In this document: positions 1 through 64,000 of the stretch, one piece after another
Position numbering within the stretch: position 1 is the stretch's first letter
How the letters are laid out: each line of letters starts with the position of its first letter
NCBI RefSeq assembly: GCF_013752535.1
Contig: NZ_CP058348.1
Span: 1,798,001-1,862,000 of the forward strand
Origin: Bdellovibrio sp. KM01
Lineage (GTDB): Bacteria; Bdellovibrionota; Bdellovibrionia; Bdellovibrionales; Bdellovibrionaceae
Direction of reading: 5' to 3'
Length of the DNA: 64,000 bases
Position numbers and translations under genes: made by a program
The notes under the pieces: model-generated
Database searches by the model: none
Seen by the model: only the letters and a program-made list of their open reading frames with translations
What the model was told of the DNA's origin: nothing

Positions 1-632
1 TGGGCATGAAAGGCGCCATCGCAAAAGCCATGGAACTTCATGAGGCCAATAAAAATTCCTGGATGGCAGGTCAATTCGATAATCCTGCGAATCCAGCAGT
101 CCACGCTGAAACAACAGCCTTGGAAATCTGGCAAGATACTGACGGCCAAGTCGACATGGTCATCAGTGGGGTCGGAACATCGGGAACTATCACAGGTGTC
201 GGCAGAGTATTGAAAGCAAAAAAGCCCTCTGTAAAAATGATCGCAGTGGAGCCCACAGAAAGCCCCGTCCTATCCGGCGGTAAGCCCGGCCCTCATAAAA
301 TTCAAGGTTTGGGAGCGGGCTTCATTCCATCCGTGATGGATCGCTCTGTGGTTGACGGTGTTGAACAAGTATCTTCTGAAGAGTCCATGAAGATGGCTCG
401 TGAAGTGATTAAAACTGAAGGCATTCCGGTAGGTATCTCTTCAGGGGCGGCGATCCTAGCAGGTCTTCGTCAGGCCGCTAAAGAAGAAAACCGCGGTAAA
501 AATATCGTGGTCATCATACCAAGTACAACCGAGCGCTATCTTTCAACGCTTCTTGCAGAACAGGAGCGCACTGAATCTCAGGCGTTGAAAGTCCACGAAG
601 TGGATGAAAAATACTTGGCGCGAGTGAAATAA
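1..632 (+). CDS. cysK: Cysteine synthase (O-acetylserine sulfhydrylase), 5' truncated by window edge
   Basis: This is the C-terminal part of a PLP-dependent cysteine synthase, which makes cysteine from O-acetylserine and sulfide in the cytosol. The reading frame is open at the left edge, so the start and the PLP lysine lie outside the window; about 209 residues are visible. Family motifs seen are GMKGA at the edge, the substrate-loop region QFDNPANP, the PLP-phosphate loop GVGTSGT, KPGPHKIQGLGAGFIP and GISSGAA. The usual SSGERYLS is replaced by STTERYLS, and a charged tail of about 25 residues follows. The next gene starts 7 bases downstream and is probably co-transcribed. A cystathionine beta-synthase-like paralogue is possible but the motifs favour CysK. 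Confidence 0.9.
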   Translation, partial: GMKGAIAKAMELHEANKNSWMAGQFDNPANPAVHAETTALEIWQDTDGQVDMVISGVGTSGTITGVGRVLKAKKPSVKMIAVEPTESPVLSGGKPGPHKIQGLGAGFIPSVMDRSVVDGVEQVSSEESMKMAREVIKTEGIPVGISSGAAILAGLRQAAKEENRGKNIVVIIPSTTERYLSTLLAEQERTESQALKVHEVDEKYLARVK

Positions 633-639
633 GGAGTCT

Positions 640-1386
640 ATGGTTCCTTTTAAAATTCCAGATATGGAGAAAGTTTTAATGAAGATCGGGGAGGCCGGCC
701 AGCTGCTGGCTCCCACGTCGGAGTTAAACATCTTTGTCTGGAATGTGTATAAGGGGCAGGGCGCGAAGATCTTTGAAAATGATTTTCGTAAACACGGTAG
801 CGGTAAAGACTTTATCATGCTGCAAGAGGCCCTTGTCGATAACAAGATGCCGCTTTTATGGACCAAGGACTTTTCCACTTACGAGTGGCATTTGGCCCAA
901 AGTTTTCACTATAAGAAAAATCAAAACAGCACCGGCGTTGCGATCGGATCGAAATACACTCCGAGTGCTGTGGATTTTATTCGTTCAAGTTCGAGAGAGT
1001 TTTTTTGGCTGACGCCGAAACTTACCCTTTTTAGTGAGTATGATTTTGAAGGAAAAAAAATCTTAGTTGTCTGCACCCATGTCTTAAATTTCGTAACGAC
1101 GGGTGCTTTCACAACATCTCTTTACGAAATCGCCGAGCGCATCGCAAAATTCGATGGCCCCGTGGTGCTCGCCGGAGATTTCAACACTTGGAATGTAAAA
1201 CGCCATCTGATCATGAAAAGTATTTTCCGAGATTTAGGCTTAGAACATATCGATTTAGAAAACGACGGACGCCTGTTGAAACTAGATCACGTCTTTGTCC
1301 GAGGCTTTGAAGTTCTAAAAGCAGAAGTGCATAGCTCCGTTATTAGCTCTGATCACTTCCCCTTAGAGATTAAATTGAAACTTTAA
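640..1386 (+). CDS. Endonuclease/exonuclease/phosphatase (EEP) family protein
   Basis: 248 residues with the EEP/DNase I-like fold signature in order: NIFVWNVYKG near the N-terminus, LQEAL (metal-binding Glu), TGVAIGSKY, VVCTHVLNF, the catalytic VVLAGDFNTWN (Asp and Asn), LDHVFVRGFEV and the C-terminal SSDHFPLEI (Asp-His). These are all the catalytic positions of the superfamily, so it should be an active Mg-dependent phosphodiesterase or phosphatase. The substrate (DNA, RNA or phosphoinositide-like) cannot be told from sequence. There is no signal peptide, so it is probably cytosolic. AAGGAG 4 bases before the ATG supports the start. It directly follows cysK. Confidence 0.85.
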   Translation: MVPFKIPDMEKVLMKIGEAGQLLAPTSELNIFVWNVYKGQGAKIFENDFRKHGSGKDFIMLQEALVDNKMPLLWTKDFSTYEWHLAQSFHYKKNQNSTGVAIGSKYTPSAVDFIRSSSREFFWLTPKLTLFSEYDFEGKKILVVCTHVLNFVTTGAFTTSLYEIAERIAKFDGPVVLAGDFNTWNVKRHLIMKSIFRDLGLEHIDLENDGRLLKLDHVFVRGFEVLKAEVHSSVISSDHFPLEIKLKL

Positions 1387-1398
1387 GTAGAGACACAC

Positions 1399-1704
1399 TT
1401 AAACAGCTTTTTTCAAGATGTCGTTAATAAGGCTCTGGTAAGGAATTCCCTGTTTCTTAGCTTTCTTTTTAATTTTACTAAGAACGTCTTCATCAATGCG
1501 GATAGAAATAGCCTTCCTGGGGAATCCGGAAATCAACGGACGCCCTAGTGGTTTTAGCTTCTTTAGTTGTTCATCGGTAAGTGCTGGGATGTCCGAGTAG
1601 TCAATCTCGGAGTCTTTGACGATTCTCCCTATACCGACTTTTTTCGCCCGCGTTAGCACTTCGTGCATTGATAATACGACAGTATTGGATTTCTTTTTCT
1701 TCAT
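1399..1704 (-). CDS. brnA: BrnA-type antitoxin (ribbon-helix-helix)
   Basis: 101 residues. The C-terminal half has the BrnA/CopG-like pattern KAISIRIDEDVLSKIKKKAK followed by GIPYQSLINDILKKAV, a ribbon-helix-helix DNA-binding domain. BrnA antitoxins neutralise the RNase BrnT and repress their own promoter. The ATG at 1704 has an excellent AGGAG 8 bases upstream, inside the toxin gene. The first 50 or so residues are an extra, lysine-rich and acidic leader compared with typical BrnA of about 80 residues. A shorter start at Met13 (1668) is possible but has no comparable ribosome site. It is the downstream gene of the pair, as in known brnTA operons. Confidence 0.8.
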   Translation of the reverse strand: MKKKKSNTVVLSMHEVLTRAKKVGIGRIVKDSEIDYSDIPALTDEQLKKLKPLGRPLISGFPRKAISIRIDEDVLSKIKKKAKKQGIPYQSLINDILKKAV

Positions 1705-1936
1705 AAGTTGAACTCCTAGCAGTAAAGACGACGGTAATCAGTCGATCATTAATGGACATTCCGATAGCGATAAATCGACTCTCCAAGGCAGAGTGCTTTT
1801 GATCAATGTCAGTGAGGATGTAGTTATCCAGCCAAATTGTGCCAGCCTCACTAAAATCAATTCCATGCTTTTGAATGTTCTTAATGCTTTTGTCGGGATC
1901 CCACTGAAATAGCATCCCTGATTTATGTATATACAT
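1601..1936 (-). CDS. brnT: BrnT-type toxin (RelE-like ribonuclease)
   Basis: 111 residues from the ATG at 1936, chosen because GGGGA lies about 7 bases upstream and the family begins close to the FQWDPDKS motif. BrnT features are FQWDPDKSIKNIQKHGIDF near the N-terminus, then AIGMSINDRLITVVFTAR, and the C-terminal RIINARSANAGEKSRY that matches the family's R-I-I-x-A-R ending. BrnT is a ribosome-independent RNase toxin held in check by BrnA. Its 3' end overlaps the antitoxin gene by 104 bases in another frame, far more than the few bases common in brnTA operons. A longer form from an upstream codon at 1990 is unlikely. Confidence 0.82.
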   Translation of the reverse strand: MYIHKSGMLFQWDPDKSIKNIQKHGIDFSEAGTIWLDNYILTDIDQKHSALESRFIAIGMSINDRLITVVFTARSSTYEEKEIQYCRIINARSANAGEKSRYRENRQRLRD

Positions 1937-2046
1937 AAATATTCCCCAAGTAAAGACAATAGGGGATAAGACATGTGCAATTTTAGACACACGGTAATCA
2001 GCAATTTATGGGTAACAGGTATTTTCGAAATCCGAAACGCGGTGAC

Positions 2047-2574
2047 TTAATTTTTAAAAGGAATAAGCTTTCTAAGAGTCATGCGCGAAGCAGAAGCCAT
2101 TTCTGCTGCCACCACAGCGCCAAACACCCACAATAAGCCCGCTTCAAATGAAATTCCACGAGCCAGCATAGCGAAAGCCCCTAAAGACAATAACGCCACA
2201 GAGCCAATCGTGAGCACGCGAGAACGCATCAATACCAACCACTCATCATATTTCAAAAGCACTCTTGCCATTATAAAAGTCACAGCCAAATAAAAGGCTC
2301 CACAAAATGCTTGGCAAAAAGCCGGGGAGATCTTCATGAAAACATCCATCAAGCCCTCGCCCGAAAAAAACAAGCGAGTCCCAAATTGAGGACACGCCAT
2401 CAAAGTAAAGAATGAACTCACCAAGTGAATCCCGCCAAGTTTCAAAGCCACCGAAGATGTTTTCGGAGCAGAAGCAGAAATTTCCGCACGAATTTTATTT
2501 AAGACAAAAGAAGAACCCGCAGTTTCACCCGCATCGTTTTTAAAAGACTCAAAATCATTTTTAATGTCTTTCAT
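2047..2574 (-). CDS. Membrane protein, likely anti-sigma factor of the adjacent ECF sigma (NrsF-like)
   Basis: 175 residues: a soluble N-terminal stretch of about 40 residues, then roughly four hydrophobic segments and a short basic tail. Its start overlaps the 3' end of the sigma factor gene by 14 bases, the usual arrangement for a sigma/anti-sigma pair. Conspicuous cysteines lie at or near the membrane (ACPQFG and FCQAFCGAF). Membrane anti-sigmas of the NrsF/DUF1109 type also carry cysteines needed for heavy-metal sensing in Caulobacter. I see similarity in layout and Cys placement; family membership is inferred. Release of the sigma factor by metal or thiol stress would fit the MerP/MerT-like genes across the intergenic region. 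Confidence 0.6.
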   Translation of the reverse strand: MKDIKNDFESFKNDAGETAGSSFVLNKIRAEISASAPKTSSVALKLGGIHLVSSFFTLMACPQFGTRLFFSGEGLMDVFMKISPAFCQAFCGAFYLAVTFIMARVLLKYDEWLVLMRSRVLTIGSVALLSLGAFAMLARGISFEAGLLWVFGAVVAAEMASASRMTLRKLIPFKN

Positions 2575-3100
2575 TGTTATTTCTCCTTAAGGCTTTCAAA
2601 GCGCGGCTGACCAGTTGGCGGATATTGCTGTTAGAGGTTTTCATACGTCGAGCCATCTCTTCGTATTCCAGCTCATCCAGATACCTCAACCGTAAGGCCT
2701 CTTGCTCCCGAGGACCCAGTTCCTTTAGCAAAACCGCAGCCTCTTCCTCATGCTCAACATTAGGAGCCGAGTCGTCACTTTGTGACATCTTATCGTCCCA
2801 TTCGAGGTGGTTTTTGATTTCACGATTTCTATAGTCTTTGAGCTCACTTCGAGTGATGACATAGATCCAGGCCAGAGCCTGGTGTTTCGGGTCATAGAGG
2901 TGTTTTTTACGAAAGACCTGCATAAAAACGATTTGTAATACATCGTCCGCGCGTTCTGCAGAAAGACCACGCTTCTTAATATAAGATAAAACGCGCCCGG
3001 AATGTCTCGTATAGAGATAATCCAATGCCTTGGTTTCTCCCTCTGCAAGGGAGATTAAAAGTTCTTCGTCTGTTTGGTCTTCCAACTTTTTTTCTATCAC
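2561..3100 (-). CDS. ECF-type RNA polymerase sigma factor
   Basis: About 179 residues from the GTG at 3100. A sigma region 2 is seen (LDYLYTRHSGRVLSYIKKRG, then ADDVLQIVFMQVFRKKHLYD and AWIYVITRSELKDYRNRE), then an acidic linker, then sigma region 4 (LGPREQEALRLRYLDELEYE and a helix-turn-helix MKTSNSNIRQLVSRALKALR). It lacks regions 1 and 3, as ECF sigmas do. The start is uncertain: the frame opens further upstream with a TTG at 3148, but that would run into the divergent gene; an AGAGG lies 12 bases before the GTG. It is followed by its presumed membrane anti-sigma with a 14-base overlap. The shared divergent control region suggests it drives both directions. Confidence 0.85.
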   Translation of the reverse strand: MIEKKLEDQTDEELLISLAEGETKALDYLYTRHSGRVLSYIKKRGLSAERADDVLQIVFMQVFRKKHLYDPKHQALAWIYVITRSELKDYRNREIKNHLEWDDKMSQSDDSAPNVEHEEEAAVLLKELGPREQEALRLRYLDELEYEEMARRMKTSNSNIRQLVSRALKALRRNNNERH

Positions 3101-3154
3101 TTTGTCACAAAGCCTCTGCCCCCATCCTAATAGCGTATGAAGGAACAAACAAGT

Positions 3155-3784
3155 ATGAAGATGCTCACTTTATTTTTGATACTCATCACAAGCTTCAGCA
3201 CGCAAGTGCAGGCCCATCCTGTGTCCTACCAAGGGGCTACGTCTCTGATGTCTTATAATAAACCCGGTGAAAACGAGTTGCTACTGACTTATTCTTTTCA
3301 GTCGTATCTTGCAGCTGGTCTGTATTATTTCAAAGTCGAAGATGTCAGCTATACCTTGCCACGAATTAATTATCTCGCAAAACGCTGGAATAACGAGGAT
3401 TCCCAGGGAAACATCTATCTGAGTGCCGGTTACGGCACCGAGAAATCCTATGATCAAAGTAAAGGTGTGGGCTACGCTTCCATTGATCTTGATTGGGAGT
3501 CGCGTAAATACTACACCGCTGCTTCTTACGGAAGATTTTTTCGTGATCACTCAGAACCCCAATTAAGACCTGATTTTGAAATGATGAAACTGCGTGCAGG
3601 TGTTGCTCCGTACTTGGCTGATTATAACGATATCAATGCTTGGTTTATTCTTCAGGCTGATAAACAAAATGATACGGGTGTGGAGCTCACACAGTTCATC
3701 CGTCTTTTTTACCGCAATGTTCTGGTTGAGTTAGGTGCAGGCTTTAACGGAAATTGGGCATTTAACTATATGGTTCATTTTTAA
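3155..3784 (+). CDS. Secreted/outer-membrane protein of unknown function
   Basis: 209 residues from the ATG at 3155, preferred over an ATG 18 bases upstream because AAGGA lies 10 bases before it. A signal peptide is evident (MKMLTLFLILITSFSTQVQA, cleaved before HPVSYQG). The mature part alternates aromatic and polar residues (YSFQSYLAAGLYYFKVEDV, YFRDHSE, LRAGVAPYLADY) and ends NWAFNYMVHF, a C-terminal aromatic as in outer-membrane beta-barrels. I do not recognise the family. It is followed at 11 bases by a MerP-like gene and is divergent from the ECF sigma gene, so a role in the metal-linked regulon is an inference. Confidence 0.65.
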   Translation: MKMLTLFLILITSFSTQVQAHPVSYQGATSLMSYNKPGENELLLTYSFQSYLAAGLYYFKVEDVSYTLPRINYLAKRWNNEDSQGNIYLSAGYGTEKSYDQSKGVGYASIDLDWESRKYYTAASYGRFFRDHSEPQLRPDFEMMKLRAGVAPYLADYNDINAWFILQADKQNDTGVELTQFIRLFYRNVLVELGAGFNGNWAFNYMVHF

Positions 3785-3795
3785 AGGGAGATTTT

Positions 3796-4071
3796 ATGAA
3801 GTCGTTGATTTTTGTTCTGTCACTTTTGTTTTCAATGAATGCCTTCGCGGCTGAAACTGAAACTGTAGGCGTTAAAGGCATGGTGTGCTCTTTCTGTGCG
3901 CAAGGAATTACAAAAAAATTCCAAGAGCAACCCGAAGTGTCGAAAGTTGAAGTAAGCCTTGAGAAGAAGTTCGTGAAGCTGACTTATAACGAAGGCAAAA
4001 AACTCACCCACGAAAAAATCGAAACACTGTTAAAGGATGCGGGCTATGAAGCTAGCTTCGACAAAAAATAG
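3796..4071 (+). CDS. Periplasmic heavy-metal-associated (HMA/MerP-like) protein
   Basis: 91 residues: a signal peptide (MKSLIFVLSLLFSMNAFA) and one HMA domain with the metal-binding motif GMVCSFC (Cys31 and Cys34) followed by the ferredoxin-like core VSKVEVSLEKKFVKLTY and a C-terminal LKDAGYEA. HMA proteins bind soft metals (Hg, Cu, Zn, Cd) through the two cysteines; exported versions such as MerP pass the ion to a membrane importer. A strong AAGGGAG precedes the ATG. The 3' end overlaps the next gene, a MerT-like membrane protein, by 26 bases, which is the expected partner. Confidence 0.85.
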   Translation: MKSLIFVLSLLFSMNAFAAETETVGVKGMVCSFCAQGITKKFQEQPEVSKVEVSLEKKFVKLTYNEGKKLTHEKIETLLKDAGYEASFDKK

Positions 4072-4423
4072 TTTTTTAACTTATCTGACTTTATTTAGTT
4101 CCGCGGGAACGCTGGTATGCTGTGCTCTTCCTGCTTTATTTGTAAGTCTTGGCTTGGGAGCTGTTCTGGCTGGTGTTGCGACAAAAGTGCCTGGGCTGAT
4201 CTGGATTTCCGAACATAAAGTTGAAGTGTTCATTTTTGCGGCAATCATGCTTTCCGCAAACGGATTGTGGATGTGGTTTAACCGCAACGCTCCTTGTCCC
4301 ATCGATCCTGAACTCCGGGATGCCTGCATAACGGGCAGAAAGTTCTCAGCTCGAGTTTATGCGATCTCTGTGATCATATTTTTGATCGGAGCCTTCTTCG
4401 CTTTCATCGCGCCCAACCTCTAA
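4046..4423 (+). CDS. MerT-like inner-membrane metal transport protein
   Basis: 125 residues with three to four hydrophobic segments. The first contains a Cys-Cys pair followed by a Gly/Leu-rich stretch (VCCALPALFVSLGLGAVLAG), the arrangement in MerT, which accepts a metal ion from MerP at the periplasmic face and passes it inward. A second Cys region (APCPIDPELRDAC) lies in the loop before the last membrane segment. The start at 4046 has AAGGA 10 bases upstream; an ATG at 4037 lies directly on that site and is less likely. No mercuric reductase is nearby, so the real substrate is open; a copper or zinc role is as likely as mercury. Confidence 0.72.
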   Translation: MKLASTKNSFLTYLTLFSSAGTLVCCALPALFVSLGLGAVLAGVATKVPGLIWISEHKVEVFIFAAIMLSANGLWMWFNRNAPCPIDPELRDACITGRKFSARVYAISVIIFLIGAFFAFIAPNL

Positions 4424-4426
4424 ATG

Positions 4427-4449
4427 GCACGGACACTCTTTGTCCGTGC
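4427..4449 (+). terminator. Hairpin after the MerT-like gene
   Basis: A perfect 9-bp inverted repeat (GCACGGACA / TGTCCGTGC, 5-base loop) begins 4 bases after the MerT-like stop codon. It is followed by C-rich sequence, not a T run, so it is at best a weak or factor-assisted terminator or an mRNA-stabilising stem. Confidence 0.45.
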
Positions 4450-4499
4450 TCCCCCTAACGCAGTGAGCCTGAAAAAGCGAATCCGCGAAATTCACTTCG

Positions 4500-4528
4500 T
4501 TGACTGGATGCAATGTTTTGATTATCCC
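4500..4528 (+). promoter_or_regulatory. Candidate sigma-70 promoter for hppA
   Basis: TTGACT at 4500 and TATCCC at 4523 are separated by 17 bases and lie about 45 bases before the hppA start. The -35 is close to consensus and the -10 is weak. The only other structure in this gap is the preceding hairpin. Confidence 0.4.
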
Positions 4529-4573
4529 TAAGTCTTCGTAATTTAAACGAGAAATCAAACATGGAGTGCAACA

Positions 4574-6640
4574 ATGTTTAGTAATAACTTGCTAATGTCT
4601 CCAGCGATCGCTGGGGTTATTGGTTTGGTGTTGGCAGTAGTTCTGTACCTTCGCGTGAAGGCACAACCGACTGGCAATGAAACTATGAATCGTATCGCGG
4701 GCTACGTGCGTGAAGGTGCGATGGCTTTCCTTGTGCGTGAGTACAAGGTTCTTTTCGTCTACGCTATCGTCGTAGGCTTGGTTCTATGGTTCGCATTGGG
4801 CGGTATCGCGGCAGGATCATTCATCCTGGGTGCATTCTTGTCTTTGCTTGCGGGCTTCTTCGGTATGAAAGCTGCGACTTACGCAAACGTTCGTACGACT
4901 CAAGCGGCGGCAACTGGTTCTAAACCAGCAGCTCTTCTTGTGGCGTTGGATGGTGGCGCTGTTATGGGTCTTTCCGTAGCAGGTCTTGCCTTGATCGGTT
5001 TGGGCGTTATTTACATGATGTTCAAAGATCAAACTGAAATCGTTGGTACGATTCTTCACTCGTTCGCAGTAGGTGCTTCTTCTATCGCACTTTTCGCGCG
5101 TATCGGTGGTGGTATCTACACTAAAGCGGCTGACGTAGGTGCAGATATCGCTGGTAAAGTTGTAGAAAACATTCCTGAAGACGACCCTCGTAACCCAGGC
5201 GTTATCGCCGACAACGTTGGTGACAACGTGGGTGACGTTGCGGGTATGGGCGCAGACATCTATGAATCAATGGTTGCGGCGATCGTTTCTGCAATGGCGA
5301 TTGCTTTGACAATCCCGGCAGAAGGTTTGAGCAAACTTTTGACTGATGCTTCTGATGCAGCTGTTGTTCGCGGTGCGGGCGTGGCTTTGCCTCTGGTTCT
5401 TTCTGGTCTTGGAATGATCATTTCTATCGTTGTGATTTTCTTGGCTCGTGCGTTCAAAAACGGCAAGCCAGCGACTGTACTTCGTAATGCTTTGATCGTA
5501 CCTCCAATCTTGTTGACGATCGCAGCAGCGATCATTCTTCCAATGTTCGGTATCTCTCAAGCAGTAACTGTGGCTTTGGCAGCAGGTGCATTCGGTGGTG
5601 CTTTGATTGGTCTTATCACTGAGTACTACACAGCTCATCGTCCAATCCGTCTGGTTGCTGAAGCAGCTTTGACTGGTGCCGGTACTGGTGTGATCCGTGG
5701 TTTGGCAGTAGGTATGGAATCGACTGCTATTCCAATGTTGATCGTTGTGGCAGCAGCGTACATCGCTGACCACGCTTTGGGTCTATATGGTATCGCTATC
5801 GCAGCAGTTGGTATGCTCGCTGGTACTGCAGTTGTAATGACTGTAGATGCTTACGGACCTATCGCCGATAATGCGGGTGGTATCTCTGAGATGTCTGGTC
5901 TTGGTAAAAACGTTCGTGACATCACTGACGAATTGGATGCTGTTGGTAACACAACTGCAGCTATCGGTAAGGGTTTCGCGATCGGTTCTGCGATTCTAAC
6001 AGTTCTTGCTCTATTCTCTGCATTCAACATGGAAGTGAACCACATCCGTTTGCAAAAAGGTTTGCAAGCAATGTCTTTGGATCTTACTTCTTCAGGTGTA
6101 TTGATCGGTATTTTGATCGGTTCCATCCTTCCGTTCCTAGTTGGTTCAACAACTATGACTGCGGTTGGTAAAGCAGCTCAAAAAATCGTGGTTGAAATTG
6201 CTCGCCAATTCAAAGAGATCCCAGGTCTTCGCGAAGGTAAAGCTGAACCACAACCGGCACGTATCGTAGACATCGCGACTCAAGCAGCGTTGTTCGAAAT
6301 GATCTTGCCAGGTATGATCGCTATCCTTGCTCCTGTAGCAGTTGGTTTCTTGTTGGGACCTCAAGCTCTAGCAGGTCTTCTTGCTGGTGGTTTGGCAGTG
6401 GGCGCGACTTTGTCTCTGTACATGGCGAACGCTGGTGGTGCATGGGATAACGCTAAGAAATTCATCGAAAAAGGTGGATTGCCAGGTCATCCAAAAGGTT
6501 CTGACGCTCACAAGGCGGCAGTTGTTGGTGACACTGTAGGTGACCCGTTCAAAGATACTTCTGGTCCTGGTATCGCGATCTTGATCAAAGTTATGTCTGT
6601 CGTATCTTTGTTGATCGCTCAATTGATCGCTACTATCTAG
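4574..6640 (+). CDS. hppA: Membrane-bound ion-translocating pyrophosphatase
   Basis: 688 residues, the normal length for M-PPases. These integral membrane enzymes hydrolyse pyrophosphate and pump H+ or Na+ across the inner membrane. About 16 hydrophobic segments are visible. Active-site signatures are present: the cytosolic [20 protein letters not shown] and [16 protein letters not shown], a second acidic cluster [16 protein letters not shown], and the C-terminal [14 protein letters not shown]. The motif [11 protein letters not shown] has Ala where K+-independent enzymes have Lys, which marks the K+-dependent subfamily (known to contain both H+ and Na+ pumps). The gene is monocistronic, ending in a strong terminator. 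Codon use is strongly biased, as in highly expressed genes. Confidence 0.96.
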
Positions 6641-6668
6641 TTGCGATCTTCTGACCGAAGTCGAAAAT

Positions 6669-6699
6669 AAAAAAGGAGCCCCTCGAGGCTCCTTTTTTT
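6669..6699 (+). terminator. Intrinsic terminator of hppA
   Basis: A stem GGAGCC/GGCTCC extended by flanking A and T runs, with a 6-base loop and a run of seven Ts, about 30 bases after the hppA stop. The A-tract on the other side makes it usable in both directions. Confidence 0.9.
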
Positions 6700-6784
6700 A
6701 TTGTCGAATGCTAATGTTACATAACGCGTGTTTGTGGGTTATCAGATGTTAGTACGCAAAAAAATCACTGTCGTTTGACGACCT

Positions 6785-7057
6785 TTAACTTTTGGCAGTT
6801 AAAACCCAAATACCCACGAGAATAAATAAAGTCCCCGAAACGTATTTCATAATCTGCGGATTTAACATTTGTCCAAGATAGCGTCCAAAGATCACGCCCA
6901 ATGCGCCAGCTAAACCAAGAGCCAATACCACCGCGATTAAAACCGTCATGGTTGATTTCGTCTGGCTAGACGCAGCGAGTGCTGCGAACTGAGTTTTGTC
7001 GCCCATTTCTGCCAGAAAAATAGTGATGAATGTGCTCGCAAAAATCTTCCAATCCAT
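6785..7057 (-). CDS. Half-size GDT1/UPF0016 family cation transporter
   Basis: 90 residues from the ATG at 7057, which has AAAGGAC 6 bases upstream; a longer frame reaching 7177 would cross the divergent gene. The family signature EMGDKTQ sits in the first of three hydrophobic segments (TFITIFLAEMGDKTQFAALA). GDT1/TMEM165 proteins export Mn2+ or exchange Ca2+/Mn2+ for H+. Most full-length members have two inverted copies of this motif; this one has a single copy and so would have to dimerise or pair with a second gene, which is not in the window. The metal is not decided by sequence. Confidence 0.85.
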   Translation of the reverse strand: MDWKIFASTFITIFLAEMGDKTQFAALAASSQTKSTMTVLIAVVLALGLAGALGVIFGRYLGQMLNPQIMKYVSGTLFILVGIWVLTAKS

Positions 7058-7096
7058 AGCCGGTCCTTTAGAATATAAGTCAACTTCGACTATTTT

Positions 7097-7711
7097 ATGA
7101 AACAGGTTGAAAGGAAGGCAAGATTGAAAAGTGAGTTTATTGCCGCCATGGATCTTTTGCAGGAAGAGGCGGGCCATGGTGACCTCTCGCTAAAAAAAGT
7201 ATTCAGTCTTCTGGGCGAGGAGGGCCACGGCATGATTTTACTTGTGCTGTGTTTGCCGTATCTATTTCCCATTCCCGTACCAGGCCTTTCCACTATCTCA
7301 GGGGGATTGATCATTCTGGTTTCGTTTTTTCTATTCTTAAGAAAGCCACCATGGCTTCCGCGCCGTTGGGAGAATGTTAAAATTTCAGCGCACACGATTT
7401 TAAGAATCAGCAACCATGCCGAAAAAGTATGGACCTATGTCGCCAAGATCGTAAAAAAGCGTATGCCTTTTTTGCATGACATGCATTTCTTTCGTCTGCT
7501 GAATTTCTTGGTCTTGGCTGTGAATGCCGTTCTGTTGGCGCTCCCATTACCGATTCCTTTTTCAAACACGGTTCCTGCTATTGCTATCGTCCTGTGTGCA
7601 ATCGGGTACCTTGAAAAGGACGGACTTTTCACACTTTTTAGTTATCTGTGGTGTGGTGTCGTCGTTAGTTTTTTCGCATCCCTCGCGATGGGGGCAAAGC
7701 ATCTGTTTTAG
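7097..7711 (+). CDS. exoD: ExoD family membrane protein
   Basis: 204 residues with the ExoD pattern: a hydrophilic N-terminus (LSLKKVFSLLGEEGHGMILL), a proline-rich hydrophobic hairpin (LPYLFPIPVPGLSTISG), PPWLPRRW, and a second copy of the hairpin near the C-terminus (LPLPIPFSNTVPAIAIVLC). ExoD was named for a role in exopolysaccharide production in Rhizobium; its biochemical function is not established. It is an inner-membrane protein with about four segments. The ATG at 7097 lies 39 bases from the divergent GDT1 start and has no clear Shine-Dalgarno site, so the start is tentative. Confidence 0.82.
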   Translation: MKQVERKARLKSEFIAAMDLLQEEAGHGDLSLKKVFSLLGEEGHGMILLVLCLPYLFPIPVPGLSTISGGLIILVSFFLFLRKPPWLPRRWENVKISAHTILRISNHAEKVWTYVAKIVKKRMPFLHDMHFFRLLNFLVLAVNAVLLALPLPIPFSNTVPAIAIVLCAIGYLEKDGLFTLFSYLWCGVVVSFFASLAMGAKHLF

Positions 7712-7779
7712 TACACAGATCATTTGCAATCATACGTTCACCCGCTATGATTTATATGTTCAATCAACAGGAGGAATGA

Positions 7780-8217
7780 ATGAAATCTTTGATCGCACTT
7801 TGTGCTTTCGCCATGACGACTACTTTGACTACAGTCTCTTTTGCACAAACGCCTGAAACCACGGCGCCAACTACAACACCCTCTCCATCTGAACCCGCTT
7901 CAGGCGCAATCAGAATGGGCCCTTGCGCAAAAGATATGGATCTTTTGTGTCCAGGAGTGAATCCGGGCAAAGAGATGCGTAAGTGTATGAAAGATAACCG
8001 CAAGAAAGTATCCAAAGAGTGTAAAGCAAAAATGGCAGACATGAAAAAAGCCATGAAGGGTGTCCATGCGGCCTGCCACGAAGACGCTGAAAAATTCTGC
8101 GGCGACGTAAAACCAGGTAAAGGCGCGATGATGTCTTGTATGAAAGATCACCAAGACGAAGTTTCTCAAGCCTGCAAAGATAAAATCGAAAATGTGAAAG
8201 CAAAACACAAAAAGTAA
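7780..8217 (+). CDS. Secreted cysteine-rich repeat protein
   Basis: 145 residues: a signal peptide ending VSFAQ, a Thr/Pro/Ser-rich linker, then two copies of a Cys-rich unit with the pattern C-x6-LC/FC-x6-GK-x5-C-x6/7-V-x3-C (CAKDMDLLCPGVNPGKEMRKC and ACHEDAEKFCGDVKPGKGAM...C). This is the GLG1-type cysteine-rich repeat found in bacterial periplasmic proteins of unknown role. The C-terminus is very basic (KAKHKK). A near-perfect AGGAGG precedes the ATG at 7780. It stands alone, with its own terminator, and is probably well expressed. Confidence 0.85.
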   Translation: MKSLIALCAFAMTTTLTTVSFAQTPETTAPTTTPSPSEPASGAIRMGPCAKDMDLLCPGVNPGKEMRKCMKDNRKKVSKECKAKMADMKKAMKGVHAACHEDAEKFCGDVKPGKGAMMSCMKDHQDEVSQACKDKIENVKAKHKK

Positions 8218-8222
8218 AAAAT

Positions 8223-8245
8223 AAAGCCGGGGAGACCCGGCTTTT
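8223..8245 (+). terminator. Intrinsic terminator between convergent genes
   Basis: Stem AAAGCCGGG / CCCGGCTTT with a GAGA tetraloop and a following T run, 5 bases after the Cys-rich protein gene. It also ends just before the stop of the convergent trmO and may serve both strands. Confidence 0.9.
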
Positions 8246-8250
8246 TCTTT

Positions 8251-9036
8251 TCAAAAATGCTGCTTTAAAAACTCACGATGCAATTCTTTGTCCTGATAGG
8301 TGTCTTCAGGATTTTTTAAATCCTGTTCGGAATAACCACTTTCAATTCGAACGACGGTGATTTTTTTCTCTGCCAAAGTAAAAACACCGCGCCAAGTGCG
8401 ATATGCAATTACGAATTCATTCTCAGTCAAAGCTTTCACGCGTTTCTTTTTTGAATTCGTGGGTTCAAATTCCAATTGATGTTGAAAAAATCCACGTAAA
8501 TTTTCAAGGCCTTTGGCCTCCAGATAAACCAAAGCTTTCTCGGCACTCACTGAAAATTCCACGTCGTGTTTTTCGGCTTCATTCAGCCATTCCGGCTCGA
8601 CACCAGGAAAGGCATCAGCATATGCAACATAAGGTTTGATGTCCAAAATCGGGGAGCCATCCAGGATATCAGCACCGGCAATCTCGATTTTCAATTTATC
8701 AATCGAAACCAAATCGACACAGCTCATCCCCACAGGATTGGGTCTGTAAGGGGAGCGTGTCGCAAAAACGCCTATCTTGGTACTGCGCCCGCGAGGCGGC
8801 AGCACCATGGGGTTCCAGTGGTCGTTGCGATGAAACGTAAAAATCACCCATATTTTTTTACAGCCCTCAAGGCCTTCGAGGGCCTGCTCGAAATTCTGTC
8901 CAGCTGAAAGCTCAATCACGCCCTTGGCGTGATGTGCATCTGGTTGTCTACCGGCTTCATAGGGATGCACCTGTGAGCTTCTAAAATGCCCAATGGGAGT
9001 CAGTTCTATTTTTTCGCTCGCCATTGCCTCATCCAT
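8251..9036 (-). CDS. trmO: tRNA (t6A37) N6-methyltransferase, TsaA-like
   Basis: 261 residues. The N-terminal two-thirds is a TsaA/TrmO beta-barrel domain: PIGHFRSS, the S-adenosylmethionine-binding loops VIFTFHRNDHWNP and GVFATRSPYRPNPVGMSCV, and DGSPILDIKPYVAYADA. TrmO methylates N6-threonylcarbamoyladenosine at position 37 of tRNA-Thr. The C-terminal part (VIAYRTWRGVFTLAE and a charged end) corresponds to the extension in E. coli TrmO. It is the last gene of a metG-SpoU-trmO operon and overlaps the upstream gene by 31 bases; a start 12 bases further in (9024) is also possible. Confidence 0.88.
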   Translation of the reverse strand: MDEAMASEKIELTPIGHFRSSQVHPYEAGRQPDAHHAKGVIELSAGQNFEQALEGLEGCKKIWVIFTFHRNDHWNPMVLPPRGRSTKIGVFATRSPYRPNPVGMSCVDLVSIDKLKIEIAGADILDGSPILDIKPYVAYADAFPGVEPEWLNEAEKHDVEFSVSAEKALVYLEAKGLENLRGFFQHQLEFEPTNSKKKRVKALTENEFVIAYRTWRGVFTLAEKKITVVRIESGYSEQDLKNPEDTYQDKELHREFLKQHF

Positions 9037-9788
9037 TCAAAGCCTGCCACAGCGGCCGTCACGCCAACATTTAAAGAATTTTTGCGCCCGCGAAGCGGAA
9101 TCACGCGAACTTCATCGATGACTTTTAAAATTTCCGGATCCAAACCGAAGCGCTCATTTCCTAAAATGAACGCCGTTGGCTCCGTATCGAAAGACTCATA
9201 TAGATCTGAAGCAGAGGCTGCCGTTTCCAGCGCCACCAGGCGATAGCCATCTTCTTTTAAAGTTTCCAGGCAATCCATCAGGTGGGTGTGCTCTTCCCAC
9301 AGCATGTATTCTTGAGTCCCCATCGCGGTCTTCCCAACCTTCCACTGTGTAGGGTTGGGAGTGTAACCGCAAAGTAAAATGCGTTCAGCGCCCAGGCATT
9401 CTGCCGTACGAAATATTGAGCCCACATTAAAAGCAGAGCGAATATTGTCTAAGACAAAGACCAGCGGCAAGGACTCCTGCGGAGTGGCGACCTTATCATT
9501 TTCAACAATAAGGAAATCATCATCTTGCAGATTACGATGTAAAATACGTTCAAAGGGTATCCCATAAGCCACAAAATGCTTTAAAGTCATTTTGCCATGA
9601 AGGTGCGCTTCCGAAGCCGCCAGGCGGCTGACGTCACCATTCTCGCTAGCAGAGAGAGCTGCGATCTTTTTTTTAAGTTCAGAAAGTTTTAAAGCATCAA
9701 AAGAAAAATCCCCCGAGGATTTTTCAAGCTCTATAAAAAGCTTGTGAATTTCATCGAGGGATTTTTTATCCTGAACAGAAAGACTCAT
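9006..9788 (-). CDS. TrmH/SpoU-family RNA 2'-O-methyltransferase
   Basis: 260 residues. All three SPOUT knot motifs are present: motif 1 LDNIRSAFNVGSIFRTAE, motif 2 FILGNERFGL and motif 3 IPLRGRKNSLNVGVTAAV. The N-terminal 110 residues are helical and hydrophilic, unlike the RNA-binding domain of RlmB, so I do not assign rRNA or tRNA specificity. These enzymes methylate a ribose 2'-OH using S-adenosylmethionine. The start overlaps the metG stop (TAATG), indicating translational coupling, and the 3' end overlaps trmO. The operon therefore joins an aminoacyl-tRNA synthetase with two RNA-modification enzymes. Confidence 0.9.
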   Translation of the reverse strand: MSLSVQDKKSLDEIHKLFIELEKSSGDFSFDALKLSELKKKIAALSASENGDVSRLAASEAHLHGKMTLKHFVAYGIPFERILHRNLQDDDFLIVENDKVATPQESLPLVFVLDNIRSAFNVGSIFRTAECLGAERILLCGYTPNPTQWKVGKTAMGTQEYMLWEEHTHLMDCLETLKEDGYRLVALETAASASDLYESFDTEPTAFILGNERFGLDPEILKVIDEVRVIPLRGRKNSLNVGVTAAVAGFEWMRQWRAKK

Positions 9789-11860
9789 TATTTCACTCTT
9801 TGGCCGACCTGGGCACCGTCATCCGGGGACAGCATGAATAGATCGCTTCCACCAGTTCCCGCCGCCAAGACCATGCCTTCAGACATGCCGAATTTCATTT
9901 TACGAGGTTTCAAATTAACACAAACCAAAAGTTTGCGACCGATCAATTGCTCAGCTTTGTAAGCAGCCTTGATACCAGAAATGATCTGACGAATCTCACC
10001 ACCACCAATATCAATTTTCAATTTCAAAAGTTTATCTGCTTCTTTGATCTCTTCGGCTTCAACCACCAAACCTACACGAAGCTCCACTTTTTCAAAGTCA
10101 GCAAACTCAATTTCTCCAGGTTTCACGTCCGCATCTGTCGCAGCAGCTTTCTTTCCACCACCAGAGACTGCCGCAGCAGGTGCTGTGGAAGCCGCTTTCT
10201 TAGCCGCTTGAATTTCTTCATTGATCTTACGGCTTTCTTCTACCATCGCCTTCACTTTGTCAGCTTCCACGCGGGTTGCCAGATGCTCGTAATCACCAAT
10301 CTCACGATTCGTAAGAACAGTATTCACGTCATTCCAAACGTACTCTTTTTCACCCAAAAGTTTCGCCACTTTTTCCGTGTAATACGGAAGAACCGGTTTT
10401 AGGTAAATCGCCAGCATTCTGAAAACATTCAAAGTCGTCGTGATAACTTGTTTTGTGCCAACTGGATCTGCATCCAATGTTTTCCACGGTGCTTTCTCAT
10501 CAAAGTACTTATTGGCATCGTCAGCCAAAGTACGAATTTCAGCCAGTGCTTTGGCGAAATCGCGAGCTTCATAATGGCCCGCAATCACTTCCGATTTTGC
10601 TTGAGCATGAGCGATCAGCTTTTGCCCCTCAGTATCGGGAGTGCTCATTTTGCCGTCCATTTTCTTTTTCAGCATCTGGCCACCACGAGAGCCCAAGTTT
10701 GTGATTTTACCCACAAGCTCAGAATTCACGCGATTCACGAACTCTTCTAAATTCAAGTCGATATCATCCACTGAGCTATTAAGCTTCGTCGAGTAATAGA
10801 AACGAAGATATTCCGGATTTAAGTGATTCAGATAAGTGCGAGCGGCTATAAATGTCCCTTTTGATTTAGACATTTTCTCGCCATTCACCATCAAGTGACC
10901 ATGAACGAACACTTGGTTTGGCGAACGGAAGTCAGCGGCCTTCAAAAACGCTGGCCAGAAAATAGTATGGAAGCGAGCGATGTCTTTACCGATAAAGTGG
11001 TAAATCTCACGCGTCGGATCCTGCCAGATATCTTTCAATGTCTTGCCATTGTTCTTAGCCCAGATTTCTGTCGTGGACATATAGCCCATGGGAGCATCCA
11101 CCCAAACATAGAAAAACTTTTTGCCATCAGTGCCTGGAATAGGAAATCCAAAATACGGCTCATCACGAGAGATATCCAGGTCATGAAGATCTTCGTTAAA
11201 CCACTCCAGCATTTTTTTAGCAATATCAGGTGCCGAGTGCTTTGGAATCCACTCAGCCAAATAATCTTTAAAGTCATTAAGTTTAAAGAAAATACTCTCA
11301 GAACCTTTAAGTACTGGAGCTGTTCCGCACATTGAGCAGTGCACATCTTTCATGTCGCTCGGTGAATAAGTCGAAGCGCACACGTCACAAGAATCACCAT
11401 ATTGTTCCTTAGCGCCACACTTAGGGCATGTCCCTTTAACGAAGCGATCCGGTAAAAACATTTTATCGTGATTGCAGTAAAGCTGCTGTATTGCCTGAGT
11501 GCGGGTGTGACCACCTTCCACAAATTTACCATAGAACTGCTCAATCAAAGCTTTGTTCTCTGGCGCGTTTGTTGAGCCATAGTGCGAGAACTTCACTTGA
11601 AAATCAGCAAAGTCGGCGGTGTGCTCTTTAAAGGAATTCGCAATCAACTGCTCAGGAGTGATACCCAATTCACGGGCTTTAACCATGATCGGAGTTCCGT
11701 GAGTGTCATCCGCGCAAATAAATACGCATTCATTGCCGCGCATGTTTTGAAAGCGTGCCCAGAAGTCAGCTTGCAAGTACTCCACCAAGTGGCCCAAGTG
11801 AATGTAGCCGTTGGCGTAGGGAAGGGCACAGGTCATCAAAATTTTACGCGGGGAACTCAT
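9788..11860 (-). CDS. metG: Methionyl-tRNA synthetase
   Basis: 690 residues, the length of the E. coli-type enzyme with C-terminal dimerisation domain. It charges tRNA-Met and initiator tRNA with methionine. The class I signatures are HLGH (residues 21-24) and KMSKS (in GEKMSKSKGT). A zinc-binding knuckle has two Cys pairs CPKC/CDVC and a third CSMC. After an Ala-rich linker (about residue 560) comes a tRNA-binding EMAP-II/Trbp111 domain (FEKVELRVGLVVEAEEI ... MKFGMSEGMVLAAG). It heads the minus-strand operon with the SpoU methyltransferase and trmO. The initiator tRNA gene is elsewhere in this window (59716-59792). Confidence 0.97.
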   Translation of the reverse strand: MSSPRKILMTCALPYANGYIHLGHLVEYLQADFWARFQNMRGNECVFICADDTHGTPIMVKARELGITPEQLIANSFKEHTADFADFQVKFSHYGSTNAPENKALIEQFYGKFVEGGHTRTQAIQQLYCNHDKMFLPDRFVKGTCPKCGAKEQYGDSCDVCASTYSPSDMKDVHCSMCGTAPVLKGSESIFFKLNDFKDYLAEWIPKHSAPDIAKKMLEWFNEDLHDLDISRDEPYFGFPIPGTDGKKFFYVWVDAPMGYMSTTEIWAKNNGKTLKDIWQDPTREIYHFIGKDIARFHTIFWPAFLKAADFRSPNQVFVHGHLMVNGEKMSKSKGTFIAARTYLNHLNPEYLRFYYSTKLNSSVDDIDLNLEEFVNRVNSELVGKITNLGSRGGQMLKKKMDGKMSTPDTEGQKLIAHAQAKSEVIAGHYEARDFAKALAEIRTLADDANKYFDEKAPWKTLDADPVGTKQVITTTLNVFRMLAIYLKPVLPYYTEKVAKLLGEKEYVWNDVNTVLTNREIGDYEHLATRVEADKVKAMVEESRKINEEIQAAKKAASTAPAAAVSGGGKKAAATDADVKPGEIEFADFEKVELRVGLVVEAEEIKEADKLLKLKIDIGGGEIRQIISGIKAAYKAEQLIGRKLLVCVNLKPRKMKFGMSEGMVLAAGTGGSDLFMLSPDDGAQVGQRVK

Positions 11861-11878
11861 CAGTCAAACTCCGTTTTT

Positions 11879-12796
11879 TTACTTATCTTGCCACTCCACC
11901 TTCCCGGTCTCGAGATGGTAAAGGGCTCTAGCAATTTTTACCTCACCCGAGGCTACAGCGTCACGCAAGATTTGAGATCGAGCCAAAAGATCGTGGGCCA
12001 CGCCATTCACGTTGGCTGTGGATTCCTCAACGACACCTTCGCTAGGTTTTTTGCTCGCATATTGCTGTAAATGAGGCTTTAAATCCGCCACCAAGCTATT
12101 TAATGCAGGGCTACCAAGGTCCGCTCCATCCAAAGAGGCTAAGGCCGCTCTAACGGCCCCACAGGAGCTATGTCCCATGACCACAATCAGGTTAGACCCC
12201 AAGTGATCCACTGCGTATTCAATACTTCCCACGACATTATCATCCAAAGCTTCGCCAGCCGTGCGCACCACAAATATTTCGCCCAATTTTTGGTCAAATA
12301 TAACTTCTGGTGGAACGCGGGAGTCACTGCAGGACAAAATAACTGCGTGGGGTTTTTGCCCCGTCGCCAGTCGAGCGCGGTCTTTGGCAGTGGCGCCATC
12401 CTTACGAACACTGCCTTTGATGAAGCGCGTGTTTCCGTTTTTTAACCAACCCAAAGATTTTTCCGCCGTGACGGGGCCTGCTTCGCGAGGTTTGTGTTCG
12501 GCCGGCACCTGATGATGTTCGCTGTGATCGTGCTCATCGTGAGTGGGTTTCGTGATTGCCTTGGCAGTGGCTGCCGTCACTGTGGCTTCCGGAGTTCTTT
12601 GCTTTTGTTTTGCAGTTTCAGCAGCCACAGCATCGCGAAGCTCTTGCGCGCGGGCTTTATCTGCGGCCGTTGTTTTGTCTTCTGCAGCTGAAGTTATCGG
12701 TGGAGTTTCTGTTTGATTTAAAGAGCGTCGACCTTGAAAGGCCGAACACGCGGACAAACTGATTGCAGCCAGTAAAAGAGTCACACGAAAAAACAT
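11879..12796 (-). CDS. Beta-carbonic anhydrase predicted as lipoprotein
   Basis: 305 residues. A lipoprotein signal with lipobox LSAC (Cys17) is followed by a long Ala/Thr/Lys linker, a His/Glu-rich segment at residues 86-101 (seven His), and a complete beta-carbonic anhydrase domain from about residue 110. The zinc ligands and catalytic dyad are present: CSDSR (Cys156, Asp158, Arg160) and HSSCGAV (His209, Cys212). It would interconvert CO2 and bicarbonate. A strong GGGAGGATTC precedes the ATG. The lipid anchor and His-rich linker are unusual for this enzyme class and place it in the periplasm; the linker may hold zinc. Confidence 0.9.
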   Translation of the reverse strand: MFFRVTLLLAAISLSACSAFQGRRSLNQTETPPITSAAEDKTTAADKARAQELRDAVAAETAKQKQRTPEATVTAATAKAITKPTHDEHDHSEHHQVPAEHKPREAGPVTAEKSLGWLKNGNTRFIKGSVRKDGATAKDRARLATGQKPHAVILSCSDSRVPPEVIFDQKLGEIFVVRTAGEALDDNVVGSIEYAVDHLGSNLIVVMGHSSCGAVRAALASLDGADLGSPALNSLVADLKPHLQQYASKKPSEGVVEESTANVNGVAHDLLARSQILRDAVASGEVKIARALYHLETGKVEWQDK

Positions 12797-12926
12797 TGAA
12801 TCCTCCCTGATCGGTAATCTTATTGTCCAAATCGAAGCTTAAGATCGTCAAACTAAAAAACAAAAAACTTGCCAGAGTGAAAAGCTCTTCTGAGAATAGA
12901 GAAAGCACCTTAAGGAGTCGTCATCT

Positions 12927-13886
12927 ATGTCAGTTGCCTTACTTACAGCCGAACAAGCCCGCGCCAAGCTTGCGGATAAAAATTATCCCGCACAACAGAC
13001 ATATCTAGCCATGTACTCGACGTGGTGGGACGGCATCGTCACAGAGCCCGGAATGATGGTGGTGCCTATCGATGACCACTTGGTTCACAGGGGCGACGGA
13101 GTGTTTGAGGCCATCAAGGTCGTAAATGGTCGAGTCTTTTTATACGAAGAGCATTTGCGCCGCCTTGAAAATTCCGCAAAGCTCATTGGAATTAGTCTTC
13201 CAATGTCTCTCGATAAAATGAAATCCATTATTGCAGAAACTGTGACTGCTGCAGGTGCAAAGGATGCTCTTTTAAGATTGTATGTGTCCCGTGGTCCCGG
13301 TGGTTTCACAACGAACCCCTATGATTCCATCAGCTCCCAGATGTATCTGGTGGTGACGACGCTTAAATTGCTGCCGCCAGAGAAATACCTGCAAGGAGTG
13401 AGTATCGGTAAAAGCGCCGTTCCGCCCAAGGATCCGACTCTTGCAAGGATCAAATCCTGCAATTATCTTCCCAATGTTCTTATGAAAAAAGAAAGTGTCG
13501 ACCGCGGAATTGATTTTACGATTAATGTGGATGAACAAGGGAATTTCCTTGAGGGGAGTACGGAAAACGTTGTCATCCTGGACCGTGACGGGTTTCTGGT
13601 ACGGCCACCGCTACATCAAATTTTAAAAGGCACAACCATGATCCGCACATTTGAGCTTGCTGAAAAATTGGTACAGTCTGGAAAAATCAAAGGGATCAAG
13701 GAAAGAAGCTTCACCGAGGACGATGTGCAATCCGCAAAAGAAGTCATGATGATTGGAACAACTCTTGATGTCTTGCCGGTGACGGCTTACGAGGGAGTAA
13801 AAATCGGTTCCGGCACTCAAGGTCCTGTGGCCAAGGAACTGAACGAGCTATTGCGCGAAGATATGAAGAGCGCGGTCTTAATATAA
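12927..13886 (+). CDS. Class IV aminotransferase (BCAT/aminodeoxychorismate lyase family)
   Basis: 319 residues with the fold-type IV PLP pattern: GDGVFEAIKVVNGRVFLYEE near residue 50, LRLYVSRGPGG, the PLP lysine in RIKSCNYLPNVLMKKE, the conserved LEGSTENVVI and the C-terminal EVMMIGTTLDVLPV. Members are branched-chain aminotransferase, D-amino-acid aminotransferase and 4-amino-4-deoxychorismate lyase. The length and the long N-terminal extension of about 30 residues favour a transaminase but do not settle the substrate. AAGGAG lies 9 bases before the ATG. The gene is single, divergent from the carbonic anhydrase, and ends in a strong terminator. Confidence 0.88.
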   Translation: MSVALLTAEQARAKLADKNYPAQQTYLAMYSTWWDGIVTEPGMMVVPIDDHLVHRGDGVFEAIKVVNGRVFLYEEHLRRLENSAKLIGISLPMSLDKMKSIIAETVTAAGAKDALLRLYVSRGPGGFTTNPYDSISSQMYLVVTTLKLLPPEKYLQGVSIGKSAVPPKDPTLARIKSCNYLPNVLMKKESVDRGIDFTINVDEQGNFLEGSTENVVILDRDGFLVRPPLHQILKGTTMIRTFELAEKLVQSGKIKGIKERSFTEDDVQSAKEVMMIGTTLDVLPVTAYEGVKIGSGTQGPVAKELNELLREDMKSAVLI

Positions 13887-13917
13887 AAAAAAGCTCCGGC
13901 ATTCCCCGGAGCTTTTT
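13887..13917 (+). terminator. Intrinsic terminator between convergent genes
   Basis: Stem AAAGCTCCGG / CCGGAGCTTT with a 6-base loop flanked by an A run and a T run, directly after the aminotransferase stop and before the 3' end of mreB. It can act on both strands. Confidence 0.9.
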
Positions 13918-13940
13918 CAAATTGAACTCTAACTAAAAAA

Positions 13941-14984
13941 CTAAACTTCCAACTGAATCTTATCTAAAAGTTCAGGATCAGAAAGCACAGCTTCGCCACC
14001 CATAGCGATCGCAGTCAGTGGGTTTTCCGCCACGCGAACAGATAAGCGCACTTCATTTTGAATACGCAAATCAAAATCACGAATCAAGGCACCACCACCC
14101 GCAAGGACAACGCCACGTTCGATGATATCAGATACCAATTCCGGCGGAGTGTGTTCCAGGGCTTTGTGAATGGCATTGATGACTTCTTGAATGCAAGAAT
14201 TCATCGCCAGGCCCACGTCTTCAGAGCTCACTTCAATCGTTTTATTCATGCCGGTATCTGCATCGCGACCCGTGATAGTCGCCATTTTGATATCTTTTTT
14301 CGGAACCGCGGTTCCAATAGTCACTTTTAAATATTCAGCAGTCTGATCGTTGATGTGTAATTTTTTGTAGCGTTTGAAATAATCGATAATCGCATCATCA
14401 ATTTTGTGACCACCCACGCGAGCCGCTTCGCAATATACGATGTCGGCAAGAGCGATAACTGCAACTTCCGTCGTGCCGCCACCCATGTCGATGATCATAT
14501 TGCCCTCAGCGGATTTCACATTCAGACCTGATCCAATAGCCGCAGCCATCGGCTCATCAATCAAAAATACTTCTTTGGCACCTGCTGCTTTGCAAGATTC
14601 AATAACGGCTTTCTTTTCAACTTCGGTCACGCCGTACGGCAATGAAACCACGATGCGAGGACGAGAGAAGGCTGACTTTACGCCTGGCTGGCTTAAGAAA
14701 TGCTTAAGCATCACTTCCGTCGTTTCAAAGTCGGCAATGACTCCGTCACGAATTGGTTTTTGCGCAAAAATATTTCCTGGATTATTGCTCAGCTTTTCTT
14801 TCGCATCAGTCCCCACCGCGATCACACGTTTGCGACCCGGGCTGGTTTGTTGGTAAGCAATCAAGGAAGGTTCGTTCAGGATAATTCCTTTGCCGCGAGC
14901 CGCGATCAAAGTATTTGCAGTTCCCAAATCTACGTACAGGTCTGCGGCAGTACCGGCTTCGTCTTTAAACAACCATGAAAACAT
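13941..14984 (-). CDS. mreB: Rod-shape determining protein MreB
   Basis: 347 residues, the usual length of MreB. The actin-fold ATP site is intact: phosphate 1 (LYVDLGTANTLI), connect 1 and the DEPMAAAIGSGL region, phosphate 2 (MIIDMGGGTTEVAVI) and adenosine motif (VLAGGGALIRDF). MreB polymerises at the inner membrane and directs peptidoglycan synthesis. The short N-terminus MFSWLFKDE resembles the amphipathic membrane anchor of other MreBs. The gene starts 1 base after a secreted protein gene and is apparently translated with it, which is not the usual mreBCD setting. Bdellovibrio is known to carry two MreB proteins; mreC and mreD are not here. Confidence 0.95.
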   Translation of the reverse strand: MFSWLFKDEAGTAADLYVDLGTANTLIAARGKGIILNEPSLIAYQQTSPGRKRVIAVGTDAKEKLSNNPGNIFAQKPIRDGVIADFETTEVMLKHFLSQPGVKSAFSRPRIVVSLPYGVTEVEKKAVIESCKAAGAKEVFLIDEPMAAAIGSGLNVKSAEGNMIIDMGGGTTEVAVIALADIVYCEAARVGGHKIDDAIIDYFKRYKKLHINDQTAEYLKVTIGTAVPKKDIKMATITGRDADTGMNKTIEVSSEDVGLAMNSCIQEVINAIHKALEHTPPELVSDIIERGVVLAGGGALIRDFDLRIQNEVRLSVRVAENPLTAIAMGGEAVLSDPELLDKIQLEV

Positions 14985-14985
14985 A

Positions 14986-15603
14986 CTATCTACCGAATCC
15001 TTTGCTCGTCTCGAAGGGGAAAGTCGCGAAAATACTGATGTAAGTGTAAGACTTGTTCAAGTCTACACCGAGTTCTGCACCCAACGTCATTGTGTCTTTT
15101 AACTCGGGGTGATGCCATTCCGTGCCCACTGCCAGATTTGTTGCGACGTAATTATCATCTTTTGTATTCAGGTAAGTGAATGGAATCGCCAGATATGGAA
15201 CTGTCAGTCCGTATTCGGTATCAAATTTTTTACTCACCAGGGGAGCCGCTTGAAGTTGAACAACATTTTCATCTTTTTCGCGAGCAATGCCCGCGCCGAA
15301 GCGAAGTCCCATCGCTGGTTGATTGGCAATGTCTGGAAAAGGGACCCATTTAACACTCGCGAAAGCATTAAAGTCGATGGATCCGCCCCCCAAAGTCAGG
15401 CGACCGCTTGTGGAATCATTGAAACCAGTTTCCGCAAAAATGTTAAAATTTGCGCCGCTTTCTCTGTTGGTCAAAATTTGCGGTTCAACCCCGAATTGAA
15501 AAAGATTGGAAGGAAGGACCTCGGCCGATTCAATAATGCTTAGGTAAGCATGGGCAGTGGAGGATAAAAAGAGACAGAAAACGAAGTATTTAGCAAATTT
15601 CAT
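14986..15603 (-). CDS. Outer-membrane/periplasmic protein of unknown family, upstream of mreB
   Basis: 205 residues from the ATG at 15603, chosen for the AAAGG 9 bases upstream; the frame extends further but would overlap the divergent gene. A signal peptide (MKFAKYFVFCLFLSSTAHA) precedes a body rich in alternating polar and hydrophobic residues (FNAFASVKWVPF, GLRFGAGIAREKDEN, TLGAELGVDLNKSYTYISIF), the look of an outer-membrane beta-barrel. I do not recognise a named family. The 1-base gap to mreB implies coupled expression. A link between outer-membrane assembly and cell shape is an inference from position only. Confidence 0.7.
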   Translation of the reverse strand: MKFAKYFVFCLFLSSTAHAYLSIIESAEVLPSNLFQFGVEPQILTNRESGANFNIFAETGFNDSTSGRLTLGGGSIDFNAFASVKWVPFPDIANQPAMGLRFGAGIAREKDENVVQLQAAPLVSKKFDTEYGLTVPYLAIPFTYLNTKDDNYVATNLAVGTEWHHPELKDTMTLGAELGVDLNKSYTYISIFATFPFETSKGFGR

Positions 15604-15628
15604 CAAGAAAGACCTTTCACTCAAAAAA

Positions 15629-16447
15629 ATGGTATCGAGTTGCGAATCATTTGACAAGACCTTGCTCGAACACCAAGCTAAATCAGTGACAAAACTTCCT
15701 ATTTCCCTTGTTGTGATTGCCTTGAACGAAGAAGCTCATATCGACCGCTGTATTCGTTCCGTTCCCTTTGCTGATGACGTTGTTGTCGTGGATAGCTTTT
15801 CGACGGATTGCACTGTGGAGATTGCTGAAAAAGCGGGCGCCCGTGTTTTCCAAGAAAAATGGCGCGGATTTGGGCCCCAGAAAGCTTTTGCAGCCGCCCA
15901 GGCTAAGAACCATTGGATTTTGTCATTGGATGCTGATGAAGCGCTCAGTCCTGAGCTTGCCTCTGAAATCGTGGCTCAGTTTGCGTCCTTAGACCCCGAG
16001 GCTGGCTACCTGTTTCCACGCAAATCATTTCATATGGGGCGTTGGATAATGCATGGAGGTTGGTATCCTGACTTCCAGCTGCGCCTGTTTAACAAAGCCC
16101 AAAGTCGTTGGAATTCCGCAAACGTACATGAAAAGGTCGAAGTAAAAACTGTGCTTAAGATGAAGGCTCCGCTGCTTCACTACGTCTTTGATGATCTCAG
16201 TGATCAGGTCGTGACCAATGATCGCTATTCCAGCTTAGGGGCTCGCGAGCTTCAAGCCAAAGGCTATAGCTTCTCATATCTGAAGATGGTCTTTAAGCCC
16301 TTCGGAAAATTTGTGGAAACTTACTTCGTTAAAGCCGGCTTTATGGACGGGCTTCCGGGATTTGTTATCGCTATCGGGGCGGCTTATTCGCTATTCTTGA
16401 AGTATGTAAAACTCTGGGAGCTTGAGCGTGTTAAAGAGAATAATTAA
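15629..16447 (+). CDS. Family 2 glycosyltransferase (LPS core, WaaE/KdtX-like)
   Basis: About 272 residues. The GT-A fold is clear: ISLVVIALNEEAHIDRCIRS, VVVDSFSTDCTVEIAEKAGA, and the metal-binding LSLDADEAL. The second half (KSFHMGRWIMHGGWYPDFQL, then NVHEKVEV and LHYVFDDLSDQV) matches WaaE-type transferases that add a hexose or heptose to the LPS core. A hydrophobic C-terminal segment suggests membrane association. The start is uncertain: ATG at 15629 has no ribosome site, and a GTG at 15686 would fit the usual family N-terminus better. The gene overlaps the next one by 20 bases. Confidence 0.85.
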   Translation: MVSSCESFDKTLLEHQAKSVTKLPISLVVIALNEEAHIDRCIRSVPFADDVVVVDSFSTDCTVEIAEKAGARVFQEKWRGFGPQKAFAAAQAKNHWILSLDADEALSPELASEIVAQFASLDPEAGYLFPRKSFHMGRWIMHGGWYPDFQLRLFNKAQSRWNSANVHEKVEVKTVLKMKAPLLHYVFDDLSDQVVTNDRYSSLGARELQAKGYSFSYLKMVFKPFGKFVETYFVKAGFMDGLPGFVIAIGAAYSLFLKYVKLWELERVKENN

Positions 16448-17354
16448 ACTTAAAGTCCTACTTTCACTATTGTCTTTAACTGCAGCAACATCATGGGCCG
16501 CCCCCAAATATCCGGCAGTCGAAGATGTGCAGGGGGCAGTCAGTTTAACCGGCAAAGATGGCGGTAAAATTAAACTGACGACTAAGACGCCTCTTCTGGA
16601 AAAAGCCCTGTTCGAAACCTCGGATGACTCCACGGTGCGTGTCGCACTCGATGGTGTTCGCCACTTTGTAGTTCAACCGAATAGTGCTGTCTTATTGCCA
16701 ACCATCAGTTGGGAGGGCGGCGAAGCTCCTGTTTTAATTTTGCGATCTGGAAGCATTCGCTGGGTGCAAAAGGAAAATGAAAAGCCTAGCTACAACACGG
16801 TTTTGCGCTCGGATCTTTACGAATTTCTTCCGCCGGCGGGGGATTTTATTTTCCTCATCAATAGCCCCAAAGCCTATGGCGAGGTGAAGGTTCTAAAAGG
16901 TGCCATCGAGTTTTCGGCATTAAACGGTGAAACCCCGGCGCAGGCAAAAGCCGGGGAGCAGGTCGGATTCCAGGGCATGGTCGAGGGTGGAGAAATTGCC
17001 TATGACGTTTTGTTAAAAGGTAAAAAGATTCCCCGCGGGAATCTCACTCCGGTGACTAAGATCAGCGACAAAGAGCTCGCATCGTTTGATAGTGCCGAGA
17101 AAAAACGCCAAGCCCAAGCTGCACAACTCGCAAAAAAGCAGCAAAAAGCCGCCCAGGCCGCTAAGAAGTCAGGGGCCATTTGCTCTGCTCCCAGTGCTCG
17201 TTTTAATGAATGTGCCTGGGTTAAAAAGGGAAGTTCTTGTCAGCGTCGCCGCTGTAATGCGAATGGGGATTGGGCCGAAGAAACTCTCTTAAATGCGCAA
17301 AATGCGAGCATAAACTGTAAGGCGCAACCCGTCGTAGCCCCTTGTGATTATTAG
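16428..17354 (+). CDS. Secreted FecR-like domain protein with Cys-rich C-terminus
   Basis: 308 residues from the GTG at 16428, which has GGGAG 7 bases upstream inside the glycosyltransferase gene. A signal peptide ends TSWAA. Residues 30-190 resemble a FecR domain (VEDVQGAVSL, DDSTVRVALDGVRHFVVQP, LILRSGSIRWVQ, GEVKVLKGAIEFSA). An Ala/Lys/Gln-rich coiled segment (KKRQAQAAQLAKKQQKAAQA) follows, then a terminal Cys-rich unit with six cysteines (CSAP, NECAW, SSCQRRRC, NCKA, APCDY). No FecI sigma or TonB receptor is adjacent, so a signalling role is not supported; a cell-envelope binding role is possible. Confidence 0.7.
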   Translation: MLKRIIKLKVLLSLLSLTAATSWAAPKYPAVEDVQGAVSLTGKDGGKIKLTTKTPLLEKALFETSDDSTVRVALDGVRHFVVQPNSAVLLPTISWEGGEAPVLILRSGSIRWVQKENEKPSYNTVLRSDLYEFLPPAGDFIFLINSPKAYGEVKVLKGAIEFSALNGETPAQAKAGEQVGFQGMVEGGEIAYDVLLKGKKIPRGNLTPVTKISDKELASFDSAEKKRQAQAAQLAKKQQKAAQAAKKSGAICSAPSARFNECAWVKKGSSCQRRRCNANGDWAEETLLNAQNASINCKAQPVVAPCDY

Positions 17355-17390
17355 ACTTTAAAGAATTTTAAGATTCGGCATTTTTCCAAC

Positions 17391-17419
17391 TTGCACTTTA
17401 CCCTGGGAAGCTCTATAAA
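17391..17419 (+). promoter_or_regulatory. Promoter of tRNA-His
   Basis: TTGCAC at 17391 and TATAAA at 17414 with the ideal 17-base spacer, ending 14 bases before the tRNA. It lies in the only gap between the FecR-like gene and the tRNA. Confidence 0.7.
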
Positions 17420-17433
17420 AGACCTTCCTTTGT

Positions 17434-17510
17434 GGTGGCCGTAGCTCAGTTGGTAGAGCATCGGATTGTGATTCCGAGTGTCGCGGGTTCAAGCCCCGTC
17501 GGTCACCCCA
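17434..17510 (+). tRNA. tRNA-His (GTG)
   Basis: A full cloverleaf: acceptor GTGGCCG pairs with CGGTCAC, the D arm is AGCTCAGTTGGTAGAGC, the anticodon GTG is at 17468-17470, the T loop is GGTTCAAGC and CCA is encoded. The extra 5' G at 17434 opposite C73 is the identity mark of tRNA-His. Confidence 0.97.
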
Positions 17511-17561
17511 ATTTTTCTTCTTCAAAATCCCGGAATATTAAAAGCAGCTTCTCATCGAAAC

Positions 17562-17954
17562 TTAAATCGCAGTGAACTTTACACAGCGAACGCGATGATT
17601 TTTGCCATAGCTCGGTCCATAAGATCCCCCTGAAGAAAAGCGATACACCGCCGGCAATCCGTCGCCAACAGCATATAGTTTTGATTTGGTCCAAATGAAG
17701 CGAGCGGAAGGATGCTTGGGTGAAAGCTGATCTAACTCTTCTTTGGCAGGCACCACCCATTTTGCATAAACCTTATCATCACATGGCCCCTGAGTTTTAC
17801 TTTCGCAAACAGACTCAAGCTTGTGACAATATTCATGAGACTTCGAGTAAGGCATTTCAGAAGAAGACTCGTGCGACATCATCAGAACATATTTAGTGCT
17901 ACCCCAAGAAACATTCGCCAATACTAAAACGGTCAGCAGGATCAATGCCTTCAT
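17562..17954 (-). CDS. Secreted protein with DUF1566/Lcl-like domain
   Basis: 130 residues from the ATG at 17954, which has GGAGG about 5 bases upstream. A signal peptide (MKALILLTVLVLANVSWG) leads into a domain with the DUF1566 pattern: AKWVVPAKEELDQL (like W-R-L-P-T-x-E-E-L), FIWTKSKLY and the C-terminal NHRVRCVKF (like Y-V-R-C-V). Four cysteines (CHKLES, VCES, PCDD, RCVK) could form disulfides. Domains of this kind occur in surface and binding proteins with C-type-lectin-like folds. It is convergent with tRNA-His. The specific role is unknown. Confidence 0.65.
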   Translation of the reverse strand: MKALILLTVLVLANVSWGSTKYVLMMSHESSSEMPYSKSHEYCHKLESVCESKTQGPCDDKVYAKWVVPAKEELDQLSPKHPSARFIWTKSKLYAVGDGLPAVYRFSSGGSYGPSYGKNHRVRCVKFTAI

Positions 17955-18162
17955 CGCATCCTCCAAAAGAGGCTTAACTTCTTTTGATTTTACTCTGAAG
18001 TCACATCGATAAAATTTATGGCAGGTATCATGTCATTCTAATGATGGCAGGCTTTTGCCCAGTCATAAATAAAGCTCGTCGTCGAGGTTTTGGGTTCCTA
18101 GGTTTAAATTACTTCTCAAACCGCGAATTAGCCCTCACACTTTAAGTAATACTGAGGATATC

Positions 18163-18477
18163 ATGAAAAGATTTTTGATATTTGCGGCTCTGTTTCTAAC
18201 ATTGGGTGCCCAAGCGAACGCTGTCCCAGAGGGCTCGGTCCAGGATCCGGAAGAATCAGCAGTAGAAACATTGGAAATCAGTGATGCGATCCGCGCTCTT
18301 CTCAAGAATGATTCCACTCTCTCAGCAAGCGCTCAAAACGTCGGTATTTTCGAAAAACACAATTGCATCATTCTAAAAGGCTCTGTGAAATCTGCGGAAG
18401 AGCAAACCAAGATTGGTAAAATCGCCGAAGAGGCGAGCCCCGGCATGAAAATCATCAATGACACGAAAGTTCGCTAA
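18163..18477 (+). CDS. Secreted BON-domain protein
   Basis: 104 residues: a signal peptide (MKRFLIFAALFLTLGAQANA), a short acidic stretch and one BON domain (ISDAIRALLKNDSTLSASAQ, CIILKGSVKSAEEQTKIGKI, KIINDTKV). BON domains in periplasmic proteins such as OsmY and DolP bind phospholipid or support envelope stability. GAGGATATC precedes the ATG. It is a single gene after a 208-base gap from the preceding divergent gene; osmotic or envelope-stress induction is plausible but no regulatory site is evident. Confidence 0.85.
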   Translation: MKRFLIFAALFLTLGAQANAVPEGSVQDPEESAVETLEISDAIRALLKNDSTLSASAQNVGIFEKHNCIILKGSVKSAEEQTKIGKIAEEASPGMKIINDTKVR

Positions 18478-18600
18478 AACAACTGGTACAAAGGATTGTT
18501 TGCAAGGTCTGGTCGAGACATCTGTTCGACAACAGGCGAGCAAAGCCCCTATCCTGATATCAGCAAGACCCTAAGTTAAGTCACATTGGAGCAAGCAACA

Positions 18601-18828
18601 ATGAGCAAAACAGCTGCCACTTCCAAAGCCTCTAGGAAAAATCAAACCACTATTCCAGCTCGAGTGCGTAAGGCCTTAAGGATCGCCAAAGGTGACACCC
18701 TTCTTTGGACGATCAATGGAGATGAAGTGTCGATCAAAATCATCGGCAAGGTGAATGTCGATTGGACTAAAACCTCTGAGATGTCACTTCTCGAGTGGAC
18801 CGATAAAGACGAAGAAGTCAGCCTCTAA
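18601..18828 (+). CDS. SpoVT/AbrB-fold DNA-binding protein, PrlF-antitoxin-like, without toxin
   Basis: 75 residues from the ATG at 18601 (GGAG 9 bases upstream). The swapped-hairpin AbrB motif is clear: SRKNQTTIPARVRKALRIAK followed by GDTLLWTINGDEVSIKI. PrlF-type antitoxins have this domain and pair with YhaV-type RNases; here the next gene is on the other strand and unrelated. It is therefore either an orphan antitoxin or a stand-alone transition-state-type regulator. The C-terminus is acidic (EWTDKDEEVSL), as in antitoxins that wrap a basic toxin. Confidence 0.75.
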   Translation: MSKTAATSKASRKNQTTIPARVRKALRIAKGDTLLWTINGDEVSIKIIGKVNVDWTKTSEMSLLEWTDKDEEVSL

Positions 18829-18845
18829 GCTGACTTTTTTAATGT

Positions 18846-19271
18846 TCACGAATCCTTTTTAGCGGTCTCAAAATACATAATCGAAAGAGTCAGTATAGCC
18901 GGGAGAACGATCGCCACAACACGTGGATTGTTCAGCGGATGGCTGCGCAAGGAGGAAAACTCCAGCGCATTTAAACTAAGCTGCTGGTAAAATCCATACA
19001 GACATCCCAGTAAAGCAGAAGCCCTATATCCACTCAGTCTGCGACTGATCACAAAAAGTCCCGCGAGTACTAAAATATAATAGCTAACCGAATGAAGAGT
19101 GAAAGCAGCTGTTCTTATCGCCAGTGTGCCAGCTTCACCGTACTTTTCATCCCATTGGTGGAATCCATAAACCACGACGACGCTGCAAGCAGCCGAGATC
19201 GCAAACGTAATACCTAGGGCAGTTAAAATATAAAGCAGCTGATTTTTAATATCTACCACGTTCTTTTTCAC
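18846..19271 (-). CDS. Membrane protein of unknown function
   Basis: 141 residues with four hydrophobic segments (LLYILTALGITFAISAA, SVSYYILVLAGLFVISRR, a central Gly/Leu segment and VAIVLPAILTLSIMYF). No family recognised. It overlaps the upstream pilin-like gene by 4 bases (ATGA type), as the last gene of a three-gene minus-strand operon with the alpha/beta hydrolase. It is convergent with the AbrB-type gene at a 17-base distance. Confidence 0.7.
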   Translation of the reverse strand: MKKNVVDIKNQLLYILTALGITFAISAACSVVVVYGFHQWDEKYGEAGTLAIRTAAFTLHSVSYYILVLAGLFVISRRLSGYRASALLGCLYGFYQQLSLNALEFSSLRSHPLNNPRVVAIVLPAILTLSIMYFETAKKDS

Positions 19272-19696
19272 GGCTGCTCCTTCACGTTTATTTCCTGCAA
19301 GGTGCCGCCGAACTTAAATTTAAAAAAACTCAATCTGCCAGAGTCGCCTTTGTAAGCGATCAAAACCTGATAGTCGTCATCTTTAACGTAAGGCAAATCC
19401 GCATCAGAAAGTCGAGCCCTGTATTCTTCAGGAACCTTGTCGGCTTCAAGATAAAAGGCGCCACGAAGTTTTCCTTCAGGGGAGTGGCCGATTGCTTGGA
19501 AATCACCAGAGTATTTGTTGTGCTCTTGATAAAAAGCCTCTTCCGCTGTGATAAGCGAGGCTAGATTGGTTTTGATTTCACTCAGGCGAGCCTTATCCAC
19601 CATGTTCGTTCCATAAATCTTCCACCACAGAAACGACATCCCTGCGCAAAGCAGAACGATAGCAACAGCAGTTTTAATATTCTTCGAACTAAACAT
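19268..19696 (-). CDS. Type IV pilin-like membrane-anchored protein
   Basis: 142 residues: an N-terminal hydrophobic helix (KTAVAIVLLCAGMSFLWW), then ARLSEIKTNLASLITAEEAFYQEHNKYSGDFQAIG. That stretch resembles the helix and alpha-beta loop of pilins (S-E-x-K-T-N-L-x-x-I-x-x-A-E-E-A-Y). A typical prepilin cleavage site (G followed by F and E at +5) is absent, so it may be a pilin-derived anchor rather than an assembled subunit. It is coupled by 1-base and 4-base overlaps to its neighbours. The function is not known. Confidence 0.55.
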   Translation of the reverse strand: MFSSKNIKTAVAIVLLCAGMSFLWWKIYGTNMVDKARLSEIKTNLASLITAEEAFYQEHNKYSGDFQAIGHSPEGKLRGAFYLEADKVPEEYRARLSDADLPYVKDDDYQVLIAYKGDSGRLSFFKFKFGGTLQEINVKEQP

Positions 19697-20541
19697 CAGC
19701 GAACGTCCTTGTTTCCAGTGTGTTGATTCAGAAATCCTTTTATAGAATCCCAGAACTTCGGAAACTCCTCCAGATCATTGTGATGGCCGCGATTGATTTC
19801 AACGAACACGGCCTTCTTCGAAATTTCTGAAAGTTTTTTTCCTTGAGTGAATGGTATCACCTCATCCTCATTTCCATGAAGAATTAAAACAGGCGCAGAG
19901 ACTTTCGTAATCCACTCAGAACTTTGCATGGGATATTTCATAAGAAAAGTGGGGAGCAGTGGAAATCGACTCTTCGCCATCGCAGTTAAACTTAAGTAAG
20001 GTGTTTCCAGAATTAAAGCTTTCACTCGGGGATCACTTCCTAAATAAACGGCCAGACCTGAACCCAAAGATCGTCCAAACAGAACGATATTTTGAGTCTG
20101 ATATCTTTCTTTAGCTTGTGCCAAAGTCGCCTCTGCAATTCTTAAAAGCTGTGCTTGCGAAGTGATTGCGCCAGAACTTTTGCCATAGCCAGGATAATCG
20201 ATCATCCACACGTCAAAGCCAGTTTGCAGACACAGCGTCTGTCCCACCTCGCCCCAGCCGTCCAAGGCTCCGGCATTGCCATGAAAATAAACGATCACCC
20301 CGCGAGGTTGTGCAGTTTTCAATAGCAAACTGTGAACACGATCATCATCAGATTTGATATAAATTTCTTCGAATGAAATGTTAAAGGGAAAATTGAAGTC
20401 CTCAGGTACGGGGGAGGGAAAGAAGATCAATTTTTCTTGTTTGAAAAAAACCAATACTAGAATCCCAAAATAAGAGGCAGCGGCAATTGTTGCGATCTTA
20501 ACAAGATAACTTTTTAAAGTTGAGACATCCACCCAGAGCAT
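19696..20541 (-). CDS. Alpha/beta hydrolase, BEM46/ABHD13-like
   Basis: 281 residues with one N-terminal membrane anchor (residues 11-29), then the family's lead-in EKLIFFPSPVPEDF. The catalytic triad is visible: nucleophile GRSLGSG (Ser), acid HGNEDEVIP (Asp) and base GHHNDLEE (His); the oxyanion region is YFHGNAGALDGWG. ABHD13-like serine hydrolases act on acyl esters or thioesters; the bacterial substrate is unknown. It heads an operon with the pilin-like and membrane genes (1-base overlap). Its orientation places the catalytic domain at the membrane surface. Confidence 0.85.
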   Translation of the reverse strand: MLWVDVSTLKSYLVKIATIAAASYFGILVLVFFKQEKLIFFPSPVPEDFNFPFNISFEEIYIKSDDDRVHSLLLKTAQPRGVIVYFHGNAGALDGWGEVGQTLCLQTGFDVWMIDYPGYGKSSGAITSQAQLLRIAEATLAQAKERYQTQNIVLFGRSLGSGLAVYLGSDPRVKALILETPYLSLTAMAKSRFPLLPTFLMKYPMQSSEWITKVSAPVLILHGNEDEVIPFTQGKKLSEISKKAVFVEINRGHHNDLEEFPKFWDSIKGFLNQHTGNKDVR

Positions 20542-20584
20542 AGGAAGAGTATAACCTAAGTCTGAGAGATAAAATTTTGAAATC

Positions 20585-20902
20585 TTATTTGTCTGTTGGA
20601 TTCACTAGCTTTTGTTCCAAAATAATATCTTCGGGCTTTTTAGTGTCGCCCACTAGATCTTTATGGAGTTGGACCGCGATCTCTCTTAGATGCTGTTCTA
20701 AAACGACGTTAAAGATTGTCTCTTCAGGAATTTGAAAAAGCTTAGCAAGATCTTTTAACACAGGAATTGGCGGTTGAGATTTGTCACGTTCCCAGTTCGA
20801 GATGAACTGTCCATTTTTATAACCCAAATAGTCCGCAACATCTTTTTGAGACAACCCTCTGACTTTTCTACAATGTGCGAGGAAACCACCGCAGGTAACC
20901 AT
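20585..20902 (-). CDS. XRE-family transcriptional regulator
   Basis: 105 residues from the ATG at 20902, which has AGGGG 7 bases upstream; an ATG at 20920 and the frame beyond lack a ribosome site. A helix-turn-helix covers residues 6-60: FLAHCRKVRGLSQKDVADYL, then YKNGQFISNWERDKSQPP. The helical C-terminal part (VLEQHLREIAVQLHKDL) may mediate dimer formation. The gene is divergent from the acyltransferase-like gene, with 101 bases between the starts, so control of that operon and of itself is the natural inference. No small-molecule binding domain is present. Confidence 0.85.
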   Translation of the reverse strand: MVTCGGFLAHCRKVRGLSQKDVADYLGYKNGQFISNWERDKSQPPIPVLKDLAKLFQIPEETIFNVVLEQHLREIAVQLHKDLVGDTKKPEDIILEQKLVNPTDK

Positions 20903-21003
20903 AAAAAAACCCCTAAACATTATTCTGTTATTTACCGAAATATCACCGTACCGAAGTTTATACAAACTAAAACATGTTTGAGCAAAATACTTAGAGGAAT
21001 TAC

Positions 21004-21654
21004 ATGAACTTTTCGTATCGTCTCATCTATACGCTCGGATCAAAAACTCAACAAGAAATCGACTATGTTAATAAGTGTTTTCGTCTCTGGTCTGAAGAGT
21101 TTGGTGCGGATTTAGCCTCTCGTGGCGCCAAATTGAACCATGATGAGTTTCAGCGTGCTCGAGTGATCGCTGTCATTTGTAAGGATGACGAAGTAGTTGG
21201 GTTTCATCTGTATTCTCCCTTCGATTTGCGCGAACACAGTAGCTGCGAACATTCCTACATTCGTGCAATCCCAGATGACGTAAAAGTAAAACTAAGAGAA
21301 CACCAAATTAATTCATTCATGGCTATGGAGTACTTGACAGTGGCTCCCGCATTCCGATCGCGAGAGGCGGGTGGGCCCAAAGTTGCGGAGCTCATCATTC
21401 GCCTGGGGCTTAAAGTAATGCATGAGCTTGGAGTCGATGCCGCCGTAGGAATCGCACGAGTGGATCGCAAAGTGAATTTTCTGGGCGAAATCATCGGTTT
21501 CTCCGAGTTCGCCCAAATCACAAAATACAATAATCAATGTGCTTTTATGGTTTTCGGTAAGCAAAACCAACTCATCGAATCTGATGAGTTTACCAGAAGA
21601 ACCGTCGAAGCACTTTGGACCGAAAAATATCAACCAAGAAAAATGGCAGCCTAA
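21004..21654 (+). CDS. GNAT-fold acyltransferase-like protein (FeeM / acyl-homoserine-lactone-synthase-like)
   Basis: 216 residues. The layout resembles FeeM-type N-acyl amino acid synthases and LuxI-type enzymes more than ordinary acetyltransferases: an N-terminal helix with Arg, Trp and Phe (FRLWSEEFG), a DEF-x3-R core (LNHDEFQRARVIAVICKDDE then VVGFHLYSPF), the beta4 strand MEYLTVAPAFRSRE where the acyl-carrier cleft would lie, and a C-terminal VGIARVDRKVNFLGEIIGF. Such enzymes join an acyl chain from acyl-ACP or acyl-CoA to an amine. The ATG follows a weak GAGG (10 bases). The diiron oxidase gene begins 12 bases after the stop with AAGGAG. Family placement is by pattern, not by search. 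Confidence 0.62.
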   Translation: MNFSYRLIYTLGSKTQQEIDYVNKCFRLWSEEFGADLASRGAKLNHDEFQRARVIAVICKDDEVVGFHLYSPFDLREHSSCEHSYIRAIPDDVKVKLREHQINSFMAMEYLTVAPAFRSREAGGPKVAELIIRLGLKVMHELGVDAAVGIARVDRKVNFLGEIIGFSEFAQITKYNNQCAFMVFGKQNQLIESDEFTRRTVEALWTEKYQPRKMAA

Positions 21655-21665
21655 AAGGAGAACGT

Positions 21666-22289
21666 ATGAAATCAAACGAGTTTAATGAAAAAGCCCACGC
21701 AAAAGTAAATGAGCTTTGCAAAACTATCGAAGCGCTTCCCTGGGAAAACGTCAGATTTTATAATTCCTGGTGCGCGCAAACTCACAATTTCGTGGGACAC
21801 ACATCGATCTTTCTAAATCTTTGCAATGAAAGACTGCCAAAGGATCATCCTTTGAAAGCTCAATTCGAACATCATATCGAAGAAGAGGTCGGTCATGAAA
21901 AGATGAGCGAAAATGATCTAAAATTCATGCATGCAGAAGGCACGAAAGTATTTGAGGTCACAAAAGCTTTTTGGAAAACTCAATACTACTGGATTAAAGA
22001 AGTCGGCCCAACGGCCCACTTGGGTTACTCGCTTTTGTTGGAAGGCTTAGCAGCTAAATCCGGTCCAGGAATTTTAAAGCGTGTTAAAGCCGCGGGTATC
22101 CAAGGTTACACCTTCCTTAAAGTCCACGCAGAAGAGGACACAGAACATTTCAATGATGCATTAAAAGCCGTTGCAAAAGTTTCTGATAAAGAGCGCGAGC
22201 ACATTTATCAAAATCTTTGTGAAGGTATGGATATGTATCTCAGAATTATGAATGAATGTGTGCGTGAGTCAGTGCAGTTAGCATCGTAA
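21666..22289 (+). CDS. Haem-oxygenase-like diiron oxidase (HDO superfamily)
   Basis: 207 residues from the ATG at 21666 (AAGGAG 7 bases upstream). Predicted all-helical with the third-helix metal signature of HDO enzymes, H-x3-D-x2-H, at His154, Asp158, His161 (KVHAEEDTEHF). A second cluster at residues 68-78 (FEHHIEEEVGHEK) supplies Glu and His ligands. HDO enzymes such as UndA, BesC and the central domain of SznF use two irons and O2 to desaturate, cleave or N-oxygenate small molecules. A TenA-like role without iron is less likely given the ligands. It follows the acyltransferase-like gene in one operon; its 3' end overlaps a convergent gene by 44 bases. Confidence 0.72.
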   Translation: MKSNEFNEKAHAKVNELCKTIEALPWENVRFYNSWCAQTHNFVGHTSIFLNLCNERLPKDHPLKAQFEHHIEEEVGHEKMSENDLKFMHAEGTKVFEVTKAFWKTQYYWIKEVGPTAHLGYSLLLEGLAAKSGPGILKRVKAAGIQGYTFLKVHAEEDTEHFNDALKAVAKVSDKEREHIYQNLCEGMDMYLRIMNECVRESVQLAS

Positions 22290-22941
22290 AACGCTCCAGT
22301 GCTGCAACGCCAACAATCGTGTCCCCTGCATTGACGGGGGACATGAGTTTGATTTCCACGTCAGATTCATAACGTCCTTGGGAGCGAATTTCTTTTACCT
22401 TATGGACAGGCAGCCCCGGAGGGAATGGTTTTTTGTTCAAACCCATAAAAGTCGCATAAGCCATTTTTTGAATCTTAGCCGAGATGTCAGTGTCACGGTC
22501 GTAAAGATTCCACCACTGTTTTGAAAACATCACGTCAGGCGCATAGGAAGAATAATCAAAAAGTTCCGGATTAAAGAACAAACGCTTGGAATCGCTTCCG
22601 TAAATTTCAACGATGTCGCCATCCTGAATTTGTTCAATAAAGGCCGCAGGAATTGTGACATTCAATCGCGACAGATAATAGCGAACCAGGTCCTTGGTGT
22701 TCTTCGGATTGCCGTTATGGGCAACGAAGTCCAGCATCAGATGGGACCATCTACGTATACCATCCAAGAGGCTGAGTTTTTCATTTTCACTTAAAGAAAA
22801 GAAATGATCATCGAAACGATAGGAAAGGTAAACGCGTCCTGTAGCTTTCAGGGCGTCTCGCAAAAGCAGTCTTGCCGCCGCATACTGTTCAGTCATACTC
22901 GGCTCTTGGTGTTCAAGGTTCGCAACTTGTTCCAATTCCAT
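22246..22941 (-). CDS. Protein of unknown function, convergent with the diiron oxidase
   Basis: 231 residues, no signal peptide and no membrane segment. Aromatic-rich stretches (YLSYRFDDHFFSLSENE, SYAPDVMFSKQWWNLYDRD) are visible. The C-terminal GDTIVGVAALERFTMLTALTH might be a small binding fold. I do not recognise the family. The start at 22941 has no clear Shine-Dalgarno site; Met16 at 22896 is an alternative. The last 44 bases are antisense to the end of the oxidase gene, so the two mRNAs are complementary at their 3' ends. It may belong to the same pathway. Confidence 0.6.
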   Translation of the reverse strand: MELEQVANLEHQEPSMTEQYAAARLLLRDALKATGRVYLSYRFDDHFFSLSENEKLSLLDGIRRWSHLMLDFVAHNGNPKNTKDLVRYYLSRLNVTIPAAFIEQIQDGDIVEIYGSDSKRLFFNPELFDYSSYAPDVMFSKQWWNLYDRDTDISAKIQKMAYATFMGLNKKPFPPGLPVHKVKEIRSQGRYESDVEIKLMSPVNAGDTIVGVAALERFTMLTALTHAHIHS

Positions 22942-23121
22942 TCCAACTATTTACCGATTTCTGGGCGGTTAAACAAATATTTTGTAATAAAACTGATTAA
23001 CTACGAGCTTGGTCCCTTAGGAAGCATTCATTTTCTATGGATTGCCTGTAATAAATGCCTGTTTGTTTTTCTGGTGGGCACACTTTTGGATTCAGTTAAA
23101 AGATGAATAGGAAAACAGAGT

Positions 23122-24381
23122 ATGAAAAAGCATATATTCGTCTACGCATTCATAGTTTTGACAGTTGGCTGCCAACCTTCCAAAGATGGCACTTTATTGA
23201 CTCATTATGAGACAGATCCTTTTGCAGGGAAATCCAAGGATCGACAGGATACAACGGTCCTCAAGGTCGATGGTCAAGCCACTCAAGGCTACAACACCAC
23301 AACGCCAGTATCGAACATTGGTGGGGCAGCGGCAGAGTCTTCGTCATTCAATGATAAAGCCCTGGCAACTGTTTACGATGCCATCGTTCGTCTCAAGATG
23401 GATATTGCCGGAACAAGGGAGCCGGGCGAGGATCTGAAGATTTTAGAGAAGCTTTTGCAAAGCAAGCAAGGTGCAGAAGGTCTCGATGTTCTAAAAGCGA
23501 TCGAAACTAAAAAGTTGGCACTTAATTTTCAGTTAACTGAAGAAGAAAAATCAGCACCAGATATTGAGATGAATATTCTTGCCCAAGCCTTTAAGCAAAT
23601 CGCTGCTGCAAACGGTCTGGATGATCAGTCTCAAGCCCTGATCTCTAAAGCGATCCAGGCTCGTTCCAAAATGCTCGCGCCTTCCGAATCTCAAAAAAGT
23701 CTCGCGCAAGTAAACGGTCAGCTTTTGCAGGATAAAATGAATGCTTTGATCGTGGCTGCGACAACTAATAAAACGGCGGCCTGTTCAGCGATGCCAACAT
23801 TTGCCAGCGCAATCACTAATTTCTATGAAGACACTCAATACTCATTGCCGGCACTTATTAAGAACAAAATAAAGTACGTAAGAGCAGAACTCGCGGGTGC
23901 AGAGCAGTGTCAGCTTTCATATGCTTCTCTGTTATCCGTCGTCGAAATGATCACCTTTGATCTTGGCTCCTTGGAGCTTTATCTCAATCCGAAAAATACC
24001 TTTAATTGGGAAAACTTCGAAGACTATAAAATCCAAGCCCCACTTGAAGAAGCCGTCGCAATGGTTAAGGCTGGAAAAGAAATCGGTTCAATTGCGACGA
24101 CTGATATGGTCTGTAAGTTAGATGGGGTTGATGTCGATCCCCAGGAGTATCCGCTAAGAATTGAAAAGGCGAGCAACCAACGAGGTGTCACGGTTTCATT
24201 TGTAGCTGAAAAAGGAAAAGTTCCTGACTTTCAAAAAATGAATCTGACGAAAATAGAACCGGATACTCTGGTTCTAGCTGTTAATGTCATCCCCGGCAGC
24301 GCAGCACCATTTCAATTTACTTTTTTCAATTCCAAGATCGGTGCAAACTCGACAGTTAAATGTAGTCTAGCGACACCTTAG
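23122..24381 (+). CDS. Large hypothetical lipoprotein
   Basis: 419 residues with a lipoprotein signal (MKKHIFVYAFIVLTVGC, lipobox TVGC). The mature protein is mostly helical and polar: a helix-rich region (KALATVYDAIVRLKMD, EDLKILEKLLQSKQG), four further cysteines (AACSA, EQCQL, MVCKL, KCSLA) that could pair, and a C-terminal beta-rich part (GVTVSFVAEKGKVPDF, DTLVLAVNVIPG). No family recognised. AGGA 8 bases before the ATG supports the start. It is a single gene followed by a perfect hairpin; Bdellovibrio genomes carry many such lipoproteins. Confidence 0.7.
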   Translation: MKKHIFVYAFIVLTVGCQPSKDGTLLTHYETDPFAGKSKDRQDTTVLKVDGQATQGYNTTTPVSNIGGAAAESSSFNDKALATVYDAIVRLKMDIAGTREPGEDLKILEKLLQSKQGAEGLDVLKAIETKKLALNFQLTEEEKSAPDIEMNILAQAFKQIAAANGLDDQSQALISKAIQARSKMLAPSESQKSLAQVNGQLLQDKMNALIVAATTNKTAACSAMPTFASAITNFYEDTQYSLPALIKNKIKYVRAELAGAEQCQLSYASLLSVVEMITFDLGSLELYLNPKNTFNWENFEDYKIQAPLEEAVAMVKAGKEIGSIATTDMVCKLDGVDVDPQEYPLRIEKASNQRGVTVSFVAEKGKVPDFQKMNLTKIEPDTLVLAVNVIPGSAAPFQFTFFNSKIGANSTVKCSLATP

Positions 24382-24387
24382 TTAGAC

Positions 24388-24405
24388 CTGCCGGGCTCCC
24401 GGCAG
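24388..24405 (+). terminator. Perfect GC-rich inverted repeat in a 352-base gap
   Basis: CTGCCGGG / CCCGGCAG with a 2-base loop, 6 bases after the lipoprotein stop, without a T run. The rest of the gap to 24733 holds no convincing gene; a 63-codon frame at 24546 has an unusual start, no ribosome site and no recognisable protein character. Confidence 0.4.
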
Positions 24406-24733
24406 CAACCGAAGCCCCGCTCCTGGCGTAGCTGGCACTTCACAGCGCTAGCTTCCTTTTCAATCTGGATGCGTTCGCGAATAAAAATTTAAGCTATACA
24501 GTTTTCACCATAATTAGAGCCGCAACTTAATTCTGGGGCTGATGTTTGTTATTAGCCTCCCGATGTATAAAGTCAGAAGTGGAGTCACGGCATTCGAAAA
24601 TATCACTCACGATTTTCTCTCGAAAGATTCCACGAGCATCTAACAATGAAACTATCAAATCCGAATATTCTTATTCTGCATTACGAAAGTTTAAGATGCG
24701 TCTATTCTACCTTTCGTTAGGTGGGGAATCAGT

Positions 24734-25192
24734 ATGAACTTTTTTGTATCTGTTGCCGTGGGAATGCTAGTTGTCTTTCAAGCTTTCAAAATGATGGGGC
24801 CGTTGCCCGAAAAAATTCATAATAAAGTAAACACCGAACTCTCCGTCAGAGAGCGCAACCTGCAAGCTGCGATGGCAGACGAATTCTCACCCAGAATGTC
24901 TTACTCGCCGCCCACTCGTATGATTGCATCAGCCGGCAGTTTTAGTTCTTCGCCAAACAATGTCGAACCAGTAGCAACACCGATTCGCAGATGGCCAGAA
25001 GTTAAGTACACCAACAAACCTCTTATGACGTTTGAGCGTTACATCGCTCACCAAAAGAAATTGAAAAAGCACAAACGTGCTGTTGCGAGCGCAGCTGTAG
25101 CTAAGAAAGGCAAAGCAAAGAAATATCAGCAGGTAAAAAAGCCCGCTTTAAAACGCAATCAAAAGGTCGCGAGCTCCGCGACTCGCGTGTAG
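24734..25192 (+). CDS. Small membrane-anchored protein with basic tail, unknown
   Basis: 152 residues: an N-terminal hydrophobic helix (MNFFVSVAVGMLVVFQAFKM), a central Ser/Pro-rich linker, and a strongly basic C-terminal 45 residues (KKLKKHKRAVASAAVAKKGK and on) rich in Lys and Ala. GGTGGGG precedes the ATG. The tail resembles nucleic-acid or anionic-polymer binding low-complexity segments; as a periplasmic tail it could bind peptidoglycan or teichoic-like polymers. Not recognised as any family. Confidence 0.6.
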   Translation: MNFFVSVAVGMLVVFQAFKMMGPLPEKIHNKVNTELSVRERNLQAAMADEFSPRMSYSPPTRMIASAGSFSSSPNNVEPVATPIRRWPEVKYTNKPLMTFERYIAHQKKLKKHKRAVASAAVAKKGKAKKYQQVKKPALKRNQKVASSATRV

Positions 25193-25390
25193 CAGTCTGA
25201 GACGTTTCCGCTGTAAAGATTGGGAACATGTCGTGTTTCCAGTCGAAATCCTGGAAATTCATTGTGGAATCAAGGTCTTTTGATTGCGATCGAGTAAAAC
25301 TCACCCAAATCTTGGGCACCTCAATTCAAATTCAAAGCCCATAAAGGGTGGTCCAAGCCTTGCTTTAAGGAATCATATCACGGGGGAATT

Positions 25391-25663
25391 ATGAACATTC
25401 AAGTTTTAGCTGTAATTGGAGTGATCTTATTTTCATCCTCAAGCTTTGCACGCAACGATTTCGGATCACTCATTGAGAATTCAAATAAAGAAGGGCAAGC
25501 TGTCCAGCAAAAGGTGAAGCGTGCCGTAAGCTCTAGCAAGGATTTCCAGGCCGACGTGGTCTCTGCAAAAAGAGTCCGTGCCTATAATCCAGTGACGTAC
25601 AATCCTATGGCGTCTTCAGATGGCGATGTCGAAGTGATCGTTCACCGCGACGCCGATCAATAA
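25391..25663 (+). CDS. Small secreted protein, unknown
   Basis: 90 residues with a signal peptide (VLAVIGVILFSSSSFA). The mature 70 residues are hydrophilic (GSLIENSNKEGQAVQQKVKR, RAYNPVTYNPMASSDGD) with no cysteine. GGGGG lies about 5 bases before the ATG. Unknown family. The 198-base gap before it shows no clear feature. It ends 1 base before the stop of the convergent SMP-30-like gene. Confidence 0.6.
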   Translation: MNIQVLAVIGVILFSSSSFARNDFGSLIENSNKEGQAVQQKVKRAVSSSKDFQADVVSAKRVRAYNPVTYNPMASSDGDVEVIVHRDADQ

Positions 25664-25664
25664 A

Positions 25665-26588
25665 CTATTTCACATCAATGAAATACACGCGATTTGTACT
25701 CATTTCAGGAATACCAATCACTTTTAACTCAGCCGAGTAACCAACATCTGCAATATGTGAAAACCCCTGCGCCCACACGCGGGGTTTCTTTTTTTCATCA
25801 AAGCGAAAAATACGACCCCCCATCCAATCGGTGCCAAACATATATTTTCCGGCCTTTGTGATTCCATCCATGTTGCCCAAGGCATCTCCAGTTCCCATCG
25901 ATATCTTTTTGGACTTCATATCAATAAATCGCAAATACCCTGGACGAGAGGTTTTAGAAGTAGCCGTATCTACAATCGGCCCCCAAGTGATGACATATAG
26001 TTTGTTGCCATCAATTTCGAGACCGTTCGGAGTATCCAGATCTGGGGAGTCCACCCAAACCTCCGCTTTCTCCATACCTTTTTTCCAGCGATAGATCTTA
26101 TTAGCTGCCATATCAGTCACGTAAACAGATTGATCGCGGGGATCACAGGCAGAATCATTCGGAAAGACCACTCCCGGCATTTCAATTTTGGCCGTGATCG
26201 CAGCCTTATCAATATTCACCACCACAATGCCGTCACGATCCACTACGTAAAGGTCTTTCCCCAGGTGGCAAATCCCTCCAGGAGCATGGAATCCCGCTTG
26301 TACCCATCGCGGGTGAGTGACTTTGCCATTCTCATCCAGGCGAGTGATCCAACCATAGTTATCTTTTGCCAGGATATCCGGGCCGCCCATGCTGCTTACG
26401 AACCACGAGCGTACCTCTGGCACCCAGTGAACTGATTCAGGAGAATCATAAATTTCCGAAGAGGGAGCTTTTGAAATATCAATTCCCGCGGGAGTTTTCG
26501 GCTCCGTCTTAACCGGTTTGCTTTGGCAAGCGCAGATGAAAACAGAAGCAAGAGTGATCAGGCACAATGAATGAAGAGCTTTATTCAA
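25665..26588 (-). CDS. SMP-30/NHL-type beta-propeller lipoprotein
   Basis: 307 residues from a TTG at 26588, chosen because GGGAG lies 7 bases upstream and it starts directly at the lipoprotein signal (NKALHSLCLITLASVFICAC). Repeated beta-propeller blades follow: SVHWVPEVRSWFVSS, GWITRLDENGKVTHP, GGICHLGKDLYVVDRDG, FPNDSACDPRDQSVYVTD, TPNGLEIDGNKLYVITW, GNMDGITKAGKYMFGTDWMG. The conserved Asn/Asp positions for metal in SMP-30 gluconolactonases are partly present. It could be a lactonase or a sugar-acid binding protein at the outer membrane. A 282-base gap upstream contains only a terminator of the neighbouring gene. Confidence 0.78.
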   Translation of the reverse strand: MNKALHSLCLITLASVFICACQSKPVKTEPKTPAGIDISKAPSSEIYDSPESVHWVPEVRSWFVSSMGGPDILAKDNYGWITRLDENGKVTHPRWVQAGFHAPGGICHLGKDLYVVDRDGIVVVNIDKAAITAKIEMPGVVFPNDSACDPRDQSVYVTDMAANKIYRWKKGMEKAEVWVDSPDLDTPNGLEIDGNKLYVITWGPIVDTATSKTSRPGYLRFIDMKSKKISMGTGDALGNMDGITKAGKYMFGTDWMGGRIFRFDEKKKPRVWAQGFSHIADVGYSAELKVIGIPEMSTNRVYFIDVK

Positions 26589-26819
26589 AACGAACTCCCG
26601 AAAGTAGATTGATGAATTCATTCTACAAAAACTACTTTGAACTGCAAATGAATGTCTGTAAGACCGCATACTTTGTTTGGACGATATTCAGTATAGAATG
26701 TCCGCACCTTGCATAGGCTCGCTCAACGCACTTTCCATCGCCGCTTCTGATCCTTGCTAAGGATCGTCTTCGCCCGTTCTTCATAAGGCTATGCTGAACT
26801 AGATGTCGCAATTTAAATA

Positions 26820-26850
26820 AAAAAAAGAGCAGGTGCTGCCTGCTCTTTTA
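26820..26850 (-). terminator. Intrinsic terminator
   Basis: Stem GAGCAGG / CCTGCTC with a 5-base loop and flanking A/T runs. On the minus strand it ends in a long T run just after the small Thr/Lys-rich gene at 26871-27131, which it terminates. Confidence 0.88.
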
Positions 26851-26870
26851 GCTCCATCTCTGTAAAGAGA

Positions 26871-27131
26871 TTAGTGGCTTTCAGTGTGCTCAGTCTCAGT
26901 TGTTGTCTTAGTAGAGCCGTCTGAATGTTTTTTAGTTTTCTTTTTGGATTTCTTTTCCATCTTAGAGCTATCGCCCTTAACTTTCATTTCCTCTTTTTGA
27001 GTCGTTGTCTCTGTTCCCGTCATTGGGTTTTTGGTGGTCTCAGTTGAAGAACTGTGAGATTCGCCTTCAGCCAGCGCCAGGTGACCAGTTAACATCATAG
27101 AAGCTGCCAATAATAGAACGTGCTTTTTCAT
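26871..27131 (-). CDS. Small secreted Thr/Lys-rich protein
   Basis: 86 residues: a signal peptide (MKKHVLLLAASMMLTGHLALA) and a low-complexity mature part of Thr, Ser, Glu and Lys (SSSTETTKNPMTGTETTTQK, KKSKKKTKKHSDGSTKTTT). AAGGAGG 7 bases before the ATG is near perfect, so strong translation is expected. It resembles the small 'TMT-like' or cation-rich secreted proteins of unknown role; no cysteine and no fold prediction can be made by eye. Single gene with its own terminator. Confidence 0.68.
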   Translation of the reverse strand: MKKHVLLLAASMMLTGHLALAEGESHSSSTETTKNPMTGTETTTQKEEMKVKGDSSKMEKKSKKKTKKHSDGSTKTTTETEHTESH

Positions 27132-27556
27132 GTATTATCCTCCTTGTGGATATAAATAAGGCACGGCCCGATATTGTCAGGAATCAGCAGCGATCATAAT
27201 TTACAATCAAGTAAGATGTCGGAACACACAGTGAATAACATATGAATTTTAGTGTGAGCGGCTGTTGCTAGGGCTTTTGAGGGAATTTCTGCCTATATAT
27301 TAGGGCCCTGTTTTTGGGCATGAAGCGCTGCGGAGGCGGTTTCTGCCTAATAAGTCAGCAGAAAGTGCACTTTTTTGCCCGAATAAGCTGCAAACGAAAA
27401 TAAAATAAAAACCCCTTGCGCGGTTTGGGGATTGAGCCTATAACTCAGCCTCACCGCCGCGATGTTTGAAAAACCAAGCATAAACAGCTGATCTAACTTA
27501 TTGATTTGTATTCAATATGTTTTCTTTCGCTGGTAGCAGTGAACCCGAACAATTTT
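27132..27556. other. Intergenic region upstream of the rRNA promoter
   Basis: About 425 bases with no convincing gene. Two copies of TTTCTGCCTA about 55 bases apart (near 27287 and 27340) are the only repeat noticed. I see no further promoter or RNA. Confidence 0.5.
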
Positions 27557-27633
27557 CTGAATTTTTTAATTTTAAAAAAATTGAGAAAAAAGTTTGAACG
27601 GGTGTTGACAAGGACTTCGGTCTTCGATACAAC
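27557..27633 (+). promoter_or_regulatory. rRNA operon promoter with AT-rich upstream element
   Basis: TTGACA at 27605 (consensus) and TACAAC at 27628, spacer 17 bases. The 45 bases just upstream are almost entirely A and T, like an UP element that binds the alpha subunits of RNA polymerase. This is the expected design of an rRNA P1 promoter. Confidence 0.85.
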
Positions 27634-27676
27634 CGTCTACCTCGTCGCTAAGTAACATTAACGATGAGAAATGTTT

Positions 27677-27732
27677 CGCTCTTTGAAAACTGAATAGCTA
27701 GAAGAAATAGATTTTTGGGCTCTTTGAATACT
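27677..27732 (+). promoter_or_regulatory. Leader antitermination boxA-like motifs and 5' half of the 16S processing stem
   Basis: CTCTTTGA occurs at 27679 and again at 27719, each resembling the boxA antitermination sequence; a third copy (TTCTTTGACA) lies at 29628 before 23S. Between them, 27696-27719 (AGCTAGAAG to TTTTTGGG) is complementary to 29422-29441 after 16S, forming the RNase III processing stem. Confidence 0.75.
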
Positions 27733-27818
27733 GAGTAATCAGTATTCACAATTTCAAAATTAAATATATTCGAACAAACAACAGCGTAAAAGCTAGTAGT
27801 TTGATTGATACAGAATTT

Positions 27819-29340
<1,522 letters not shown>

Positions 29341-29421
29341 TATGGTGATCGGCGTTTCAAGTTTAACTTGAAAAAAGCAATCACAATCTTAGGTCAACTC
29401 ACTCTTCCCGAGTGGGTGAGT

Positions 29422-29441
29422 CCCAAAAATCTATTCTAGCT
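29422..29441 (+). other. 3' half of the 16S processing stem
   Basis: CCCAAAAATCTATTCTAGCT is the reverse complement of the leader at 27696-27719 apart from a small bulge. RNase III would cut this stem to release pre-16S. Confidence 0.8.
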
Positions 29442-29484
29442 GTTTAGTTTTGAAAGAGTGAAAACTCTTATACGCATCTAACAT

Positions 29485-29561
<77 letters not shown>

Positions 29562-29645
29562 ACTTTCAACAAATTGAGTTGGTCTGTTAGAGGTGAATAA
29601 GAGATTTTTTGCGCTTGAAGGTTTTCGTTCTTTGACAATTGAATA

Positions 29646-29680
29646 GATTGATTTAGTTGATTTTTAGCGAGGTTAGTTCC
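29646..29680 (+). other. 5' half of the 23S processing stem
   Basis: GATTGATTTAGTTGATTTTT through GGTTAGTTCC is complementary to 32729-32768 after 23S, with one bulge of 5 bases. This is the RNase III stem of pre-23S. Confidence 0.8.
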
Positions 29681-29684
29681 ATTT

Positions 29685-32627
<2,943 letters not shown>

Positions 32628-32728
32628 AATATTCTTCTAACTTTAAGTTACGAAGATTTCGTCTCAGTGACTTCTCTTAAATGAGAACGAGAGACTAGCT
32701 CTCTGAATAAGTAAGAGAGTTAAAACTT

Positions 32729-32768
32729 GGAACTAACAACGACTCGCTAAAAATCAATTAAATCAATC
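32729..32768 (+). other. 3' half of the 23S processing stem
   Basis: Complementary to 29646-29680 (GGAACTAAC through AAATCAATC). It confirms that 16S, 23S and 5S are processed from one transcript. Confidence 0.8.
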
Positions 32769-32877
32769 ATTCAGTTGTCTGAAATAGAAAGTAACTTCTC
32801 CATTTGTATTGGAAGTAAGTTGCAAAGAAGAACGACGAAGTATAAACGTACTTCATCTTTGTTTTAATAAACGCTTT

Positions 32878-32993
32878 GCTGGTGTTTATAGCAGAGGGGC
32901 CACACCTGATCCCATTCCGAACTCAGAAGTTAAGTCCTCTTGCGGCGATGGTATTGCATGGGCGACCATGTGGGAGAGTAGCACGACGCCAGC
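32878..32993 (+). rRNA. rrf: 5S ribosomal RNA
   Basis: 116 bases closed by the stem GCTGGTGT / ACGCCAGC. Universal parts are CACACCTGATCCCATTCCGA, ACTCAGAAGTTAAG, GGCGATGGTATTGCATGGGC and GGGAGAGTAG. It lies 250 bases after 23S; no tRNA follows. Confidence 0.97.
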
Positions 32994-33006
32994 TCTTTTT
33001 TACTCG

Positions 33007-33037
33007 AACCCGGTCTGGAAACAGATCGGGTTTTTTT
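33007..33037 (+). terminator. rRNA operon terminator
   Basis: Stem AACCCGGTCTG / CAGATCGGGTT with a GAAA loop and a run of seven Ts, 13 bases after 5S. Confidence 0.93.
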
Positions 33038-33386
33038 ATGTCTATTTATCAAACAAGTTCATATTTGTTTTGGCATCGAAATAAGTTAATTTTCCTATCA
33101 AAAGTATGGTCTAAAATATCAGAATAAGTCAGTCAAAATGAGACTGAGAACGTATTTAAGTTATTGAATTGACGGCGTTTATTAAAATTAGTCCAGTCGC
33201 GAGAGCTTTTTGTCATCCATCATGGTATCCTAGTTACATCAAAGACAGGAATTTTCTTCCTGTTCGCTTTTTTAAGTCTTTTTTCCGCTTATGGATTCAA
33301 AAAAAAGATCTCCCAGAGGGTCATCTGGGACACGGGAAATGAAAACTGAATAAACGACAAGAAAGGTTCATCCTAAAAGGTGCTTT
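33038..33386. other. Intergenic region before the SMR gene
   Basis: About 350 bases without a gene. Two small hairpins are seen: ACAGGAA/TTCCTGT at 33245-33262 followed by a T-rich stretch, and CCCAGA/TCTGGG at 33312-33329. They could be a terminator-like leader for the efflux gene; I do not recognise a known riboswitch. Confidence 0.4.
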
Positions 33387-33833
33387 ATGCCATATGCATA
33401 TCTTGCGGCGGCAATTGTATTCGAGATCTTGGGGACTATCGGTATGAAATACGCGGACGGCTTTACTCGGCTGATTCCGTCGGTATTAATGGTTCTCTGT
33501 TTTGCTATTTCTTTCTTCTGTATTACTTTCGCTTTGAAAACACTTCCAGTTAGTCTCGTCTATGCGATTTGGGCTGGGGTTGGAACTGCAATCATGGCAG
33601 TTGTGGGCCTTGTGATGTTCAATGAACCACTTCCTATTCAAAAAGTAGTGGCGACATCTCTTATCATTCTAGGTGTGGTGATGTTGAACTTCTCGGGTCA
33701 GCAAGCTGGTGAACAAGTTGCTGCTGAAACTGAGGCTAAAGAAATGAAACGTGTTCCTTCAACGTCAGTCGTAAATCCGGCCTCTGTGGAGATGCCAGGT
33801 AGAACGGTTCTCGTGAATCGGAATTCTGGTTAA
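33387..33833 (+). CDS. SMR-family multidrug efflux protein (EmrE/QacC-like) with C-terminal tail
   Basis: 148 residues. The first 108 are a classical small multidrug resistance protein with four membrane helices: Glu13 in IVFEILGTIGMKYADGFTRL (the proton/drug-binding carboxylate), FALKTLPVSLVYAIWAGVG, and VATSLIILGVVMLNFSG. It works as an antiparallel dimer exchanging protons for cationic drugs. The KYADGFTRLIPS pattern is EmrE-like rather than the guanidinium exporter Gdx/SugE type. Unlike normal family members of about 110 residues, it has a hydrophilic extension of about 38 residues. AAAAGGTGC lies upstream of the ATG. Single gene with a strong terminator. Confidence 0.9.
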   Translation: MPYAYLAAAIVFEILGTIGMKYADGFTRLIPSVLMVLCFAISFFCITFALKTLPVSLVYAIWAGVGTAIMAVVGLVMFNEPLPIQKVVATSLIILGVVMLNFSGQQAGEQVAAETEAKEMKRVPSTSVVNPASVEMPGRTVLVNRNSG

Positions 33834-33860
33834 AGTAAGAAACAGCAAAATAGAAAACAA

Positions 33861-33895
33861 AAAAAAGACCGAAGTTTTCTTCGGTCTTTTTTTTT
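33861..33895 (+). terminator. Intrinsic terminator of the SMR gene
   Basis: Stem AAAAAAGACCGAAG / CTTCGGTCTTTTTT with a TTTT loop and a further T run. The A and T runs allow action in both directions; on the minus strand it would follow the FMN reductase gene and the microsatellite. Confidence 0.93.
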
Positions 33896-33909
33896 GTTTT
33901 TGGTTTTCA

Positions 33910-34619
<710 letters not shown>

Positions 34620-34999
34620 CGGAACATCCTTTCCATTAACGTTCGACGACAGCCAAAGTCTTGTAAAACTAATTTATTTTCTCTGAAGTAAATCGCTTCG
34701 ATAAGAAGTCATCTCCTAAACTTGCAAAGTTACATTTACATTTATGATTACAAATTCAAATCTGTATCCGAGGCTTGAAACATAAGATTTGCTGCATTTG
34801 TGCTTTGAGCTGCTAATCCCTTATTTTTCAAGAGTATAGATAATGCTCTCGGCGCTGTGTTTGGTGGTATGGACCTTAGTGTTCAGAAATGAGTCATTTT
34901 CAGAGGGCTTTTTATGTTTTCTTTATGTTGTAAAGTTGGTTTTTTACCTTCGATTGAGGTCCTGGGGAATACATTTAAATCACTATAAAGGACTGTATT
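34620..34999. promoter_or_regulatory. Divergent control region of FMN reductase and kdp
   Basis: 380 bases without a gene. A TTTACA-type direct repeat (GTTACATTTACATTTATGAT at 34729-34748) resembles the T-rich site bound by KdpE in E. coli, overlapping a possible TTGCAA-15-TATGAT promoter. The remaining 250 bases would be a long kdp leader. No kdpF-like small membrane gene was found in it. Confidence 0.4.
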
Positions 35000-36670
35000 A
35001 TGGCATTTGCTGGTGTGGATCTTGTTCAAGTGATTGCGGCTTTGATGGCTGTGATTTTTATGACCCCGTTGTTGGGTACTTATATGTTCAAAATATTTAG
35101 CGGGCAGCGAAATGTTTTGATTTCTATTTTACGACCCCTTGAAAAAGCCGTTTATAAGGTTTCTGGTGTTCAAGAGTCGGGTGAAATGAATTGGAAAGAG
35201 TATGCGAAAACTCTGCTGATTTTTAATTTCATTGGGCTCGTGTTTTTGATGCTATTGCAGATGGTGCAGGCGCATTTGCCATTGAATCCGGAAAAGCTGG
35301 GGAATGTTTCGTGGCATTTGGCTTTTAATACAGCAGTGAGTTTTGTGACGAATACAAACTGGCAGGCGTACTCTGGAGAAAACACTTTAAGTTATCTTAC
35401 GCAAATGCTTGGTCTTGGGGTGCAAAACTTTGTTAGTGCGGCGACCGGGCTGGGTGTTTTGCTGGCGATTGCTCGTGGTATTGCTAATAAGCAAAATTCT
35501 AATCTTGGAAATTTCTGGGTGGATTTAACTCGCGGGACAATTCATTTGCTTTTGCCGTTATCGGTTATTTTAGCAATTGTGTTGATGGGCCAGGGAGTGA
35601 TTCAGAACTTTCATTCATACGACCATGTGAAAACAGTGGAAGGTTATGAGCAGGTGATTCCTCAAGGACCGGCGGCTTCTCAAATTGCGATTAAGCAGTT
35701 GGGATCTAATGGTGGTGGATTTTTTGGAGTGAACAGTGCTCATCCATTTGAAAACCCCACTCCTCTGACCAACTTTTTGGAACTGATTGCGATCCTGGCG
35801 ATTGCTGCAGGTTGCACGTATTTGTTTGGTTTAATGGTGGGGTCTCGTCGGCAGGGATGGGTGCTATTTGGAGTGATGATGGCTCTGATGACCGCGTTGC
35901 TGGCGACATCTTTATGGTCTGAATATCGCTTTGGAACTATGGAAGGAAAAGAGACTCGCTTGGGAATGACCAATACAGTAATTTGGTCGGTCTTTACCAC
36001 GGCGGCTTCCAATGGTTCGGTGAATGGAATGATTTCAAGTATGTCTCCACTGTCTGGTGGGATTTCTATGCTGAATATTATGCTCGGCGAAGTGGTCTTT
36101 GGTGGTGTGGGTGCCGGCATGTATGGAATTCTTTTGTATGTCATTCTGACGGTTTTCTTAGCGGGACTCATGGTGGGGCGTACTCCCGAATACCTGGGTA
36201 AAAAAATTGAAGCTCGTGAAATTACTTGGGTGATGGTCGGAGTTCTGGCTCCTTGTGCGACGATTCTTTTAGGGTCGGCGGTCTCGGTTGTCAGTTCTCT
36301 GGGACTTGCGGGTTTAGGTCACCAGGGTCCCCACGGATTGAGCGAAATCTTGTATGCGTATTCCTCGGCGGCGGGTAATAACGGCTCGGCATTTGGCAGT
36401 CTTAGTGTGAATACGGTTTTCTATAACTTGATGTTGGGTTTTTCCATGTTGATTGGACGTTTTGCGATCATCGTCCCGGTCTTGATTGTTGCTGGCAGTT
36501 TAAGTGCTAAGAAAATCGCACCACCGTCTTCTGGAACTTTTAAAACGGATTCGTTGCTATTCGGAGGACTGTTGGCGGGCGTGATTTTAATTGTGGGTGC
36601 GCTGACATTTTTCCCGGCTCTTTCTTTAGGGCCTATTTTAGAACATCTTTTGATGGTCACTCAAGGTTAG
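35000..36670 (+). CDS. kdpA: Potassium-transporting ATPase subunit A
   Basis: 556 residues, normal for KdpA, the K+ channel-like subunit in the inner membrane. The four selectivity-filter loops are visible: TNTNWQAYSGE, QLGSNGGGFFGVNSAHPFEN, TAASNGSVNGM and AGNNGSAFGSL. About ten hydrophobic segments. AAGGA precedes the ATG. First gene of kdpABCDE; KdpFABC is the high-affinity K+ pump used under K+ limitation. KdpB begins 9 bases after the stop. Confidence 0.97.
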   Translation: MAFAGVDLVQVIAALMAVIFMTPLLGTYMFKIFSGQRNVLISILRPLEKAVYKVSGVQESGEMNWKEYAKTLLIFNFIGLVFLMLLQMVQAHLPLNPEKLGNVSWHLAFNTAVSFVTNTNWQAYSGENTLSYLTQMLGLGVQNFVSAATGLGVLLAIARGIANKQNSNLGNFWVDLTRGTIHLLLPLSVILAIVLMGQGVIQNFHSYDHVKTVEGYEQVIPQGPAASQIAIKQLGSNGGGFFGVNSAHPFENPTPLTNFLELIAILAIAAGCTYLFGLMVGSRRQGWVLFGVMMALMTALLATSLWSEYRFGTMEGKETRLGMTNTVIWSVFTTAASNGSVNGMISSMSPLSGGISMLNIMLGEVVFGGVGAGMYGILLYVILTVFLAGLMVGRTPEYLGKKIEAREITWVMVGVLAPCATILLGSAVSVVSSLGLAGLGHQGPHGLSEILYAYSSAAGNNGSAFGSLSVNTVFYNLMLGFSMLIGRFAIIVPVLIVAGSLSAKKIAPPSSGTFKTDSLLFGGLLAGVILIVGALTFFPALSLGPILEHLLMVTQG

Positions 36671-36679
36671 GTACTGGTT

Positions 36680-38758
36680 ATGAAAAATTCCTTTTTAGAT
36701 AAGAAACTTTTAATTGAGGCCGTAAAAGCAAGTTTTGTGAAGTTAGATCCACGGGTTCAGTGGGGAAACCCTGTGATGTTTGTTACGTGGGTGGGCGCAG
36801 TCGTGGTGACGGTGATTGTAGCGTCTTTGATTACCCGTGGGCAGGCATTTTCCTTTGAGATGCAAATTGCTCTGTGGTTATGGTTTACGGTTTTGTTCGC
36901 AAACTTTTCAGAGGCGTTAGCTGAAGGACGTGGGAAGGCGCAGGCTGAGAGTTTGAAGAAAACAAAAGCTCACAGTGTCGCTCGTAAGCTTGTAAACGGA
37001 AAAGAAATTAGTTTGGCAGCGGCTGACCTTCGCTCTGGTGATATCGTGGTTTGTGAAGCGGGTGATGTTATTCCGGGTGATGGAGAGGTGATTGAAGGGA
37101 TTGCGACTGTGGATGAGTCCGCGATCACAGGAGAGTCGGCTCCCGTTATTCGTGAAAGTGGTGGTGATCGCAGTGCGGTGACTGGGGGAACGCGAGTGAT
37201 TAGTGATCGCATCCTTATTCGCATCACCGCAGATCCTGGTCAAAGCTTCTTGGATCGAATGATTAATCTGGTTGAGGGTGCCAGTCGTCAGAAGACTCCT
37301 AATGAAATTGCACTCAGCATTCTTCTTATCGCACTGACTGTGGTATTCGTTCTTGCGGTATCGACGCTGAAATTCTTTGCTGAGTTTTCAGCAGCTGCGG
37401 CCCACCAGGATCTTTCAGGAGTGGTGACGTTTACCGTATTGATTGCACTTTTAGTTTGTTTGATCCCGACAACGATTGGTGGATTGTTGAGTGCAATCGG
37501 CATTAGTGGCATGGATCGAATGATTCGAAAAAATGTGATTGCAAAGAGTGGTCGTGCGGTTGAAGCCGCTGGAGATATAGATGTCTTGATGCTGGATAAA
37601 ACAGGCACAATCACACTTGGAAATCGCATGGCCAGTGAGTTTATTCCCGTTCCCGGCATTAAAGATGAAGCATTGGCAGAAGTTGCGCAATTGGCATCGT
37701 TGAGTGATGAAACACCTGAAGGACGTTCGATTGTAGTGCTTGCGAAACATAAGTTTTCTTTGCGCGCAAAATCATTGGAACCCCATATGGCAGAGTTTGT
37801 TCCGTTTACAGCACAGACAAGAATGAGTGGGGTTAATTTAAACAATCCAAATGGTATTGTGATGATTCGCAAAGGTGCAGGAGACGCGATTCAAAAACAT
37901 ATCGAGTCTCTGGGTGGAAACTATCCTTTGGCAGCGCGAGAAATTGTCGAGCGCGTTGCTAAACAAGGTGGCACTCCGTTGGTTGTTTCAGAGGGAAATA
38001 GAGTCCTTGGCGTGGTTTATCTTAAAGACATTGTTAAGGGCGGAATCAAAGAGCGTTTTGCAGAGCTTCGCAAAATGGGGATTCGCACAGTGATGGTCAC
38101 AGGGGACAATCCTTTAACTGCGGCGGCGATCGCTGCGGAAGCCGGAGTGGATGACTATATCGCTCAAGCAACTCCGGAAATGAAGCTAGCCCGCATTCGA
38201 GAAGAGCAAGGACGCGGCCATCTGGTTGCGATGACTGGAGATGGAACGAATGATGCTCCTGCCTTAGCACAGGCTGACGTGGGCGTGGCGATGAACACAG
38301 GAACTCAGGCAGCAAGGGAAGCTGGTAATATGGTCGATTTGGATTCTAATCCAACCAAATTGATTGAGATTGTTGAAACAGGAAAACAGCTTTTGATGAC
38401 TCGTGGAGCGCTAACGACGTTCAGCGTGGCTAATGACGTTGCAAAATATTTTGCAATCATTCCTGCAATGTTTGCGACTCTGTATGCGACACAGACGATG
38501 AAAGGTCCTTTGGCACATTTGAATATTATGGGACTGCATTCCCCGCAAAGTGCGGTTTTAAGTGCAGTGATTTTCAATGCATTGATTATCGTATTTCTAA
38601 TTCCTTTGGCACTTCGAGGTGTGGAATACAAGCCGATGGGTGCCAATGTCATCCTGAGAAAAAATATTATCAATTATGGATTGGGTGGTTTGATTGTGCC
38701 TTTTGTGGGAATCAAACTCATTGATCTTTTGATTGTGGCGATAGGAGTTGTGTCATGA
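36680..38758 (+). CDS. kdpB: Potassium-transporting ATPase subunit B (P-type)
   Basis: 692 residues. P-type ATPase motifs: TGES in the actuator domain ([16 protein letters not shown]), phosphorylation site [10 protein letters not shown] (Asp306), nucleotide-binding [10 protein letters not shown], the hinge VTGDNPLTA and [20 protein letters not shown]. KdpB hydrolyses ATP to drive K+ uptake through KdpA. The Ser in the TGES loop, the site of inhibitory phosphorylation in E. coli KdpB (Ser162), is conserved. The 3' end overlaps kdpC by 4 bases. Confidence 0.98.
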
Positions 38759-39294
38759 AAAATCTTTGGATTGGTCTTCGCATTTTTACTGTTTTGTCTC
38801 TAGTTACGGGAATAGCTTATCCTCTGTTGGTCACGGGAATCGGTGCTGCCGCATTTCCTGATCAAGTTCGAGGATCATTAGTTATGAAAAATGATATGGT
38901 GGTGGGTTCGTCTTTGTTGGGACAGAAATTCATCGGTGAAGGCTATTTTAAACCCCGTCCCTCGGCTGTGGATTATAATGGCGCAAGTTCGGGGGCCAGC
39001 AATATGTCTCCGACAAATGAAGCTTTAAAGAAAGCAATTGCTGAGCGTCAGGCTCAGGGCTTAACGCGAGAAATGCTCTATGCATCTGGAAGCGGATTGG
39101 ATCCTGAGATCAGTCCTGAGGCAGCAAACGACCAAGTGGAACGAATCGCCAAGGAGCGTAAATTAACGGCGGCGCAGACAGAGCTAGTCAGTCACCTAGT
39201 TCAGGAATACACTCAATCTAGGCAGTGGGGTTTCATGGGTGAGCCCCGTGTGAATGTTTTAAAGCTTAATTTGGCTTTGGATCAGAAATTATGA
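38755..39294 (+). CDS. kdpC: Potassium-transporting ATPase subunit C
   Basis: 179 residues: one N-terminal membrane helix ([19 protein letters not shown]) and a soluble domain with family motifs [37 protein letters not shown] and [20 protein letters not shown]. KdpC stabilises the KdpAB complex and affects nucleotide affinity. Overlaps kdpB by 4 bases (ATGA) and kdpD by 4 bases, so all are translationally coupled. Confidence 0.96.
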
Positions 39295-41975
39295 ATGATG
39301 ACTACCGTCCCGATCCGGATCGTATACTTGATGGTATAAAAAAAGCGGAGGAGTCCACATATCGTGGGCACCTGCGCATTTTTTTTGGGATGTGTCCTGG
39401 GGTTGGTAAAACCTATGCAATGCTTGAGGCCGCACAAGAGCAATTCCGTCAGCGTGTGGATATTGTTGTTGGTGTGGTTGAAACACACGGTCGTAAAGAA
39501 ACTGAAGGACTGCTGCTAGGTCTGGAAGTGTTGCCTCGTAAAAAAATTAAATACAAAGATTCTGTTCTTGAAGAAATGGATATTGATGCCATTTTAAAAC
39601 GTAAACCGGAGATCGTGTTAGTCGACGAGTTGGCGCATACCAATGCTCCAGGTTCTCGCCATCAAAAAAGATATCAGGATGTCTTGGAACTTTTAGATGC
39701 AGGGATTCATGTTTATACAACGGTGAATGTTCAGCATATTGAAAGTCGCGCGGATCTGGTGCAACAAATTACCGGCGTTCGCGTTTTTGAAAGAGTTCCC
39801 GATTCCGTCGTGGATCAGGCTCAACAAATTGAATTGGTTGATATCAGTGCGCAGAATTTGCGTAAGCGTTTAAAAGAAGGCAAGGTCTATCACGGGGATC
39901 GCGCAGCGAAAGCAGGAGAGAACTTTTTTAAGGAAACTCATTTGCTGGCTCTGAGAGAGCTAGCCCTTCGTTATACCGCCGAGAAGGTAGATCAAGACCT
40001 TCAAGATCAAATGGTTGTACAAAGAGTAAGCGGGCCTTGGAACACCCAAGAGCGTCTTTTGGTAGCTATAGGATACAGTCCCTATTCAGCGCGCCTGATA
40101 CGTGCTACTCGAAGGATGGCTTACAGTTTGGAGGCTCCTTGGTTGGCCTTGTACGTGGATACAGGTGAGCAACTTTCAGCTGATGACCAGGCCATGCTCA
40201 ACAAGAATTTGGCTCTTGCTCGAGAGTTGGGTGCGGAAGTCGTAGCGGTCCGTGATGCTAATATCGTGGAAGCCATCCATCGGATCTCTAATGAAAGAAA
40301 TGTTACGCAAATTATCATGGGTCGCCCCGTGGGGCGCTGGTGGGATTTCATATTCCGCCGAGGATCTTTGTTAGATCAACTGGTGCAAAGAGCCAGTCTG
40401 GTCGATATCCATATCATTCGTCAGGAAGAGCAAAAGAATAAGAAAAAGTTTCGTTGGGCCCCACCAGCATTGTATGCCCCAGGGACGTCTTACTGGAATG
40501 CATTTTGGTTTGTAGGTGGGATTACATTTATTAGTGAATTGCTGAATCCTTATATAGGATATCGAGCGGTGGGCTTTATATTCTTATTGGCGATTTTATT
40601 GATGGGATTCGTTAGTACGTTGGGGCCGATCTTATTTGCCGCAAGTATAAGTGTTCTTGTTTGGAATTTCTTATTTATTCCACCGTTATTTACTTTTCAC
40701 ATCACCGCTGCGGAAGATGTGATGATGTGCTTTGCTTATCTTTTTGTTGCCATGATGGGTGGTTTTTTAACTGCTAAGATTCGTCGTCGTGATCGCGATT
40801 TGTTGCAAAGAGACCAATACAATCGGGCTCTTTTGGAGTTGGTTCAGGATATGTCCACGGCGGTGACTCCTACGGAAGTAGCCTACTCTGCAGCGAAAAA
40901 TCTGGAGAAAGTTTTAAATGGAAAAATTAAAATTTTATTCTCCACTCAGGAAGGCACATTGGAGCGTCGTCCTTATAATTCCGCCAAGTTAGACGACAAA
41001 GACCTGGCTTTGGCGCTTTGGTCTTTTGACAATCGCAAGAAGGCAGGATGGAAGACGGAGACGCTGACAGAGTCTCGCTGTTTGAGCGTGCCGTTAAAAG
41101 GTAAAAACAGTCTTGAAGGTGTGATGTTGTTCTATCCTCGAGTTCAGAATCCCTTGTCATTGGAGCAGGACAATCTGATTGAAACGGTCGCTTTGCAGTT
41201 AGGAGCGTCTTTAGAGCGTCTGAAATTGCAGAGTACACTTCAGGATGTGAAGTTACTTGAAACCTCTGAAAAGTTACATCAGGCGCTTTTGAATTCTGTT
41301 TCCCATGAATTGCGCACCCCACTGACAGCCATCATCGGATCTGCCTCGGCTTTAAGGGATGCAAAATTGAGTGCTGAAAACAGAGTGAGAGAAGACTTGG
41401 TTGACTCTGTCATTCAATCTTCGCGAAGACTGGATCAAGTTGTTGAGAATTTGTTAGATATGTCACGATTGAATTCGGGGGTTTTGACGCCTAAAAAAGT
41501 TTGGGTGGATTTCGTGGATTTCTGCTCGGAATTAACTCAAAGAATGAAAGCCACTGTCGTTGGTCATCATTTGCAGTTCCAATCATCTGAAGAACAGTGT
41601 CTGCTGCAGATCGATGAAAAATTGCTGGAACATGCGATTTCCAATTTAATACTGAATGCCGCTAAGTACTCCAAGGCAGATTCAAATATTATTTTGAAAC
41701 TTCAACATGAGGGACGAAAAGTCATCTTGAGTGTTTCAGATGAAGGAAGTGGAATTCCTTTGGAACAGTTGGAAAAAATATTCGAGCCATTTCACCGTGT
41801 GCCGGGAACGGCCGCTGGTGGAGTCGGTTTGGGATTGGCGATTGTAAAAGCTTTTGTTGAAGCTCATGGTGGACAAGTTTATGCTGAAAACCGTGTGGAT
41901 CGAAGTGGGGCTGAATTCGTTATTCAGCTTCCTTATGAAAATCCTCCTGCTATTTTAACTTCAGAGGGGCGTTAA
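39291..41975 (+). CDS. kdpD: Osmosensitive K+ channel sensor histidine kinase
   Basis: 894 residues in the full KdpD layout: an N-terminal KdpD domain with Walker A GVGKTY (FFGMCPGVGKTYAMLEA, near residues 37-42) and VDELAHTNAPGSRHQKRYQD; a Usp-like domain (about 250-370, LLVAIGYSPYSARLIRATR); four membrane helices (DUF4118, about 405-495); a GAF-like region; and the kinase with H-box SVSHELRTPLT (His672) and ATP lid GVGLGLAIVKAF. It senses K+ limitation and phosphorylates KdpE. The order kdpABCDE in one coupled operon differs from systems where kdpDE has its own promoter. Confidence 0.97.
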   Translation: MNDDYRPDPDRILDGIKKAEESTYRGHLRIFFGMCPGVGKTYAMLEAAQEQFRQRVDIVVGVVETHGRKETEGLLLGLEVLPRKKIKYKDSVLEEMDIDAILKRKPEIVLVDELAHTNAPGSRHQKRYQDVLELLDAGIHVYTTVNVQHIESRADLVQQITGVRVFERVPDSVVDQAQQIELVDISAQNLRKRLKEGKVYHGDRAAKAGENFFKETHLLALRELALRYTAEKVDQDLQDQMVVQRVSGPWNTQERLLVAIGYSPYSARLIRATRRMAYSLEAPWLALYVDTGEQLSADDQAMLNKNLALARELGAEVVAVRDANIVEAIHRISNERNVTQIIMGRPVGRWWDFIFRRGSLLDQLVQRASLVDIHIIRQEEQKNKKKFRWAPPALYAPGTSYWNAFWFVGGITFISELLNPYIGYRAVGFIFLLAILLMGFVSTLGPILFAASISVLVWNFLFIPPLFTFHITAAEDVMMCFAYLFVAMMGGFLTAKIRRRDRDLLQRDQYNRALLELVQDMSTAVTPTEVAYSAAKNLEKVLNGKIKILFSTQEGTLERRPYNSAKLDDKDLALALWSFDNRKKAGWKTETLTESRCLSVPLKGKNSLEGVMLFYPRVQNPLSLEQDNLIETVALQLGASLERLKLQSTLQDVKLLETSEKLHQALLNSVSHELRTPLTAIIGSASALRDAKLSAENRVREDLVDSVIQSSRRLDQVVENLLDMSRLNSGVLTPKKVWVDFVDFCSELTQRMKATVVGHHLQFQSSEEQCLLQIDEKLLEHAISNLILNAAKYSKADSNIILKLQHEGRKVILSVSDEGSGIPLEQLEKIFEPFHRVPGTAAGGVGLGLAIVKAFVEAHGGQVYAENRVDRSGAEFVIQLPYENPPAILTSEGR

Positions 41976-42664
41976 TGAAGGATCTGCGTCGAGTTCTGGT
42001 TATTGATGATGAGGCACCGATCAGAAAGCTTTTGCGAGTCACTCTTGAAGGCAATTCTTATCATGTTATTGAAGCCCACAATGCTCAACAGGGTATTTCA
42101 ATGGCAGCTTCGGAAAGACCGGAGTTGATTCTTTTAGACCTGGGGCTTCCCGATAAAAATGGCTTGGAAGTTTTGCGCGAAGTCCGCGAATGGTCCCAAG
42201 TTCCTATTGTGGTTCTCACTGTACAAGATTCTGATGAAGATAAAATTGCAGCCTTAGACGGTGGGGCTGATGATTACGTCACCAAACCCTTTAGCGTTCC
42301 TGAGCTTTTGGTTCGTATGCGTGTGGCTCTTCGTCATTCCGTTGGTGCTCCAGAAAAGACTGAATTTAAGAGTGGTCCCTTGGTTGTAGATATTCCCGGA
42401 CACGTTGTTAAAGTTTCAGGTCAGGAAATCAAACTGACTGCGACTGAATTCAATATTGTGAAAGTCCTGATGAAGCATAAAGGGAAAGTGGTCACGCATC
42501 GAATGCTTTTAAATGAAATCTGGGGACCCAATTCCGTGGAGCATACTCACTATTTACGCGTGTATGTCGGGGCTGTTCGAAAAAAGATCAAGCTGGATGA
42601 GGCAACGCCTGAGCTGATTAGCACGGAAGCCGGAGTGGGTTACCGGCTTCTTGATTTGGATTAA
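41975..42664 (+). CDS. kdpE: KDP operon response regulator
   Basis: 229 residues: an OmpR/PhoB-type regulator with the receiver domain (VLVIDDEAPIRKLLRV, phospho-acceptor Asp55 in LILLDLGLPDKNG, the K in YVTKPF) and a C-terminal winged helix (TATEFNIVKVLMKHKGKVV, HTHYLRVYVGAVRKKI). Phosphorylated KdpE activates the kdp promoter. The ATG shares one base with the kdpD stop. The 3' end overlaps the convergent chalcone-isomerase-like gene by 4 bases. Confidence 0.97.
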   Translation: MKDLRRVLVIDDEAPIRKLLRVTLEGNSYHVIEAHNAQQGISMAASERPELILLDLGLPDKNGLEVLREVREWSQVPIVVLTVQDSDEDKIAALDGGADDYVTKPFSVPELLVRMRVALRHSVGAPEKTEFKSGPLVVDIPGHVVKVSGQEIKLTATEFNIVKVLMKHKGKVVTHRMLLNEIWGPNSVEHTHYLRVYVGAVRKKIKLDEATPELISTEAGVGYRLLDLD

Positions 42665-43296
42665 TCTTTTAGCAGCGATTTTTTAAGTTCTGCGACGCCG
42701 TCATCGGCAGGCTTACCCAACCAAATTGAAAACACTTTTTCAATCAGTCCAGAAGACCCTTTGATTTCAGTCACTGTACCTGCGGTTGTTTCATAAGAAA
42801 TCTTTTCTGATCCATCTTTCATGCGAGAACCCAGAATTGTCAGAGCTTTTCCTTCTTTTGCTTCGCCGCCTTTAGAAACTGCATCTAGGAATTGTTTAAG
42901 GGAAGCATCATCCAAACTCACAGCGTTCGCAGTGAGGGCTTCTTTGAAGGATTTCTGAACATTTTCACCATCTACTGCACGCAAGAAGTGAAGTTGAATT
43001 GCTACTGCCTTTTGGTCTTTTAAAGAAGCCAAGGCATCTGCTTTTTTGAATTTCGCCAGATCAGCGACATAAAGTTCACCGACATAGACTTTTACGTTAA
43101 CAAAAACGACTTTCTTGGCGCGAAGTCCCGCACCAACTTCCGTCAGTTTTACGTCTTCACCATCTACATTTGTCGTAGCGGAAGGGGATAGTGCGATTTT
43201 CTCCATTTTTTGATTGCCAGCTTCTGTTTTTAAAAGAGCGGCATTTGCAGAGAAAGACAAAGCGGAAGTGATTAGAGACAAAATGATTGTTTTCAT
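42661..43296 (-). CDS. Secreted chalcone-isomerase-like protein
   Basis: 211 residues with a signal peptide (MKTIILSLITSALSFSANA). The body matches the chalcone-isomerase-like periplasmic family: LTEVGAGLRAKKVVFVNVKV, YVGELYVADLA, AIQLHFLRAVDGENVQKSFK and the end VFSIWLGKPADDGVAELKKS. Bacterial members lack flavonoid substrates and are thought to bind fatty acids or act as structural proteins; catalysis is not expected. Tail-to-tail with kdpE, 4 bases overlapping; no link to potassium is implied. Confidence 0.85.
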   Translation of the reverse strand: MKTIILSLITSALSFSANAALLKTEAGNQKMEKIALSPSATTNVDGEDVKLTEVGAGLRAKKVVFVNVKVYVGELYVADLAKFKKADALASLKDQKAVAIQLHFLRAVDGENVQKSFKEALTANAVSLDDASLKQFLDAVSKGGEAKEGKALTILGSRMKDGSEKISYETTAGTVTEIKGSSGLIEKVFSIWLGKPADDGVAELKKSLLKD

Positions 43297-43380
43297 AGCA
43301 CTATGATTCGTTTTGCGAATGAATATGTCAATGCTGAAAAGTTTTGTTGGCAGTCAGAGAGTGCATAAAGTAACATTTCA

Positions 43381-44760
43381 ATGTTTATGGCTGAAAAACG
43401 TCCTGCTATCTTTTTTAGACAGAAGTTGGAGCTCTTGCTGTTGAGTCAGCGAGAGGACGTTTTGTCTCGTGTTCAGAAGCTTATATCTGAGCATAAGTTT
43501 ACATTTAGACATGTTTTGGCTATGGATGATCTTAAGGCTCGTCCCTTTGAATTGCAAAGAGCTTTGACTATTGTGGTTGCACAAGAAGAGTCGGAGCATA
43601 TCGGTGCGTTTACGGAAAGAATTCTCGGGTTGGTTGAGAAATTTCCTCTTTCTACGATTTTTACACTGACCCATGAAGCCCCTGAGAAAAATAAATTCTC
43701 TGGTTCAAAGTTTTCGCGGGTGCTTTTGATAACGCCTTTTGATTTCTTTCAGAACTTCAAATTTGAATACATGCTGTTGTTGAAGTGCCGGGCGCAGTTT
43801 TTTGATATTTTACCTTCAGATTTATTCTCTATGACCACTCTGCCATTTACGGTTTTTGTGCGCATGCCTATTAACCAAAGAATCATGGGTGTTGCATTCC
43901 GGGGAGCTGTGCTGTCGGATTCTAAATATCAGAAAATGCTTACGAAGGGTGGTTTTTTAGTTCATGGGCGCGAAACCCCTGCCTATGTTGAGTACATCAA
44001 CACTTATTTTGATCGTTCAGGGATGTCGCTCAGAAAGAGAATGCGCGCTGTTTTTCTGTCTATTGCCGCAGTATGGGTTGAGTTAAGTGAAGTTATTATT
44101 TTTGAATTTAAGACAGCTTCGGACGAAGAGATCGTCGCACTCTATAACCAGTTGGAGCAGTTGGCTCAGCAAATGATCGATGTCTTTAAGAGTGAAGAGA
44201 ATCTGTGGGATGCTTTGTGTGAAGTTTTAGAGAATGATCTGTTTGATAAGTGGCGCAGCCCCTGGGTGGCATCCTATGCCGCTTATATTTCGGTGAAGGC
44301 TAGTTTAGGAAATCCAGTGGATGTTCTGCTGGCGGGGATATTTTGTGATGTGGGGCTTTTGGATATTCCAGATGCAACCTATCAGAAGTTTTTGAAAGCG
44401 GGGGAGTCACAGTTGGACCCTCAGCAAACTGATGAGTATCGAAAGCATCCGATGATGTCTTTGAATCGTTGTCTATTCAAAAAAGTTCCTGTGAGTGAAT
44501 CTGTTAAGGCGATCATGGTTTGCGTCCATGAGCGTGCGGATGAAAAAGGATATCCGAGTCAGACGCCTTTTGAGATGGTTCCGGTGGAATCCTCTTTGAT
44601 CCGATTTGGTGAAATGATTGATTTTGGAGTGCGTACGACTATGGCTGAACAATCGATCGGCTTCCGTTATCTTCGAGACAAAATATGGCAAGAAGCCAAG
44701 GAAAAGCCCGGTAATTTTTCAAAAGACTTCCTTGAACAGATTTCTGAGAGCATGAAGTAA
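43381..44760 (+). CDS. Degenerate HD-GYP domain protein
   Basis: 459 residues. The C-terminal 200 residues follow the HD-GYP pattern: LLAGIFCDVGLLDIP aligns with the H-D-I-G-K-I-x-I-P motif but has Cys322 for the metal-binding His and Leu for the Lys. EYRKHPMMS keeps His356; CVHERADEKGYP keeps His383, the ERxD and GYP. HD-GYP domains normally hydrolyse cyclic di-GMP; loss of the HD histidine suggests weakened or lost catalysis, perhaps a binding role. The N-terminal 230 residues are of unknown family (Phe-rich, RVLLITPFDFFQNFKFE). Start at ATG 43381, without a clear ribosome site. Confidence 0.78.
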   Translation: MFMAEKRPAIFFRQKLELLLLSQREDVLSRVQKLISEHKFTFRHVLAMDDLKARPFELQRALTIVVAQEESEHIGAFTERILGLVEKFPLSTIFTLTHEAPEKNKFSGSKFSRVLLITPFDFFQNFKFEYMLLLKCRAQFFDILPSDLFSMTTLPFTVFVRMPINQRIMGVAFRGAVLSDSKYQKMLTKGGFLVHGRETPAYVEYINTYFDRSGMSLRKRMRAVFLSIAAVWVELSEVIIFEFKTASDEEIVALYNQLEQLAQQMIDVFKSEENLWDALCEVLENDLFDKWRSPWVASYAAYISVKASLGNPVDVLLAGIFCDVGLLDIPDATYQKFLKAGESQLDPQQTDEYRKHPMMSLNRCLFKKVPVSESVKAIMVCVHERADEKGYPSQTPFEMVPVESSLIRFGEMIDFGVRTTMAEQSIGFRYLRDKIWQEAKEKPGNFSKDFLEQISESMK

Positions 44761-44856
44761 CCATTCTGCCTATGACACCCATTGTAAGAGTGAAAATCTT
44801 TTGCCCCTATTTCGGCTTTTGCATTTAATAGAAGCCTTAATAAGGAGTACTAGAAA

Positions 44857-45357
44857 ATGCTTAAAGTTGTAGCAGTGGTGTTTGCATTTTTGGCTGGCGT
44901 AAGTGTAGCTGAAGCGAAAGATTTGACGAACCGTTTGGGTGTTGGAGTTAAATCTCATTCAACTTTGGATCTTCCAGAGCTTGCTGTTGTTTATAATCCT
45001 TCCACTGAAATTCAAATTTCAGGTGGGTTGGGAATTGATACTCAAAAAGATCAATCCAAGTTCGCGGCCACTGCCGGTGTTCGTCGTATCGTTTTTAAAG
45101 AACAAAACATGAACTTCTATATGGGTGGAACTTTAGGTTTGGTGAACTGGGAAGAAGTTAACGCCACGACATCTAAAAATGAAAAACAATCCGGCTTTGA
45201 GTTGGACGCCGTTTTCGGTGGTGAGTTTTTCTTTGCTGGTCTTGAGTCTTTGGGTTTCACGTTTGAAGGTGGCGTTGGTGTGATTTCCGCTGATAATGTT
45301 CGCTTTAGAACAATTGCGGATAGCCCTTTCCGCGCCGGTATTATTTTTTACTTCTAA
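44857..45357 (+). CDS. Small outer-membrane beta-barrel-like protein
   Basis: 166 residues: a signal peptide (MLKVVAVVFAFLAGVSVAEA) and a body of short amphipathic strands (LAVVYNPSTEIQISGGLGID, FYMGGTLGLVNWEEV, FELDAVFGGEFFFAGLESLG) ending with GIIFYF, the terminal aromatic expected of an outer-membrane barrel; eight strands are plausible. AAGGAG is 11 bases before the ATG. No family name. RidA follows 18 bases downstream. Confidence 0.72.
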   Translation: MLKVVAVVFAFLAGVSVAEAKDLTNRLGVGVKSHSTLDLPELAVVYNPSTEIQISGGLGIDTQKDQSKFAATAGVRRIVFKEQNMNFYMGGTLGLVNWEEVNATTSKNEKQSGFELDAVFGGEFFFAGLESLGFTFEGGVGVISADNVRFRTIADSPFRAGIIFYF

Positions 45358-45375
45358 TTCACAAAGGATATTTTC

Positions 45376-45753
45376 ATGAAAAAAGTTATTCACACAGACA
45401 ATGCTCCTAAAGCAGTTGGTCCATACTCTCAAGCCGTAGCAATGGGCGATTTCTTGTTCTGCTCTGGACAAATTTCTATCGATCCAAAGACGAATGAAGT
45501 TTTCACTGGCGACATCAAAACTCAAACTGAAATGGTTATGAAGAATGTTGAAGCCGTTCTTGCTGCAAACAACATGAATTTCACAAACGTAGTAAAAACA
45601 ACAATCTTTCTGACGAACATGGCGGACTTTGCAACTGTGAATGAAATCTATGCGAAATCATTCACGGCTGCTCCTCCTGCACGCTCTACAGTGGCTGTTG
45701 CGGCTTTGCCTAAAGGTGTGAACGTCGAGGTTGAAGTCCTTGCTCACCGCTAA
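45376..45753 (+). CDS. ridA: RidA family reactive enamine/imine deaminase
   Basis: 125 residues, typical length. RidA hydrolyses reactive 2-aminoacrylate and related imines made by PLP enzymes, protecting the cell. Signature regions: NAPKAVGPYSQAVAMGDFLF, SGQISIDPKTNE, EAVLAANNMNFTNVVKTTIF, and the C-terminal PPARSTVAVAALPKGVNVEV with the catalytic Arg. AAAGGA precedes the ATG. Its 3' end overlaps the DUF218 gene slightly, suggesting an operon. Confidence 0.95.
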   Translation: MKKVIHTDNAPKAVGPYSQAVAMGDFLFCSGQISIDPKTNEVFTGDIKTQTEMVMKNVEAVLAANNMNFTNVVKTTIFLTNMADFATVNEIYAKSFTAAPPARSTVAVAALPKGVNVEVEVLAHR

Positions 45754-46315
45754 AGCCCTGTTACGCACGCGTACTTTTTGGATTTTGATTGTTCTGGGAG
45801 CGCTGATTGTTCAGCGCTTTATCCATGAATATCATCAGATCGAAAAAGAACCGATGATCTCTTGGACGAAATCACAGAGTGCAGATTGCGCTGTGGTTTT
45901 GACGGGGGGGGCGGGGCGTGTGCGTGAAGGTTTTGATTTGCTGGCAAATCAAAACGTTAAGAAGCTGGTGATCTCTGGCGTGTATTCGAATGCGAGAATG
46001 CGCGAGATCATGCCTGTTTGGCCTTTTTATGGAAACTTGAATGAGAATGATGTGGTGTTGGATCGTAGATCAGAAACTACCTTCGGAAATGCTCAACAAA
46101 GTTTGCCGATTGTGGAAGCTTTAAAGTGCCGAGATATACTTTTGGTGACCTCGCGCTTGCACATGTATCGTTCTTATAAAACCTTCCGTTCTGCCTTTCC
46201 GGAGAACATTTTCATTCAGAAACATCCCATTGTGGGAGGCCGTTACGAGCCTTCGGTCGTGGAGATCTCTTTTGAGGCATTAAAGTCTTTCTTTTATTCT
46301 CTGTGGGCCTATTAA
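45740..46315 (+). CDS. DUF218/YdcF-like membrane-anchored protein
   Basis: 191 residues from a TTG at 45740, with GAGG 9 bases upstream; a TTG at 45731 is too close to that site. One N-terminal membrane helix (FWILIVLGALIVQRF) precedes a DUF218 domain: CAVVLTGGAGRVREGFDLL, KKLVISGVY, LDRRSETTFGNAQQSLPIVE and ILLVTSRLHMYRSYKTFRSA. ElyC and SanA of this family act in envelope polysaccharide or peptidoglycan maintenance; the reaction is unproven. The catalytic domain would be periplasmic. It overlaps ridA by 14 bases. Confidence 0.85.
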   Translation: MLTAKALLRTRTFWILIVLGALIVQRFIHEYHQIEKEPMISWTKSQSADCAVVLTGGAGRVREGFDLLANQNVKKLVISGVYSNARMREIMPVWPFYGNLNENDVVLDRRSETTFGNAQQSLPIVEALKCRDILLVTSRLHMYRSYKTFRSAFPENIFIQKHPIVGGRYEPSVVEISFEALKSFFYSLWAY

Positions 46316-46386
46316 AACCAGACCTTGGTTTGTAAACGAAAGTTCTATTTTCTCCGATAAATCACCTAGGAAACTGGGGATTTTCG

Positions 46387-47211
46387 ATGAATTCGTTACT
46401 CTTGCAAATAGACTCCCTCGGGAGATTTGTGACCAAGAATGTGGAGTACACATGGCGTGTACTCCTGATGGTTTATCTTTCCCTTCGCGCTACCATTCTT
46501 GATCAAACGCAAGGTGCGCGTGAAATCGTCCGCGTGATTTCGGCGCAAATTTACTTCACAGGATGGCAGGCTTTGCCGCTGGTAAGTGTTCTGGCGCTAA
46601 CTTCCGGAAGTGTCTTGGTGCTGCAATCCCTTTCAAATCTTTCCATGTTCGGCGGAACGCAGATGATCGGTCAGTTTTTGATCGTGATGATTTTACGTGA
46701 AGCCGGTCCGTTGTTAGTGGCTCTGGTCGTGGTCGCCCGATCTGGAACAGCGGTGGCTTCCGAGATTGGTAATATGCGTGCGAACCGCGAGATTGAAGCC
46801 CTAGAAGTGATGGGAATCAATCCCTTAAGCTATATCGTTTTTCCTCGCGTGTTGGGTGGCGTGATCAGCATGTTATGTCTGGCCTTTTATTTCAATTTCG
46901 TCGCTTTGATTGGCGGCTTTTTTGTGACGAAGTTCATTCAAGATATGCCCTTTGCGTTTTATGCTGAGTCGTTGATGACTTCGTTTGCGATGGATGACTT
47001 TTTGATTTTCCTTCTGAAAAACAGTTTCAGCGGAATGATCATTTTCGTCGTTTCCTGCTATCAGGGATTGTCGGTTAAAAAAAGTCCCACCGAAGTTCCG
47101 CAAGTCACAACCCAGGCGGTTGTGAACAGTATCATTTTCGTTATTATTTTTAATTTAGTTGTAACAGCTTTGTTCTATTTAAATCAGTTACGCAACCTGG
47201 GGGTCATTTAA
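46387..47211 (+). CDS. mlaE: Mla-type lipid transport permease
   Basis: 274 residues, MlaE/YrbE family inner-membrane permease with about six hydrophobic segments. Conserved parts: LPLVSVLALTSGSVLVLQSL, GPLLVALVVVARSGTAVASE, IGNMRANREIEALEVMGINP (the coupling-helix signature) and FPRVLGGVISMLCL. MlaFEDB systems move phospholipid between inner and outer membranes. The gene shares one base with the ATPase gene. No mlaB or mlaC is present. Confidence 0.93.
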   Translation: MNSLLLQIDSLGRFVTKNVEYTWRVLLMVYLSLRATILDQTQGAREIVRVISAQIYFTGWQALPLVSVLALTSGSVLVLQSLSNLSMFGGTQMIGQFLIVMILREAGPLLVALVVVARSGTAVASEIGNMRANREIEALEVMGINPLSYIVFPRVLGGVISMLCLAFYFNFVALIGGFFVTKFIQDMPFAFYAESLMTSFAMDDFLIFLLKNSFSGMIIFVVSCYQGLSVKKSPTEVPQVTTQAVVNSIIFVIIFNLVVTALFYLNQLRNLGVI

Positions 47212-47921
47212 TGAAAATCGAAAGTCTAAAATTTGAAGGCGTTTCTTTTTGCCACGAAGGTCAGGACCCCGTCGTTACCAATGTTGAATTTGATTTTCCG
47301 ATGAATGAAATTCTTTGGGTAAAGGCTGAAGAAGGCGCCGGTAAGAGCTCTTTGCTGCAAATTCTTGCAGGTTTGCAAATGCCTCAATCAGGTCAGTTCT
47401 TGATCAATGGCAACAACGTTTGCGATATGTCTTTCGAAGAGTTTTTGCCTTATAGACTGCAAATTGGCTATTCGTTTGATTATGGTGGTTTGATCAACAA
47501 TCAAACGTTGTTCGATAATATGATGTTGCCGCTTTTGTATCATAAGACTTTAAGTCCGGCGGATGCAAAGGCTCGCGTGGATGAGATCTTTAAGATTTTT
47601 GATGTGACGAAGTATGCACACGAGAGACCGGCACACGTCCCGGGTCGCTTGCGTAAACTTGTCTGCTTGTTGCGTGCGATGGTTATGCGCCCCCAAGTGT
47701 TGTTGTTGGATGATCCAAGCGTCGGTTTGGGGCAGGACAGCGTATACACGTTAGTGGATTATATCCATCAGCTGCGTAAAGAGGGATGTTTACAGCACGT
47801 CTTTATCAGTTCTTATGATGAGAAATTTATGAATCTTTTCAATTATCAGATTGTTCATTTGGATGATGGACAGCTTTATTTTCAACCGGTTGATCCAGAG
47901 AAGAGAGTCGTACATCTATGA
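47211..47921 (+). CDS. mlaF: Mla-type ABC ATPase with degenerate catalytic motifs
   Basis: 236 residues. Position and overall ABC fold identify it as the ATPase partner of MlaE. Walker A is intact (AEEGAGKSS, Lys45). However, the signature LSGGQ is replaced by VPGRL (143-147), the catalytic Glu after Walker B is Asp (LLLDDPS, Asp168), the H-switch His appears as Tyr (SSYDEK, Tyr202), and the Q-loop glutamine appears as Asp (GYSFDYGG, Asp90). Weak or absent ATP turnover is expected unless a second ATPase helps. It overlaps mlaD by 4 bases. The reading frame is intact with no sign of decay, so it is under selection. Confidence 0.85.
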   Translation: MKIESLKFEGVSFCHEGQDPVVTNVEFDFPMNEILWVKAEEGAGKSSLLQILAGLQMPQSGQFLINGNNVCDMSFEEFLPYRLQIGYSFDYGGLINNQTLFDNMMLPLLYHKTLSPADAKARVDEIFKIFDVTKYAHERPAHVPGRLRKLVCLLRAMVMRPQVLLLDDPSVGLGQDSVYTLVDYIHQLRKEGCLQHVFISSYDEKFMNLFNYQIVHLDDGQLYFQPVDPEKRVVHL

Positions 47922-48880
47922 TGAATGTAAAGTTCAATAAATTTGAACGAATTGCTGGACTGTTTGTGGGGCTTGCGATCCTGGGTGTGATTGTAACCGC
48001 AATCAGTATTGCTATCAAACAGGGTTGGTTCGACTCGAAGGTCTTTTATACGACGACTTTTGAGAATGCGGACGGTCTTCATCAAGGGACGACGGTGCAG
48101 ATGGCAGGTCTTCGTGCCGGTGCTGTTGAAGACGTCGAGCTTCGCGCGGATAACAAGATCCAAGTGACGTTTTATGTTTTAAGTAAGTTCCAAGAGCGTA
48201 TCCGTCAGGACAGTTCGGTTTCCATGAATCGTCCGTTTATTATCGGGGAGAAGATCCTTGAGGTGACGGTGGGTTCAGAAAAGCTTCCGATGCTTGCGAA
48301 TAACAGTCTGATTGGTTCCCATGAAACGATGGACGTGGTGACGATGCTTTCCAGTCGAAACATCAGCACGACGATGTCTCGAGTGGGTGGGCTTTTGGAA
48401 AACATGCAAATGTTGGTGGAAGCCTTCGCGGATAAAAATCGTGCTCAAAGTTTCGTGCGCGTGATTGACCGTATGGATCCACTAATGAAAAATATGACGG
48501 TCATGTCCCAAGAGGTGATCAAACTTTCTAAGCAGGCGACTAAAAACGATTCTATGGAAGTGTTGATGACGAATTTGGCAACGACCACGACCGAGATCAA
48601 TCGTATTTTGCCGGAGTTAAATAAGCAAAATCCAGAGCTCGCAAAAGACCTGGCTGTGATGACTCAAAATCTGGCCGTGATGACCCATGCTTTGGGGCCT
48701 GTTATGAAAGAAGTGGAGCCGGAGCTTCCGCATGCTTCGCGTCGTTTGCTTGAAGTCATGAATGAGACTGTCGTTACTTTGAAAGCGATGCAAAAAAGCT
48801 TCTTTATGGAAAGCAATGTGCGTGAGGTTCGTAAAGAAGAAGCTCTGCAGCGTGCTCCCGCCAGCGACAAAGCTAAATAG
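47918..48880 (+). CDS. mlaD: MCE-domain (MlaD-like) lipid-binding protein
   Basis: 320 residues: an N-terminal membrane anchor (ERIAGLFVGLAILGVIVTAI), one MCE domain at about residues 42-115 (YTTTFENADGLHQGTTVQMA, GLRAGAVEDVELRADNKIQV, RPFIIGEKILEVTVGS), then a long helical region (NISTTMSRVGGLLENMQMLV and on) and a charged tail. MlaD forms a hexameric ring that carries phospholipid. The extended helical C-terminus is longer than in E. coli MlaD (183 residues) and recalls tunnel-forming MCE proteins such as PqiB or Mce1. Last gene of the mlaEFD operon. Confidence 0.9.
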   Translation: MMNVKFNKFERIAGLFVGLAILGVIVTAISIAIKQGWFDSKVFYTTTFENADGLHQGTTVQMAGLRAGAVEDVELRADNKIQVTFYVLSKFQERIRQDSSVSMNRPFIIGEKILEVTVGSEKLPMLANNSLIGSHETMDVVTMLSSRNISTTMSRVGGLLENMQMLVEAFADKNRAQSFVRVIDRMDPLMKNMTVMSQEVIKLSKQATKNDSMEVLMTNLATTTTEINRILPELNKQNPELAKDLAVMTQNLAVMTHALGPVMKEVEPELPHASRRLLEVMNETVVTLKAMQKSFFMESNVREVRKEEALQRAPASDKAK

Positions 48881-48920
48881 CCGATAAAACGCTTGAATCC
48901 CTAAAATGAAACCATAAGAT

Positions 48921-48947
48921 AAAGAGATGCTAGTTGGGCATCTCTTT
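48921..48947 (+). promoter_or_regulatory. Perfect 10-bp hairpin containing the LolC/E-like start codon
   Basis: AAAGAGATGC (48921-48930) pairs perfectly with GCATCTCTTT (48938-48947) around a 7-base loop. The ribosome-site-like AAAGAG and the ATG at 48927 lie within the 5' arm. It may hide the start, end the mla transcript (there is no strong T run), or both. Confidence 0.65.
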
Positions 48948-50186
48948 CGTCATTTTATCTTCTCAAAACGGGCCGGCGCACTGATTCGTCGAATTGCGTT
49001 TTTGTCAATTGGTGGCATCACGGTTAGCGTGACGGCTTTCTTGGTTGTCCTGTTTGTGATGAATGGAATGAATGCCAGCATTCGTAAGCGTATCTTGGGG
49101 CTTGAGCCCCATCTTTATGTGACAGTTCCGGGAATGCAAAACGCAATGGGGTTGGAAGCTCACCCCGTATTTTCGAGAATCAAAGAAGACACAACAACTC
49201 AAGCCTATGTCTATGAAACACAAGATGTGATTCTGCGTAGTCAGGATGGTCAATTTCGCGGAGCTTTTGCGCGAGGCGTGACTCGCCCGAGTCTTGAGCA
49301 TTTCATTTCACAGCTGGCTAAGCTTGATGCAGATAAACCGCAAAGTTCTCGCGGAGGACCTCCATCATTTACCTGGGATCCGCAGGATGTTCCTGATGAA
49401 GGGGAAGTTGTGTTGGGTGTCGACCTTGCACAATCACTGGGTGTATTTGAAGGTGATTTTATCACTGTGGTTTCGCCATCGGGATTGTTGTTGCCTCCCG
49501 GAGAAACTCCTAAGTTTGAACGAGTGCGAATTAAACGCGTGGTAACGACAAGTTTGACTGACGTGGATTCTCAATATCTTTTTTATCAGCGCGGTAAGGC
49601 CTTGAAGGCTTTGGGTGGCGGGGATTTAAAGAAAATGGGTATTGAGATGTGGCTTGCTGACGAAGGCCGCGTTGATAGCGTTAAAAATGATTTGATGAAG
49701 TTTACGGATGTGCAGGTTGAGACTTGGATGGATCGTAACTCGGCATTGTTTTATGCCTTGAAATTAGAAAAGCTAACCATTGGTGTATTTTTAGGTTTGG
49801 CGGGGATGATTGCGGCAAGTTCCATCTTAACGGTACTGGCGCTGCTGTTATCGCAAAAGCGCCGTGATATTGCGATTCTTAGAACGATTGGTTTGTCAGG
49901 GAAAGAAACTGTGAAGATCTTCACACAAATGGGTTTTTTCCTTTCGGGAGCCGGTGTTGTCATGGGCACGATTTTGGGCACAGGGCTCAGCTTGTATGTA
50001 CAAAAAAATCCTATCAACATGTGGTCCTCACAAGTTTTTTACGATACGAGCATTCCAGCTCTGGTGGACTGGTGGTTGGTTGTAGGGGTTATTGTGGTAA
50101 GTTCCGCGATTGCTTATTTTGGATCTTACATACCGGCACGTACAGCTTCGGATGTTCAACCTTCAGAAGCTTTGCGAGTGAAATAA
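48927..50186 (+). CDS. LolC/LolE-like lipoprotein-release ABC permease
   Basis: 419 residues, the length of LolC/E. N-terminal membrane helix (GGITVSVTAFLVVLFVMNGM), a large periplasmic domain (about 65-270), then three helices with the FtsX motif (LALLLSQKRRDIAILRTIGL, GTILGTGLSLYV, IPARTASDVQPSEALR). LolCDE extracts lipoproteins from the inner membrane for transfer to the outer membrane. No LolD ATPase is adjacent. The N-terminal alignment with family members supports the ATG at 48927, which sits in a hairpin; no better start is nearby. Confidence 0.88.
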   Translation: MLVGHLFRHFIFSKRAGALIRRIAFLSIGGITVSVTAFLVVLFVMNGMNASIRKRILGLEPHLYVTVPGMQNAMGLEAHPVFSRIKEDTTTQAYVYETQDVILRSQDGQFRGAFARGVTRPSLEHFISQLAKLDADKPQSSRGGPPSFTWDPQDVPDEGEVVLGVDLAQSLGVFEGDFITVVSPSGLLLPPGETPKFERVRIKRVVTTSLTDVDSQYLFYQRGKALKALGGGDLKKMGIEMWLADEGRVDSVKNDLMKFTDVQVETWMDRNSALFYALKLEKLTIGVFLGLAGMIAASSILTVLALLLSQKRRDIAILRTIGLSGKETVKIFTQMGFFLSGAGVVMGTILGTGLSLYVQKNPINMWSSQVFYDTSIPALVDWWLVVGVIVVSSAIAYFGSYIPARTASDVQPSEALRVK

Positions 50187-50215
50187 AAAAAGCCCAACGA
50201 TGTGTTGGGCTTTTT
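50187..50215 (+). terminator. Bidirectional terminator
   Basis: Stem AAAGCCCAAC / GTTGGGCTTT with a 3-base loop and flanking A and T runs, between the convergent LolC/E-like gene and dapD. Confidence 0.92.
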
Positions 50216-50236
50216 AGTTTAAGGTGTCTTTTAAAT

Positions 50237-51058
50237 CTAAACGCTGACTTGGAAATCTCTCAAAGCATCGGTTAAGGATGTCTTAAGATCCGTACTTGGT
50301 TTGCGCTGACCAATGATCAATGCGCAAGGAACGCCGAATTCGCCAGCTGGGAACTTTTTCATTTGCGTTCCTGGAATGACGACCGAGTTCGCTGGAACGC
50401 GACCTTTGCTTTCAACAGGTTTGTTGCCTGTGACGTCGATGATTTTTGTGCTCGCCGTGATTGTAACGCCCGCTCCAAGAACCGCGCCTTCTTCGATTAC
50501 AGCACCTTCAACAACGATACAACGGCTGCCGATAAATGCATTGTCTTCAATGATAACTGGAGAAGCTTGAACGGGTTCAAGAACTCCACCGATGCCCACG
50601 CCACCAGAAAGATGGACGTTTTTACCGATCTGAGCGCAGGAGCCCACAGTAGCCCAGGTGTCGACCATTGTGCCAGCACCCACGTAAGCACCGATGTTTA
50701 CGTAAGAAGGCATCAAGATTGCACCTTTTTCGATGAAAGAACCCTTACGTGCCAATGCGTGAGGAACCACGCGCACGCCGTCTTCTTCAGACCATTTTTT
50801 TACTGGGATTTTATCGAAATAAGTAAAGTCTCCGGCTTGCATCACGGTCATGTGCTGAACGCGGAAATAAAGAAGGATGGCTTTTTTAACCCACTCATTC
50901 ACAATCCAGGTTTTGTCTTTTTTTTCAGCTACGCGCAAGCGGCCTGCATCCAGACCTTCGATTACTTCAAAGATCACTTTAAGGTCATTCGCCATCAATT
51001 GATCAACGCGTTTGCCATTTTGAATTTCTGTATAGAGTTGTTCAACAGATTGTTGCAT
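50237..51058 (-). CDS. dapD: Tetrahydrodipicolinate N-succinyltransferase
   Basis: 273 residues, typical. DapD transfers succinyl from succinyl-CoA to tetrahydrodipicolinate in the meso-diaminopimelate/lysine pathway. Left-handed beta-helix hexapeptide repeats are visible in the centre (GAILMPSYVNIGAYVGAGTM, VDTWATVGSCAQIGKNVHLS, GAVIEEGAVLGAGVTITAST), with the conserved GGVLEPVQASP. It is 12 bases after the MpaA-like gene in the same operon. meso-DAP is both a lysine precursor and the peptidoglycan cross-linker. Confidence 0.97.
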   Translation of the reverse strand: MQQSVEQLYTEIQNGKRVDQLMANDLKVIFEVIEGLDAGRLRVAEKKDKTWIVNEWVKKAILLYFRVQHMTVMQAGDFTYFDKIPVKKWSEEDGVRVVPHALARKGSFIEKGAILMPSYVNIGAYVGAGTMVDTWATVGSCAQIGKNVHLSGGVGIGGVLEPVQASPVIIEDNAFIGSRCIVVEGAVIEEGAVLGAGVTITASTKIIDVTGNKPVESKGRVPANSVVIPGTQMKKFPAGEFGVPCALIIGQRKPSTDLKTSLTDALRDFQVSV

Positions 51059-51070
51059 CTCGGAGTCTCC

Positions 51071-51724
51071 TTACTTGTCGTAAACTTTCAAAGCGTCCAG
51101 AATTGCCGGAACGTGGATTTTAATAATGTCTTCAGCTGATTGGCCGCGCTCAATTTCGTAAGTCAAAGTCGGGCACGGTCTTTCAAGGCCCGCATAAGTG
51201 CCAAGGCAGCCCGGAGTTGGGTAGCCGATGTCATCGTCGATTTTATAACCTGTATGCTTAGCTAGTACATTTGCAAACTCGTAGCAGTCACCATTGACGT
51301 TTAAAACGGGCTGCCAAGAGTGAAGCGAAAGAACCAGTTTTGGTTTTTTCTGTTCAAGATAAGTCATTAAGCCGTGGTTCTCAGTTTCGCTGCCCGCTTT
51401 GGGTCCCGGATGATAGCGAGGAGTCTTGATTTCCGGAGACCAATCTTTCGTTGGCAGGTTGCGATTCAAATCAACACCGTTACCATTGCCACGAGTTTTG
51501 TAAATGACTCCCTCGAGATTGAACTGAGGGACCACAGTCAAAGTGAATTTGTGATCGAAAGATTTCATGAAGTGCTTAAGAAGTTCTTGAGCACAGATTA
51601 CGCCTTCGATTTCATCGCCATGCACGCCACCCAGGATCAGCAGTTCGGGACCCGGGCCGTTTCCGAATTCGTAAGCCAGTACTGGCATGCCTTTGGAGGT
51701 GTAAGTAAAAATAGAAGTTTTCAT
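51071..51724 (-). CDS. mpaA: M14-family zinc peptidase, MpaA-like murein peptide amidase
   Basis: 217 residues. Zinc ligands and catalytic parts of M14 peptidases: GGVHGDEIEGV (His and Glu), GNGVDLNRNLPT, LSLHSW (third ligand His) and LTYEIERG (general base Glu). No signal peptide, so it acts in the cytosol. MpaA cleaves the gamma-D-Glu-meso-DAP bond of murein tripeptides in E. coli. Genes for DAP synthesis on both sides (dapD downstream, lysA divergent) support this over a succinylglutamate desuccinylase role. The start at 51724 lies 44 bases from the lysA start. Confidence 0.82.
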   Translation of the reverse strand: MKTSIFTYTSKGMPVLAYEFGNGPGPELLILGGVHGDEIEGVICAQELLKHFMKSFDHKFTLTVVPQFNLEGVIYKTRGNGNGVDLNRNLPTKDWSPEIKTPRYHPGPKAGSETENHGLMTYLEQKKPKLVLSLHSWQPVLNVNGDCYEFANVLAKHTGYKIDDDIGYPTPGCLGTYAGLERPCPTLTYEIERGQSAEDIIKIHVPAILDALKVYDK

Positions 51725-51768
51725 GACAAACGTCCTTTGTTCGGCAATGATGTTAGCACGAGGTTTTT

Positions 51769-52944
51769 GTGGAATACATCAATAATGAGCTTCATTTTGG
51801 GCCCGGTAAAAAGAAATTATCTTCATTATGTGCGAACTACATTCGCCCGATCTATGTCTACGACCTTGATTTCATTCGCAGCCGCTTTAAGCAGATGGCA
51901 GAAGCTCTTGCTGGCGTGCGTTTATATTTCGCCGTGAAAGCCAACCCGAATCCTCAGGTTTTGCAATGTTTGAAGTCAGCTGGTGCGGGGGCCGATGTTG
52001 TTTCCTTGGGGGAAATCAAACGCGCCTTAGAAAGTGGTTTTCTGCCTGAGGACATCGTTTATTCTGGCGTTGGAAAAACTCGCCATGAAATTACAGAAGC
52101 GCTTCAACTCGGCGTTTTGCAGATCAACGTGGAAAGCTTGCCCGAGCTTGAGCGTATCGGTGAAATCGCTGAAAAATTGGGCAAAAAAGCTCATGTGGCT
52201 TTGCGCTTGAATCCTGATGTGAGTATTCAAACTCATCCCTATATTGCGACGGGATTGCGCGATAATAAATTCGGTATGGAACTGTCTATGATTCCAGAGT
52301 TGACGACCTGTTTGAAAAAATATGCGAACTCGTTGGAGCTCGTCGGTGTGAGTTTGCATTTGGGATCTCAAATGTTGGAGTTTTCTGGTTACCAGGAAGC
52401 TTTGATGAAGCTTAAGGAAGTGTTTAAAGCCCTGCAGAAAGACTTCCCGACCCTTCGTCGTTTTGATTTCGGTGGCGGCCTGGGAGTTGTTTATGAAAAA
52501 CAAGATCTGGAGATGGAGGCGCGTCTTTTAAAAGAATATGCGGGAATTACTGAAGAGATTCTTTCGGATCTAAAGTGCGAGCTGCAATCAGAGCCGGGTC
52601 GCTGGTTGGTCGCTCACGCTGGAACTTTATTGACTCAAGTTCAATATGTGAAAAAGACCTCTGCGAAAACTTTCATCATCGTGGATACGGGAATGAACCA
52701 TCTGATTCGTCCTTCGCTTTATGAAGCGGAACACTTGATCAAGCCTTTGATAAAGTCAGCAAAACAAATCAAGTGCGATGTCGTCGGTCCTATCTGCGAA
52801 TCTTCAGATTTCTTTTTGAAAGACTATGAAATGGATGAAGTTAAAGAGGGAGATTTCTTGGCTGTTTTGGATTCCGGGGCCTATGGTTACTCGATGGCGA
52901 GCACGTATAATCTTCAGGAACTTCCTTTAGAAGTCTGTATCTAA
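51769..52944 (+). CDS. lysA: Diaminopimelate decarboxylase
   Basis: 391 residues from a GTG at 51769, with GAGG 5 bases upstream. A fold-type III PLP enzyme: PLP lysine in LYFAVKANPNP (Lys57), GAGADVVSLGEIKRAL, DFGGGLGVVY (phosphate loop), EPGRWLVAHAG, and the substrate-binding CESSDFF and SGAYGYSMAS. It converts meso-DAP to lysine. Divergent from the mpaA-dapD operon and overlapping murI tail-to-tail by 4 bases. A slightly short member compared with about 415 residues in many bacteria. Confidence 0.96.
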   Translation: MEYINNELHFGPGKKKLSSLCANYIRPIYVYDLDFIRSRFKQMAEALAGVRLYFAVKANPNPQVLQCLKSAGAGADVVSLGEIKRALESGFLPEDIVYSGVGKTRHEITEALQLGVLQINVESLPELERIGEIAEKLGKKAHVALRLNPDVSIQTHPYIATGLRDNKFGMELSMIPELTTCLKKYANSLELVGVSLHLGSQMLEFSGYQEALMKLKEVFKALQKDFPTLRRFDFGGGLGVVYEKQDLEMEARLLKEYAGITEEILSDLKCELQSEPGRWLVAHAGTLLTQVQYVKKTSAKTFIIVDTGMNHLIRPSLYEAEHLIKPLIKSAKQIKCDVVGPICESSDFFLKDYEMDEVKEGDFLAVLDSGAYGYSMASTYNLQELPLEVCI

Positions 52945-53741
52945 ACCAAGTCCACCACTCGAAACTCATCAGCTTTGATGGGTTTCAAAATCTTAAGAGC
53001 CATCTCGGTAAAATGTGCTGAAGAATCGGTCGTCATGATTTCAATCTTCTGACGGTTGTCTTTGGAATTCATTTGTAAGCGATTTTTGCTAAAGTCGCGA
53101 TTTAACCAGCGAGCAATGGCCTCGCCAGAGTCCACCAATTCAATGGATGAACCTGTCACTCGGGCGATTGAATTTTTCAACAAGGGATAGTGTGTGCATC
53201 CCAAAATCAAGGTATCAATCGAGTGTTGAAGGATCTGGCTTAAGTATCGGAACACAATGAGATTCGTGACCGGATCAGAATCCCAACCCTCTTCCGCTAA
53301 AGGCACGAAAAGGGGGCAAGCTTGATCAATTACTTGAGCAGTGGGTTCTAACTCTAAAATTTTATGACTGTAGGCTTTGCTGTTGATGGTCGCTCTGGTT
53401 CCGAGAACGCCGATCCGTTTGGTTTCGCTTACTTCAATGGCTCGCTGAGCACCAGGACCAATCACGTTATAAATTGGAAGCCCCTCAAGCTCTGGTTCCG
53501 GAACTTGTGTGGAGGCTGTATTGCACGCAATCACGATGGCTTTTACATCGAGTCGTTTTAGAAACGAAATATTTTGCTCTGAGTATTTGCGAATGGTGTG
53601 CGCAGATTTGGATCCATAGGGAAGGCGTGCGGTGTCGCCCAGGTAGAGAAAATTCTCCTGGGGAAACTGCAGGGCCAGTTCTTTAAGAACAGTGAGGCCC
53701 CCGATGCCTGAATCAAATACCCCTATGGGTCTGGAATCCAT
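52941..53741 (-). CDS. murI: Glutamate racemase
   Basis: 266 residues. Cofactor-free racemase making D-glutamate for peptidoglycan. The two catalytic cysteines are in VIACNTAST (Cys73) and LILGCTHYP (Cys182); VFDSGIGGL and GDTARLPYG complete the signature. The gene starts 2 bases after the stop of the upstream GMP reductase/IMP dehydrogenase gene, so they share an mRNA. It lies tail-to-tail with lysA, another peptidoglycan/lysine gene. Confidence 0.97.
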   Translation of the reverse strand: MDSRPIGVFDSGIGGLTVLKELALQFPQENFLYLGDTARLPYGSKSAHTIRKYSEQNISFLKRLDVKAIVIACNTASTQVPEPELEGLPIYNVIGPGAQRAIEVSETKRIGVLGTRATINSKAYSHKILELEPTAQVIDQACPLFVPLAEEGWDSDPVTNLIVFRYLSQILQHSIDTLILGCTHYPLLKNSIARVTGSSIELVDSGEAIARWLNRDFSKNRLQMNSKDNRQKIEIMTTDSSAHFTEMALKILKPIKADEFRVVDLV

Positions 53742-53743
53742 TT

Positions 53744-54790
53744 TTACTTCACTCCGTGTGCGCGAGACTCAGAGATACCATTGGAAGACATTTCCATAAA
53801 GAGGGCTTTCTCTTTTATCTCAGCAATGCTCGTTGCATTGATGTAGCTCATGCCGGAACGAATGCCACCCGTGACTTCGTGGATAACGTCTTTAACGTGT
53901 CCTTTGACATTTACTTGAGTTGATTCGCCCTCTGGAGCCATTCCTTCTGGAACGCCACCACGCCAAGATTCTTGTGCGGATTTAGAAGCCATGCCGCGAT
54001 ATTGCTTTTTGCCGTTTTTAATTTCTCCCGGAGTTTCAATTGTCCCAGAAAGCATAGATCCAAGCATCACTGTGCTTGCGCCAGCTGCGAATGCCTTGAC
54101 CATGTCGCCAGAAGTACGGATACCGCCGTCAGCGATCACAGGAACATCATGGGACGCAGCAACTTCCGCGCATAAAGCGATAGCTGTTAATTGAGGAACT
54201 CCACATCCCGTGATGATGCGAGTTGTGCACATGGATCCTGGTCCGATACCAACTTTGATAGCATCAGCGCCAGCTTCGATCAGATCGTGAGCTGCATCTG
54301 GAGTTGCCATGTTGCCGGCAATTAAATCAACTTTTGGATATGTATCTTTAAGCCATTTCATCGTTTCCATCATTTGCACGGAGTGGCCGTGAGCGATGTC
54401 GATCGTGATGATGTTCACGCCGGCTTCAACCAATGCTTTCGAGCGAGTTTTGAACTCTTCACCCACGCCAACGCTTGCAGAAATAAGTTTTAGACCTGCT
54501 TCTTTCAAGCGACGTGCTTGCGCAGCTTGCTCTTCGATTGGAAGGAAGCGGTGAAGGATGCCCATGCCACCCAATTGGTGCATCGCCAGGGCCATGTCGA
54601 ACTCTGTCACCATGTCCATGTTGGCGCTGATGATGGGAGTGTCCATTGTAAAGTTACGAGTTACTTTCGTCGTCAATTGGGGGTCGCGACGGGAGCGCAC
54701 ATCTGAACGTACCGGGATAATAAGAACATCATCAAAGGTTAAACCTTTGCCGCGCGATTTGATATCTTTCCAATTAAACATGAGAGTCAT
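53744..54790 (-). CDS. guaC: GMP reductase / IMP dehydrogenase family, without CBS domains
   Basis: 348 residues. The (beta/alpha)8 barrel has the family loop [20 protein letters not shown] with the catalytic Cys188, [14 protein letters not shown] at the N-terminus, and [20 protein letters not shown]. No CBS pair is inserted, and the length equals GMP reductase (347 in E. coli). But the C-terminus [12 protein letters not shown] resembles IMP dehydrogenases. GMP reductase converts GMP to IMP; IMP dehydrogenase makes XMP. I favour guaC modestly. It overlaps the upstream membrane protein gene by 17 bases and precedes murI. Confidence 0.75.
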
Positions 54791-55508
54791 GTCGTCTTAC
54801 CTCGTCTTGAAATACATTAAATAAAAGCTGAGTTGAAATAATAAGCAAATAAGTGTCCAGCAAGTTTAAAAGAAGACTTGCCACGGGGGTCTTCCATAGC
54901 AAGCGATAGGAATCAAATACGCTCGCCAAAAGGAGTGGAATAAAAAGATGGAAGAAAATAAGAATACCGATGATTTTAAACCAGTGTCTTCTAAAAACAT
55001 ACGAAGAGGCTTTTAGTGCATCGATCTTGCCTTCGTCATAGCGAGTGGAGCTTGTGACCACCATTGGAACCAGGCTGTACTCAAGATACTTCCAGATGCC
55101 TGGAACAATGAACAACAGGGACCACATGAGGGTTTTGCCCCAAGTGCGAAGTGTTTCGATAAAAATCTGGTTGATGTACTTGGCGTAAAAGTCGTTCAAG
55201 CTTTCAACGAAGCGACTGACTTGCATGGCGTACAAAGTGGTCGTCATCAAAAGGATCGGAAAGATGATGCTGCTGATAACTGACAAAAATCCAAACCAAT
55301 AAACTTGCGGAGCGGCTCCCAAAGGATCGCGTAAAGCGTCTTCGACTTTGATATTTAGAAACTGGTCGATGTTAGTAGACAGCACCACAAGGATGAATAA
55401 AGGAAAGGCAACTTTTTTAAAAACCTTGAGGTTCTCGGTAAAGAATTTCACCACCCAACTAAATCGAGAAACCAGAGGGGAGTCAAGCGGACCTTTGCTA
55501 ATATACAC
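54774..55508 (-). CDS. Polytopic membrane protein of unknown function
   Basis: 244 residues with about five hydrophobic segments (KKVAFPLFILVVLSTNI, FGFLSVISSIIFPILLMTTT, LMWSLLFIVPGIWKYLEYS, IIGILIFFHLFIPLLLASVF, LLLNLLDTYLLIISTQLLF). The mid-protein motif VPGIWKYLEYSLVPMVV is like that in DUF975-type/glycerophosphoryl-phosphodiesterase membrane domain proteins. The start is a GTG at 55508 without a well-placed ribosome site. It overlaps the guaC gene by 17 bases and probably heads that operon. Confidence 0.72.
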   Translation of the reverse strand: MYISKGPLDSPLVSRFSWVVKFFTENLKVFKKVAFPLFILVVLSTNIDQFLNIKVEDALRDPLGAAPQVYWFGFLSVISSIIFPILLMTTTLYAMQVSRFVESLNDFYAKYINQIFIETLRTWGKTLMWSLLFIVPGIWKYLEYSLVPMVVTSSTRYDEGKIDALKASSYVFRRHWFKIIGILIFFHLFIPLLLASVFDSYRLLWKTPVASLLLNLLDTYLLIISTQLLFNVFQDEVRRHDSHV

Positions 55509-55546
55509 CTCCCCAATAAGGCGCGTTTCCGAGATAATAAGAACCT

Positions 55547-56437
55547 ATGCAAGAAAAAGTATTAGTCACCGGTGCCACCGGAAGTATCGGCCGTGAGTTG
55601 GTGGGACGCCTTCATGATAGGCGGGCTCATTTTGTTGCTGCTAGTCATCAGGAGTCAGTCTTTACCCCTGAGGTGCGGCATCTGCAATGGGACTTGGGAC
55701 AGAAATCTTTGGTACAAGAGGCAGTGAGGGATATCGATGTCCTGTTTCTGCTTTTGCCGATTTCTGAGTCCATGTTGCTTTATGCTCAAAATGCGATACT
55801 TGCTGCTAAAAATTCGGGCGTTAAATTTATGATCTTAAGTTCCATTATGGGAGCGGATACGGAGTCGCATTTTCTACTTCACCGGATGCATGGCGAAATC
55901 GAAGAGATGGCTCGAGAGAGTAAGATTCCTTTGGTGATTCTGCGGCCGAATGTATTCATGCAGAATTTCGTGACTCGCCATACGGAGTCGATTCGACAGG
56001 GAGCTTTGTTTCTGCCTGAAAGTGAAGCAAAAAGTTCCTATGTGGATGTGCGCGATATCGCAGATGTGGCAATCAAGGTGATTGAAAATCCCTGGTTGTA
56101 CGAGAATCGCGTGATTGATCTGACGGGGCCAGAGGCTTTAAGCAACGAAGATGTCTTAGCGAAAATCTCGCGAACCTTGGGACGACGGGTGACCTATGTT
56201 CCGGTGACCGAGGCAGCGACCCAGCATCGTCTTGTGCGAGAAGGGTTAAGCTCGTGGATGACTGATGCCTATTTAAGCCTTCATCGTGCTGCCAGAGAAG
56301 GCATGACCGCGATGGTTCATCCTAGCAATCAGCAAGTTCGGGGAGTGGCAGCGAGGAGTTTTGATCAGTTCTGCACGGAGATGAGTCATTTATGGAAGGC
56401 TCCTTTTTCAGAAGATTTGCGTGAGGCGAGTCTCTGA
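55547..56437 (+). CDS. NmrA-like NAD(P)-binding oxidoreductase
   Basis: 296 residues. The Rossmann motif VLVTGATGSIGRELVGRL lies at the N-terminus, then LLLPISESMLLYAQNAILAA, a helix region IEEMARESKIPLVILRPNVF, SYVDVRDIADVAIKVIE and LTGPEALSNEDVLAKISRTL, typical of the NmrA/SDR a5 family (atypical short-chain dehydrogenases acting as reductases or redox sensors). No catalytic Tyr-x3-Lys is evident. Single gene divergent from the membrane protein gene; the Ves/HutD gene follows 14 bases after its stop. Confidence 0.87.
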   Translation: MQEKVLVTGATGSIGRELVGRLHDRRAHFVAASHQESVFTPEVRHLQWDLGQKSLVQEAVRDIDVLFLLLPISESMLLYAQNAILAAKNSGVKFMILSSIMGADTESHFLLHRMHGEIEEMARESKIPLVILRPNVFMQNFVTRHTESIRQGALFLPESEAKSSYVDVRDIADVAIKVIENPWLYENRVIDLTGPEALSNEDVLAKISRTLGRRVTYVPVTEAATQHRLVREGLSSWMTDAYLSLHRAAREGMTAMVHPSNQQVRGVAARSFDQFCTEMSHLWKAPFSEDLREASL

Positions 56438-56451
56438 ATTAGTATTTTGGA

Positions 56452-57003
56452 ATGATCACTTATTTGCCAAAAGCTTCCTATAAAATTATGCCTTGGAAAA
56501 ATGGAAAGGGTCTGACTTCGCAAATTGCGTTAGGACCCGAAGGCTCGTCATTTCCTGATAACTTCTCATGGAGAATCAGTTCGGCACAAGTTAATAGCAA
56601 TGATCCATTTTCCAAATTTTCTGGGTGTGATCGTTTGTTGATGGTGACTCAGGGGGCGGGACTTTCCCTGAATGGAAGTCATTTATTGCCTCTTCAGGTT
56701 ATTTCATTCGCCGGTGAAACAGAAATTCAAGCTGAGCTTATTGAAGGTCCTGTTGTTGATTTGGGAGTCATCTTTAAAAGAGATTCTGTGCGTGCAGAAA
56801 TGAAAGTCTTGAATCTTTCAGAAATTGCTGAGTTGTCGCTGGAAGATGGAATTCATTTTATTTTTTGTTTGCGGGGGCGCTTGAATGTTCAGGATTTGAT
56901 GATTCATGCTGAAGACACTGTCCGGATCGAGAAACAGTCGGTAATTAAACTTGATGGGCTTAATCACAGTTCCTATGTTTTGATTTCTATTTTCCCAGCT
57001 TAG
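56452..57003 (+). CDS. HutD/Ves family cupin-like protein
   Basis: 183 residues with the HutD pattern: MPWKNGKGLTSQIALGPEG, FSWRISSAQVNSNDPFSKFS, DRLLMVTQGAGLSL, and VVDLGVIFKRDSVRAEMKV. A bicupin fold is known for the family (Ves in E. coli, HutD in Pseudomonas); the function is linked to histidine use or cold expression but not established biochemically. No hut genes are nearby. It follows the NmrA-like gene in the same direction and runs tail-to-tail with the AI-2E gene with 1 base between. Confidence 0.88.
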   Translation: MITYLPKASYKIMPWKNGKGLTSQIALGPEGSSFPDNFSWRISSAQVNSNDPFSKFSGCDRLLMVTQGAGLSLNGSHLLPLQVISFAGETEIQAELIEGPVVDLGVIFKRDSVRAEMKVLNLSEIAELSLEDGIHFIFCLRGRLNVQDLMIHAEDTVRIEKQSVIKLDGLNHSSYVLISIFPA

Positions 57004-57004
57004 A

Positions 57005-58144
57005 TCAATGATCCAAGGGTTTTTCTTTAGAAGGAGGAGTGACTTTTGGCCTTATTGCATGTGGCAACGGTTTGATGTTCGCGACTAACTCCAACTCAAT
57101 TCTTTGTTCGGTCACCCAGGATTCCAAAAGTCGGTAAGTCACAGCTAAGATGACGGGTCCAATAAAAAGGCCAATGGGTCCGAAAGATAATAAACCTCCG
57201 ATGACCCCCGCAAGAATCAGAATCATAGGAAGATCTGCACCTTTGTGAATTAAAACGGGTCTTATAAAATTATCAATGGCTGTGACGAACAATGCCCAAA
57301 CCAAGAGACTTGTTGCGACGACAGTTTGATCTTTAAAATAAAGCCAACCCACTGCAATCAGCATCGGGATGATGACACCAATTTGAGCAATGCAAAGAAT
57401 AAAAGCCACTGCGGTTAAAACTCCGGGCAATGGAACATCTGTCAGAAAAAGACCGATACCTGCTAATGCTGTCTGAATTGCAGCAGTGATAACGATGCCC
57501 ATAGCGACGGCTTTTACGGATTGTGCCGCTAAAATGACGGCGTGATCTCCGCGTTCTCCCGCGAGGCGAATAAAGAATTTTCGAATTCCATTGGCGGCGG
57601 TTTCACCTGTGGCATACAGAAATCCTGTCAACCCCAGAGTTAGCAAAAGATAGACGAAGAACAGTGATGCTTCCTTGGCAGCAGTTGCCATATAGTTCAT
57701 GGCAGACAGAGAAAACGCACGAACCTGTTCTGTGATGTAAGTCGGATCTTTAGCTCCAAACTCGGCCCACTTTTCACTGATTTTTGGTCCAACCAAAGGC
57801 ATTGTCGTTACAAATTCAGGCAGTGGCGGCAGTTGTTTGTTGGGAAGCTCTCGTAACCAGGCGATGCCGTCATCCACGTGAGTGAAAAGAATGTACGCGC
57901 CAGCTCCTATGGGAGCGATAACGAGTGCTGCCATAGCAATCATCATGATCGTGATGGCGAGGCCACGTCGGCCGCCCATTCTGCGTGTGAGTTTTTCTAA
58001 AAGAGGCCATGTTGTGATGGTTATCATCGCCGCCCAAAACAGGGACGGAATAAAGGGCGACAGCACCCAAAGGCTTACTAGACCCAACGAAAGAATAACG
58101 ATCGAAGTCAGGAGAGTTTTTGTGATCGGTGTGGATGTTTGCAT
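57005..58144 (-). CDS. AI-2E family transporter
   Basis: 379 residues from the ATG at 58144; the frame opens further but only with a TTG. About eight membrane helices: LLTSIVILSLGLVSLWVLSP, LFWAAMITITTWPLLEKL, GLAITIMMIAMAALVIAPIG, then VFILLPLL-like segments and the C-terminal GGLLSFGPIGLFIGPVILAV with the family's conserved G-P-I. Members export AI-2, Na+ or other small solutes; the substrate here is unknown. The hydrophilic C-terminus is Pro/Lys-rich. Single gene. Confidence 0.88.
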   Translation of the reverse strand: MQTSTPITKTLLTSIVILSLGLVSLWVLSPFIPSLFWAAMITITTWPLLEKLTRRMGGRRGLAITIMMIAMAALVIAPIGAGAYILFTHVDDGIAWLRELPNKQLPPLPEFVTTMPLVGPKISEKWAEFGAKDPTYITEQVRAFSLSAMNYMATAAKEASLFFVYLLLTLGLTGFLYATGETAANGIRKFFIRLAGERGDHAVILAAQSVKAVAMGIVITAAIQTALAGIGLFLTDVPLPGVLTAVAFILCIAQIGVIIPMLIAVGWLYFKDQTVVATSLLVWALFVTAIDNFIRPVLIHKGADLPMILILAGVIGGLLSFGPIGLFIGPVILAVTYRLLESWVTEQRIELELVANIKPLPHAIRPKVTPPSKEKPLDH

Positions 58145-58210
58145 GACATCAGCGTACACCCACGATGAAACTCGGCAATTCAATCAGCGCAAAAATGAGA
58201 CCTTACAAAA

Positions 58211-58240
58211 ATCGGCCCCGACTTTAGAGTCGAGGCCTTA
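58211..58240 (-). terminator. Terminator of the DUF1993 gene
   Basis: On the minus strand, GGCCTCGACT pairs with AGTCGGGGCC (one mismatch, 4-base loop), followed by ATTTTT. It lies 27 bases after the DUF1993 gene. Confidence 0.8.
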
Positions 58241-58266
58241 ATTTCCAGAAATAAATTCGGGGCGGA

Positions 58267-58770
58267 TTACTTAAGGGAAAGTGTTCCCAAGAAATCTTTT
58301 TTGCCCAGGTCTACGCCGTTATGGCGAAGAATCGCGTAAGCCGTCGTCATGTGGAAATAGAAGTTTGGAATGGCGTGCTCATTTGCGTAGTCTTCACCCA
58401 TCATGTGTTTACCTTCCCAGCGCGGGTTGGTGATTTGCTTTGTTTTCGCTTGCTCAAAGTTCGCAGGCTTCAGCGTCTGCAGATATTTGATGGTGTTTGC
58501 AATGCGTTCTTTAATTTCAGGAAGAGTTGTTTCTTTGTCTTCAAAGACAGGAGCTTCAATACCCGTCAAGCGAGCTGACGCAAGCTTCGCAGTGTCGCAA
58601 GCGATCTGAATCTGACGCATCAAGGGAAATTGATCCGGCGCCAGGCGAGAGTTCAATAGAACTTCGGGTTGGAACTTTTTTGCATCAGCAAATTGAGCGC
58701 TTTTGTCTAAGAAATTATTCAGGTTGCCGAGCATTTTCGTGAATTGAACTACAAGAGTATCGTACATCAT
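58267..58770 (-). CDS. DUF1993 family protein
   Basis: 167 residues from the ATG at 58770, which has AAGGAG 7 bases upstream; the frame extends 21 bases further without a ribosome site. Helical DinB-like layout: MYDTLVVQFTKMLGNLNNFL, SRLAPDQFPLMRQIQIACD (the L-x-P-D-M-F-P-L-x-x-Q family motif), LPEIKERIANTIKYL, and a His/Glu end HAIPNFYFHMTTAYAILRH. DinB-like four-helix bundles may bind metal at conserved His. Function unknown. Single gene. Confidence 0.9.
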   Translation of the reverse strand: MMYDTLVVQFTKMLGNLNNFLDKSAQFADAKKFQPEVLLNSRLAPDQFPLMRQIQIACDTAKLASARLTGIEAPVFEDKETTLPEIKERIANTIKYLQTLKPANFEQAKTKQITNPRWEGKHMMGEDYANEHAIPNFYFHMTTAYAILRHNGVDLGKKDFLGTLSLK

Positions 58771-58873
58771 AAAGTCTCCTTTGATAGTCAAAAGGTAGGA
58801 TTATAATGTAACCTTGTCTAACACAAATGAGTATCGACACAAAGTTCCAGTCGGAGTTTGTGTCGACGGGTCT

Positions 58874-59233
58874 TTATTTCTGTGTGGGCATCGGAAGGCA
58901 TTCCATGATTTCCACAGACTCGCCAGGAAAGATTGTGAAATGCGGATGGTTCAAAAACATTTTTGCAGCTGCTTCGTGGGATTCAGCTTCGACAACTGTG
59001 AATGCAGTGATCATATTGTGAGAGTCGGAAACGCCATCTTTATTGGCTAATTTCGTTTTGCCGATGGGAGTGCCCATATCCACGATCTCTTTGTGATGCT
59101 CTTGTCCCCATTTTTGCCAAGCTTCCATGCCAGCTTTTTCTAAGGACTTTCTTTTTTCTTCGGGGAGTTTGTCCCACTCAGCCTTTTTGGAGGAGTTCGG
59201 AGATCCCATATAGGTCGCTAAAAATCTTTTCAT
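58874..59233 (-). CDS. YCII-related domain protein
   Basis: 119 residues. The dimeric alpha+beta barrel of the YCII-related family: MKRFLATYMGSPNSSKKAEW, a helix LEKAGMEAWQKWGQEHHKEI, VDMGTPIGKT and the end AAAKMFLNHPHFTIFPGESV-EIMECLPM. Its stop lies 83 bases from the previous gene's start region. Usually of unknown function (some members act on aromatic substrates). The next gene upstream (59248-59613) ends 14 bases before its ATG; the two are probably co-transcribed. Confidence 0.83.
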   Translation of the reverse strand: MKRFLATYMGSPNSSKKAEWDKLPEEKRKSLEKAGMEAWQKWGQEHHKEIVDMGTPIGKTKLANKDGVSDSHNMITAFTVVEAESHEAAAKMFLNHPHFTIFPGESVEIMECLPMPTQK

Positions 59234-59247
59234 GCGTTCTCCAAAAT

Positions 59248-59613
59248 TTAAAACTTGCAGGTTCCTGGAATTTCGCGCGTCGGTCCAGACATGGAGGGAT
59301 TGATTAGTTTGGATTTCATGGGACCATTTGCGACGGGCAGCTGAACCTTCATATGAATTTCATTTTGAGGATCGTCTTTAAAGAAGATCACATTCAATAA
59401 TTCGCCACTCTCCGGTGTCAGCGCCGTAACCGGAGCGTCCTTCGCAGGAGTTTGAAAAAGAGCGACTGATGCGTGATCAGCTGGAACGCCTTCAGGGGAA
59501 AGTTCCATGCGAACAGTTCCTGCCGGAGCTCCATAGAAACTAAAATCGCAGTTCATCATCGCAGCCATCGCAAGATTTGGGAGCAAAAGAATAAAGACAA
59601 TAAATGTTTTCAT
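59248..59613 (-). CDS. Small secreted protein, unknown
   Basis: 121 residues with a signal peptide (MKTFIVFILLLPNLAMA). The mature part (MNCDFSFYGAPAGTVRMELS, GELLNVIFFKDDPQNEIHMK, REIPGTCKF) has two cysteines near its ends, likely a disulfide, and beta-rich sequence. No family recognised. It sits upstream of the YCII gene in the same direction. Confidence 0.65.
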   Translation of the reverse strand: MKTFIVFILLLPNLAMAAMMNCDFSFYGAPAGTVRMELSPEGVPADHASVALFQTPAKDAPVTALTPESGELLNVIFFKDDPQNEIHMKVQLPVANGPMKSKLINPSMSGPTREIPGTCKF

Positions 59614-59683
59614 GTTTTAAGTTTAGGTGTGGATAATTGAGATGTAAATGCTGATATTGAACAGACAAAGCTGTAAAAATGGA

Positions 59684-59713
59684 AAAGGCCCCAAGGTTTA
59701 CCTTGGAGCCTTT
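59684..59713 (-). terminator. Terminator of the initiator tRNA
   Basis: On the minus strand AAAGGCTCCAAGG pairs with CCTTGGGGCCTTT around a 4-base loop (one mismatch), ending in TTTTCC, 3 bases after the tRNA-fMet 3' end. Confidence 0.85.
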
Positions 59714-59715
59714 AT

Positions 59716-59792
<77 letters not shown>

Positions 59793-59936
59793 ACAGTGAC
59801 AAGTGAATGTCTGAGCAGTTAGTTGTAGTCACTTAACCACCCTGGGTCAATCACTCATTTGTTAATTTATGAAATGGCTCCTCGTATCATTGCCTCTAAT
59901 TTGCTCATCCAAGGCGATTGTGCTCTAGTTGAAGGC

Positions 59937-60869
59937 ATGAATTGGAAAAAACTTCTTAAAATCACAGCAATTTGCGTTTCATCCGTCATCGTCGTTTTTG
60001 GAATTTTGGGAGTATGGCTCCTAACAAAGCTTCCGGGACCTTCCCAAGTAAAACAAGTTTTGGATTCGTCAGCGAGTAAATTGGAAGAAAAAGCTCAACT
60101 TGCAGAAGCGAAACATCCAACGAAAATCGAAGACACTTATGCCGTCGAAGAAAAGCAGGCGACACAAGAGCTGTCTGCCCAAACTGAAACGAAAACTCAT
60201 CATCAAACCACCAAAATGGATATGTACGTGATCTTAAACGATCTCGCTAATCCTGATGCGCCAGTTGTTTCAGCATGCCGCGATCTTGCCCGTGCCGGGG
60301 AGAGTGGTTTCTTTCCCAAGCGAACCGACAGAACCGCAGTTAAATTCCTGGATTCCATTGTTAAGCCACAAAAAGATCCCGTACTGGAATCGGTTGCTCC
60401 CTTTTTGCGATACGTGTTTCGCGCGCCGGGTGTAAAAGAGATGATTCAGCTTTCGCAAAACGCCCAAGGCGACGATAGTTTGTTTCAAAAAGCAGAGTTT
60501 TACAAAGAAGCTTACCGGGCAGCGAATTTCCTTCGCAATAACACACAAGAGATGAATCAGGTGGTCCAAAAGTCCTACAATCTGCATATGTTTGCAAAGG
60601 CCGTGGCGTTGAACCCGCAGCTTGCCAATGACAATGCAGCGATGAACTTCTGTGAGCAGATGGAAAAAAGTCTGACGGAAAATCAAAGTCTGAATGTTGA
60701 AGAGCAAGTTCAAGAAATGCAAAAATTCCTGCAAGATGCTGGTATAGACGCAAAATCAATTGGTTTCGACCCGAAATATCGTGCTCACGTCCAGTCCGAG
60801 TTTTCTAAGAACTCGCTGATGGTGACTGATAGTTGGCTGAAAGAACTGGTCAGCAAGGGTATGTTCTAA
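59937..60869 (+). CDS. Membrane-anchored periplasmic protein, unknown
   Basis: 310 residues from the ATG at 59937, chosen because the anchor helix follows directly (LKITAICVSSVIVVFGILGV); an ATG at 59874 and a TTG at 59859 are alternatives and none has a good ribosome site. A charged linker (residues 35-85, EEKAQLAEAKHPTKIEDTYA) leads to a helical C-terminal domain (VSACRDLARAGESGFFPKR, EFYKEAYRAANFLRNNTQEM) with two cysteines. Not recognised. An SDR gene follows 12 bases downstream. Confidence 0.6.
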   Translation: MNWKKLLKITAICVSSVIVVFGILGVWLLTKLPGPSQVKQVLDSSASKLEEKAQLAEAKHPTKIEDTYAVEEKQATQELSAQTETKTHHQTTKMDMYVILNDLANPDAPVVSACRDLARAGESGFFPKRTDRTAVKFLDSIVKPQKDPVLESVAPFLRYVFRAPGVKEMIQLSQNAQGDDSLFQKAEFYKEAYRAANFLRNNTQEMNQVVQKSYNLHMFAKAVALNPQLANDNAAMNFCEQMEKSLTENQSLNVEEQVQEMQKFLQDAGIDAKSIGFDPKYRAHVQSEFSKNSLMVTDSWLKELVSKGMF

Positions 60870-60881
60870 AAGGAGAACTTT

Positions 60882-61733
60882 TTGAAACAAGTTTTGATCA
60901 CGGGCGCTTCAACAGGAATTGGATTTGATCTTACCAGAACCCTTTGTGAAAAGGGCTACAAGGTTTGGGCGGGAGTCCGCAAGCCTGAATCACTGGACAG
61001 GTTGACCGAGGATTTTGGCGGCTTACTCACGGTGCTTAAGCTTGATGTCACCAACGCGCATGATATCGAAAAGGCGTTCAAAATTGTTCAAAGCGAGATG
61101 AACAAAAATCAGGAATTGATTCTGGTAAATAACGCCGGAATTGCCTTCGGTGGGCCGATAGAGGGCCTGAGCATCGAGGAATGGAAAAAAGTATTTGATG
61201 TGAATCTTTTTGGCATGGTCGAAATGACGAGTGTCTTTTTACCACTAATTCGTCAAACCAAAGGTCGCGTGATTAATATGGGCTCCATCAGTGGGCGAGT
61301 TGCTGCGCCTTTTATGGGGCCGTACTCGACTTCCAAATTTGCAGTGAAAGCTTTTACGGACAGTTTACGTCGCGAAACGGCCCCTCTGGGGGTGCATGTA
61401 TCTCTTATTGAAGCGGGCCCCATCCGTACGGAAATCTGGTCGAAATCCATTGATGCTGCAGACGAAGCTGCAAAAAAGCTTGCCCCTGAAGTACGCGAGG
61501 TTTACGGCGCAATGCTGTCCGCTCTGCGTGAAGGTGTTATCGAGACTGCAAAGGACGCAGTGCCGGTGCAAAATGTGACGATGGCGATTTTGCATGCCAT
61601 TCAAAGTCGAATTCCCCGTGTTAATTATCTTGTGGGTAAAAATATCAAGCTACAGGCTGGATTTATGAAATTCATGTCCACCAAAATGGTGGACCGAGTG
61701 ATTAAGAAAAGTCTGCGCTTTCATAAAAGTTAA
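60882..61733 (+). CDS. Short-chain dehydrogenase/reductase
   Basis: 283 residues from a TTG at 60882, supported by AAGGAG 6 bases upstream. Classical SDR motifs: LITGASTGIGFDLTRTLCEK (coenzyme), NNAGIAFGGPIEG, the catalytic Ser in NMGSISGRVA and YSTSKFAVKAFTDSLRRE (Tyr-x3-Lys), then EAGPIRTEIWSK. The coenzyme is probably NADP or NAD; the C-terminal membrane-like region resembles retinol/hydroxysteroid-type SDRs. The substrate is unknown. Same direction as the preceding gene. Confidence 0.92.
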   Translation: MKQVLITGASTGIGFDLTRTLCEKGYKVWAGVRKPESLDRLTEDFGGLLTVLKLDVTNAHDIEKAFKIVQSEMNKNQELILVNNAGIAFGGPIEGLSIEEWKKVFDVNLFGMVEMTSVFLPLIRQTKGRVINMGSISGRVAAPFMGPYSTSKFAVKAFTDSLRRETAPLGVHVSLIEAGPIRTEIWSKSIDAADEAAKKLAPEVREVYGAMLSALREGVIETAKDAVPVQNVTMAILHAIQSRIPRVNYLVGKNIKLQAGFMKFMSTKMVDRVIKKSLRFHKS

Positions 61734-61749
61734 GCGCAGACGACACAAA

Positions 61750-62793
61750 CTATTCTTTCGTGGAAACTGTTTGTGCTTCACCTTTGTCGTTCAGTTGAAC
61801 AACTTTGGTTTTGCTGACACGGATGGTGGGAATGTCACTAATACCTTCGGCCTTCATTTTTTCAATATTGAATGGAACGATTTGCTTACGAGCTTTTTTG
61901 CCAGGGTGAAGTTTCAGACCGTGAGCGCAGTTTCTGGAACAAGTGTCTTTTTTAAACTCAAGTTCAAAGCAATTCACGCAAACCATGCCCGGTTCATCAC
62001 AACGTAAGCATTGAATTTTGATTTCAGATGGCTGGCCGCAGTGAGGGCACAAGCCGTATTTTGTCGAAGGTTTCAAATCTTGATCAACAGCCACTCGGTG
62101 GTCGAATACGAAACACTCGCCTTCGTATTGATCGTTTGGATACTCATTTAAATAATTTAAAATCCCGCCTTCAAGTTGGAATACGTTGTCGTAACCTTTG
62201 TCTTGAAGTTCCAAAATGCCTTTTTCGCAACGGATGCCGCCGGTGCAGAAGATTAACATCTTCTTGTCCTTAGGAATTCCTTGAGCCTCGATGTATTGGG
62301 GGAAGTCTGTGAATTTTTCGATATTTGGATTCAAAGCGCCCTTGAAGGTGCCGATTTTGTACTCGTACCAGTTGCGGGTGTCGATCATCACGTAATCAGA
62401 TTCTTCCTTCATCACTTTGTTCCATTCAGTCGGAGTCAAATGATGGTTCACGCCTTCTGGCGGTTGCATTTCAGGAATACCTGTCGTCACGATCTCTTCG
62501 CGGATTTTAACTTTGAAGCGGCGGAAGGGAGCTTTGTCAGAATAAGAATCTTTATAGAACTGAGTCGGCTTGTGGAAATATTCGCGAACGAACTGCTTCC
62601 ATGCTTCAAAAGATTCTGCGGTAACTGCTGACACCGTGGAGTTATAACCTTCAGTTCCTAAAATGATCAGACCTTTCACATTCAGCTCTTCAGCCTTGGT
62701 TTCCAGATCTAATTTAACTTGTTCGGGATTTGCGATTTTTTGGAAGCTATAAAAAGTCGTAACATAATGCTTTGGAGCATTTTCGGTCGTCAT
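61750..62793 (-). CDS. trhO: tRNA uridine(34) hydroxylase, rhodanese-like
   Basis: 347 residues, normal for TrhO (formerly YceA/UPF0176). It makes 5-hydroxyuridine at wobble position 34 of tRNA. The N-terminal domain (FYSFQKIANPEQVKLDLETK, KGLIILGTEGYNSTVSA) precedes a rhodanese domain with CTGGIRCEKG (Cys183 and Cys189) and a C-terminal Cys-rich zinc-like segment (CPHCGQ, CLRCDEPGMVCVNC, CSRNC). GAAGG lies 8 bases before the ATG. Single gene convergent with the SDR gene and divergent from prfC. Confidence 0.95.
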   Translation of the reverse strand: MTTENAPKHYVTTFYSFQKIANPEQVKLDLETKAEELNVKGLIILGTEGYNSTVSAVTAESFEAWKQFVREYFHKPTQFYKDSYSDKAPFRRFKVKIREEIVTTGIPEMQPPEGVNHHLTPTEWNKVMKEESDYVMIDTRNWYEYKIGTFKGALNPNIEKFTDFPQYIEAQGIPKDKKMLIFCTGGIRCEKGILELQDKGYDNVFQLEGGILNYLNEYPNDQYEGECFVFDHRVAVDQDLKPSTKYGLCPHCGQPSEIKIQCLRCDEPGMVCVNCFELEFKKDTCSRNCAHGLKLHPGKKARKQIVPFNIEKMKAEGISDIPTIRVSKTKVVQLNDKGEAQTVSTKE

Positions 62794-62835
62794 ATTATCA
62801 CCTTCAGTTGTCCCTATCCGGTTCCAAACCAGGGG

Positions 62836-62863
62836 GAGTTGTTAGTTCGAAGAGAGTTATAAT
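62836..62863 (+). promoter_or_regulatory. Candidate promoter of prfC
   Basis: GAGTTG at 62836 and a perfect TATAAT at 62858, spacer 16 bases. The -10 is consensus, the -35 weak. About 130 bases of leader follow up to prfC; it contains a GC-rich stretch with CCCGGGAGGGG but no recognised regulatory motif. Confidence 0.5.
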
Positions 62864-62993
62864 GCCCCGGTGGTCCCTCGCGCAAGAGGTAAAAAGACAG
62901 CGGGCGTTAATTCCATCCCGGGAGGGGATTCCCTTGCCCCTCTGGGTGTGATCGAATAAAACGGATTTTTACAGTCAATTTAAAGGTTTAAGT

Positions 62994-64000
62994 ATGTTAG
63001 CGACACCTCAGATTCAAAAAGAAATTCAAAGACGCCGTACCTTTGCGATCATCTCGCATCCCGATGCTGGTAAAACCACGCTGACGGAAAAACTACTTTA
63101 TCACGGGGGCGTGATCCACGAAACCGGCGAGGTTAAAGGTAAATCAGGTTCTAAAGCTGTGACATCTGACTGGATGGAGCTGGAAAGACAAAAGGGTATC
63201 TCGATCACGTCATCTGTAATGACGTTTGATTATAATGATCTGCGTGTGAATCTGCTGGATACTCCGGGACATAAAGATTTCTCTGAGGATACTTACCGCG
63301 TATTGATGGCTGTGGATTCTGCGGCGATGTTGATCGACGTTGCCAAGGGTGTGGAAGAACGTACAAAGAAGCTTTACGAAGTTTGTCGTTTACGCAAAAT
63401 TCCTATTTTCACATTCGTAAATAAGCTCGACCGTGAAGGTAAAGATCCTCTGACATTGATTGACGAAGTTGAAAAAACTTTGAACATGCAATGTTATCCG
63501 GTGACTTGGCCTTTGGGTATTGGTCAGCGCTTCCGTGGTATTTACAATCGTCTGACTCAAGAAATCTGGATTTACGATCAACGCCGTGAGGAAGTGGAAG
63601 ATTATCAAAAAATTCCATTCGTAAAAGGCAAAGACGACCAAATTCTTTATAACTATCTGGATAAGGAATCCGCAGACCAAGTTTTGGAAGAGCTGGATTT
63701 GATCGAGAGTGCGCTCCCACCATTTGATGTAAACGAATTCCTGACAGGCCAAATTTCACCAGTGACATTCGGTTCTGCGAAACAAAATTTCGGGGTGGAT
63801 ACATTCCTTCAGTTCTTTACCAAGTACGCTCCGGGACCTCAGGCACGCGTAACTAAAGACGATCAAAAGATGGATCCTTTGGATGCAAAATTCACAGGGT
63901 TCGTATTTAAGATTCAAGCCAATATGGATCGTCGTCACCGTGACCGTATTGCCTTTATTCGTATTTGCTCCGGTAAGTTCGAACGTGGCATGAAAGTGCA
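62994..64000 (+). CDS. prfC: Peptide chain release factor 3, 3' truncated by window edge
   Basis: About 335 residues of the roughly 530 are visible; the frame is open to the right edge. RF3 is a GTPase that removes RF1/RF2 after termination. G-domain motifs: G1 SHPDAGKTTLTEKL, G2 region KGISITSSVM, G3 DTPGHKDFSEDTY, G4 FVNKLDREGKDP, and the RF3-typical domain-II start KFTGFVFKIQANMDRRHRDR. AAAGG precedes the ATG at 62994. It is not EF-G: the TDWMELERQKGISI sequence is specific to RF3. Confidence 0.97.
   Translation, partial: MLATPQIQKEIQRRRTFAIISHPDAGKTTLTEKLLYHGGVIHETGEVKGKSGSKAVTSDWMELERQKGISITSSVMTFDYNDLRVNLLDTPGHKDFSEDTYRVLMAVDSAAMLIDVAKGVEERTKKLYEVCRLRKIPIFTFVNKLDREGKDPLTLIDEVEKTLNMQCYPVTWPLGIGQRFRGIYNRLTQEIWIYDQRREEVEDYQKIPFVKGKDDQILYNYLDKESADQVLEELDLIESALPPFDVNEFLTGQISPVTFGSAKQNFGVDTFLQFFTKYAPGPQARVTKDDQKMDPLDAKFTGFVFKIQANMDRRHRDRIAFIRICSGKFERGMKV

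Follow-up and report, generated by a model that had tools for sequence, protein, structure and literature searches.

Bdellovibrio sp. KM01 carries a conserved gene module that encodes a probable N-acyltransferase of the GNAT fold, a haem-oxygenase-like dimetal oxidase (HDO), a PAS-domain protein and an XRE-family regulator. The acyltransferase and the oxidase are very likely coupled in function, as their gene order, their co-occurrence and two natural fusions argue. N-acylation followed by oxidation is the chemistry that we somewhat favor. The complete model, in which short-lived enzymes make an oxidized N-acyl compound in two steps while the PAS protein and the XRE regulator do the sensing, seems to us about evenly poised between right and wrong.

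We analyzed a window of 64,000 nucleotides from the KM01 genome (3.96 Mb in a single contig). The module consists of the following features:

20585–20902, minus strand: XRE-family (HTH_3) regulator, 105 aa, with its ATG at 20902 (HTH_3 E 2.8e-10)
20903–21003, no strand: divergent intergenic region, 101 bases
21004–21654, plus strand: GNAT-fold probable N-acyltransferase, 216 aa (P0001), from its predicted structure and conserved family
21637–21651, plus strand: SsrA-like C-terminal tail RKMAA of the GNAT, from tail statistics, the end of the structural model (pLDDT 57) and the genome's own tmRNA tag
21666–22289, plus strand: HDO, haem-oxygenase-like dimetal oxidase, 207 aa (P0004), ending in VQLAS (PF14518 above cut-off)
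21885–22148, plus strand: six proposed metal ligands of the HDO, from invariant columns and the match to MboA
22246–22941, minus strand: PAS-domain protein with N-terminal helices, 231 aa (P0003), from its predicted structure and recurrence

The preliminary description of the locus gave coordinates, lengths and motifs that all proved right when we re-read the sequence. The start codons of the divergent XRE (20902, minus) and GNAT (21004, plus) genes are separated by 101 bases; the XRE gene has an alternative TTG start at 20965. The HDO gene follows the GNAT gene and starts 11 bases past the GNAT stop. Ribosome sites precede both ATG codons, AAAGGAG for the HDO and AGAGGA for the GNAT. FRLWSEEF, DEFQRAR and MEYLTVAPAFR are found in the GNAT, and H154-x3-D158-x2-H161 in the HDO. 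The P0003 gene is convergent with the HDO gene and overlaps its end by 44 bases. All four protein families are conserved in other genomes; hence the four open reading frames are not chance.

The same description read the locus as a LuxI- or FeeM-like acyltransferase with a diiron oxidase. Three parts of this reading stand: the conservation of the pair, the ligand set of the HDO and the fold likeness of the GNAT. An assignment of the GNAT to the LuxI or FeeM families by sequence is not supported. New relative to it are the PAS fold, the C-terminal tails common to both enzymes, the fusions, two further GNAT-HDO pairs elsewhere in the KM01 genome and the pairs of FeeM and HDO genes described below. 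Structure prediction covered the GNAT and the PAS protein; the account of the HDO comes from alignment only.

To describe the distribution of the module, profiles of three families (GNAT, HDO and P0003) were run over 141 genomes of the order. An HDO gene lies within 1.6 kb of 96 of the 122 GNAT genes, and 96 of the 108 HDO genes have a GNAT gene beside them. The pair is therefore found beyond KM01. The HDO gene is usually downstream on the same strand (83 pairs); it is upstream in 8 pairs and on the opposite strand in 5. No HDO accompanies the other 26 of the 122 GNATs. Single-sequence queries place an HDO within 3 kb at 76 of 96 GNAT places in the order. At two loci, GNAT and HDO form one open frame (L102, 455 aa, whose contig also appears as fusion locus L070, and L195, 458 aa). 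Two additional pairs are located in the KM01 genome itself, one at 3.331 Mb and the other at 2.075 Mb.

Across the phylum, this HDO is carried by 144 of 369 genomes and 71 of 182 genera (E <= 1e-20). When contigs were scanned with an alignment of eight HDO sequences, the relatives of the locus in named records came from Bdellovibrio and other Bdellovibrionota. Outside the phylum, an isolate, Methylocystis sp. Sn-Cys (L106), has the pair, as does a metagenome-assembled genome with the label Methylocystis (L103). An HDO relative without the GNAT is present in Vibrio sinensis and in some actinobacteria. Viral contigs scanned with the HDO gave no relatives, and none was found in phages. Genes further out differ between many loci, and hence the module itself is what is kept. 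Separately, a plasmid of Bdellovibrio sp. HM001 encodes a GNAT relative with 36.6% identity (AP029175.1, 159856–160425), so the GNAT family can be plasmid-borne.

The HDO matches PF14518 at E 1.1e-7 (32.2 bits, cut-off 28.9), and all 32 aligned relatives match it at E <= 0.1. Searched against solved proteins, the HDO profile matches 3dde at E 1.6e-18 and MboA at E 7e-8. Ten columns are invariant in the 32 sequences: Y32, E74, H77, D84, G120, E126, H154, D158, H161 and Y191. They include the six proposed ligands E74 (21885), H77 (21894), E126 (22041), H154 (22125), D158 (22137) and H161 (22146). The metal ligands of MboA are Glu86, His89, Glu143, His172, Asp176 and His181 (PMC13185094). The first five fall in one register on E74, H77, E126, H154 and D158, and the profile alignment brings H181 to H161 with a two-residue shift. 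MboA, 3dde and our HDO have in common the pattern E-x2-H, E, H-x3-D, whereas the end of the motif reads H-x3-D-x4-H in MboA and H-x3-D-x2-H here. By its sequence, then, the predicted six-ligand site is complete. Tyr82 of MboA, whose distance from the substrate would allow it to serve as a base, has a nearly invariant His70 at its position in the HDO.

By sequence, the protein is an HDO and thus a probable dimetal oxidase with a predicted iron site. Characterized HDOs act mostly on fatty or amino acids, which they desaturate, cleave at C-C bonds, N-oxygenate or rearrange (PMC13108848). This HDO and MboA differ in their gene partners, a probable N-acyltransferase here and peptide ligases for MboA.

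The gene on the far side of the HDO had been suggested to take part in the pathway, and this suggestion is now well supported: P0003 is a PAS-domain protein that recurs beside GNAT-HDO pairs. Its AlphaFold model (pLDDT 90.5, pTM 0.85) has N-terminal helices and then a PAS domain. Foldseek matches the model to the PAS domains of NifL (E 1.9e-4) and ARNT, both with probability 1.00, and comparison with DsLOV gives a Z of 8.2 over 114 residues. At the sequence level P0003 belongs to no Pfam family, the Pfam PAS models match just two of its relatives and these weakly, and sequence and profile searches of the PDB return nothing meaningful. No DNA-binding domain is recognized in the protein.

Among the 141 genomes, GNAT, HDO and a P0003 relative lie within 2.5 kb in at least 58 places, and a GNAT and a P0003 relative occur together with no HDO in at least 10. 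The pair at 3.33 Mb in the KM01 genome has no adjoining PAS gene. Other P0003 relatives are found away from the enzymes, alone or as tandem pairs and triplets (L185, L186, L190, L192, L193). A single genome has up to eight matches to the P0003 family. In one locus (L119, 4678–5220, minus strand; also L072), the PAS gene beside the GNAT-HDO pair is split into frames of 106 and 74 aa and looks broken.

The XRE protein scores 40.5 bits against HTH_3 (cut-off 23), and a gene matching the XRE profile lies within 3 kb of 30 of the 67 GNAT genes examined. A PAS gene and an XRE gene often adjoin each other with the same orientation, and either may come first (L104, L112, L123, L196, L198). The divergent intergenic region (20903–21003) contains candidate sites, TAAACA on the left and the inverted ACATGTTT (TGTTT-type) on the right, that are kept in five relatives (L061–L065). 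These elements are possibly an operator, although the indication is weak. A promoter scan is uninformative, with 6 found where 4.8 are expected. Taken together, the PAS protein and the XRE regulator likely form a sensing and control unit. That the PAS protein senses the product of its own pathway is a tentative idea, which we would rather doubt than assert.

PAS domains are also known to sense oxygen, redox state and light. The same two enzymatic steps might end in a product that is not a signal, such as a lipid that acts on membranes, a weapon or a metabolite for internal use. The PAS protein and the XRE regulator would then read oxygen, redox or flavin state and time the O2-dependent enzyme. 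This would fit the FAD-containing NifL PAS and the LOV domains among the closest matches of P0003, the O2 requirement of the HDO and the lipids, such as tyrazolones, that related N-acyl pathways yield (PMC10404671). It fits less well with the places where GNAT and PAS genes occur without an HDO, and with the single PAS relatives in places without either enzyme. We consider this reading as a whole somewhat unlikely.

The acyl transfer step draws on the predicted structure of the GNAT (pLDDT 93.4, pTM 0.90). Compared with the acyl-homoserine lactone (AHL) synthases, the model aligns over 194 residues with RpaI (Z 16.1) and over 188 with BjaI (Z 15.9). The RpaI and BjaI alignments cover 188–194 of the 216 residues, with Z values ranging from 15.4 to 16.1. 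FeeM aligns over 172 residues (Z 15.2). Plain GNATs reach equal Z, over about 135–170 residues. SbzI and BjaI take the first places in Foldseek; for SbzI there is also a solved complex with a carrier protein. The likeness to FeeM and LuxI lies in the predicted fold, over nearly the full length.

It does not hold for sequence families. PF13444 is not among the families listed for the GNAT; neither is PF21926 (FeeM), nor PF00765 (LuxI) up to E 5. The best Pfam match is PF00583, at E 0.11 and below the cut-off. PF00765 has no match in the four genomes of the genus that were searched, KM01 (G000), G017, G014 and G023, in a search in which two other genomes were positive. PF21926 has no match in the KM01 genome at E <= 0.001, whereas 74 of 140 genomes have one above the cut-off. 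Comparison of the GNAT and FeeM profiles gives a probability of only 9%, although it places MEYLTVAPAFR on the matching FeeM strand. Single-sequence and profile searches of the PDB with the GNAT find nothing meaningful. Neither P0001 nor P0003 reaches a Pfam or NCBIfam cut-off, and scanning all aligned relatives yields no family for either. The sequence thus does not support placing the GNAT within either family, LuxI or FeeM; judging from the model, the enzyme plausibly works like a LuxI or FeeM enzyme. Lacking a PF00765 match and LuxI motifs, the GNAT is rejected as an AHL synthase.

FeeM genes provide a second line of evidence. At five loci (L172–L176, that is G073:C21, G071:C144, G039:C9, G110:C79 and G118:C126), more distant HDO relatives converge with Pfam-FeeM genes of about 460–490 aa or adjoin them, a second arrangement of this kind in Bdellovibrionales. 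These HDOs have no alanine tail. HDOs of this kind therefore neighbor two kinds of N-acyltransferase, which points towards N-acyl substrates. Many genomes of the order, for example G101 and G108, hold several PF21926 genes each, of about 400–450 aa, with up to ten matches in a genome.

Both the equal Z of plain GNATs and the weak PF00583 match would suit an ordinary acetyltransferase that modifies a small amine or a protein. The HDO would then act elsewhere, as a stress oxidase like DtpC or as a self-sacrificing enzyme like CADD, and the two would merely be co-regulated. CADD is indeed the best NCBIfam match of the HDO, albeit a very weak one (E 0.0038), and an Acinetobacter HDO protects against desiccation stress (PMC13232832). 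However, the fusions and the tight adjacency favor a shared substrate or product, the longer body of the modelled GNAT and its full-length match resemble LuxI-type enzymes, and FeeM genes too adjoin HDO relatives. We consider this second reading improbable. The third reading, a GNAT toxin with an XRE antitoxin, is suggested by the adjoining XRE gene and the weak HMM resemblance of its product to antitoxin HTH families, but it is almost certainly wrong and we reject it, because the XRE gene is divergent rather than co-transcribed and lies near fewer than half of the GNAT genes, while the HDO and the PAS protein are the partners that stay constant. We know of no oxidase partner for GNAT toxins, which acetylate tRNA and have RHH antitoxins.

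The two enzyme families of the operon also have similar C-termini. Their members tend to finish in Ala or Ala-Ala, behind a linker whose length varies. Among sequences below 60% identity, a C-terminal alanine is present in 37 of 50 GNATs and in 35 of 54 HDOs, while the other proteins encoded at these loci have it in 43 of 573 cases. Fisher tests give P values of 1.9e-26 (GNAT) and 2.7e-22 (HDO), which ignore the shared ancestry that remains. PAS proteins (5/64) and XRE proteins (4/28) have no such preference. All four alanine codons and all three stop codons occur, which places the selection at the protein level. The GNAT of the window ends in KMAA, within the low-confidence tail of its model, and so carries the SsrA-like Ala-Ala. 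The HDO ends in LAS, and for HDOs the Ala-Ala ending holds for the family and not for this member. The tmRNA tag of KM01 ends in GNDYALAA, and Ala-Ala is the main determinant for recognition by ClpXP (PMC7652416).

The tail is probably a built-in degron, as far as sequences can tell. This reading rests more on two unrelated families in one operon sharing the tail than on the Fisher values. We also considered that the tails dock GNAT and HDO to each other. Docking is unlikely because GNATs without an HDO retain the tail.

These observations suggest the following mechanism. The GNAT would transfer the acyl group of an acyl-CoA or acyl-ACP onto a small-molecule amine, most likely that of an amino acid; we infer this step from the LuxI/FeeM-like predicted fold and from the FeeM genes beside HDO relatives. 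The HDO, with its six-ligand set, would then use O2 to oxidize the N-acyl product, for example by desaturation, hydroxylation, N-oxygenation or decarboxylation. The product is probably an acyl amide, a chemistry read entirely from fold and context. ClpXP or ClpAP would probably clear both enzymes quickly, so that the product would appear in pulses. The PAS protein may bind the product itself, like the receptor in LuxI/LuxR systems.

Several observations count against this mechanism. They are the GNATs without an HDO, the XRE gene near under half of the GNATs examined, the 3.33-Mb pair without a PAS gene and the other cues that PAS domains read. The GNAT belongs to neither PF00765 nor PF21926, plain GNATs equal it on Z, and the FeeM profile probability is low. 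Finally, the HDO in the window ends in -AS instead of -AA.

Known systems share parts of this arrangement. The acyl-oxazolone pathways tyzABC of M. tuberculosis and oxzAB of Pseudoalteromonas rubra consist of an N-acyltransferase and a flavin oxidase (PMC10404671). As proposed for our locus, the N-acyltransferase acts on an amino acid and a neighboring O2-dependent oxidase modifies the N-acyl product. Their oxidase, however, is a flavin enzyme of the nitroreductase superfamily that comes with a ThiF-like cyclase (PMC10404671), in contrast to the HDO here; no ThiF gene is seen at the locus, which has PAS and XRE partners instead. The pathways for stieleriacine and thalassotalic acid, which are N-acyl dehydrotyrosines, also pair an N-acyl amino acid synthase with a neighboring oxidative enzyme (PMC12479983). 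In the passages found, the conserved oxidative enzyme is a nitroreductase and HDOs are not mentioned.

LuxI/LuxR systems, represented by BjaI and RpaI, offer the closest full-length fold to the GNAT. They too place a synthase gene beside a sensor of the ligand-binding type and have solo sensors elsewhere, which the PAS relatives away from the enzymes resemble. They differ in that our locus lacks the LuxI family match and motifs, has an added oxidase, and divides its control between a PAS protein without a recognized DNA-binding domain and an XRE regulator. FeeM resembles the GNAT in fold and in having HDO relatives next to its genes, and differs by its sequence profile.

In the searchable literature we found no endogenous small-molecule signal of Bdellovibrio-type predators, and a literature search found no description of an HDO paired with an N-acyltransferase. 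The module joins predicted HDO chemistry to a probable N-acyltransferase, and two unrelated enzymes of one operon have a common, conserved tail of the degradation type. The finding holds up, and it gains interest over the first description because the module is conserved, includes a probable sensor and has paired tails. A signalling role is only inferred. It would amount to a new form of cell-cell or life-cycle signalling in predators, in which an HDO-oxidized N-acyl compound, pulsed by degrons, is read by PAS proteins, some of them solos, through XRE regulators; this we think unlikely as it stands. The module, with its probable synthase and oxidase and its probable sensor and regulator, is conserved and offers a concrete candidate for deletion and profiling.
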